Source: Chloroflexota bacterium | Lineage (GTDB): Bacteria; Chloroflexota; Dormibacteria; Dormibacterales; Dormibacteraceae | NCBI GenBank assembly: GCA_005882115.1 | Contig: VBEG01000040.1 | Coordinates: 1-34,593, forward strand | DNA length: 34,593 bases | Reading direction: 5' to 3' | Part shown: positions 1 through 34,593 of the stretch, one piece after another | Numbering within the stretch: position 1 is the first letter of the stretch | Layout: every line of letters begins with the position of its first letter | Position numbers and translations under genes: made by a program | Notes under the pieces: generated by a model | Told to the model about the DNA's origin: nothing | Seen by the model: the letters and a program-made list of their open reading frames with translations, nothing else | Databases searched by the model: none

Positions 1-172
1 TGGCCGGTTTGGATAAGCGCTGAAAGCATCTAAGTGCGAAGCCAACTCCAAGATAAGGTCTCCCACCGGGTTAACCGGGTAAGGGCCCTGGTAGACAACC
101 AGGTTGATAGGCCGGAGGTGTAAGAGAAGCAATTCTTTGAGCTGACCGGTACTAATAGCCCGAGGGCTTGTT
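1..172 (+). rRNA. 23S ribosomal RNA, 3' end (partial)
   Basis: The first ~170 nt match the conserved 3' terminus of bacterial 23S rRNA. They include the segment with GATAAGCGCTGAAAGCATCT, the AAGCCAACTCCAAGATAAGG region, and the terminal helix strand ending GAGCTGACCGGTACTAATAG followed by CCGAGGGCTTG. The 5' part lies outside the window. The exact end is set by similarity to other 23S termini and could shift by a few bases. No 5S rRNA-like sequence follows before the next gene at 342. Confidence 0.95.
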
Positions 173-325
173 CACCTATAACTCACTCTTCAGATCACTG
201 AGGATGGAGACAAGCCAACGCCAACAAGAAATTCGGATCCAGCGCATGAAAGCAAACTGGAGAATCTCGTAGACCTAATTCGGTTGTGCAATTGCTGAGC
301 CGCACCCCCCTGGGCCACGCTCACC

Positions 326-341
326 TGCTGTAATTCAACGC
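326..341 (+). promoter_or_regulatory. Extended -10 promoter for ribH, leaderless start
   Basis: TG-C-TGTAAT (326-334) forms an extended -10 element whose predicted transcription start falls at or one base before the GTG at 342. No ribosome binding site precedes that GTG, so the mRNA would be leaderless. No convincing -35 is visible. The rest of the 173-341 spacer shows no gene, no 5S rRNA and no clear terminator. Confidence 0.45.
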
Positions 342-806
342 GTGGCTGAGCTAGGCACGACCCCCGACCTCGACGGGGCCGACCTGCAACTCGCGATCGT
401 GGTCGCGCGCTCCAATGACGACGTCACCAACCGACTTCTCCGGGGCGCCCAGGAGGCGCTGCAGCGCCACGGCGTTCAGGATCCCGACGTTTTCTGGGTG
501 CCCGGACCGCTCGAGCTTCCCGTCACCGCCCTCGCCCTGGCGGAGAAGGGCGGACACGACGCTATCGTCTGCCTCGGCTGCGTCATCCGAGGCGAGACCT
601 TCCAGTTCGAGGTCGTGGCGATGCAAACGGCCGCCGGCCTGATGCAGGTCCAGCTCGACACGGGTGTTCCCATCGCCTTCGGCGTCCTGACCACCGAGGA
701 CCGCGACCAGGCCCTCGCCCGTTCAGGGCTCAAGAACAACAAGGGTGCCGACGCCGCTCAGGTCGCGATCGAGATGGCGAACGCGCTGAGGGAAATCCAG
801 GGCTAG
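342..806 (+). CDS. ribH: 6,7-dimethyl-8-ribityllumazine synthase (atypical active site)
   Basis: RibH condenses 5-amino-6-ribitylamino-uracil with 3,4-dihydroxy-2-butanone 4-phosphate in the penultimate step of riboflavin synthesis. The 154-aa length and the motif order fit the family: WVPGPLELP (52-60), GCVIRGET (79-86), GVLTTEDRDQAL and NKGADAAQVAIEMAN near the C-terminus, including the phosphate-binding Arg in LARSG. Several substrate-site positions differ from the usual residues when aligned by eye to Bacillus RibH: Ser24 for Phe22, Pro56-Leu57 for Ala-Phe in the GAFE motif, and Gln88 for catalytic His88. The gene stands alone after the rRNA operon with no other rib gene nearby. The start is GTG, seven bases after a -10-like element. 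The stop TAG is shared as CTAG with the convergent lipoprotein gene. The fold assignment is firm; full catalytic activity is less certain. Confidence 0.9.
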   Translation: MAELGTTPDLDGADLQLAIVVARSNDDVTNRLLRGAQEALQRHGVQDPDVFWVPGPLELPVTALALAEKGGHDAIVCLGCVIRGETFQFEVVAMQTAAGLMQVQLDTGVPIAFGVLTTEDRDQALARSGLKNNKGADAAQVAIEMANALREIQG

Positions 807-2173
807 CTCGCGACGGAGATCGCGACGACCTTCTGCCCGGCGGGCACGACCAAAAACCCCTCGGTGGCCGCCGGCGTGCTGTAGCGGTTCGCCGCTCCAA
901 TGCTCGTGCTGAAGACGCTCTTTCCTGTCGCCGGCTCGAACGCGTAAAGCGTGCCGGTCGAGGCGTCGATCGCCCACAGCGCGCCCGCCGCGGTCACCGG
1001 CGGCGCCAGGGTCGGGCGGCCGACGTGCCATGCGACCTGCATCGAGCTCGCGCTGACCGACACCGCGTAAAGCCCGTCGCTGCAGGGCACGAAAACCATC
1101 GATGCGAGCCATGCCGTACCGCCCCAGGCGCCGCTGCAGACCTTCCGACTCGCCACCTGGCCGGCGACTCCGCCGAGCGCGCCCATCCGCAGCAAGTACC
1201 CGACTCCCTCCTTGCCGATCACGAAGGCCCGGTCGATTGAGGGAATCAACGCCACGCCGGTCGATCCCAGGTCGACGTCGCCGGCGTTCAGGGCGGGCCA
1301 GTTGGCGGGCGCGAAGTAGGACCTCACCGACCGCAGGTCGGGCGACAGCTGAAGCACCGAATCGCTGTATCCAAAGCCGGATCCGAAGGCGTTCCCCGTA
1401 ACCACGTACACGCTTCCGTCCGAGCCGATGCTCGCGCCTTGCGGCGCCCAGATGCTCGCGCCGCGCCCGGCAGGCACCGCGAACACACGCGCCTGCCCGC
1501 CGCCCAGCGGCACCGCCACGACGTATCCCCGATATGCGCCGCAGTCGCCGAACAACCCGCCGAACGGAACATAGACGAAGCCAGACCCTATCGCCAGCGC
1601 GCCACGCAGCTGCTGCACCTGTGGCGTCGAACCCGCCGGATCGATCTCCTGCTGCCAGGCCACCGAACCATCGATCAGGCTCAGCGCGTACAGGACGTGG
1701 TGGTAACCCTTCAAAAACGCGACGACGTACATGCGCCGCGAGGCCGGATCCGCGGCGGGCGTGCCGGTGATCCCGGTGATCGGGGAGATGTTGCCGCACG
1801 GTAGCGTCGCGGCCACCACGGGGTCGCCGAGGTGCCGTTCCCACACCTTTGAGCCCGTAAACAGGTCGAGCGCGTAAACCGTGTTGTTCTCGGTCGCGAC
1901 GATGGCGTGCCCGCCGACGATCAGCGGCGACGCGTAGACCGCCGCGTCCACAGCGAATGTCCAGGCGACTTGCGGCGAATGCACAGCCGGCTCAGCCGCA
2001 CCGGCCCCCGACCTACCAGCGTCGCGGTGGTATTCGGCCCACTCCGTGGAAACGGACGGCGAAGCGCCTGGGGTGGTCGAGCCAGGCGACGGAGACGCAA
2101 CGCCAGATGGGGTGGAGCTGCACGCGCCGATGGCCACGCACAAGGCAAGGCCGGCTGCTGCCTTTCGAATCAA
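803..2173 (-). CDS. Lipoprotein with PQQ-like beta-propeller repeats
   Basis: This 456-aa protein starts with a lipoprotein signal peptide: basic MIRK, a hydrophobic core, and a lipobox ending AIGAC with the lipidated Cys near residue 18. A Ser/Thr/Pro-rich linker follows (about 19-42). The remainder is made of WD/PQQ-like beta-propeller blades with recurring patterns such as VYALDLFTGSKVWE, LYALSLIDGSVAWQ and LYAFEPATGKSVF. PQQ-like propellers of this type bind quinone cofactors or act as extracellular scaffolds; no specific enzyme can be named. The TTG start overlaps the stop of the upstream PPOX gene (TTGA, 2170-2173), so translational coupling is likely. The 3' end converges on ribH, with both stops in CTAG at 803-806. 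Confidence 0.82.
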   Translation of the reverse strand: MIRKAAAGLALCVAIGACSSTPSGVASPSPGSTTPGASPSVSTEWAEYHRDAGRSGAGAAEPAVHSPQVAWTFAVDAAVYASPLIVGGHAIVATENNTVYALDLFTGSKVWERHLGDPVVAATLPCGNISPITGITGTPAADPASRRMYVVAFLKGYHHVLYALSLIDGSVAWQQEIDPAGSTPQVQQLRGALAIGSGFVYVPFGGLFGDCGAYRGYVVAVPLGGGQARVFAVPAGRGASIWAPQGASIGSDGSVYVVTGNAFGSGFGYSDSVLQLSPDLRSVRSYFAPANWPALNAGDVDLGSTGVALIPSIDRAFVIGKEGVGYLLRMGALGGVAGQVASRKVCSGAWGGTAWLASMVFVPCSDGLYAVSVSASSMQVAWHVGRPTLAPPVTAAGALWAIDASTGTLYAFEPATGKSVFSTSIGAANRYSTPAATEGFLVVPAGQKVVAISVAS

Positions 2174-2469
2174 ATTCCCCAGGTGAACTTGTGGGTTGGG
2201 TTCAGGCGCGCCCGTTCCGGGGCGATCAGCTCCACGCGGCCCTGCATGGCGATGCCCCTCTTCGGACCCATCGTGTCCACGACCATCGCCGCGCGCGTTT
2301 CCGCGGCGAGGTTACGGAGCTTCACCCCGTCGACGTCGAAGTCAAGCGAGCCGTCGTCGTTCATCGTGTACATCACCGGCACAACGTGTGGCCAGCCCGT
2401 CGGTCCGACCGTCGCGAACCGCGCGATCCTCTGCGATCGCAAGAACTCGAGCTCCGCCTCACTGAACAC
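2170..2469 (-). CDS. PPOX-class (pyridoxamine phosphate oxidase-like) protein, possibly F420- or flavin-dependent
   Basis: The 99-aa product has the split-barrel FMN/F420-binding signature. It begins MFSEAELEFLRSQRIARFAT, continues with a VGPTGWPHVVPVMYT-like strand pair (about 21-36), then a central AMVVDTM segment and a C-terminal NPTHKFTWGI. This matches short PPOX-class F420-dependent oxidoreductases of Actinobacteria and relatives, though it is shorter than the usual ~130 aa. Substrate and cofactor cannot be told from sequence. The GTG start at 2469 lies 7 nt after a minus-strand TAGGAT -10 element, so the transcript is probably leaderless. It likely forms an operon with the downstream lipoprotein gene through a TTGA overlap. 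Confidence 0.75.
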   Translation of the reverse strand: MFSEAELEFLRSQRIARFATVGPTGWPHVVPVMYTMNDDGSLDFDVDGVKLRNLAAETRAAMVVDTMGPKRGIAMQGRVELIAPERARLNPTHKFTWGI

Positions 2470-2497
2470 GACTCACATCCTAGACTCAACGATTTAC
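2470..2497. promoter_or_regulatory. Divergent promoter pair with overlapping -10 elements
   Basis: Only 28 nt separate the divergent starts at 2469 (minus) and 2498 (plus). The minus -10 TAGGAT (plus-strand ATCCTA, 2477-2482) and the plus -10 TAGACT (2481-2486) share the central TA. Predicted transcription starts fall at the minus GTG and about 5 nt before the plus ATG. No good -35 is visible for either, and both would lie inside the opposite gene. Confidence 0.5.
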
Positions 2498-5440
2498 ATG
2501 GCAAGAACCGCGGCGGACAACGTCGACACGATCGGCAGCTACACCATCACCCGGCGCGAACCCCTCGAGCGACTCGAGGGAGCGTACCTCGAGCTCGAGC
2601 ATCAAACGACCGGCGCGCGCCACGTCCACATCGAATGTCCCGACGACAACAACGGCTTTGCGGTTTTCTTTCCCACCCCGCCCAGCGACTCCACCGGGGT
2701 CGCCCACATCCTCGAGCATGTGGTCCTCGCCGGCTCGCAGCGGTTCCCGGTCCGCGATCCGTTCTTCAGCATGACGCGCCGCTCGCTGTCGACGTTCATG
2801 AACGCGCTGACGGGTTCGGACTGGACGATGTACCTCTACAGCACTCGCAACGCCAAGGACTTCATGAACCTCCTCCAGGTGTACCTGGACGCGACGTTCT
2901 TTCCGCGCCTCTCCGAAGACTCCTTCAAGCAGGAAGGCATCCGCTTCGAGTTCGAAGACCCGGCGGACCCCAAGAGCGGCCTTCGCTACAAGGGTGTCGT
3001 CTTCAACGAGATGAAGGGCGCGCTCGCCACCCCGTCTGCCGCGGTCGATCGGGCCGTCGGCAAGACCCTGTTTCCCGGTCTGCCCTATTCGTACGTATCG
3101 GGCGGCGATCCCGAGGACATTCCGAATCTGACCTGGGAGCACTTGCGCGGCTTTCACGCGCGCTACTACCACCCCAGCAACGCCCGCTTCTACACGTACG
3201 GCAACCTGCCGCTCGAGACAACCCTGGAGGCCATCGAACGCAACGCCCTGGGACGATTCCGGCGCATCGCGGTCGACTCTTCGATCCCTGACATCAACCG
3301 AAAAGTGAAACCGGCCTCCGCGGTCGAGCCGTACCCCGCGGTGCCTGGCGAGGACGATGCCAAGAAAGCGCAGGCGCTCCTCGCATGGGTGACCGTCCCG
3401 AGCGCCGACCCGTTCCGCGGCCTTGCCATGAAGGTGCTGTCCGAGGTACTTCTGTCCAACGCAGGCTCACCGCTGCGCAAGGCGTTGATCGATTCGGGCC
3501 TGGGCAGCGCGCTGGCTGACGGAAGCGGGCTGCACGACGACTTCAAGGAGTCGGTTTTCGGCGCCGGCCTGAAAGGGATCGCCCCCGAAGACGCCGCAAA
3601 TGTCCAAAAAGTTGTGCTCGACACCCTCGAAGGAGTGGCCGACCGCGGCGTGGACCAGTCCATGGTCGACGCCGCCATCCACCACCTCGAGTTCGAGAAG
3701 CGCGAGCGCTCGAACGCGGGCTTTCCCTACGCGCTGCGCCTCCTGTTCGCCTCGATGCCCGCGTACCTGTACGGCGGGGACCCCCTCTCGGCGCTGAATT
3801 TCGACGCCGACCTCGAACGCCTGGAGAAGGCACGCCGCGAAGGACGCTTCTTCGAGAACCTCATCCGGGCCGAGCTCCTCGACAACCCCTACCGTGCTCT
3901 GCTCACCGTCGTGCCCGACACCGAGCTGGAGGAGCGGAAGGGCCGTGCGGAGCTCGACCGGCTGGCTGCCATCGAGGCGAGGCTGACCGAAGACGAGCGC
4001 GCTCAAATCGTCTCTGAAGCCCTAAGACTCAAAGCCGACCAGGACGCCAAGCAAGACCTCGCACTCCTGCCGACACTCGAGCTGAGCGACATCCCGATGC
4101 AGTTCGAGGACGTCCCGGTCCAGGACGCGGCCGTGCAGAAGGCCAAGGTCGAGTTCTATCCGCAGCCGACGAATGGAATCACCTACCTCGACGTCCGCAG
4201 CGACTTCTCGGTGCTGTCGGCCGAGCAGAAGGATCTGCTCCCCCTGTTCAGCCGCGTCCTGACGCACAGCGGCGCGGCCGGCGCCGACTACGCGGAGATC
4301 GCGGGCCGCATCGCGTCCTTCACCGGCGGGGTCGGAGCCGCAGCGCAGGTGCAGTCCCTGGCGGTGGGCGACGACTACCTCCAATCCTTTGTCATCTCGG
4401 GCCGCGCTCTGGACCGCAACGCGCAGCCGTTCATCGAGCTGCTGACGGACCTTATCTCGCGGCTGGAAATCGAGCCCCGCCGCCTCAAGGAGATCATCGC
4501 CGAGATCGCCACGCGCCTGGAGAGCTCGCTCGCCGGGCTTGGGTTTCAGTTCGCATTGCTGCGAGCGCACTCCAAGCTCAGCTCGGAGGGAGCGATCAAC
4601 GACAGGCTGCAAGGCATCGGAATGCTCCACACGATGCGCAAGCTGGTGCGCCTCGATCAGGACGCGCTGGGCGACGTCATCGCCCAGCTCGGAGAGATTC
4701 GCAAGCTTCTCTTCCGCGGTGGGGCGCTGCGGATCGTGGTCACCTGCGAAGAAGCGATGGTGCAGCCGTACGAGGAGCTGCTCACCGGCCTGGTCGGATC
4801 GCTTGCCGCCGACGGCGCGATGGGCGAGCCGGTCAAGCCGGCCGCGCTGGAGCGGGCACCCGAGGCCCGCACGGCGCCAGTCCCGGTCGCCTTCAACGTC
4901 CGCGTGTTCAAGACGGTGCGCTACACGCACGAAGATTCGCCCGCGCTGCTCGTCCTCGCCAACTACCTTCGCGACACCTATTTGCACCGCGAGCTGCGGG
5001 AGAAAGGTGGCGCGTACGGCGCCTACGCCCAGGCCGGGGTTGCCAGCGCGACGTTCTATTTCGGCTCTTATCGAGACCCGAACATCGTCCGCACCTACGA
5101 TATCTTCGACGCGGCCATCGGCTGGGTCACCGATGGCGACATCGAGGCGGAGGCGCTGAAGGAAGCGATCCTCGGCGCCTGCGGAGACGTCGATCCACTC
5201 GAATCGCCGGACATCAAAGGCCGCCGCGAGGCGACCAACCGCGCGACCGGGTTCACGCGACAGGCGCGCGAGCTCTTCAAGCAACGCCTGTTGCAGGTGT
5301 CAGCGGATGACCTGCGGCGCGTGACCCGCGCGTACCTGCTCGGTGCGCCCGCTGTGCAGACCACCGTCGCGGGCTCCGACCTGATCGACGCCGCCCGCAA
5401 AGAGCGCCCCGCCCTGTTCGAGGTGGTCGCGGCGATCTAG
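2498..5440 (+). CDS. Insulinase-family (M16C, PreP-like) zinc metalloprotease
   Basis: This 980-aa protein is a full-length single-chain M16C protease related to presequence protease PreP/Cym1, which degrades peptides in a closed chamber. The inverted zinc motif HILEH lies at residues 70-74 (catalytic Glu73). The third zinc ligand is Glu171 in NEMKG, and an RDPFFSM-like stretch follows the active site. An M16C-associated region fills the middle, and the inactive C-terminal half has KGGAYGAYA and a YFGSYRDPN-type motif. ATG 2498 was chosen because the family N-terminus begins here. The open frame continues upstream to 1907, but that part is antisense to two recognisable genes. TAGACT lies 11 nt before the ATG. 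The product has no signal peptide and is probably cytosolic. Confidence 0.9.
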   Translation: MARTAADNVDTIGSYTITRREPLERLEGAYLELEHQTTGARHVHIECPDDNNGFAVFFPTPPSDSTGVAHILEHVVLAGSQRFPVRDPFFSMTRRSLSTFMNALTGSDWTMYLYSTRNAKDFMNLLQVYLDATFFPRLSEDSFKQEGIRFEFEDPADPKSGLRYKGVVFNEMKGALATPSAAVDRAVGKTLFPGLPYSYVSGGDPEDIPNLTWEHLRGFHARYYHPSNARFYTYGNLPLETTLEAIERNALGRFRRIAVDSSIPDINRKVKPASAVEPYPAVPGEDDAKKAQALLAWVTVPSADPFRGLAMKVLSEVLLSNAGSPLRKALIDSGLGSALADGSGLHDDFKESVFGAGLKGIAPEDAANVQKVVLDTLEGVADRGVDQSMVDAAIHHLEFEKRERSNAGFPYALRLLFASMPAYLYGGDPLSALNFDADLERLEKARREGRFFENLIRAELLDNPYRALLTVVPDTELEERKGRAELDRLAAIEARLTEDERAQIVSEALRLKADQDAKQDLALLPTLELSDIPMQFEDVPVQDAAVQKAKVEFYPQPTNGITYLDVRSDFSVLSAEQKDLLPLFSRVLTHSGAAGADYAEIAGRIASFTGGVGAAAQVQSLAVGDDYLQSFVISGRALDRNAQPFIELLTDLISRLEIEPRRLKEIIAEIATRLESSLAGLGFQFALLRAHSKLSSEGAINDRLQGIGMLHTMRKLVRLDQDALGDVIAQLGEIRKLLFRGGALRIVVTCEEAMVQPYEELLTGLVGSLAADGAMGEPVKPAALERAPEARTAPVPVAFNVRVFKTVRYTHEDSPALLVLANYLRDTYLHRELREKGGAYGAYAQAGVASATFYFGSYRDPNIVRTYDIFDAAIGWVTDGDIEAEALKEAILGACGDVDPLESPDIKGRREATNRATGFTRQARELFKQRLLQVSADDLRRVTRAYLLGAPAVQTTVAGSDLIDAARKERPALFEVVAAI

Positions 5441-5450
5441 CTCTCGCCTC

Positions 5451-5456
5451 TACACT
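5451..5456 (+). promoter_or_regulatory. -10 element TACACT for the LiaF-like cluster
   Basis: TACACT ends 7 nt before the GTG at 5464, placing the predicted transcription start at or beside the start codon, so the mRNA is probably leaderless. No ribosome binding site and no strong -35 are visible. It lies in the 23-nt gap after the M16C protease. Confidence 0.45.
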
Positions 5457-5463
5457 GGCGCGC

Positions 5464-5640
5464 GTGAGGCGAGACTTCTGGCGCCACGAACTCTTTTGGC
5501 CTGCGGTACTGATCCTGGCGGGCCTCTACTTCCTGGCCCGCAACCTGGGATGGTTGGAGTGGCTCCGTGCGGACATCTTCTGGCCCCTCGTCCTGATCGC
5601 GGTCGGCGCCTGGCTGATCCTCCGGCGCGGCCGCCGCTGA
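5464..5640 (+). CDS. Small two-helix membrane protein, LiaI/LiaF transmembrane-domain type
   Basis: The 58-aa product begins MRRDFWRHELFWPAVLI. It has two predicted membrane helices (about 10-29 and 38-56), each led by an FWP motif (LFWPAVLILAG and IFWPLVLIAVG), and ends with an Arg-rich cytoplasmic tail. The repeated WP(A/V)(V/L)LI hairpin is the same module that begins the next two genes, so this is a stand-alone copy of the LiaF-like transmembrane domain without the extracytoplasmic part. It starts with GTG and is followed after 3 nt by the next gene. The function is unknown; association with the two larger paralogues is inferred. Confidence 0.75.
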   Translation: MRRDFWRHELFWPAVLILAGLYFLARNLGWLEWLRADIFWPLVLIAVGAWLILRRGRR

Positions 5641-5643
5641 GCC

Positions 5644-6435
5644 ATGTGGAACCGCAGCCCCAGCATCTTCTGGGGCATCGTCCTCGTCGTCCTCGGCGTC
5701 CTGTTCCTACTCAGCAACCTCGACATCAACCTCAACTGGAACATCATCTGGCCGGTCGTGCTGATCGCGCTGGGTGTCTGGCTGCTCGTCGCGAGGGTGG
5801 GGCCGGGCGGCGCGTCGGCCGACGTCGACAGCGCCGAGGCAAGGGACGGTCTGACGAAGGCGAAGCTCGAGGTGGCGGTCGGCAGCGGCCGCATCGAGGT
5901 CCGGTCCGCTGACATCGGCGACCAGCTCTTCCGAACCCACATCGAGCACGCAGGCACCGCGCCAGAGGTGAACCTCGACCGTGCCACGGGCACCGTCCGC
6001 ATCAGCCAGCGACTCGATTGGTTTGCCGGCGCGCGGCGATTGCGGATCGACACGCAGGTCTCAGACGCGATTCCGTGGGAGGTCAGGTGCAGCACAGGCG
6101 CGATCCGCGGCGACTTCAACCTCTCTACCACCTCGATCACTGCTTTCGAATGCCGGACCGGCGCGAGCCAGGTGACGCTGGACGTCGGCGCCCCCAAGGG
6201 CATCGTGCCCTTGCGCATCGAGGGCGGCGCGCTGACCGTCAACATCGCCAGACCCGCGGGGGCCGCGCTTAAGGTCGAGGCATCGGGAGGCGCGGTCAAC
6301 CTCCACGTGGATGGGTCTCACCACAGCGGGATTGGCAGCCGCGACTGGCGCTCCCCGGGATACGACTCGGCCGCGGATCGCTATGAAGTGACCGTCTCGG
6401 GCGGCGCGCTCCGAGTGAACATCAGCGCTCGGTAA
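5644..6435 (+). CDS. LiaF-like membrane protein with toast-rack beta-helix domain (paralogue 1)
   Basis: This 263-aa protein has two N-terminal membrane helices (about 8-26 and 32-52, the second containing IIWPVVLIALGVWLL). An extracytoplasmic repetitive beta domain follows (about 70-263). It contains glycine-rich strands such as VAVGSGRIEV, ASQVTLDVGAPKG and IEGGALTVNI and ends SGGALRVNISAR. This architecture is that of LiaF/VraT-type and toast-rack (DUF2154/DUF2807-like) proteins tied to cell-envelope stress sensing in Firmicutes. No LiaRS two-component genes are in the window, so that role is only suggested. The ATG follows the 58-aa gene by 3 nt, and the stop overlaps the next ATG as TAATG. 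Confidence 0.8.
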   Translation: MWNRSPSIFWGIVLVVLGVLFLLSNLDINLNWNIIWPVVLIALGVWLLVARVGPGGASADVDSAEARDGLTKAKLEVAVGSGRIEVRSADIGDQLFRTHIEHAGTAPEVNLDRATGTVRISQRLDWFAGARRLRIDTQVSDAIPWEVRCSTGAIRGDFNLSTTSITAFECRTGASQVTLDVGAPKGIVPLRIEGGALTVNIARPAGAALKVEASGGAVNLHVDGSHHSGIGSRDWRSPGYDSAADRYEVTVSGGALRVNISAR

Positions 6436-7379
6436 TGCGCTACACGTACCGCTACCGCAGCTTCTTCTGGCCCGCGATCCTCATCCTCGGAGGCGTCGTC
6501 GCGCTGCTCGTCAACACCGGGCAGATACCGGTCGATCGCCTCTACCAGCTCGTCAACCTGTGGCCGGTCGTCCTGGTCGTGATCGGCCTCGAGCTCATCA
6601 TCCGCCGCACGGTCCACGGTCTCGCCGGCGACGTCGCCGCGGCGCTCATCGTCCTCATCGCGGTAGTCGGCGCCGCCGCTTACGTGACGGTCGGCCCGAA
6701 TCCATCCGCGACCCACACCTTCGACGCGGCAACACCGGCCGGGGATCTCACCGAGGCAACCCTCGAGATCGACGCCGGCGCGTCTACGGTGACGCTGTCG
6801 GGCAGCACCGGCGTCGGGGCCGATCTGTACCGTGCGCACCTCGAGTACACGGGCCCCACGCCCACCGTGAACCACGACAGCTCTCGAGGCACGGTCCGGA
6901 TCAACCAGCGGAGCAACAATTTCGGGATCCTCCAGCCGCTGCATTTCAAGGCAAACGTCCAGCTCAACCCGGGCGTGGCGTGGGCGATCCGCCTCAACAG
7001 CGGCGCGACGACGACCACCATCAACGTGGCTCATGTCCACGTCACCTCGGTCACGCTCAATTCCGGCGCCGGGCGCGACGACATCACGCTCGGCCCTGCT
7101 TCGGGGCTCGTGCCGGTGGAGATCAACGGCGGTGCGCTGACGGTCCACCTCCACCGGCCGAGTGAGACCGAGGCTACGATCGAGGTCTCCGGCGGGGCGG
7201 TCAGCCTCGACGCGGATGGAAGGAGCATGCACGCGATCGGGCATCTCACCTACACCTCGTCAGGTTTCTCGGGCGCCGCCAACGGCTACCGGATCAAGGT
7301 CAACGGCGGAGCGTGCACCGTGACTCTCGACACGACGACCGAATCAGGCCAGGCCCGATTCTCGCGGGCCAGCTTCTAG
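6435..7379 (+). CDS. LiaF-like membrane protein with toast-rack beta-helix domain (paralogue 2)
   Basis: The 314-aa product is a diverged tandem paralogue of the preceding gene. Two N-terminal helices lie at about 9-28 (FFWPAILILGG) and 43-61 (LWPVVLVVIGLELII). A third helix at about 64-87 places the C-terminal domain outside the cell. The beta region repeats the same landmarks: LEIDAGASTVTLSG, GTVRINQR, INGGALTVHL and VNGGACTVTLD. It overlaps its neighbour by one base (TAATG), so it is translated in the same operon. It converges on the formimidoyltransferase gene, both TAG stops lying in CTAG at 7376-7379. An envelope or antibiotic-response role is inferred from the family only. Confidence 0.8.
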   Translation: MRYTYRYRSFFWPAILILGGVVALLVNTGQIPVDRLYQLVNLWPVVLVVIGLELIIRRTVHGLAGDVAAALIVLIAVVGAAAYVTVGPNPSATHTFDAATPAGDLTEATLEIDAGASTVTLSGSTGVGADLYRAHLEYTGPTPTVNHDSSRGTVRINQRSNNFGILQPLHFKANVQLNPGVAWAIRLNSGATTTTINVAHVHVTSVTLNSGAGRDDITLGPASGLVPVEINGGALTVHLHRPSETEATIEVSGGAVSLDADGRSMHAIGHLTYTSSGFSGAANGYRIKVNGGACTVTLDTTTESGQARFSRASF

Positions 7380-8479
7380 ACAAGTCGGGCGTCGAGGGCC
7401 TCGATCCGGGCGCGGTAGACGGCTTCCGAGGCGGAGCTGACAGCGGCGCGCAGACCGCGCGCCGCCGCCCCGAGCAATCCGGCGAGCTCGACGTCGAGCA
7501 CGTGCGCCGCCTCCAGCACCTGGATCAACGCAGCCGCGCGCTCCGCGCCCGCGAGGATCGCGTCCTGATCGACCGGCAGGCGGGCGAGCTCGTCGGCTTC
7601 CTTGCGCAGGCGCCGTGCGAGCGCAGCGAGCTCTTCGCCGCCTCGCTCCTCGCATCTCGTCGCGACCGCACTGGCGGCCGCCGACGCGAGCCTCCCCTCC
7701 AGCAGGCGGCCGTCCGCCGCCGGGTTGGCTGCGATCGCCGGGCACAGCCCGACGACCTGTTCCGCGCCCATCGCCACGCCGCGACGCGCGAGCTCCGCGA
7801 TCGCGTCGGAAGGCGACGTCTCGTCGATGCGAAAGAGGTTCATGGACAGCTGCACCCGCGAGCCGGGGAGCTCAAAGGCCAGCGCCTGTACGCCGCGTAG
7901 CCCCGCCGACGATTCGCGGATCGAGCGCGCCAGCGCGCGCGCCCCGACCATGTCGATGTCGAACAGGATCACGTTGAACGCGACGAGCATCCGCCGCGCG
8001 CCCACGCAGACCGCGCCCGCGGTGGGGTGGAGCTTGGGTCCGCCAAGGTCCGGAACCGCTCTGCCCGCCCGGATGTCGGCCAGCGTCCGATCCTCCCCGT
8101 GCCCGTAGTAATAGACGGGGACCTGCAGCTCCGACCAGACGCGGCGCCCAACCTCGCGCGCGAGGTCGCGGCACTCGTCGAGCGTCGTCGAGCCGAGCGG
8201 AATGATCGGCACCACGTCCGCGGCCCCGACGCGCGGATGGACGCCGCGGTGGTCGCGAAGGTCGATGCGCTCGACCGCTTCCCCGATGGCGCCGGTCAGA
8301 CCCTCGAGCAGGCGGCCCCGGGCGCCCGCCAGCGAGACGACGGCACGGTTGTGATCCGGATCGACATCGGTGTCAAGGAGGTAAGCGTCACCGGCGGCGG
8401 CCGCGATCGCCTTGATGACTTCATGACGGCGGCCCTCCGAAAAGTTCGGCACCGATTCGAAAAGTGCTGCTCGATCCAT
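7376..8479 (-). CDS. ftcD: Glutamate formimidoyltransferase with a vestigial cyclodeaminase-like tail
   Basis: The enzyme transfers the formimino group from formiminoglutamate to tetrahydrofolate in histidine breakdown. The start ESVPNFSEGR (8-17), DHNRAVVSL (42-50), and DHRGVHPRVGAADVVPIIPL (76-95, with the probable catalytic His81) define the formiminotransferase N and C subdomains (to about residue 275). The last ~90 residues are helical and Ala/Arg-rich. They resemble a shortened cyclodeaminase domain (ALARRLRKEADELA, then an AGLLGAAARGLRAAV stretch) but lack the glycine-rich GGGS-type loop. No other hut gene is nearby. The ATG at 8479 has a TACGCT -10 element 10 nt upstream, and the divergent acuC start is 23 nt away. 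The transferase call is firm; the tail interpretation is inference. Confidence 0.85.
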   Translation of the reverse strand: MDRAALFESVPNFSEGRRHEVIKAIAAAAGDAYLLDTDVDPDHNRAVVSLAGARGRLLEGLTGAIGEAVERIDLRDHRGVHPRVGAADVVPIIPLGSTTLDECRDLAREVGRRVWSELQVPVYYYGHGEDRTLADIRAGRAVPDLGGPKLHPTAGAVCVGARRMLVAFNVILFDIDMVGARALARSIRESSAGLRGVQALAFELPGSRVQLSMNLFRIDETSPSDAIAELARRGVAMGAEQVVGLCPAIAANPAADGRLLEGRLASAAASAVATRCEERGGEELAALARRLRKEADELARLPVDQDAILAGAERAAALIQVLEAAHVLDVELAGLLGAAARGLRAAVSSASEAVYRARIEALDARLV

Positions 8480-8502
8480 GCGAACCGTTAGCGTAAGTTG
8501 CC
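8480..8502. promoter_or_regulatory. 23-nt divergent promoter, overlapping -10 elements TAGCGT / TACGCT
   Basis: The gap between the ftcD ATG (8479, minus) and the acuC GTG (8503, plus) is 23 nt. TAGCGT on the plus strand (8489-8494) sits 8 nt before the GTG. TACGCT on the minus strand (plus-strand 8490-8495) sits 10 nt before the ATG. The two hexamers overlap by five bases inside TTAGCGTAA. No ribosome binding site is present for either gene. Confidence 0.4.
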
Positions 8503-9612
8503 GTGTCGGGCCCGGTCGCCCTGGTCTACGGCGAGGCGCTCATGAAGCACCAGCTGTCGGACGAGCACCCGCTCCAGCCCATCCGAGTCAAGCTCGCTGT
8601 CGATCTGATCCGGTCGACAGGCCTCATCGAGCACTCCCACCTTCTTCCGCCGCGGCCGGCGACGATCGCCGAGCTCGAGCTGGTCCACTCTGCCGAGTAC
8701 GTGGAGCTCGTGCGCATGCTTAGCGACCCCAAGCAGCGGAGGGAGGTGCCCCCCAAAGCGATCGACGCGGCCGGCTACGCATCCGCCGACAATCCGATCT
8801 CTGATGCGCTTCATGAAGGCACCTCGTTGGTGGTCGGCGCGTCCCTCATCGCCGCTGAGGCAATCCAGGGAGGCGCCGCGCTCCACGCCTTCAGCCCGTC
8901 TGGCGGGCTGCATCACGCGCACCGGGACAGGGCGTCCGGATTCTGCACCTACAACGACGCCGCCATCGCGTGCGCATGGCTTAAGCAGCATGGCCACCGC
9001 GTCGCCTACGTCGACGTGGACGTCCACCACGGCGACGGCGTGGAGGAGATATTTCAGAGCGATCCAGACGTCCTGACGATCAGCCTGCACGAGAGCGGAC
9101 ACTGGCTGTTCCCGGGGACGGGGTTCCCGCAGGACAGCGGCGTGGGGAAGGGCAAGGGCTGCGCTGCAAACCTGCCGTTCGTTCCCTACGCGTGGGATGA
9201 GCCGTGGCTGTACGGGTTTGATCGAGTGGTGCCGGCGCTACTGCGTGCGTTCAAGCCGACGGTTCTCGTGACCCAGGACGGATGCGACTCACATCACCTG
9301 GATCCTCTCGCCCACCTTGGGGCGACGACGCGGATCTGGCCACATGTCGGGAAGGTCTTCCACGAGCTCGCGCATGAGCTTTGCGACGGCCGGTGGCTCG
9401 CGTTGGGTGGAGGCGGCTACGCGATCTACGAGGTTGTGCCGCGTGCGTGGACCCTGCTGTTCGCGGAGATGGTAGAGCGGCCTGATCTCGCCGCCGATGT
9501 CAACGATCCGACGACCGTGGTGCCGGGCAAGGAGGCGCAGGACCGGGTCTGGAGCGCCTTGCGCAAAGACCTCGACCGCCTGGGCGAGATGCACGGACTG
9601 AGTTTTAGCTAG
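8503..9612 (+). CDS. acuC: Histone deacetylase-family protein AcuC
   Basis: This 369-aa protein belongs to the class I-type bacterial deacetylase family; AcuC removes acetyl groups from acetyl-CoA synthetase in Bacillus. All catalytic landmarks are present: the His pair H137-H138 in GGLHHAH, zinc ligands D173 and H175 in DVDVHHGDG, D267 in HHLDPLAHL, and the transition-state Tyr306 in GGGGY. The GTG start gives the usual N-terminus VALVYGEALMKHQ. The preceding gene is divergent. The stop shares CTAG (9609-9612) with the convergent rpmB. No acs gene is visible here, so the substrate is inferred from the family. Confidence 0.9.
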   Translation: MSGPVALVYGEALMKHQLSDEHPLQPIRVKLAVDLIRSTGLIEHSHLLPPRPATIAELELVHSAEYVELVRMLSDPKQRREVPPKAIDAAGYASADNPISDALHEGTSLVVGASLIAAEAIQGGAALHAFSPSGGLHHAHRDRASGFCTYNDAAIACAWLKQHGHRVAYVDVDVHHGDGVEEIFQSDPDVLTISLHESGHWLFPGTGFPQDSGVGKGKGCAANLPFVPYAWDEPWLYGFDRVVPALLRAFKPTVLVTQDGCDSHHLDPLAHLGATTRIWPHVGKVFHELAHELCDGRWLALGGGGYAIYEVVPRAWTLLFAEMVERPDLAADVNDPTTVVPGKEAQDRVWSALRKDLDRLGEMHGLSFS

Positions 9613-9788
9613 ACCGAGTAAGTCCTCAGGCACCGGGTGCAGACGCGCGCCCGAAAGGTCTTTCCCGAGACCGTCACCCGGCCCATCTGGAGGTTAGGCA
9701 GGAACCTCCGGTTGACCCGGTTCTTGGCGTGACTCACGTGATGTCCGTACTGCGGCGTCTTGCCGCAAATCGCGCACTGCTTGGCCAT
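9609..9788 (-). CDS. rpmB: 50S ribosomal protein bL28 (zinc-binding form)
   Basis: The 59-aa product starts MAKQCAICGKTPQYGHHVSH and ends RARVCTRCLRTYSV. The two Cys-X2-Cys pairs (CAIC and CTRC) mark the zinc-containing form of bL28. ATG 9788 was chosen over an upstream in-frame start because the family begins with MAK and because AGAAGG lies at a good distance upstream. The leader is about 59 nt if transcription begins from TACAAT (plus-strand 9855-9860), making this one of the few genes here with a real leader and Shine-Dalgarno site. It is divergent from the Gls24 gene, as in Bacillus (rpmB-yloU). Confidence 0.95.
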   Translation of the reverse strand: MAKQCAICGKTPQYGHHVSHAKNRVNRRFLPNLQMGRVTVSGKTFRARVCTRCLRTYSV

Positions 9789-9854
9789 GGAGCACCTTCT
9801 GCCTGGAGATGAACGAGCGCGCGGCAGCAAACAAACGCTTGCGCGCGGACTCGA

Positions 9855-9864
9855 ATTGTACCAT
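9855..9864. promoter_or_regulatory. Symmetric divergent -10 pair between rpmB and the Gls24 gene
   Basis: The ten-base string ATTGTACCAT holds a minus-strand TACAAT (9855-9860, toward rpmB) and a plus-strand TACCAT (9859-9864, toward the Gls24 gene), sharing the central TA. The plus start codon at 9875 is 10 nt away, giving a leader of only ~4 nt. The rpmB leader would be about 59 nt. Confidence 0.5.
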
Positions 9865-9874
9865 GAGGCCTCAG

Positions 9875-10252
9875 ATGGCCTCGAAGACGACCACCGCGTT
9901 GACGCAGTCCCGGCAGTGGGGCCGGATCGAGGTTTTTCCCTCCGCCGTGGCGGCCATCGCGGGGCACGCCGCCATGCGCTGCTACGGCATCAGCGGAATG
10001 GCCGGCCGCGGCCTGCGCGACGGATTCGCGGAGCTTCTGCGCCGGGAGAACGTCGACAAGGGCGTCGACGTCGTCCAGCTCGAGGACGGGCTCGCGATCG
10101 ACGTCTACGTGATCGTGCAGTACGGGATCCGGATCTCCGAGGTCGCGCACAATTTGCAGGAGACCGTCAAGTTCGAAGTTGAGCGCTCGGTGAATGTGCC
10201 CGTGACAAAAGTCAACGTCAACGTTCAGGGCGTTCGCGAAGAACGCAGCTGA
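9875..10252 (+). CDS. Asp23/Gls24-family envelope stress protein
   Basis: The 125-aa product has the Asp23/Gls24 domain. It begins with a RIEVFPSAVAAIAGHAA helix-strand unit, continues GISGMAGRGLRDG, and ends in DVYVIVQYGIRISEVAHNLQ and VNVPVTKVNVNVQGV. These proteins are linked to alkaline or envelope stress in Firmicutes; Bacillus YloU precedes YloV just as this gene precedes fakA. ATG 9875 (MASK) is preferred because GAGG lies 6-7 nt upstream and the TACCAT -10 overlaps the other candidate ATG at 9863. The stop is immediately followed by the GTG of fakA, so the two genes are coupled. Confidence 0.85.
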   Translation: MASKTTTALTQSRQWGRIEVFPSAVAAIAGHAAMRCYGISGMAGRGLRDGFAELLRRENVDKGVDVVQLEDGLAIDVYVIVQYGIRISEVAHNLQETVKFEVERSVNVPVTKVNVNVQGVREERS

Positions 10253-11896
10253 GTGGTGGCCGCCATCAAGGTGACCGGCGTCGACGGTCCGCTCTTCAAG
10301 CGGGCGTTGCTCGGCAGTCTGACGTGGCTCTCTGCCAACCACGAAGAGGTCAACCGGCTCAACGTCTTTCCGGTGCCGGACGGCGACACCGGCACCAACA
10401 TGCTGCTGACGCTGCAATCGGCGGTGGAAGACGTCAAGGAATCCAACGCCGCAGAGGTGAGCAAGATCGCCAAGCTCGCCTCGCACGGCAGCCTGATGGG
10501 CGCGCGCGGTAACTCGGGTGTGATCCTGTCCCAGATCTTCCGCGGTTTCGCCCGCGCCGTAGAAGGCAAGAGCTCGCTGACGCCCGGAGAGCTGGCGGCC
10601 GCATTCGAGGAAGCGGCGAACGCCGCGTATCGCGCGGTGAACAAGCCCACGGAAGGCACCATCCTCACCGTTGCGCGCGAGGCCGGTCGGGCAGCGGCCA
10701 CAGCGGCAAGCGCGCCCGACGCCAACGTACCGCGCGTGATCGCCGCCGCCGCGGCGGGCGCGCGCGCGGCCGTGTTGAAGACGCCGAGCCAGCTCCAGAT
10801 CCTGCGCGACGCAGGGGTGGTCGACGCCGGAGGGTTCGGCCTGCAGCTGATCCTTGAAGGGATGCTGAAGACGGTGGAGGAGTCCGACCCCGCGTTCGCC
10901 GCGCTCGCCGGCGTGAAGAAGCCCGTGACACCGGCGGCTCAGATCTCGCTCGACCTTCCCGAAGGCGGATGGGGTTACTGCACCGAGTTCCTCATCGAAG
11001 GCAACAACCTCGACACCGAGCTGATCCGCGGCCAGATCGAGTCGCTCGGCAACTCGGTCCTGGTCGTGGGCGAGCCAGAGCTGGTCAAGGTTCACGTTCA
11101 CACCGACGACCCGACAAGCGTGATCAATCTGGCGGGCGGCTATGGGAAGCTCCTGAAGCTGAACGTCGGTGACATGTCGACCCAGCATCGCCGGATTCTC
11201 GACAGCGAGGGAAAGCCAGGCGGCAGCGGCACCCGTCCGAATGGCGTCGGCATCGTCGCGGTGGTCGCCGGCAACGGCCTGGTCGACATCTTCCGCGGTC
11301 TCGGGGTCGACGCGGTCATCCAGGGCGGCCAGACGATGAACCCGAGCACGCAGGACATGCTGACCGCGATCGAGTCCGTCCCCTACGACGAGGTCGTGCT
11401 GCTTCCCAACAACGGCAACGTCGTCGCCGCCGCGAAGCAGGTCATCGGGTTGACCAAGAAGAAGGTGCATGTGGTCGAGACGCACAGCGTTCCGCAGGGG
11501 GTCTCGGCCGTGGTTGCATTCCGCCCCGAGCGGGCCGGCGAGGAGAACCTTCGGGCGATGAAGGCGGAAGCGGAACGGGTGCAGACGATCGAGGTGACGC
11601 ACGCGGTGCGCGACACGCGATCGAATGGCGTCAAGGTGAAGAAGGGCGATGTGATCGGCCTCATCAACGACCGCCTCGAGTTCGCCGGCGACGATTACGC
11701 GGAGGTAGTCAACAAGGCGCTCAGCAAGCTCGGCCCAGACGCATATGAGCTGGTCACCGTCTATCGCGGAGAGCAGGCAAGCGACGCAGAGTTGGCGAGG
11801 CTCGAATCGGAGATCCGCACCAACTACCCCGGCCTCGAGGTCGAGGTGCAGCAGGGCGGCCAGCACCACTACCCCTTCATCCTCTCGGTCGAATAA
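10253..11896 (+). CDS. fakA: Fatty acid kinase catalytic subunit FakA (DhaL/DAK2 domain protein)
   Basis: This 547-aa protein matches FakA/YloV, which phosphorylates exogenous fatty acids bound to FakB (DegV) proteins for phospholipid synthesis. The N-terminal DhaL domain carries the Mg-ATP Asp cluster in NVFPVPDGDTGTNML (37-51; D43, D45) and GARGNSGVILSQI. The middle and C-terminal FakA domains contain WGYCTEFLI, KVHVHTDDP and VLLPNNGNVVAAAKQ. The GTG start abuts the stop of the Gls24 gene. The next gene, six bases downstream, is a DegV protein, so kinase and lipid carrier are encoded together. All expected motifs are intact. Confidence 0.92.
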   Translation: MVAAIKVTGVDGPLFKRALLGSLTWLSANHEEVNRLNVFPVPDGDTGTNMLLTLQSAVEDVKESNAAEVSKIAKLASHGSLMGARGNSGVILSQIFRGFARAVEGKSSLTPGELAAAFEEAANAAYRAVNKPTEGTILTVAREAGRAAATAASAPDANVPRVIAAAAAGARAAVLKTPSQLQILRDAGVVDAGGFGLQLILEGMLKTVEESDPAFAALAGVKKPVTPAAQISLDLPEGGWGYCTEFLIEGNNLDTELIRGQIESLGNSVLVVGEPELVKVHVHTDDPTSVINLAGGYGKLLKLNVGDMSTQHRRILDSEGKPGGSGTRPNGVGIVAVVAGNGLVDIFRGLGVDAVIQGGQTMNPSTQDMLTAIESVPYDEVVLLPNNGNVVAAAKQVIGLTKKKVHVVETHSVPQGVSAVVAFRPERAGEENLRAMKAEAERVQTIEVTHAVRDTRSNGVKVKKGDVIGLINDRLEFAGDDYAEVVNKALSKLGPDAYELVTVYRGEQASDAELARLESEIRTNYPGLEVEVQQGGQHHYPFILSVE

Positions 11897-11902
11897 GCCC
11901 GC

Positions 11903-12733
11903 TTGAGCCGTAGCTTCGCGGTCGTCACCGACTCCACTGCCGACCTGCCCGACGAGTGGCGCGAGCGCTACGGCATAGAGATCGTCCCGCTCAAAGTCCT
12001 GTTCGGCAAGGAAACGTTTCGTGATCGGGTAGACATGACGAGCAACGAGTTCTTCACCCGCCTCGAGGCCTCAACCTCGCTGCCGACCACCTCCGCGCCA
12101 TCGCCCGGCGAGTTCGCCGAGGTCTACCGGCGCCTCGCCCAAGACCACGACGGCTGCATCTCGATCCACATCGGCACCCGGCTATCGGCCACCGCGGAGG
12201 CTGCTCGGGTCGGGGCTCAGGCGGTCGAAGGATTCAAGGTCAACGTCATCGACAGCCAGACCGTCTCGATGCCGATGGCGTTCCTCTGTCGTGTCGCCGC
12301 GCAATGCAACAGCCTCGATGAGGCAACGGCGGCTGTGGAGCAACGAGTGAAAAAGTGCCGTGTGCTCGCCCTGCTCGACACCCTCCGCTATCTGGAGATG
12401 GGCGGTCGGCTCAGCCGAGCCCAAGCGATGATCGGGACGATGCTGGACCTCAAGCCCTTGCTGCTCGTGTCCGAGAACGCCGAGATCAAGCCGGTCGACC
12501 GCGTGCGCACGCGTTCGCGCGCGATCCCCCGCATGGTCGAGTTCTTTCGCTCGGAGATGCCCGTGGAGACGGTCGCCGTGATGCACGCCCAGGCTAAAGA
12601 CGAAGCCGAACAGATCGCCGGCGAGCTGCGGCGCGAACTGCCGGATCTCGAGATTCCCATCGGGCAGATCGGCTGCGTGCTCGGTACGCACACGGGCCCC
12701 AAAGCCCTGGGCTTGGTCTACCTCAAGAAGTAA
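11903..12733 (+). CDS. DegV-family fatty-acid-binding protein (FakB-like)
   Basis: The 276-aa product begins SFAVVTDSTADLPDEW, the hallmark DegV nucleotide-like loop. It then shows PTTSAPSPGEF, HIGTRLSATAEAAR, the NVIDSQTVSM strand, LDTLRYLEMGGRLSRAQA, a LDLKPLL strand, and near the end VLGTHTGPKALGLVY. DegV/FakB proteins bind a fatty acid and present it to FakA; the adjacent fakA makes this role likely. A TTG start is used six bases after the fakA stop; no strong ribosome binding site is visible. The 3' end overlaps the convergent MpaB gene by 11 nt. Confidence 0.9.
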   Translation: MSRSFAVVTDSTADLPDEWRERYGIEIVPLKVLFGKETFRDRVDMTSNEFFTRLEASTSLPTTSAPSPGEFAEVYRRLAQDHDGCISIHIGTRLSATAEAARVGAQAVEGFKVNVIDSQTVSMPMAFLCRVAAQCNSLDEATAAVEQRVKKCRVLALLDTLRYLEMGGRLSRAQAMIGTMLDLKPLLLVSENAEIKPVDRVRTRSRAIPRMVEFFRSEMPVETVAVMHAQAKDEAEQIAGELRRELPDLEIPIGQIGCVLGTHTGPKALGLVYLKK

Positions 12734-13526
12734 AAGAAAAGTTGCCGTCCAGGCGCACGTTGTGGCCCGGCAGCGGCCATACGCGCAACACCGGCGGCGT
12801 GACGGCGACGAGGCGCGGTAGCGCGATGACCATCAATCGGAACAGCCGCTGCTGCGCGTCTCCCCACGCGAGCCCGTACTGGGAGCGCAGAACAGGTGGC
12901 AGGAGGCCGGTGGTCAATATCTCGAACGGGATCATCGCCGGGCCGGGCAAGAGTCGGAGCCGAGGCCTTAATACGAGCGAGCCGAGCTCCAGGGCTCGAG
13001 GCCCGACACGCACCCCTCCCTCCGACATCGTTCGCTCCATGTAAGAGGTGAACTCAGCGAGCGTCGCCGGAAAACGCTCGCGCGGAATGCCCAGCAGCTC
13101 GCCGAGCACCTTCGACTCCTGGTAGAAGTCCTCGCGGTCGCGTTCCGAGAGCGGCTTGACGAACGTCTCGTACGTCACGAGCGCGGAGTCGACGAGCGTC
13201 GCGTGCACCCACTGCAGAAGCTCGGGGTCGAGCGCCCGGTAGTCCCGTCCGCGAACCTTGCCATGCGCCTGATTGACAGCTCGCGCCGCGGTGAGCGCTG
13301 TCTCTCGGTCGCCGAAGACGATCGCCATCGTCATGCGCACCGTCCGTCGAAGGCGCTGGATCGGGCGTGTCCGAAAGTCGGAATGCTCGTCGACGCCGGC
13401 AGCGACCATCGGGTGCGCAAGCTGCATCAGCAGGGCCCGTCCGCCGCCCAGGAGGAGGACGTTTTCCCGGTTCACGCGCCGGGTGATCGAGCCCTCGGGG
13501 TAGAGCCCACTCGCCATCACGTCCAT
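12723..13526 (-). CDS. Oxygenase MpaB-family protein (DUF2236)
   Basis: This 267-aa protein matches the MpaB/DUF2236 family, which includes latex-clearing-type b-heme oxygenases and mycophenolate-pathway MpaB. Visible landmarks are GSITRRVNRENVLLLGGGRA (13-32), LLMQLAHPMVAAGVDEHS, a central WVHATLVDSALVTYE and the C-terminal LPRLVAV region. His residues in AHPMVA and WVHATL are candidates for heme or metal ligation. Substrate is unknown. ATG 13526 has a GAGGAAATA Shine-Dalgarno just upstream. The divergent COG4280-like gene starts only 14 nt away. It is an accessory gene with no related neighbour. Confidence 0.78.
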   Translation of the reverse strand: MDVMASGLYPEGSITRRVNRENVLLLGGGRALLMQLAHPMVAAGVDEHSDFRTRPIQRLRRTVRMTMAIVFGDRETALTAARAVNQAHGKVRGRDYRALDPELLQWVHATLVDSALVTYETFVKPLSERDREDFYQESKVLGELLGIPRERFPATLAEFTSYMERTMSEGGVRVGPRALELGSLVLRPRLRLLPGPAMIPFEILTTGLLPPVLRSQYGLAWGDAQQRLFRLMVIALPRLVAVTPPVLRVWPLPGHNVRLDGNFSFTS

Positions 13527-13540
13527 TATTTCCTCAGGAG

Positions 13541-14263
13541 ATGTACCAGCAGGCCTTCATCTTCGGGGCCGCGTTCCTCGGCTCGGCCGTCGAGGCGACC
13601 GAGGCGTTGACGATCGTGCTCGCCGTCGGGCTCACGCGCGGCTGGCGCGAGCCGCTCCTCGGAACCCTCCTCGCGATCGTGCTGCTCGGTCTGCTCGTGC
13701 TCGTTTTCGGGCAGCTCATCGTCACCACCATTCCGGAGTGGGCCCTCAAGCTGCTGGTCGGCACCCTGCTGCTTCTGTTCGGATTGCGCTGGCTGCACAA
13801 AGCAGTGCTCCGTTCGGCCGGAGTCGTCGCGATGCACGACGAGGAGCGCGCCTATCAGGACGCGGTCAGTCGGCTCGGTGAAACGGTTGGCCGGCGCGAC
13901 TGGGTCGGCTTCGTCCTTGCCTTGAAGGGAGTGTTCCTCGAGGGCCTGGAAGTCGTTTTCATCGTGATCGCCGTCGGCGGGCCGGGCCACGCGTGGACCG
14001 CGGCCATCGCCGGCGGGTTGGTGGCTGCTGTCGTCGTCGCCGTGGCCGGGGTGGCCGTGCGCGCACCGCTGGCCCGAGTCCCCGAGAACACGCTGAAGTT
14101 CGCGGTCGGCATCCTGCTCACGAGCCTCGGCACGTTCTGGGCCGCCGAGGGCATGGGCGCATCGTGGCCGGGGGACTTCCTTTCGATCTTCGCGCTGGCG
14201 GGCATCTTCCTGGTCGCCTCCCAGCTTGCGGTGACGGTCATCAGGCGGCCGGCGCTCGCGTGA
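13541..14263 (+). CDS. COG4280-type multi-pass membrane protein with internal repeat
   Basis: The 240-aa product is a polytopic membrane protein with about six or seven hydrophobic helices. Two acidic helix motifs, SAVEATEALTIVLAVG (near residue 15) and GVFLEGLEVVFIVIAVG (near 130), look like the two halves of an internal duplication. Paired acidic motifs in such folds resemble cation transporters of the FTR1 and UPF0016/Gdt1 kinds, so metal-ion transport is possible but unproven. The ATG is directly preceded by CAGGAG with no spacer; CATTAT (13524-13529) is a plausible -10 giving a leader of ~5 nt. The stop overlaps the next gene as GTGA. Confidence 0.65.
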   Translation: MYQQAFIFGAAFLGSAVEATEALTIVLAVGLTRGWREPLLGTLLAIVLLGLLVLVFGQLIVTTIPEWALKLLVGTLLLLFGLRWLHKAVLRSAGVVAMHDEERAYQDAVSRLGETVGRRDWVGFVLALKGVFLEGLEVVFIVIAVGGPGHAWTAAIAGGLVAAVVVAVAGVAVRAPLARVPENTLKFAVGILLTSLGTFWAAEGMGASWPGDFLSIFALAGIFLVASQLAVTVIRRPALA

Positions 14264-14478
14264 GGTTCCTCCGGGCCGCCGGTCGAGAGGTGCTCGGTCT
14301 GTTTGTCAGCGACTGGGTGCAAAGCGGCGTGATCATCGTCATCCTCGCCGCCGCCTGGTTCGCTGTTGCGAAGTTCGGCGCGCCCGCCCTTGTGCTGCTG
14401 GTGCTTCTCCTTGCCACCCAGCTCGTGTGGTTCGCTCGCGCCGAGGCTACGCGGTCGCGGCGGCAATCTCCGAGTTGA
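14260..14478 (+). CDS. Small membrane protein coupled to the COG4280-like gene
   Basis: The 72-aa product starts at GTG within GTGA, overlapping the stop of the preceding membrane protein. It has an amphipathic N-terminus (MRFLRAAGREVLGLFVSDW), two predicted membrane helices (about 22-37 and 41-58) and a basic tail ATRSRRQSPS. No family is recognised. The tight overlap suggests it is made together with, and may be a subunit of, the upstream membrane protein. Its 3' end overlaps the convergent unknown gene by 32 nt. Confidence 0.6.
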   Translation: MRFLRAAGREVLGLFVSDWVQSGVIIVILAAAWFAVAKFGAPALVLLVLLLATQLVWFARAEATRSRRQSPS

Positions 14479-15286
14479 ACGTATCGATCATCGGCTTAAA
14501 GAACGCGGCGATCTCGGCCCCGATCCTGTCGACGTCGTACTCGCCGAGGCTCGCCACGTCCGCCGAAACCGTCGCGCGTTGGGCCGCCGCGGCGGCGTCG
14601 TCGCCGGCGGCCTCGGCGTCGAGCTGCTTGCCGTAGTCCGCCACGAACTTCGTGAGGACCGTGGTCATGTCATGTAAGTCAACCGGAAATCCGGGCGAGG
14701 TCGAAAGCGCGGCCGCCGTCTCGATGTCCGTCTTCATGTTGCCCAGCGTGGAGTGTGCGTTGGTCATGTCACCCGCCAACGCCTGGGCGTTCAGGTCACG
14801 GAGGTTGGCAAGACCGGCGTAAAGCGCGCGCCAGAAGCGCCCATGCAAGACCTCGTATGCGGCCACGACCCTGGCGACCGCGAGCGCGCGCCGAGCATGT
14901 GCTACGCGAGCCGATTCACGGTCCAGGCCACTGCCACCTACAAGCATCAACCAACGCTGATCGCTGAGACGTCGCTCACTTGCGCCGAGAGAGGCGTCGT
15001 CTTCGTTGATCATCTGCACGGCCAGCTGCGAGTTGGCGACCGATCTTTCGGCCAGGATGAGCGCCTGCTTCGCATCGAAGGACCCGCTGCCGTTGAGCGT
15101 TGTTAACTGGATGTTGATGTCACTGAACGTGGAGTTCAAAGTGTTCTGGTGTGAGACGACTGTGTTCAGCGTTCGCTCCGCGCCCGTGATGCGATCACCC
15201 GCAAGGGCAAATCCAAGCGCGCCATAGCCGATGATTCCGAGAGTCAGGATGGCGATGGCCGCGATCTCGATCCGTTTCCGCAGCAC
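14447..15286 (-). CDS. Membrane-anchored helical protein of unknown function
   Basis: The likely 279-aa product begins at GTG 15286 with MLRKRIEIAAIAILTLGIIG, a basic start followed by one membrane helix (about 6-27). The rest is predicted extracytoplasmic and almost entirely helical, with heptad-like stretches (AERTLNTVVSHQNTLNSTF, a SVANSQLAVQM segment, and a C-terminal FKPMIDTFNSEIAAATA). No enzyme motif is seen. The frame stays open upstream to 15646, but that part is antisense to recG and low in hydrophobic pattern, so it was excluded. The divergent recG ATG is 28 nt away. It resembles periplasmic sensor or scaffold domains, but no function can be assigned. Confidence 0.6.
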   Translation of the reverse strand: MLRKRIEIAAIAILTLGIIGYGALGFALAGDRITGAERTLNTVVSHQNTLNSTFSDINIQLTTLNGSGSFDAKQALILAERSVANSQLAVQMINEDDASLGASERRLSDQRWLMLVGGSGLDRESARVAHARRALAVARVVAAYEVLHGRFWRALYAGLANLRDLNAQALAGDMTNAHSTLGNMKTDIETAAALSTSPGFPVDLHDMTTVLTKFVADYGKQLDAEAAGDDAAAAAQRATVSADVASLGEYDVDRIGAEIAAFFKPMIDTFNSEIAAATA

Positions 15287-15314
15287 GAGTGTCGTAAACC
15301 GGAAAATACGATAG

Positions 15315-17393
15315 ATGGCGCTGCTGGTTCTACCGCGCGCGCTTGACGCGTCGGTCGAACAGCTTCCGAACGTCGGACCGCTCAACGCCAAGCGACTCGC
15401 CAAGCTCGGGATCAAAACTGTCCGCGACCTGCTGCTCACGCTCCCGTTCGGGTTCGAGACGTACGGCGGACCGACCGAGATCGCGACGCTCGAGCCAGGG
15501 ACCCAGGCGACCGTGGTCGGAATCGTCACCTCGGTCACAGCAAAGATCACCCGCAACCGGCGCATGAAGCTCACCGAGGCCGTGCTCGGCGACGGCAGCG
15601 GTGGAAAGTTGCGCATCGCCTGGTTCAACCAGATGTACCTGGCCAAGCAGCTTCACAAAGGCGACCGCATCGCGGTGGCCGGCACGGTCAAGCGCGGCTA
15701 CGCGGGATTGCTCGAGATGCAGAACCCGCATCACGAAAAGCTGGCGGCAGACGAAGAGGTGCAGCCGTCACGGGTGGGCGGACTCATGCCCAAGTACCAC
15801 CTCGTCGATGGCTTGACGAGTCGCCGCATCGCAAGCTGGGTCTCGTCGGCTCTTCCACTCGCCGACCACATCGAAGACCTGCTGCCTGAGGAGGTCCGTG
15901 CTCCGCACCACCTGCTCGGCGTCGTCGAGGCCGTGCAGCGAGGTCACCGCCCCGAGGGCGATGCCGAGTTCCGGGAGGCGAGGCGACGCATGGCCTTCGC
16001 CGAGCTGTTCGAGCTCCAGGCCGCGTTCGCGACGATGCGCGCCAACATCGCGCTGGAGCCCGCGACGAAGATCCCGTACCGCCAGGACGTGATCGACGCC
16101 TTCAAGACCGGTCTCGGATTTGACCTCACGACCGCGCAGAGAAAAGCCACGTGGGACGCATTCAAGGACATGGACCGGGCGGTGCCGATGAACCGGCTGC
16201 TCGACGGAGATGTCGGGTCGGGGAAGACCGCGGTGGCCGCTGCGTGCGCCGCGATGGTGCACGCCGCGGGAATGCAGTCGGTGGTGATGGCTCCGACCGA
16301 GATCCTCGCGAGACAGCATCTCCGCCGCTTCCGCGCCTACCTCGAGGCCAGCTTCCCGGACCTCCGTGTGGAGCTGCTCGTCAGCGGTCTGGGCGCGCCC
16401 GAGCGCAGGCGCGTACGAACCGCTGCGGCTTCGGGCCACTGCGCCCTGGTTGTCGGTACTCACGCGTTGATCGAAGACGATGTCGAGTTCGCCAACCTCG
16501 GTCTCGCCGTGGTCGACGAGCAGCATCGCTTTGGCACACGCCAGCGTGAGCTCTTGCGGGCCAAGGGCCAGGGCCGTCCGCATTTCCTGGCCATGACCGC
16601 AACCCCGATCCCGCGGACGCTGGCGCTGGCGTCATACGGCGAGATGACGCTGTCGGTCATCGACGAGATGCCACCGGGACGGACGCCTGTGGAGACCGAG
16701 GTCATCGAACCTGACGAACGAGACCGGGCGTACGACCTTGTGCGTGCTGAGATACGCGCCGGACATCAGGCCTTTGTGATCTGCCCGCTGATCGAGGAGT
16801 CCGAGGTCCTTGCCGCGAAGTCGGCGACGGCAGAGTACGAACGACTCAAGAAAGAGGTGTTCACAGACCTGGAGCTTGGGCTGATCCATGGTCGTCTCAA
16901 GGAAAAAGACGACGTGATGCAGCGCTTCGTGGCGGGTGAGATCCAGGTGTTGGTCGCGACGGCCGTGGTCGAGGTCGGTGTCGATGTGCCGAACGCGACC
17001 GTGATGATGATCGAGGGAGCGGAACGCTTCGGACTGGCGCAGCTGCACCAGTTTCGAGGGCGCGTGGGGCGAGGTTCGGCGGCGAGCCGGTGCCTTCTCC
17101 TGTCCTCTGATACGACGGAGTCGAGCCTGGAGCGCCTGACGCTCCTGACGAGGATCGCGGACGGCTTCACGCTCGCGGAAGAAGACATGCGCATCCGCGG
17201 CATGGGCGAGTTGATGGGCGCGCGTCAGCACGGCATGTCGGACGCAGCGATGGAGTCGTTGCGGACACCTGAGCTGTTGAGCGAGGTCCGCCAGGAGGCG
17301 GAGCGGGTCCTGGCGTCAGACCCTGGGTTCGAGCACCATCCGTTGCTCAAGGCGGCAGTTGCGCGTCGCCTGGAGCTGACATCGATCAGCTAG
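15315..17393 (+). CDS. recG: ATP-dependent DNA helicase RecG
   Basis: RecG remodels stalled replication forks and branched DNA. The 692-aa protein has an N-terminal wedge/OB region (about 15-190, with NVGPLNAKRLAKLGI, a helix-hairpin-like segment). The SF2 helicase core follows: Walker A GDVGSGKT (298-305), MAPTEILARQH, DEQH box (401-404), MTATPIPRTLAL, and the C-terminal VEVGVDVPNATVMMIEGAER and LHQFRGRVGRG motifs. The length is typical. ATG 15315 gives a short but acceptable N-terminus. The gene is divergent from the unknown membrane-anchored protein and is followed after 15 nt by selD. Confidence 0.96.
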   Translation: MALLVLPRALDASVEQLPNVGPLNAKRLAKLGIKTVRDLLLTLPFGFETYGGPTEIATLEPGTQATVVGIVTSVTAKITRNRRMKLTEAVLGDGSGGKLRIAWFNQMYLAKQLHKGDRIAVAGTVKRGYAGLLEMQNPHHEKLAADEEVQPSRVGGLMPKYHLVDGLTSRRIASWVSSALPLADHIEDLLPEEVRAPHHLLGVVEAVQRGHRPEGDAEFREARRRMAFAELFELQAAFATMRANIALEPATKIPYRQDVIDAFKTGLGFDLTTAQRKATWDAFKDMDRAVPMNRLLDGDVGSGKTAVAAACAAMVHAAGMQSVVMAPTEILARQHLRRFRAYLEASFPDLRVELLVSGLGAPERRRVRTAAASGHCALVVGTHALIEDDVEFANLGLAVVDEQHRFGTRQRELLRAKGQGRPHFLAMTATPIPRTLALASYGEMTLSVIDEMPPGRTPVETEVIEPDERDRAYDLVRAEIRAGHQAFVICPLIEESEVLAAKSATAEYERLKKEVFTDLELGLIHGRLKEKDDVMQRFVAGEIQVLVATAVVEVGVDVPNATVMMIEGAERFGLAQLHQFRGRVGRGSAASRCLLLSSDTTESSLERLTLLTRIADGFTLAEEDMRIRGMGELMGARQHGMSDAAMESLRTPELLSEVRQEAERVLASDPGFEHHPLLKAAVARRLELTSIS

Positions 17394-17408
17394 GTCGATA
17401 CTAACCAG

Positions 17409-18428
17409 GTGACCGAACAGCTTTCCGCGATGCGCTTGACCGAATACAGCCATGGCGCCGGGTGCGCTTGCAAGCTCAGCCCGGTCGAGCTTGGTCAGAT
17501 ACTCGGCGCGCTCCCGCCGGTCATCGACCCCAACGTCCTGCACGCCTCGGCGTCCAGAGATGACGCGGCTGTGTACAGAATCGCGCCCGACCGCGCGCTC
17601 GTCGCCACCGTCGATTTCTTCACGCCCATCGTCGACGACCCGTTCGAGTTTGGGGCGATCGCGGCGGCCAACGCGCTGAGCGACGTCTATGTGGTCGGAG
17701 CGCAGCCGCTCTTCGCCCTCGGGATCACTGCATTCCCACGCGACAAGCTCGGCACCGGACTGCTGGACCGGATCGTGCAGGGAGGCGCGGGCAAGCTTGG
17801 AGAGGCCGGCGTCGCGGTCGTCGGCGGACACTCGGTGGACGACCCCGAGCCGAAGTTCGGCTACGCGGTCATCGGCGAGGTGCACCCCGACCGCGTGATC
17901 GGTCACGAAGGCGCGAGTGCGGGCGATGTCCTCTTCCTGACCAAGCCGCTGTGCTCCGGTCTCGTCACGACCGCCGTCAAGCGCGGATTGTGTCCTCCCA
18001 CTCTGGAACGGCAGGCGGTCGACGTGATGATGACTCTGAACCGTGAGGCGGCAGGGGCCATGATCGGCGCCAGCGCGACGGCAGCCACAGACGTGACCGG
18101 TTTCGGTCTGATTGGACACCTGGTCAACCTGGCTGGCGGTGCGGACATCGAGTTCACCGCGGTGCCGTTCCTGGACGGCGTCCGCGAGCTCGCGGATCTG
18201 GACTTCTTCCCGTCGGGCAGCCGTCGCAACCACGCCGCGTACCGAGACGCGGTCGACTGGAACGGGTTGCCGGAGGTCGAGCAGCTGATGCTGTGCGACG
18301 CGCAGACCAGCGGCGGGCTGCTCGTCGCGATTCCGTCCCGCCGTGCGGAGACCTTCGCGCGCGAGCTGCCATCAGCGCGCAGGATCGGCGTAATGCGAGG
18401 CGACGGAAAGATCCGCGTCAGGGGTTAG
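17409..18428 (+). CDS. selD: Selenide, water dikinase (selenophosphate synthetase)
   Basis: SelD makes selenophosphate from selenide and ATP, the donor for selenocysteine, selenouridine or selenium cofactors. The glycine-rich N-terminus GAGCACKLSP places catalytic Cys19 and Lys22 where E. coli has Cys17 and Lys20; the enzyme uses Cys, not Sec. SRDDAAVY, the ATVDFFTPIVDDP metal/ATP motif, NALSDVYVVGAQPLFALG and VVGGHSVDDPEPKFG follow, and the C-terminal half has TDVTGFGLIGHL and CDAQTSGGLL. The 339-aa length is usual. GTG 17409 lies 6 nt after GATACT, so the transcript may be leaderless. No selA, selB or ybbB is in the window. The stop is directly followed by rsmD. Confidence 0.95.
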   Translation: MTEQLSAMRLTEYSHGAGCACKLSPVELGQILGALPPVIDPNVLHASASRDDAAVYRIAPDRALVATVDFFTPIVDDPFEFGAIAAANALSDVYVVGAQPLFALGITAFPRDKLGTGLLDRIVQGGAGKLGEAGVAVVGGHSVDDPEPKFGYAVIGEVHPDRVIGHEGASAGDVLFLTKPLCSGLVTTAVKRGLCPPTLERQAVDVMMTLNREAAGAMIGASATAATDVTGFGLIGHLVNLAGGADIEFTAVPFLDGVRELADLDFFPSGSRRNHAAYRDAVDWNGLPEVEQLMLCDAQTSGGLLVAIPSRRAETFARELPSARRIGVMRGDGKIRVRG

Positions 18429-18968
18429 ATGTCCAGGCTGCGTGTGGCGGGGGGAGAGGCACGCGGCCGCAAGCTCAAGGCGCCCAAAAACATCCGGCCG
18501 ACACAGGGGATGGTCAAGCAGGCGATCTTCAACATGGTCGGGCCGAGGATCGATGCCGCCGCCGTGCTCGACCTGTTTGCGGGATCCGGCGCCCTTGGCA
18601 TCGAGGCCTTGTCACGTGGCGCGGCGCGGGTCACCTTCGTGGACCAGCAGCCCCGCGGTCTTGCTATCCTGCGCCAGAACTTGGACGCGCTCGGCTTCAA
18701 GGAACGCGCACATCTTGTCCGCGCTGACGTCGTGCGCTGGCTCGACGCCTCCCCAGACGCCATCAAATCCGCCGACTTCGTTTTCCTCGACCCGCCCTAC
18801 GACGATGTCGTTCTCGATCGGGCGCTGAAGGTCCTGGATCGCGAGGTGGCCGGAGCAACGGTCCTCGCCGAACACTCGCGACGCCGGCCGCTGCCGGACT
18901 TGGCGCGGTTGCGCGTCGACAGGCAGCGCCGTTACGGCGACACCCTCGTCACGGTCCTTCATATCTAA
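18429..18968 (+). CDS. rsmD: 16S rRNA (guanine(966)-N(2))-methyltransferase RsmD
   Basis: RsmD methylates G966 of 16S rRNA (E. coli numbering) with S-adenosylmethionine. The 179-aa protein starts MSRLRVAGGEARGRKLKAP and has TQGMVKQAIFNM, the SAM-binding motif VLDLFAGSGALGIEALSRGA, VDQQPRG, and the catalytic motif DPPYDD. Length and order are typical. The ATG follows the selD stop without spacing and the stop TAA abuts the coaD ATG. The rsmD-coaD pairing is a common bacterial arrangement. Confidence 0.95.
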   Translation: MSRLRVAGGEARGRKLKAPKNIRPTQGMVKQAIFNMVGPRIDAAAVLDLFAGSGALGIEALSRGAARVTFVDQQPRGLAILRQNLDALGFKERAHLVRADVVRWLDASPDAIKSADFVFLDPPYDDVVLDRALKVLDREVAGATVLAEHSRRRPLPDLARLRVDRQRRYGDTLVTVLHI

Positions 18969-19478
18969 ATGGCGCGAAATCCGAACCAGCCGCCCAACTC
19001 CAAGATCGCGGTCTACCCCGGAAGCTTTGATCCGTTCACCAACGGCCACCTGGACGTGGTCGATCGCGCGCTTGCGATCTTCGACACGGTCATCGTCGCG
19101 GTCGCGGCGAATCCCGAAAAAAGGCAGCCGCTGTTCACCGTCGAGGAACGCCTCGACCTGATCCGCGCGTCGGTCACCGGACGCGATCGGGTCGAGGTCG
19201 CGAGCTACAGGGGGCTGACGGTCGAATACGCCCGCTCTCGCGGTGCAAGGACGCTGGTCAAGGGGCTACGCGCCTACTCGGACTTCGACGCCGAGCTCCA
19301 GCAGGCCCTCATGAACCGCAAGCTGGCGCCAGACGTCCACACCGTCTTCTTGATGTCCAGCTTCGCGCACATCTTCGTCTCGTCAAGTATCTTGAAGGAC
19401 ATCGCAAGCTATGGCGGCAAGGTCTCCGACCTGGTGCCGCCGCCAGTCGCGAGGGCGTTGAAGGAGAAGTTCAGATAA
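18969..19478 (+). CDS. coaD: Pantetheine-phosphate adenylyltransferase
   Basis: CoaD catalyses the penultimate step of coenzyme A synthesis, adenylating 4'-phosphopantetheine. The 169-aa protein has the nucleotidyltransferase T/HxGH motif in YPGSFDPFTNGHLDV, LVKGLRAYSDFDAELQQALM and the ATP-binding VSSSILKDIASYGG that replaces the usual ISS(S/T)xxKE. The first Arg of the RGLRA motif is Lys here, a mild change. An N-terminal extension of about ten polar residues precedes the first strand. It abuts rsmD, and its stop TAA overlaps an ATA codon that appears to start the next gene. Confidence 0.95.
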   Translation: MARNPNQPPNSKIAVYPGSFDPFTNGHLDVVDRALAIFDTVIVAVAANPEKRQPLFTVEERLDLIRASVTGRDRVEVASYRGLTVEYARSRGARTLVKGLRAYSDFDAELQQALMNRKLAPDVHTVFLMSSFAHIFVSSSILKDIASYGGKVSDLVPPPVARALKEKFR

Positions 19479-19960
19479 AGGTCGACGAGCTGCTGGACCG
19501 TATCGAGTACCTGATCCAGAACGCGCGCCATGTCCCGCTTTCGACTCAGGTCATGGTCAACGAGGACGAAATGATGGAGCTGATCGACCAGATCCGCTTC
19601 AACCTTCCTGACGAGATCAAGCAGGCGAACTGGACCGTCTCCGAGCAGCAGCGGATCATGACCGAGGCCCACGCCGAGGCTGCACGCACGATGTCGCGCG
19701 CCAACGAGAGGGCGGAGGAGACTGCTTCGGAGCACGAGATCCTGCGCCGCGCCGAGCGACACTCGGCGCAGGTCGTGAAGGACGCGCAAACGAAGGCGGA
19801 CCAGATCGTCCGCGACGCCGAGGGCTACGCGCTCGAGCAGCTGAAGCAGCTCGAAGCGCATCTCGGCCGCACGCTGCAGACGGTGCGGCGGGGGGTCGAG
19901 GCATTGCAGCAGAATCAGCCCGCCAACGGGGAGACCGCGGACCAGGCAGCCGAACGCTAG
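19475..19960 (+). CDS. DivIVA-like coiled-coil protein; probable ATA start overlapping the coaD stop
   Basis: The product is mainly a long charged coiled coil (about residues 60-145: RIMTEAHAEAARTMSRANER and on), resembling DivIVA/ATP-synthase-b-like hypothetical proteins encoded near coaD-rpmF in Firmicutes and Chloroflexota. Its N-terminus KVDELLDRIEYLIQNARHVP followed by LSTQVMVNEDEMMELID matches the family start. However, the first ATG/GTG/TTG in frame is ATG 19553, 26 codons into this conserved part, and none occurs upstream. The only candidate at the right place is ATA 19475, which overlaps the coaD stop as ATAA. AAGGAG (19461-19466) sits 8 nt before it, an ideal Shine-Dalgarno distance. 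From ATA the protein is 161 aa. A role in cell division or envelope scaffolding is only inferred. Confidence 0.7.
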   Translation: MKVDELLDRIEYLIQNARHVPLSTQVMVNEDEMMELIDQIRFNLPDEIKQANWTVSEQQRIMTEAHAEAARTMSRANERAEETASEHEILRRAERHSAQVVKDAQTKADQIVRDAEGYALEQLKQLEAHLGRTLQTVRRGVEALQQNQPANGETADQAAER

Positions 19961-19967
19961 GATCCCG

Positions 19968-19973
19968 TAAACT
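19968..19973 (+). promoter_or_regulatory. -10 element TAAACT for rpmF
   Basis: TAAACT lies 9 nt before the rpmF ATG (19983) in the 22-nt gap after the DivIVA-like gene, giving a leader of about 3 nt. A GGGG run follows but no well-spaced Shine-Dalgarno site. Confidence 0.45.
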
Positions 19974-19982
19974 TCCGGGGCC

Positions 19983-20162
19983 ATGGCTCTCCCGAAGGTC
20001 AAGCTGTCCAAATCGAAGAAGGGCCGACGCCGCTCTCACCTAGCGCTCGCGCTGGTCCAGATCCAGCCGTGTCCGAACTGCAAGCGGCCGAAGCAGCCGC
20101 ACGCGATCTGCCGCAACTGCGGTTACTACGCCGGCCGCGAAGTCGTCAAAGCGAAGGAATAG
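19983..20162 (+). CDS. rpmF: 50S ribosomal protein bL32 (zinc-ribbon form)
   Basis: The 59-aa product MALPKVKLSKSKKGRRRSH then runs through a zinc ribbon with CPNC (30-33) and CRNC (43-46) and ends GREVVKAKE. This is a typical bL32 with all four zinc Cys. The N-terminal basic stretch and the central QIQPCPNCKRPKQPHAICR leave no doubt. It is preceded by TAAACT and the predicted transcript has almost no leader. Its stop TAG overlaps an ATA codon that marks the beginning of FabD homology. Confidence 0.95.
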   Translation: MALPKVKLSKSKKGRRRSHLALALVQIQPCPNCKRPKQPHAICRNCGYYAGREVVKAKE

Positions 20163-21079
20163 CGGCGCAGGTCGCGTTCCTGTTTCCAGGCCAGGGCTCG
20201 CAGCAGCCCGGCATGGGATCTGAGCTCCTCGAAGACGCGGAGGTCTCGGCGCTCTGCGATCGGTGCGCTGCCCAGGCCGGCATCGACCTCCGCCACCTGC
20301 TGACGACCGCCGGCGAGGATGAGCTCCGCCTCACGCAGAACGCGCAACCTGCCCTGTGCTTCATGGGCATCGGGCTGACGCGGTTGCTGCGCCGCCGCGG
20401 CGTCGATCCTTCCGCCGCCGCGGGCCACTCGGTCGGGGAATACGCGGCGCTCGCCGCCTCCGAAGCGGTCGATGCGGCCAGTGTGATCAAGGCGGTGGTT
20501 GAGCGCGGCAAGGCGATGGCCGACGCGGCGCCCGCCGGCACCAGCTCGATGGCGGCCGTGCTCGGCCTGGACGCCGAGAAGATCGAGGCGGCGCTCGCGG
20601 GCATCGATGGCGCGTGGCCCGCGAACTACAACACCCCCACCCAGACAGTCATCGCGGGCACGACCGCCGGCCTTGAGCGGGCGGCCCAGGCATTGCAGGC
20701 CGCCGGCGCCAAGCGCGTCATCCCGCTCAACGTCAGCGCCGCGTTTCACACACCACTGATGGCGCCCGCTGCCGAGCGCCTGCGAGCAGCCCTGGACAGG
20801 ATCGAATGGCGGACGCCCCGCATTCCGGTGATGGCGAACCTGACCGGGCGTCAGCATCAGGGCGGAGATCGCATCTCGCACGTCATGGAGATGCAGCTGC
20901 GCTCCCCGGTGCTCTGGGCAGCGTGCGTTGCGTCGCTGGTCGAGTTTAAGTGTGATGCGTTGGTCGAGGTCGGCCCGAAGCGAGCTCTCACGGGCATGCT
21001 GCGCGAGCTGGCGCCTGGCAAGGCGGCGCTTGCGGTGGGGACGCCGGCAGCGGTCCAGGAGTTGGCTATTCCAGTGTAG
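20159..21079 (+). CDS. fabD: Malonyl-CoA-ACP transacylase FabD; probable ATA start
   Basis: FabD loads malonyl groups on acyl carrier protein. The frame shows AFLFPGQGSQQPGMG at its beginning, QPALCFMGIG, the nucleophile motif GHSVGEYAALAA (Ser91), the catalytic His in SAAFHTPLM and VEVGPKRALTGML near the end. Counted from ATA 20159 it is 306 aa, the usual length. No ATG, GTG or TTG occurs where the family starts. The nearest in-frame canonical start (GTG 20069) would add 30 residues that are simply rpmF read in another frame. ATA 20159 overlaps the rpmF stop as ATAG; AAGGA abuts it, closer than ideal. The exact initiation codon is therefore uncertain though the gene is not. Confidence 0.93.
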   Translation: MAAQVAFLFPGQGSQQPGMGSELLEDAEVSALCDRCAAQAGIDLRHLLTTAGEDELRLTQNAQPALCFMGIGLTRLLRRRGVDPSAAAGHSVGEYAALAASEAVDAASVIKAVVERGKAMADAAPAGTSSMAAVLGLDAEKIEAALAGIDGAWPANYNTPTQTVIAGTTAGLERAAQALQAAGAKRVIPLNVSAAFHTPLMAPAAERLRAALDRIEWRTPRIPVMANLTGRQHQGGDRISHVMEMQLRSPVLWAACVASLVEFKCDALVEVGPKRALTGMLRELAPGKAALAVGTPAAVQELAIPV

Positions 21080-21110
21080 GCAACCATGTGTTGCCTGGCA
21101 GGGTTCTGCC
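21079..21110 (+). terminator. Two tandem hairpins after fabD
   Basis: GGCAAC-CATGT-GTTGCC (21079-21095) and GGCAG-GGTT-CTGCC (21097-21110) form two adjacent perfect stems right after the fabD stop. There is no T-run, so they are terminator-like or RNA-stabilising rather than a classical intrinsic terminator. Confidence 0.4.
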
Positions 21111-21112
21111 CC

Positions 21113-21143
21113 TTGACTCTGCCTCCAAAACGGGGAGCAGAAT
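21113..21143 (+). promoter_or_regulatory. Possible promoter TTGACT-19-CAGAAT for the ester-cyclase-like gene
   Basis: TTGACT (21113-21118) is close to the -35 consensus; CAGAAT (21138-21143) is the best -10 candidate at 19 bp spacing. The resulting leader would be about 70 nt and ends in a strong GGAGGTGA ribosome binding site before ATG 21223. The spacing is long, so this is tentative. Confidence 0.35.
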
Positions 21144-21222
21144 CGGGTTGTGGTCAGGGGCCCACCGCAAGGCCACGCGACGGTCTACCTGCGCAGATTC
21201 GTGGTTCTCACGGAGGTGAGAT

Positions 21223-21963
21223 ATGAACGCAGGCGTGGTCAAGTCCAGGTACAAGAAGTCAGAGCTGGACAAAGCCATCAAGCAATACAAAGAAACGGCG
21301 TTGCCGGCAATCTCGAGTCACGAAGGCGCTCGCTCGGCTTTTCTGCTCCTCAATCGCGAGACCGGCGACGCGTTGTCGATCGCGATCTATGAGACGGATG
21401 CGTCTGCCAAGGCGTTTGCTCCCAAGGCCGAGAAGCTGATCGCATCTTTCGAGCCCTTCGTGGACAGCGCTGTACAGCCAAAGCGCGAGCTCTATGAGAT
21501 TGCCGCGTCGACCCAGAACGAAGCGAGGGCGATCGTCGAGCGGGGCATCAAGGCCTTCAACGCGCACGACATGGAGGCGATCGCTCGGGACGCCGCGCCC
21601 GACGCCGAATACTTCGCCCCGGGAGACGTGAAGCTGAAAGGCTCGCAGAAGATCAAGGAGTACAACCAGAACTTCGTCACCGCGTTTCCCGACGCTCGGG
21701 TCGAAGCGACGAACACCTTCACGCAGGGCAATCACGTGATCGTCGAAGGGGTGTTCACCGGGACGCACAATGGGATGCTCAAGACGCCGATGGGCGATGT
21801 GCCGGCCACCGGCAAAAAGGTGAGCGGCGAGTTCATCCAGATCTTCGACGTCGATCGAGGGCTGGTGAAGAAGGTGCACATGGTCTACGACCAGGTGCAG
21901 CTGATGACGCAGCTCGGCATGGCTCCCGCGCCGCCGCAGCAGGCGATAAAGACCGGCCGTTAG
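21223..21963 (+). CDS. Ester cyclase (SnoaL-like) protein with an N-terminal ABM-like domain
   Basis: The 246-aa product seems to be a two-domain fusion. Residues ~1-93 (SRYKKSELDKAIKQYKETAL, SSHEGARSAFLLLNRETGDA, LSIAIYETDASAKAF) look like a ferredoxin-like antibiotic-biosynthesis-monooxygenase (ABM) domain. Residues ~97-225 are a SnoaL/NTF2-like ester-cyclase domain (EARAIVERGIKAFNAHDMEA, AAPDAEYFAPGD, FPDARVEATNTF, GVFTGTHNG, GEFIQIFDVDRGLV). Substrate is unknown. It has the best Shine-Dalgarno in the window, GGAGGTGA, 6 nt before ATG 21223, and is flanked by hairpins on both sides. It sits between fabD and acpP, where fabG usually lies, and may be a later insertion. Confidence 0.75.
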   Translation: MNAGVVKSRYKKSELDKAIKQYKETALPAISSHEGARSAFLLLNRETGDALSIAIYETDASAKAFAPKAEKLIASFEPFVDSAVQPKRELYEIAASTQNEARAIVERGIKAFNAHDMEAIARDAAPDAEYFAPGDVKLKGSQKIKEYNQNFVTAFPDARVEATNTFTQGNHVIVEGVFTGTHNGMLKTPMGDVPATGKKVSGEFIQIFDVDRGLVKKVHMVYDQVQLMTQLGMAPAPPQQAIKTGR

Positions 21964-21979
21964 CGGAGTTTGACGGGGT

Positions 21980-22009
21980 GGGGCCGGGGTCGCGAGGAGC
22001 CCCGGCCCC
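21980..22009 (+). terminator. Strong GC hairpin after the ester-cyclase-like gene
   Basis: GGGGCCGGGG (21980-21989) and CCCCGGCCCC (22000-22009) form a perfect 10-bp stem with the loop TCGCGAGGAG, 17 nt after the stop codon. It lacks a T-tract, but its stability and position suggest a transcription end or an mRNA 3' stabiliser. Confidence 0.55.
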
Positions 22010-22047
22010 GTGGTCAGGCCCTGGCCGAGCGAGAAGCCGTGCTCGTG

Positions 22048-22053
22048 TACAGT
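22048..22053 (+). promoter_or_regulatory. -10 element TACAGT for acpP
   Basis: TACAGT, preceded by TG, lies 9 nt upstream of the acpP ATG (22063), and an overlapping TAGACC (22053-22058) is another option. Either predicts a leader of a few nt or none. No -35 consensus and no Shine-Dalgarno site are visible. Confidence 0.45.
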
Positions 22054-22062
22054 AGACCGCGT

Positions 22063-22311
22063 ATGGAAACTCAAAAGCTGAGCTTCGAGGACTTCAAGAA
22101 CATCATCGTCGAGCGCCTTGGATGCGAGCCCGAGCAGGTGACGATGGACGCTTCGTTCCAGGAGGACCTGAACGCCGACTCCCTCGACCTCGTCGAGCTG
22201 ATCTACGCGTTCGAAGAGAACACTGGTCTCGAGATCCCGGATGAGGACGCCGAAAAGATCACCACGGTCGGTCAGGCGTGGGAGTACATCCAGGAGAAGG
22301 CCGGCTCATAG
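22063..22311 (+). CDS. acpP: Acyl carrier protein
   Basis: The 82-aa acidic protein [20 protein letters not shown] has the 4'-phosphopantetheine site in [10 protein letters not shown] with Ser40, followed by [19 protein letters not shown] and VGQAWEYIQ. This is the fatty-acid synthesis carrier loaded by FabD. ATG 22063 fits the family N-terminus; the longer open frame upstream has no conservation. Its stop TAG overlaps an ATA codon (ATAG) at the probable start of rnc, with AGGAGAAGG just upstream, so the pair is translationally coupled. Confidence 0.96.
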
Positions 22312-23222
22312 CACAGGCTTCCGCTGCACCGCTCGCACAGTCTCTGCAGCTTCTCCAACAAAAGATCGGAATCCACTTTCGCGACCCCGGGCTGCTGCTC
22401 GAAGCGGTCACCCACAGCTCGTTCGCCAATGAATCGCCTTCGGTTTCGCCGCGCGACAACGAGCGCCTCGAGTACCTCGGCGACGCTGTCCTGCAGCTGA
22501 TCACGGCCGAGTACCTCTACAAGCATCACCCCGGCGCGACCGAGGGCGAGCTCACGCAAACGCGCTCGGCGATGGTCAACACGAACACCCTCGCCCAGCT
22601 CGCGGAGCAGCTCGACCTCGGCAGCTACCTCTACCTCGGGAAGGGCATCGCCAAAGGCGGCGGCCGTAGTCTGAAGTCGCTGCTCGCGAACGCCTTCGAG
22701 GCGGTGCTCGGCGCGGTCTTCCTCGACGCCGGGTACGACGCGGCCTACCACTACTACCTGGACCGTTATCGCACCCTGCCGTCGCCGGTGCGTGACGAGA
22801 ACTTCAAGGGCAAGCTCCAGCAGGTCGCACAGGAACGCTTCGGCGAGACGCCGGTGTACGACAGCGAAGGCGCGCGAGTAGGCAACAGGCGCGAGTACAC
22901 ATCGGTCGTGTTCGCCGGCGCGGAGCCGCTCGGCACGGGCCATGGCGCGACCAAGCAGGAGGCCGAGCAGGACGCGGCGCGAGCGGCGCTCGAGACCCTG
23001 GTCGCTTCCGTCGTGGAAACCTCGGCCACCAAGCAGGCGAAGCCACGGACCCGCCGCTCGCCGCGCAAGCCGCGTGAGCCGCGTGCGGAGCCACGGCGGT
23101 CGCTGCCGGCGGCGGAGCAACCCGAGCCTGCCGAGGTCGTCAGGCTGCATCCCCTGGGCGACAACCACGAGCCGCCGGCCACCGAACCTCGCAGCCGCCA
23201 GTTCGGCGAACCGATCGACTAA
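22308..23222 (+). CDS. rnc: Ribonuclease III with an extended basic C-terminal tail
   Basis: RNase III cuts double-stranded RNA during rRNA and mRNA processing. The nuclease domain has the signature [14 protein letters not shown] with acidic metal ligands, [15 protein letters not shown] and [20 protein letters not shown]. The dsRNA-binding domain includes [19 protein letters not shown] and [17 protein letters not shown]. About 65 extra residues follow, rich in Arg, Pro and Glu ([20 protein letters not shown]). Two starts compete: ATA 22308, overlapping the acpP stop as ATAG with GAAGG 7 nt upstream (304 aa), and GTG 22278 inside acpP without a clear ribosome binding site (314 aa). ATA is chosen by the ribosome binding site and by analogy to neighbours, with modest confidence. 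Confidence 0.93.
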
Positions 23223-23235
23223 AAGTCCAACTCCT

Positions 23236-23269
23236 TCCCCTTTATGGGGAGGCGCCGGCGGAGCCGGCG
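23236..23269. repeat. REP-like palindromic element between rnc and smc
   Basis: Two hairpins lie side by side: TCCCC-TTTAT-GGGGA (23236-23250) and CGCCGGC-GGA-GCCGGCG (23253-23269). GGAGGGGCGAGCACG and a GGGTGAGGG tail follow. The composition and layout resemble dispersed REP-type palindromes found between genes in many GC-rich genomes. Only one copy is in the window, so dispersal cannot be shown. Confidence 0.45.
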
Positions 23270-23295
23270 GAGGGGCGAGCACGCCTTGTGGGTGA

Positions 23296-23325
23296 GGGTC
23301 AAGTGACCCCTACATCTGCTACCCT
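23296..23325 (+). promoter_or_regulatory. Inverted repeat GGGTCA-AG-TGACCC and -10 TACCCT before smc
   Basis: A perfect 14-bp inverted repeat (23296-23309) overlaps the region where the smc -35 would be. TACCCT (23320-23325) is 10 nt before the proposed TTG start at 23336. The inverted repeat could be an operator or simply part of the adjacent palindromic element. No regulator can be named. Confidence 0.35.
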
Positions 23326-23335
23326 GCCCGCCAGT

Positions 23336-26300
23336 TTGTTCTTAAGGTCCCTGCAATTGCTGGGCTTCAAAACCTTTGCCCGGCAGACCGAGATCCAGTT
23401 CGACGGCGGAGTCACCGCCATCGTCGGCCCCAACGGCTCCGGCAAGACGAACATCGTCGACGCCGTCAAGTGGGTGCTCGGCTCCGGCCAGGCGCGCGAC
23501 ATCCGCGGCCGCAAGATGGAAGAGGTCATCTATGTCGGCGGCGAGCGGCGTTCGCGTGCTTCGTTTGCCGAGGTGACCATGGTCTTCGACAACACCGCCC
23601 GACGGCTGCCGGTCGACTACCACGAGGTGGCGATCAAGCGCCGCGTCGAGCGCGATGGGGAGAGCGACTACTTCCTCAACGGCACCCGCGTGCGGCGTCG
23701 CGATCTGATCCATCTCCTGGCCTCAACCGGGCTCACGGTCGACTCCTACGCGATCATCGACCAGCACGACATCGAGCATATCGTCGTGTGCTCGCCGGGG
23801 GAGCGCAGGCAGCTTCTCGAGGAAGCGGCCCAGGTCCGCGGAGTCAAAACGCGGCGTCAAGAGGCTGTGGCAAAGCTCCAGGAGCTGGCGGCGAACCTGC
23901 TGCGCCTGGAGGACCTGAAGTCAGAGCTTGCACCTCGCCTGGAGACACTTCGCGGCCAGGCCGCGGCCGCACGGGAGGCCGCGGAGGCGGGCGCCCGATT
24001 GGAGCTGCTGCGAGGCAGCATCGTCTGGGAGGAGTGGCGCGAGGCGCGGGATGCGCACCGACGCGCCTCGACCCAGGCGCAAGGCCTGGAACGGCGTCTT
24101 ATCGAGGCGCGCGAACAAGCGAAGATCGCCGAAGAAGCGTTCCGGGTCGAGCGCGCGGCCATGCAGACGGCGCAGGACAGGCGGCTCGCCAGGCAGCGCA
24201 CCCTCGGACAGCTTCGTCTCCAGCTTTCCGACGCCGAACACCGGTTCCAGCTCGGTGAAGAGCGCGCCGCCAACCGGCGCGCCGTGGCCGAGGCCGCTCG
24301 CCTGTCGGACACCGAAAGTCGGGCGTTGCTGGACGCGGCTTCGGCGCTGCGCAGGCAGCTGGCGGATGAGCTTGCCCAGGCGGAACGCTCGATCGCATCA
24401 CCGGCCGATGTCGAACCGGCACCTGCCGAGCCGGACCCGGCGCCCGTCCGCGACGCCAGGCGAACCGCCGAAGACACCCGCCGCGCCGCGGTCGTCGCCG
24501 CATCGTCGCTTGCCTCGGTGCGAACGCGCCGCGAGTTCCTCGAGGAGCAGGCGGAGCGCGCGGCGAAAGCGGGCGCGGCCGCGGCCCTTCTCGCTGACGC
24601 CGAGGCCGAGCTTCGGCAAGCCGAGACGCGAACGCGCTCGGCGGAGGATGCCGCCGCGACGCTGGCAAGGCTGCGTGCCGAGCTGGACGGGATCGAGGCC
24701 CTCAGGCCTGCCTCCCCACAAGGCCTCCGGTTGGGGGACATCGTCACGGCCGCGCCCGGGTTCGAGGCGGCGCTGGCCGCCGTGCTGGGCCCGCTCGTGG
24801 ACGCGACCGCGGCTCCCGACGAGGAGGCGGCGTGGCGAGCAATCAGCGGCGCCGAGCGTCAGACGACCGCCGTGTTCCCCGTCGAGTCGCCGCCCCCCGA
24901 AGCCGGCTCGCTCTACGAGCACGTCTACGTTCGCGAGGGTTACGAGATCATCGTGCGGCGTTTGCTGGGCGGAGTGGTCGTCGGCCGCGAAGTCACGCGA
25001 GACGGCGTCTTTCGTGCCAGCGGAATGCTGCGGGCCGGCGCGGACCCAAGGACGGCGCTCGACGCGCGCAAGGCCGAGCTGCAAGAGGAGATCAGGACGC
25101 ACGAGCAGGACGCCGCCGATGCGTCGGATGCCACCCGAGTCGTCCAGTCGGCGCACGCGCGACTGGCCCAGCTGCGGAGCGAGGCCGCCGCGGCGCCGCG
25201 GCCGGATGAGGTGGCCAGGATGCTCGACACAGCGCGCGCCGCCGAGCGCGACGCCGAGCACCGGCTGGCAGATCTTGAGCGCGCCGCGGGTGCCGCTGAG
25301 GAGCGTGCCGGGGAGCTCGGACGTCAGTTGGACGCGCAGCTGCGGGAGGTTGCGCAGCAGCGAGCCGTCCTCGAGCAGCGTCAGCTCGAGCGCGCCCGAT
25401 GGCACGACCGGATCGATTCGTTGCGGAGGCAGCACTCGCTGGTTGAGGAAGACGTCGCGCGGTTGACGGCGGGATCTGAGGAACGCCTGCGTCACCTTCA
25501 CGAGGCTGAGCACGCTGCGGTTGCCGCCGTCGAGGCGCTGCCGGACCTCCGCGCGAGTGCTCATAGCGCGCGCGAGGCGCTCGCCGCGGCGGAGCAGGAC
25601 GCGCCGGAGGACGAAGCCGGGATGGCGGAGAGCGCCAAGCAGCTGGTCGCGCTCGAGGAAGCTCGCATCGACGCGCGTTTGCGTACGGGCACGCTGGAGG
25701 GCAACCTCGAGCTGATCACGCGCGAGGCGGAGCTCCTGCAAGCGCGCATGGACGAGATCCGTTCGCGAATGCCAGACGGGGTAGCACCCGAGGAGATCCC
25801 TGGCGGCAAGTCGCGCGAGCGCGAGATGCGCGCCCTCGAGCGCCGTCTGGAAGAGATCGGCCCCACGAACGCACTCGCCGACTCGGAGTTTCGCGAGCTG
25901 GAGGAGCGCTATCGCAACCTCGCCGAGCAGCTCGAAGACATCACCGCCGCGCGGACCGACCTCGAAGACCTGATCGGGAAGCTTCGCGAAGAGGAGGAGT
26001 CGCGCTACGAGGCCGTCTTCGGCGCGGTCGCGGCCAACTTCCACGAGTACTTCTCTCAGCTGAATCCCGGAGGTCGCGCGACGCTGCGACACGCGGATGG
26101 CGATGACGGTCCGCGCACCGGGGTCGAGATCCTCGTCCAGCCGCCGCGCAAGCGACTGCAAAACGTCACCCTGCTCTCGTCCGGCGAGCGTTCGCTTGCG
26201 GCCCTTGCCCTGGTGCTTGCGCTCGACGAGGTGAACCCCAGTCCCTTCACGATCCTGGACGAGGTGGACGCCGCGCTCGACGACGCGAACGTCGACCGCT

Positions 26301-26497
26301 TCGGCCAGATGGTGGCGCGGCTCGGAGCCGAGCGTCAGTTCCTCGTCATCACGCACAACCACGTGACGATGTCGTACGCGTCGACGCTGTACGGCATCCA
26401 CCTCGACGAGAGCGGCTCCTCGCACCTGGTGTCGGTCCGGCTCGACGATATCCGCAAGCCGGCGTCGCGCGCCGCGACCACAGCGCAAGCAGGCTGA
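23336..26497 (+). CDS. smc: Chromosome segregation protein SMC
   Basis: SMC forms the condensin ring that organises the chromosome. TTG 23336 gives the family start FLRSLQLLGFKTFARQTEI; the open frame begins further up (GTG 23288), but that stretch contains palindromes and is not conserved. Walker A GPNGSGKT is at 31-38, followed by IRGRKMEEVIYVGGERR. Long coiled coils flank a hinge (about residues 450-560). The C-terminal head has the signature LLSSGERSLAALALVLAL (LSSGE instead of LSGGE) and Walker B FTILDEVDAALDD. At 1053 aa it is shorter than the usual ~1180, mainly in the coiled coils. The stop TGA overlaps the CTG that begins FtsY homology. Confidence 0.93.
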   Translation: MFLRSLQLLGFKTFARQTEIQFDGGVTAIVGPNGSGKTNIVDAVKWVLGSGQARDIRGRKMEEVIYVGGERRSRASFAEVTMVFDNTARRLPVDYHEVAIKRRVERDGESDYFLNGTRVRRRDLIHLLASTGLTVDSYAIIDQHDIEHIVVCSPGERRQLLEEAAQVRGVKTRRQEAVAKLQELAANLLRLEDLKSELAPRLETLRGQAAAAREAAEAGARLELLRGSIVWEEWREARDAHRRASTQAQGLERRLIEAREQAKIAEEAFRVERAAMQTAQDRRLARQRTLGQLRLQLSDAEHRFQLGEERAANRRAVAEAARLSDTESRALLDAASALRRQLADELAQAERSIASPADVEPAPAEPDPAPVRDARRTAEDTRRAAVVAASSLASVRTRREFLEEQAERAAKAGAAAALLADAEAELRQAETRTRSAEDAAATLARLRAELDGIEALRPASPQGLRLGDIVTAAPGFEAALAAVLGPLVDATAAPDEEAAWRAISGAERQTTAVFPVESPPPEAGSLYEHVYVREGYEIIVRRLLGGVVVGREVTRDGVFRASGMLRAGADPRTALDARKAELQEEIRTHEQDAADASDATRVVQSAHARLAQLRSEAAAAPRPDEVARMLDTARAAERDAEHRLADLERAAGAAEERAGELGRQLDAQLREVAQQRAVLEQRQLERARWHDRIDSLRRQHSLVEEDVARLTAGSEERLRHLHEAEHAAVAAVEALPDLRASAHSAREALAAAEQDAPEDEAGMAESAKQLVALEEARIDARLRTGTLEGNLELITREAELLQARMDEIRSRMPDGVAPEEIPGGKSREREMRALERRLEEIGPTNALADSEFRELEERYRNLAEQLEDITAARTDLEDLIGKLREEEESRYEAVFGAVAANFHEYFSQLNPGGRATLRHADGDDGPRTGVEILVQPPRKRLQNVTLLSSGERSLAALALVLALDEVNPSPFTILDEVDAALDDANVDRFGQMVARLGAERQFLVITHNHVTMSYASTLYGIHLDESGSSHLVSVRLDDIRKPASRAATTAQAG

Positions 26498-27375
26498 GCC
26501 TCTGGGACCGCGTCGGTAGCCGGACTCGGAACGCCCTCGCGGCCGGACTTCGCGCGCTCAGTCCACCGCTGGCGGACGGGTACTACGCGGAGCTGGAGGA
26601 GGTGCTCATCGCAGCCGATGTCGGACCGGCGATGGCGTCCCGGATCGCATCGGGAATGAGGTCGAGCGCGCCGCGCACGAAAGATGAAGCGCTCGACGCG
26701 CTGGTTCGCGTCGCGGCGGGCCTCATGTCGAAGCAATCGCGCGAGTTAAATCTCGCCGGCAAGCCTGCATGCGTGCTTCTGTACGGGGTCAACGGCGCGG
26801 GCAAGACGACCACCGCGGGCAAGCTGGCCCACCGGCTCCGCGAGCAGGGAAGAAATCCCCTGGTGGTGGCGGCCGACACATACCGGGCGGCAGGCATCGA
26901 GCAGATGGTGATGTGGGCGGAACGGGCCGGGGTGCAGCACTTCGAGGGCACCCGCGGCGCCGATCCAGCGTCGGTCGTCTTCGAAGGCATCCAGGTCGCT
27001 GTCAAGCGCGGGCTTGATGTCGTCATCGCCGACACCGCGGGCCGGCTGCAGACGCAGCGGAATCTCCTGGAGGAGCTGGGCAAGATCGGGCGGGTCGCGA
27101 CCAAGGCGCTCGAAGGCGCCCCCTACGAATCGCTGCTGGTGCTCGACGGCGTGCTGGGACTGTCCAACCTCGTCCAGGCCCGAGAGTTCAACAAGGCGAT
27201 TCCCATGACCGGTCTCGCGCTGACCAAGCTCGACAGCAGCGCGAAGGGCGGCGCCGTGATCCCGATCGAGTCTGAGCTCAACGTGCCGGTCAAGCTGGCC
27301 GGCGTAGGCGAAGACATCGCCGACATCGAGCCATTCGACGCGGCGGCCTTCGTCCGTGCGATCTTCGAAGGATGA
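26494..27375 (+). CDS. ftsY: Signal recognition particle receptor FtsY; probable CTG start
   Basis: FtsY is the SRP receptor GTPase at the membrane. The NG domain is complete: N-domain helices SLWDRVGSRTRNALAAGLRA and YYAELEEVLIAADVG, G1 GVNGAGKTTT, AADTYRAAGIEQM, G3 DTAGRLQTQ, G4 TKLD and the closing GEDIADIEPFDA. The acidic N-terminal domain is absent. The first canonical in-frame start (GTG 26602) would remove the N-domain helices. CTG 26494 overlaps the smc stop as CTGA and gives 293 aa beginning M-SLWDRV, the expected start. Only a weak Shine-Dalgarno (AAGCAGG) precedes it. Gene identity is certain; the CTG start is a strong inference. Confidence 0.93.
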   Translation: MSLWDRVGSRTRNALAAGLRALSPPLADGYYAELEEVLIAADVGPAMASRIASGMRSSAPRTKDEALDALVRVAAGLMSKQSRELNLAGKPACVLLYGVNGAGKTTTAGKLAHRLREQGRNPLVVAADTYRAAGIEQMVMWAERAGVQHFEGTRGADPASVVFEGIQVAVKRGLDVVIADTAGRLQTQRNLLEELGKIGRVATKALEGAPYESLLVLDGVLGLSNLVQAREFNKAIPMTGLALTKLDSSAKGGAVIPIESELNVPVKLAGVGEDIADIEPFDAAAFVRAIFEG

Positions 27376-28073
27376 TCGCGGATCCCCACTGCCACACGCT
27401 CGCCTCGGACGGCATGGTCAGTCCGGCCGAGCTCGTCCAAGCGGCCCTGCAGGCTCAACTCGACCTGATTGCGCTCACCGACCACGACACGATGGCCTCG
27501 GTCCAGACGACGCAGGACCTCGGCAAGGAGGCAGGCCTGATCGTCGTGGCGGGCCAGGAGATCACCACGAAGTGGCCCGCACAAACTCACATCGTGGGCT
27601 GGTTCCTCTCGGAACCGGTGCGACGCGGCATGTCAATTGAGGAGACGGTGGCCGCGATCCACGACCAGGGCGCGCTGGCGATCGTTCCTCACCCATTCAT
27701 GCCCGTTTACTTCGGCTCGATCCAGCCCGAGATGCTGCGCCGCCTGATCGACAAGCACAAGGTCGACGGGATCGAGATGGTCTCCACGGTCCCGATCGGC
27801 GCCCACCGCCGGCGGCAGCTCGAGGAGTTCTACGCCGCCAACCGCGAGCTGTTGGGAGCCGCGATCGGCGGCAGCGACTGTCATTTTGGCTCTCATGACA
27901 TCGCGTCCGCGGTCACGGAGTACGAAGGTGATTTCAGGAGCGCGGTCGAATCATGTCGCACGAGACCAAGGCGTTTGCGCAGGGCCGGCTTTCCGCCGGC
28001 AGACGTCTATGCCCGCCAACAGTATCGGGCGTTGGTCCAGCTACCCCTGCGTCGTCTGCGCGGCGAGCTCTAG
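27372..28073 (+). CDS. PHP-domain phosphoesterase
   Basis: The 233-aa product has the four PHP metal motifs: DPHCHTLASDG (4-14), ALTDHDT (34-40), VPHPF (about residue 107) and GGSDCHF. Proteins of this group hydrolyse small phosphoesters such as 3',5'-bisphosphonucleosides; substrate here is unknown. ATG 27372 overlaps the ftsY stop as ATGA, so it is translated with ftsY. The C-terminal ~35 residues are Arg-rich and overlap the convergent IMPase gene by 33 nt. It is an unusual insertion between ftsY and ylxM-ffh compared with the usual gene order. Confidence 0.85.
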   Translation: MIADPHCHTLASDGMVSPAELVQAALQAQLDLIALTDHDTMASVQTTQDLGKEAGLIVVAGQEITTKWPAQTHIVGWFLSEPVRRGMSIEETVAAIHDQGALAIVPHPFMPVYFGSIQPEMLRRLIDKHKVDGIEMVSTVPIGAHRRRQLEEFYAANRELLGAAIGGSDCHFGSHDIASAVTEYEGDFRSAVESCRTRPRRLRRAGFPPADVYARQQYRALVQLPLRRLRGEL

Positions 28074-28823
28074 CAGCACTTCGTGCACGTCGGGCGCCGC
28101 GGCGAGAATGTCGCCGGTGTCGATCCAGGCGTCGCCGCCTGACCAGTCGGTCGCACGCCCCCCGACCTCGACCACCATGACGGCGCCGGCGGCCACGTCC
28201 CACGTATCGAGGCCAAGCTCGAAGAACCCGTCGAACGTCCCCGACGCCGTCCACGCGAGGTCGAGCGCCGCCGCGCCGGCGCGGCGGAGGTCTTCAAACC
28301 TCGCAAGGGCGTGGTTGAACATCGGGAGGTAGCGGGGAAGGAGTCCTTTGTTGCGGAAGGGAAATCCGGTGGCGACGACCGCCCTCGCGGGTTCGAGTTC
28401 ACGATGCGGGGGAAGGCGCTCGCCGTTCAGGGACGCCCCACCACCTCTGGCAGCCGTGAACTCCAGCCGCAAAAAAGGCGCGAGGACGACGCCGACCACA
28501 GGCCGGCCGGCATCCAGCAACGCGACCGAGACGCCGACGCTGGGAAATCCACGGGTGAAGTTCGTCGTGCCGTCGAGTGGATCGACCGCCCACATCGTGG
28601 AAGCGCGCGCACCCCCGCGTTCCTCGGCCAGGACCGCGATACCAGGAGCTTCGCGAGCGAGCACCTCTAGAATCGCCGACTCGGAGCGGCGGTCGGTCGC
28701 GGTCACATAGTCGCCGCGCCCTTTCAGCTCTGCCGCGATTCCAGGATGGGCGAGACCGGACTCGAGGAGGACAGCCGCGCCCGCGCGCGCCGCGCGCAGA
28801 GCGACGGGTAGGAGGTCGCTCAG
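28041..28823 (-). CDS. Inositol monophosphatase-family protein; probable CTG start
   Basis: The enzyme family dephosphorylates inositol phosphates or related sugar and adenosine phosphates using Mg. Motifs are intact: DYVTATDRRSE, AVLAEERGG with the metal-binding Glu pair, WAVDPLDGTTNFTRGFPSVG, and the C-terminal FDGFFELGLDTWDVAAGAV. The conserved N-terminal helix LLPVALRAARAGAAVLLE needs a start near 28823. There the only candidate is CTG, overlapping the stop of the upstream Lrp-like gene as CTGA. Canonical starts in frame occur only deep inside that gene and would add unrelated residues. A weak AGGA lies 4 nt upstream. From CTG the protein is 260 aa, typical for the family. Transcribed with the Lrp-like gene. 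Confidence 0.87.
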   Translation of the reverse strand: MSDLLPVALRAARAGAAVLLESGLAHPGIAAELKGRGDYVTATDRRSESAILEVLAREAPGIAVLAEERGGARASTMWAVDPLDGTTNFTRGFPSVGVSVALLDAGRPVVGVVLAPFLRLEFTAARGGGASLNGERLPPHRELEPARAVVATGFPFRNKGLLPRYLPMFNHALARFEDLRRAGAAALDLAWTASGTFDGFFELGLDTWDVAAGAVMVVEVGGRATDWSGGDAWIDTGDILAAAPDVHEVLLELAAQTTQG

Positions 28824-29110
28824 GAGGTCCTGTCTTCCAGTCCCAGGCCGAACATCGCCTCCAGGTCGTGGGCCGAGAACTGCTGGAACGCGACCATCGT
28901 CTGCGTGCGCTCGATGCCGTCGAGCCTGGTCAGGTGATGGGTCACAACCTTGGCCAGGTCCTCGTGCTCGCGCACCCGTGCGACCGCGATGAAGTCCCAC
29001 TCGCCGGTGACTGTGTAGACCTCGGCCACGCCTTCGACGTCGGCCAGCTCCGCTCCCAGGTGGGTCAGCCCGTCGCGCGTCGACTTGACGAGGATGAAAG
29101 CCGTAAGCAT
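28820..29110 (-). CDS. Stand-alone Lrp/AsnC ligand-binding (RAM) domain protein
   Basis: The 96-aa product MLTAFILVKSTRDGLTHLGA contains only the alpha/beta RAM domain of Lrp/AsnC regulators: VEGVAEVYTVTGEWDFIAVARV and LDGIERTQTMVAFQQFS. There is no helix-turn-helix. Such proteins bind amino acids and may modulate full-length Lrp regulators or act as sensors. ATG 29110 was chosen over an upstream in-frame start because homology starts at MLTAFI and the promoter lies just upstream. It is followed by the IMPase gene with a CTGA overlap. Confidence 0.82.
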   Translation of the reverse strand: MLTAFILVKSTRDGLTHLGAELADVEGVAEVYTVTGEWDFIAVARVREHEDLAKVVTHHLTRLDGIERTQTMVAFQQFSAHDLEAMFGLGLEDRTS

Positions 29111-29151
29111 GGCTCGAGGGCATTCTAGTCGCACTGCTAAACTGTCAAGGC
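29111..29151. promoter_or_regulatory. Divergent promoters for the Lrp-like gene (minus) and ylxM-ffh (plus)
   Basis: On the minus strand, a perfect TTGACA -35 (plus-strand 29143-29148) and TAGAAT -10 (29122-29127) are 15 bp apart, 11 nt before the ATG at 29110. On the plus strand an extended -10, TG-C-TAAACT (29135-29143), ends 8 nt before the ylxM ATG at 29152, predicting a leader of ~2 nt. The minus -35 and plus -10 touch at 29143, so the two polymerases would compete. Confidence 0.55.
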
Positions 29152-29475
29152 ATGGCACTTGACACCCTGCAGGCTCGGGGCCGCACTCTCGCGCTCTACG
29201 AGCGATACGGAGCCCTTCTTACCGAGCACCAGCGCCAGGTGATCGACCTCTATCTGCGCAGCGACTGGTCGCTTGCGGAGATCGCTTCGCACCAGGGCAC
29301 GTCGAGGGCCGCGGTGCACGACATCGTGCGTCGTTCCACGCTCGCCCTCCAGGCATATGAGAAGCGCCTCGGCCTGCTCGGCGAGTCCGCCCGCCGGCGG
29401 CGCGCGGTGGAAGCCCTGGAGCGCGAGCTGAACGGCTTGAAGCGACGCCTCGCCCGCATCGAAGGTGACGTTTAG
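29152..29475 (+). CDS. ylxM: YlxM/p13-family helix-turn-helix protein (UPF0122)
   Basis: The 107-aa protein matches YlxM, a sigma-like DNA-binding protein that associates with SRP components in Firmicutes. The pattern ERYGALLTEHQRQVIDLYL, SLAEIASHQGTSRAAVHDIV (helix-turn-helix) and an extended C-terminal helix with LERELNGLKRRLARIE is characteristic. The ATG is two nt from the predicted transcription start, and the stop TAG directly precedes the ffh ATG. The ylxM-ffh pairing is a Firmicutes/Chloroflexota-type arrangement. Confidence 0.9.
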   Translation: MALDTLQARGRTLALYERYGALLTEHQRQVIDLYLRSDWSLAEIASHQGTSRAAVHDIVRRSTLALQAYEKRLGLLGESARRRRAVEALERELNGLKRRLARIEGDV

Positions 29476-30813
29476 ATGTTCGAGGCCCTGAGCGAGCGGC
29501 TTGCCGCCGCGCTCAAGAAGATCAGCGGCCGCGGCGTGCTTCGGCCCGAGGATGTGGACGCCGGCTTGCGCGAGGTCCGGCTGGCTCTGCTCGAGGCCGA
29601 CGTGAACTTCAAAGTCGTGAAAGAGTTCGTGGAGAAGGTCAGGGTCAGGCTCGCCGGGGCCGAGGTTTCGCCTGGCTTGACAGCGCCGCAAACCGTGATC
29701 AAGGCCGTCCACGACGAGCTCGTCGAGCTGTTGGGTGCCAACGCTGAGGGCCTCCGCTACAAGGCTCAACCTCCGACCGTGTTGATGCTTATCGGGCTGC
29801 AGGGCTCAGGCAAGACGACGACCGCGGTGAAGCTTGCATTGCTGGCGCGCCGGGAAGGGCACCGGCCGCTTGTCGCCGCGCTCGACCTCCGCCGTCCGGC
29901 GGCCGTCGATCAACTGCGCACGCTGGCTGAGCAGGAGCACGTTGCGTTCCACACCGGCGAGGGCGCCGTCGAGACGATCGCGCTGGCTGCCGTCGCCGAG
30001 GCCCGGCGCGTCAACTGCGATGTCGTCGTGCTCGACACCGCCGGACGGACGCATGTCGACGCCGACCTGATGGCGGAGCTCAAGCGAGTCAAAGCGGCGC
30101 TTCCCGCGGCCGAGACACTGCTCGTCGCCGACTCGATGACAGGTCAGGAAGCGGTCAAGGTGGGTGAGGCATTCGGTAGGGAGGTCGGCGTGGACGGCGT
30201 GATCATGACCAAGCTTGACGGCGACGCGCGGGGCGGGGCAGCGCTCTCCCTGCGCGTGGCGACAGGCGAGCAGATCCGCTTCGCAGGCACCGGGGAGAAG
30301 CCCGCCGACCTCGAGGTCTTCCACGCCGAGCGGATGGCCTCGCGCATTCTCGGCATGGGCGATGTGCTGTCGCTGATCGAGAAAGCCGGGCAAACCGTCG
30401 ACCGGGAAAAGGCCGCCGAGGTGGAGCGACACCTTCGGGCGGGTCAGCTCAGCTTCGACGATTTCCTGGCTCAGATCCGTCAGCTGCGCGGCATGGGCTC
30501 GCTCGAGGGGCTGCTCGACATGGTCCCGGGCGGCGGTCAGCTGAAGGGGCAGCTGGCCGGCGCGAACACCGAACTGGAGATGAAGCGGATGGAGGCGATC
30601 ATCCTGTCCATGACGCCGCGGGAACGGGCGCATCCCGAGCTCATCGACGGCGCGCGCAAGAAGAGGATCGCCCGCGGCAGCGGTGTGCAGCCCGCCGACA
30701 TCAACCGGCTTCTGAAGGCACGCGATGCGATGCAGAAGATGGCCAAGCAATTCGGCGCAGTCAATCGGAGAGGCAAGCCGGTCGGGATTCCGCGCCTCGG
30801 ACAGATCGGATAG
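29476..30813 (+). CDS. ffh: Signal recognition particle protein Ffh
   Basis: Ffh binds signal sequences and SRP RNA and docks with FtsY. The 445-aa protein has the N domain ([31 protein letters not shown]), G1 [29 protein letters not shown]3 [14 protein letters not shown]4 [16 protein letters not shown] and the methionine-rich M domain from about residue 300. The M domain includes [40 protein letters not shown] and a helix [19 protein letters not shown]. All parts are complete. It abuts ylxM and is followed after 16 nt by rpsP. Confidence 0.97.
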
Positions 30814-30829
30814 ACAAAAGGAGGAGCAG

Positions 30830-31102
30830 TTGGTAAAGATCAGGTTGAGGCGGATGGGGGCGAAGAAACACCCCTTCTACCGTCTCGTGGTGGCGGACGC
30901 GCGCTCTCCGCGCGACGGCCGCTTTATCGAGCACCTCGGGTACTACGACCCGATGACCGACCCGGTGCAGGTCAAGATCGACGTGGACAAAGTTATGAAG
31001 TGGCTGCAGCAGGGCGCGCAGCCCAGCGAAGCGGCGCGCAGCCTGTTGAAGCGGGAGGGAATCCTTGAGCGACGTGCAGAGAAGTCGACCCCCACGGCGT
31101 GA
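30830..31102 (+). CDS. rpsP: 30S ribosomal protein bS16
   Basis: The 90-aa product (M)[18 protein letters not shown] followed by [20 protein letters not shown], then a [19 protein letters not shown] segment, is a clear bS16. The start is TTG 30830, preceded by AAAGGAGGAG at an ideal distance. This is one of the few strong Shine-Dalgarno sites here and decides the start. The last 38 nt overlap the start of khpA. Confidence 0.96.
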
Positions 31103-31481
31103 CTTTCGGCGCGGAGGTTCCAATCGAAGCGGCGGCGGTTTTCGGCGGGAACGGCCAACGTCCAACGGACCAGGCATCGACTACCGCGCCCTCGTCGAGT
31201 ACGTGGCGAAGTCGCTGGCCGAAAAACCCGATGAAGTTTCGGTCGAGGCATTCGAGCGCGGCGGCGGTACCGTGGCCATCAAGGTCAAGCTCGCCGACGA
31301 GGACATAGGCCGGTTCATCGGGAAGGCCGGTCGCAACATCGAAGCCATCCGTACGCTCGTCCGTGTCGCGTCACTGCGCGACCGCAAAAGAGTGTTCGTC
31401 GACCTCGCAACCCCGTCGCTCTCGGCGACGAATTTCGCGCCGAGGGGTGGACGGAGGTCGGGCGGCGAGGTGACCGCATGA
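31065..31481 (+). CDS. khpA: KH-domain RNA-binding protein KhpA with an RG-rich N-terminal extension
   Basis: KhpA, together with KhpB, binds RNA and affects cell elongation in Firmicutes. The C-terminal core (about 39-115) has [19 protein letters not shown] and the KH loop [17 protein letters not shown]. Before it lie ~35 residues rich in Arg and Gly ([20 protein letters not shown] and RRERP), absent from ordinary ~80-aa KhpA proteins; a short RG-rich tail RGGRRSGGE also follows. TTG 31065 is chosen because GGAGG sits 6 nt upstream. No canonical start exists near the KH core that would remove the extension. It overlaps rpsP by 38 nt and rimM by ATGA. Confidence 0.9.
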
Positions 31482-31984
31482 TCCGAGTCGGCCAGGTTAC
31501 GGGGGCGTATGGATTGGACGGAGCTGTCAAGGTGACGCCCTTGACAGACTTCCAGGATCGATTCGATCCTGGAGCCAGCCTGCTGCTGGAAGGTTGCGCG
31601 CGCCAGGTGGAGTGGAGCCGCGCCAGCCAGCCAGGCTTGGTGGTCAAGCTGCGCGGGATCGAGAACCGGACGGTGGCTGAGCTGTTTCGAGGTCGGTACC
31701 TCGAGTTGCCGGACGAGGAGATGCGTTCGCTGGAGGAAGGTCGTTTCTATCACCGGCAGGTCGTGGGTCTTGCCGTAGTGACCCAGTCCGGCGAGCCCGT
31801 TGGCGTCATCGAAGAGGTGCTGGAGCGGCCCGCCAACGATGTGTGGGTCAGCCGCCACGGCTCGATCGAGCACCTGATTCCGGCCACCAAGGACGCGGTG
31901 CTCAGCGTCGACGTCAGCGGTGGGCGGGTCGTCGTCGCCGACTGGCTGATGCAGTTTGAGGAAGCAAAAGACAAACAGGAATGA
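31478..31984 (+). CDS. rimM: Ribosome maturation factor RimM
   Basis: RimM assists 16S processing and 30S head assembly by binding uS19. The 168-aa protein has the N-terminal barrel [20 protein letters not shown] followed by LTDFQDRF, then the PRC domain with EEGRFYHRQVVGLAVVTQSG and LIPATKDAVLSVDVSGGRVV. ATG 31478 overlaps the khpA stop as ATGA, and the stop overlaps trmD as ATGA, so all are in one translationally coupled operon. Confidence 0.95.
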   Translation: MIRVGQVTGAYGLDGAVKVTPLTDFQDRFDPGASLLLEGCARQVEWSRASQPGLVVKLRGIENRTVAELFRGRYLELPDEEMRSLEEGRFYHRQVVGLAVVTQSGEPVGVIEEVLERPANDVWVSRHGSIEHLIPATKDAVLSVDVSGGRVVVADWLMQFEEAKDKQE

Positions 31985-32670
31985 GATTCGACGTCGTCAC
32001 GATCTTTCCAGGCATGTTCGGCCCTGTGTTTCAACAGGGAGTGATCGCCCGCGCCATTGAGCGTGGCCTGGTCGAGCTGCATGCGCACGATCTTCGCGCG
32101 CACACCCGCGACCGTCATCGACAGGTCGACGATATGCCTTTCGGCGGCGGTCCGGGGATGGTGATGAAACCAGAGCCGGTGATCGAGGCCGTGGAAGCGA
32201 TCCGGGTGACGAATCATGGCCCGGTGATCTTGATGGAGCCATGGGGCGAGCGCCTCGACCAGAAGGTCGCGGGGCAACTCGCGATGGAACCAGGCTTGAT
32301 CATCGTCTGCGGCCGCTACGAGGGCATCGACGATCGCGTGCGCACCGCGCTGCAGGCACGTGAGATCTCGATCGGCGATTACGTGCTGACCGGTGGAGAG
32401 ATTCCCGCGATGGTCGTCATCGACTCCGTGGCCCGGCTGTTGCCGGGGGTCGTCGGCGATCCACGCTCGCTGGCGCAAGACAGCTTTGCCGATGCCGAAG
32501 AACTAACGGGCTGGCCGCAGTTCACTCGGCCGGCCGAATACCGAGGCATGGCGGTCCCCGAGGTGCTCCTCTCCGGCGACCACGCGCGGATTCGGCGGTG
32601 GCGCCGGCAGCAGGCCGCGCAGAGACGCGATTTATCAGAGATGAGGCACCCCAAGGAGGCGAAGAAGTAA
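31981..32670 (+). CDS. trmD: tRNA (guanosine(37)-N(1))-methyltransferase TrmD
   Basis: TrmD methylates G37 of tRNAs reading CNN-type codons, preventing +1 frameshifts. The 229-aa protein starts [18 protein letters not shown] and has the [20 protein letters not shown] loop, a [14 protein letters not shown] strand and the knot segment [20 protein letters not shown], the SAM site of the trefoil-knot fold. The C-terminal domain includes [19 protein letters not shown]. It overlaps rimM (ATGA) and rplS (TAATG). Confidence 0.97.
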
Positions 32671-33104
32671 TGAATGTCATCCAGCAGCTCGAGAAAGAGC
32701 AGCAGAAGAAAAAGACGCCGGCGCTCCGTGCGGGCGACACCGTGAAGGTGCACGCCAAGGTCGTCGAAGGCACACGGGAGCGCATCCAGGTGTTCGAAGG
32801 CACGGTGATACGCGTCACCGGCGGCGGTTTGCGTCAGAACTTCACGGTGCGCCGCGTCACGCATGGCGTGGGCGTGGAGAGGACCTTCTTGGTCCACTCG
32901 CCCCGCATCGACAAGATCGACGTGCTGCGCCACGGCGACGTGCGCCAGGGCCGCCTCTACTACCTGCGCGGCAAGGTCGGGCGCGAGGCCCGCATCCGCG
33001 AGCGCAGGCGCCTTGTCGGCGAGGCGGAAGCCGACTCCGCGGTGGAAGAGCCGGACGCGGTCGCAGAAGGGGTGGCGGAAGAGCCGGAGAAGCAAGAGGC
33101 CTAG
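32670..33104 (+). CDS. rplS: 50S ribosomal protein bL19 with an acidic C-terminal tail
   Basis: The 144-aa product begins [20 protein letters not shown] and has [40 protein letters not shown] and a [19 protein letters not shown] stretch, all of bL19. The usual protein ends near RRRLVGE (~115); here ~28 further residues are acidic ([19 protein letters not shown]). The ATG overlaps the trmD stop as TAATG and AAGGAGG lies 10 nt upstream, which decides the start. Confidence 0.95.
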
Positions 33105-33120
33105 CCCGCTGTAAAGGGGC

Positions 33121-33150
33121 TTGGCGGCCGGCACCCGGCATCGGTAGTCT
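33121..33150 (+). promoter_or_regulatory. Promoter TTGGCG-18-TAGTCT for rnhB
   Basis: TTGGCG (33121-33126) and TAGTCT (33145-33150) are spaced by 18 bp in the 54-nt gap after rplS. The predicted transcription start is about 2 nt before ATG 33159, so the transcript is near-leaderless. There is no Shine-Dalgarno site. Confidence 0.5.
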
Positions 33151-33158
33151 CCTTCTGC

Positions 33159-33785
33159 ATGCGCCCCCAGCTCTGGAAGTTCGAGCGGCGCGCCCAGGCT
33201 ATGGGCTACCAGGTTGTGGCCGGCGTCGACGAGGTCGGCATGGGGCCGCTGGCGGGTCCAGTCGTCGCGGGTGCGGTGGTGCTGAAAGTCGGGGACCGCA
33301 TCCCCGGTCTCAACGATTCCAAGCTGATGACAGCGGACGAGCGTGAGCGGGTCGAGAGGATCATCCGGCGGCGCGCGGTCGCGGTATCGCTGTGCGCCGT
33401 CGACCACACCCAGGTCAACCAGCTCGGCCTGTACGGAGCGCGCAAGCTTGCGCACGCGGGAGCGGTGGCTGGCCTGAGCGTCAAGGCCGAGTACTTGCTG
33501 ATCGACGCCTTCGACATCCCCGACGTGCCGCTGCCGCAGATGGCGGTCGTGCGTGGTGACAAGATCTGCGCTTCGATCATGGCCGCCAGCATCGTCGCCA
33601 AGGTCGCGCGCGACCGGGCGATGATCGAGTACGACCGGCTCTACCCGGGATGGGGTTTTGCCGACCACAAGGGATACGCCACTCCGTCGCATCGCGCCGC
33701 GATCCGGCGACTCGGCCCAAGCCCCATTCACAGGACGTCTTGGGCGCCCTTCCGCGTCTCCGAGCTGGCCGGTCTGCAGAACTAG
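33159..33785 (+). CDS. rnhB: Ribonuclease HII (GMG variant of the GRG motif)
   Basis: RNase HII removes ribonucleotides and RNA primers from DNA. The 208-aa protein has GVDEVGMGPLAGPVVAGAVV with the first two acidic ligands, LNDSKLMTADERERV, EYLLIDAFDIPD with the third Asp, and the fourth in AASIVAKVARDRAM. It ends YATPSHRAAIRRLGPSPIHR. The GRG motif that recognises the RNA-DNA junction reads GMG here, an uncommon but probably tolerated variant. It has its own promoter and is followed by yraN with overlap. Confidence 0.93.
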   Translation: MRPQLWKFERRAQAMGYQVVAGVDEVGMGPLAGPVVAGAVVLKVGDRIPGLNDSKLMTADERERVERIIRRRAVAVSLCAVDHTQVNQLGLYGARKLAHAGAVAGLSVKAEYLLIDAFDIPDVPLPQMAVVRGDKICASIMAASIVAKVARDRAMIEYDRLYPGWGFADHKGYATPSHRAAIRRLGPSPIHRTSWAPFRVSELAGLQN

Positions 33786-34120
33786 GCCGCGCCGGAGAGA
33801 GGGCGGCCGCCGACCTGCTCCGTTCGCGCGGCTATCAGGTCGTCGGCGCCGGCTTTCTCGCCAGGCGTGGTGAGCTCGACATCATCTGCAGGCGGGGACG
33901 CGAGCTCGTCGTCGTCGAGGTGAAGACGCGCTCTACTGACGCGTTCGGCACGCCCGTCGAGGCGGTCGGATCAAAGAAGCGACGCGCGCTGATGGCGGCC
34001 GCGGCCGAGTACCGCGCCCTGGCGGAATGGCGTGGACCGATCCGCTACGCGGTGGTAGGTGTCACAGCCAGGCCGGACGGGCGCCTGGATACGGAACTGA
34101 TCGAGGATCCATTCGATTGA
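33740..34120 (+). CDS. yraN: YraN/UPF0102-family endonuclease-like protein
   Basis: The family core is clear: ELGRAGERAAADLLRSRGYQ, RRGELDIICRRGRELVVVEV with the acidic and Lys residues of the restriction-nuclease-like fold (EVKTRS), and FGTPVEAVGSKKRRALM. Its role may involve DNA processing. TTG 33740 gives 126 aa and has AGGA 4 nt upstream, overlapping rnhB by 46 nt. A CTA codon at 33782, overlapping the rnhB stop as CTAG, sits at the LGR motif but would give a slightly short protein. The start is therefore uncertain. The downstream gene is convergent. Confidence 0.85.
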   Translation: MGALPRLRAGRSAELGRAGERAAADLLRSRGYQVVGAGFLARRGELDIICRRGRELVVVEVKTRSTDAFGTPVEAVGSKKRRALMAAAAEYRALAEWRGPIRYAVVGVTARPDGRLDTELIEDPFD

Positions 34121-34135
34121 ACTGCTGAATCTGCC

Positions 34136-34593
34136 CTAGTCGGGACCTCTCGGCATGCCGAAGCCGAGCATTGGCGCAACAGGTAACAGGCCCTCGCATT
34201 CAGTCTTGATGATCTGCCAATTGCCCTTGTGCACCATCCAGTGATGACGTTGGCAAAGCAGGACCATGTTGTCCAGCTCGTCGCTGCCGCCGTTTATCCA
34301 GTAGACGAGGTGATGACCGTCGCACCAGGAGGCTGGCCGCTCGCAACCCGGCCACTGGCAGTGCTTGTCGCGAGCGACCAGCGCGCGGCGCCTCGGACCC
34401 CTGATCGTCCGCTTGGAGCGGCCGACGTCGATCGGCACCGAGTCCTGCATGAGGACTCGGGTGATGCTGCAGTCGCAGGCTCAGCGCTCCACCGTCTTGG
34501 AGGAGACAGGAAGGGAGAACTCGGTCTCGGCGCCCGGCGCACCGAGAAGGCCAAGCAGCGTTTCGATCGAACTGGTGACCTGCATCTGGACGG
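34136..34593 (-). pseudogene. DUF222/HNH endonuclease-like gene broken by an in-frame TGA (5' part outside window)
   Basis: Read on the minus strand from the window edge, the frame encodes VQMQVTSSIETLLGLLGAPG, EFSLPVSSKTVER, then a TGA (34479-34481), and continues ACDCSITRVLMQDSVPIDVG, RSKRTIRGPRRRALVARD and the HNH motif CQWPGCERPASWCDGHHLVY with WINGGSDELDNMVLLCQRHH. DUF222-HNH proteins run through this exact position with Leu or Met between VER and ACD, so the TGA interrupts one conserved domain. Homology is continuous on both sides in the same frame. A 104-aa remnant can start at ATG 34450. It is most likely a nonsense-mutated gene; a sequencing error or stop readthrough cannot be excluded. 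Confidence 0.75.

Follow-up and report, generated by a model that had tools for sequence, protein, structure and literature searches.

infC is one of the genes known to start with codons other than AUG; in Escherichia coli it starts with AUU and is autoregulated by IF3. AUA starts have been treated as rare single cases (PMC13009471, PMC9094748). In Staphylococcus aureus, infC, ccpN, and citZ start with AUA and carry extended Shine-Dalgarno (SD) sequences, and AUA reporters of ccpN and citZ yield about 10-30% of AUG (PMC13009471). IF3 disfavours weak third-position pairs (PMC10158994). The coupling of overlapping gene pairs by termination-reinitiation is well described for ATGA and TGATG in a paper whose text does not mention ATA, ATAA, or ATAG (PMC6728339). 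We found no report on start codons in the Dormibacterota, a weak negative because the search covered open-licence literature only.

The coaD junction

The window, by which we mean the whole 34,593-nt stretch of DNA that was analyzed, is one contig of a 3.36-Mb genome in 147 contigs. Its close relatives are soil metagenome-assembled genomes (MAGs) named Chloroflexi bacterium or Candidatus Dormi(i)bacterota. The features at the end of coaD are as follows.

18969 to 19478, + strand: coaD, pantetheine-phosphate adenylyltransferase (TIGR01510, 190.5 bits; cut-off, 103.3)
19461 to 19466, + strand: SD sequence AAGGAG, with an 8-nt spacer (19467-19474) to the ATA; found in 26 of 26 ATA-clade genomes
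19475 to 19477, + strand: predicted AUA start codon, in the -1 frame relative to coaD, forming an ATAA overlap with the coaD stop
19475 to 19960, + strand: predicted gene for a 161-aa coiled-coil protein, loosely DivIVA/Wag31-like
19478 to 19552, + strand: codons 2-26, a conserved N-terminus 5' of ATG 19553 with a coding substitution pattern

The original prediction placed AAGGAG 8 nt before ATA 19475 and had this ATA overlap the coaD TAA. Direct reading of the sequence confirmed both points, as the TAA occupies 19476-19478 and shares bases with the ATA at 19475-19477. It had also held that no canonical start exists upstream in frame, and ATG, GTG, TTG, and CTG are indeed absent from the 444 nt of frame open upstream of ATA 19475. 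Downstream, the first in-frame ATG lies 78 nt, or 26 codons, further on at 19553; the N-terminus encoded from the ATA is IKVDELLDRIEYLIQNARHVPLSTQ.

The 161-aa product is predicted to form helices at residues 3-19, 30-43, and 46-146 and would consist mostly of one long helix (AlphaFold model; mean pLDDT of 81, pTM of 0.34). Its description as DivIVA-like holds in a loose sense: NCBIfam gave a match to Wag31 of 23.6 bits, far from the cut-off of 260 that would place it in the DivIVA/Wag31 family, and a Pfam search of the product gave no match.

The 4-nt stop/start overlap in the -1 frame is the geometry of a termination-reinitiation pair. Folding did not show unusually little structure in the junction RNA (z = 0.88). 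Because the downstream gene is in the -1 frame and shares bases with the coaD stop, ribosomes might instead slip by -1 as they finish coaD, which would yield a CoaD fusion without initiation at the ATA. We consider such frameshifting very unlikely, since AAGTTCAGATAAAG contains no slippery heptamer, relatives carry a canonical start codon there behind an identical SD, and several unrelated gene pairs have the SD and the ATA in common and nothing else in sequence.

The start codon among relatives

The gene downstream of coaD was found in 59 of the 61 genomes searched, all of which are MAGs of uncultured bacteria. After all loci had been oriented and distant relatives added, the codon aligned with ATA 19475 was read in 35 genomes of the window's GTDB family. 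ATA stands there in 28 of them, spanning 10 genera, ATG in three (G025 and G034 of g10, and G027), TTG in two (G020 and G032 of g5), and CTG in two (G029 and G036). In f3, a sister family of the same class, the aligned codon is ATG in all eight genomes read, and in families f2 and f4 the start falls on the aligned position or some codons 5' of it. The coaD stop is TAA where the overlapping codon is ATA and TGA where it is NTG. ATA-clade relatives have no conserved canonical start within or just upstream of codons 1-26.

That relatives carry ATG, TTG, or CTG at exactly the codon of the ATA strongly supports a start at 19475 and not at ATG 19553. ATG 19553 is the first canonical in-frame start in the window's genome and might for that reason be the true one, with the 26 codons before it left untranslated. 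The family alignment, run as a test of whether the protein normally starts there, went the opposite way. Codons 2-26 also carry the mark of normal coding constraint, with parsimony counts of 23 changes at first, 3 at second, and 83 at third codon positions in the main clade of 26 ATA genomes, and the structural model puts a helix at residues 3-19. A start at 19553 is therefore extremely improbable, and the earlier reading of these 26 codons as the conserved N-terminus of the family stands.

In the same 26-genome clade, the SD, its spacing, and the ATA are kept in every genome, and none of the three ATA bases has changed. This conservation and the TTG, CTG, or ATG of sister genera at the homologous codon go beyond coincidence. 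The coaD codon before the stop has undergone five changes at its first two bases (AGA, CGA, AAA, and ACA occur) while its final A is constant; an A precedes the stop in only ~15% of TAA-ending genes. A TGA in place of this TAA would leave the CoaD protein as it is and create ATG, and none was seen in this clade. The absence of change at the third base of the ATA is suggestive of selection against AUG, and suggestive only, because 7 of 25 conserved Glu/Lys/Gln codons in these genomes also show no third-position change (mean, 1.64 changes). Related genomes are not independent, and the parsimony minimum on the tree is only two changes between ATA and NTG; the evidence is thus one of long retention and not of many independent gains.

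All of these data come from MAGs, so that a true ATGA could in principle have been read as ATAA through an assembly or sequencing error. The same ATAA in 28 family genomes, with records from different projects, refutes this, and its probability is practically nil.

Predicted AUA and other non-AUG starts in the family

The original prediction singled out this junction as the cleanest case of AUA initiation in the window. The AUA start held up; it is not alone in the window, where fabD at 20159 and rnc at 22308 behave alike.

20159 to 21079, + strand: fabD-like acyltransferase gene (PF00698), second predicted ATA-start gene, its ATA overlapping the rpmF TAG
22308 to 23222, + strand: rnc, RNase III (PF14622/PF00636), third predicted ATA-start gene, its ATA overlapping the acpP TAG
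26494 to 27375, + strand: ftsY-like gene, probably starting at a CTG that overlaps the TGA upstream

For fabD, the predicted start is ATA in seven genomes (G000, G001, G002, G010, G015, G019, and G026), and the aligned codon is GTG or ATG in six congeners (G006, G008, G009, G011, G013, and G016). The rnc ATA at the acpP stop overlap is kept in most family genomes and has no conserved canonical alternative. An nrnA-like DHH/DHHA1 gene and a YegS/DAG-kinase gene have ATA with a GGAG-type SD in G003, G005, and G019, and the sequence around these starts has diverged among the three. infC has an ATA start in the window's genome and most of its genus (L255, G000:C88), which serves as a positive control for ATA starts, and ATC or ATT elsewhere in the family. 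In these five genes the ATA starts are conserved or recurrent and mostly overlap an upstream TAG. Besides the gene downstream of coaD, rnc and the nrnA-like and YegS/DAG-kinase genes make convincing candidates for ATA-start families.

Several other loci appear to lack a canonical start. The fabD genes of family f3 (L239-L245) have none, and ATC is the likely start codon. In G003 (L223), the conserved N-terminus of fabD is without an ATG, GTG, TTG, or CTG start, and an in-frame TAG stands directly before ACG GCG GCG. infC of family f3 probably starts with ACG. In the window, the ftsY-like gene and, on the - strand at about 28820, an inositol-monophosphatase-like gene have no canonical start, and both seem to use a CTG that overlaps the upstream TGA.

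The survey of stop-overlap junctions drew on three family members, each with a contig of ~220 kb (G003:C86, G019:C9, and G005:C2), and on their homologs; junctions were classed by the presence or absence of another ATG, GTG, or TTG within 20 codons. At junctions with no other start, the overlapping codon was ATG in 25 cases, CTG in 20, ATA in 19, TTG in 16, GTG in 15, GTA in 2, TTA in 1, and CTA in 0. Where another start was available, it was ATA in 11, GTA in 28, CTA in 24, and TTA in 10. The excess of ATA at junctions without another start was significant by sequence (Fisher P = 1.2e-9, with sequences that are not independent) and by gene family (P = 2.5e-4). Among ATA junctions that have no alternative start, 15 of 17 carry an SD match of at least 5 nt, versus 6 of 33 ATG junctions, a difference that is weaker when counted by family (P = 0.014). 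Of the seven ATA families surveyed, two lack an SD; these are doubtful and may be false. The survey also contains recurrent CTG starts, in 15 gene families and mostly without strong SDs. About five ATA starts were found among the 214-238 predicted genes of each contig, or roughly 2%.

A raw count of overlap tetranucleotides gave no excess of ATAR, which emerges only once junctions that offer a second canonical start are removed. A crude genome-wide test, based on SDs of at least 6 nt near the coding onset, found no ATA enrichment; this test is too weak because few genes here have such SDs.

The survey also bears on whether the ATA at 19475 is incidental, with initiation at the nearby AAG 19478 or GTC 19481. 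The AAR-GTC codons that follow the ATA are conserved as well, as such a start would have it. Against this, junctions without other starts strongly favour ATA over GTA, CTA, and TTA, sister genera change the ATA position itself to ATG, TTG, or CTG, and a start at GTC 19481 would need a spacer of 14 nt. Initiation at either codon is highly unlikely, even more so than frameshifting. As far as sequence comparison can tell, the AUA start is a habit of this Dormibacterota group and not an error, because ten genera have retained the AUA and its strong SD and no fewer than four further genes behave alike.

Decoding of AUA and comparison with known systems

Several genes that start with ATA might mean that AUA has been reassigned to Met in this lineage or is read by a special initiator. 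Internal ATA codons align with Ile at 67% of conserved positions and with Met at 4%, like ATC and ATT, which identifies internal AUA as an Ile codon. Also present in the genome are tilS and a CAU tRNA that looks ordinary, its anticodon arm (GGGCTCATAACCC) being of the initiator type. Reassignment or a special initiator thus has next to no probability, and acceptance of the ordinary fMet-tRNA on AUA is the simplest mechanism. A CAU tRNA with an initiator-type arm lies ~300 bp from tilS, beside a second CAU tRNA (L280, G000:C91). A tRNA-Sec with anticodon TCA is also predicted in the genome (L083 15696-15773).

The best explanation, which we hold to be highly probable, is that AUA 19475 is translated, with a 30S subunit placed by AAGGAG, the ordinary fMet-tRNA(CAU), and a protein that begins with Met. 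The strong SD at good spacing would set the subunit on the AUA. The subunit would probably be either that of the ribosome that has just terminated at the UAA of coaD or a fresh one loaded as the site is read; the overlap is what suggests coupling to coaD translation. The initiator tRNA would be accepted through an imperfect third-position pair, whose weakness the strength of the SD would offset, and fMet would presumably be residue 1. To judge by the S. aureus reporters and by infC, the yield is expected to be low compared with that of AUG and sensitive to IF3.

It is quite possible, though somewhat short of probable, that AUA is a regular, selected start in this Dormibacterota family, used by roughly 2% of genes in the surveyed contigs, mainly where coupled initiation is made possible by a strong SD together with a TAA or TAG that overlaps the start, and kept because a lower, IF3-sensitive yield sets the ratio of neighbouring housekeeping proteins. 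In combination with a strong SD and an overlapping stop, AUA can be a stable start codon, as this lineage illustrates, with AUA starts kept across ten genera in the housekeeping genes rnc, fabD, infC, the nrnA-like gene, and the gene downstream of coaD. Gene finders restricted to ATG, GTG, and TTG will truncate or miss such genes. A single junction also offers a natural series of ATA, ATG, TTG, and CTG alleles for asking what start-codon strength serves.

In keeping a conserved weak start codon though AUG is one mutation away, the junction resembles E. coli infC. The gene downstream of coaD is not IF3, however, and autoregulation therefore cannot explain its weak start; coupling or dosage is the more likely reason for its AUA. 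The closest known cases are infC, ccpN, and citZ of S. aureus, where AUA is likewise guided by a strong or extended SD and is conserved within the lineage (ccpN there), and infC starts with AUA in both. The differences are that the Dormibacterota belong to another phylum, that mostly different genes are concerned, that several genes are involved here and most overlap an upstream stop as ATAA or ATAG, and that these starts are predicted from sequence comparison, with reporter data in S. aureus for ccpN and citZ. With ATGA-type pairs (PMC6728339) the junction shares the 4-nt stop/start overlap in the -1 frame, but the overlap is ATAA or ATAG and the start AUA. The coaD junction combines an AUA start of the S. 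aureus type with a stop/start overlap of the ATGA type.
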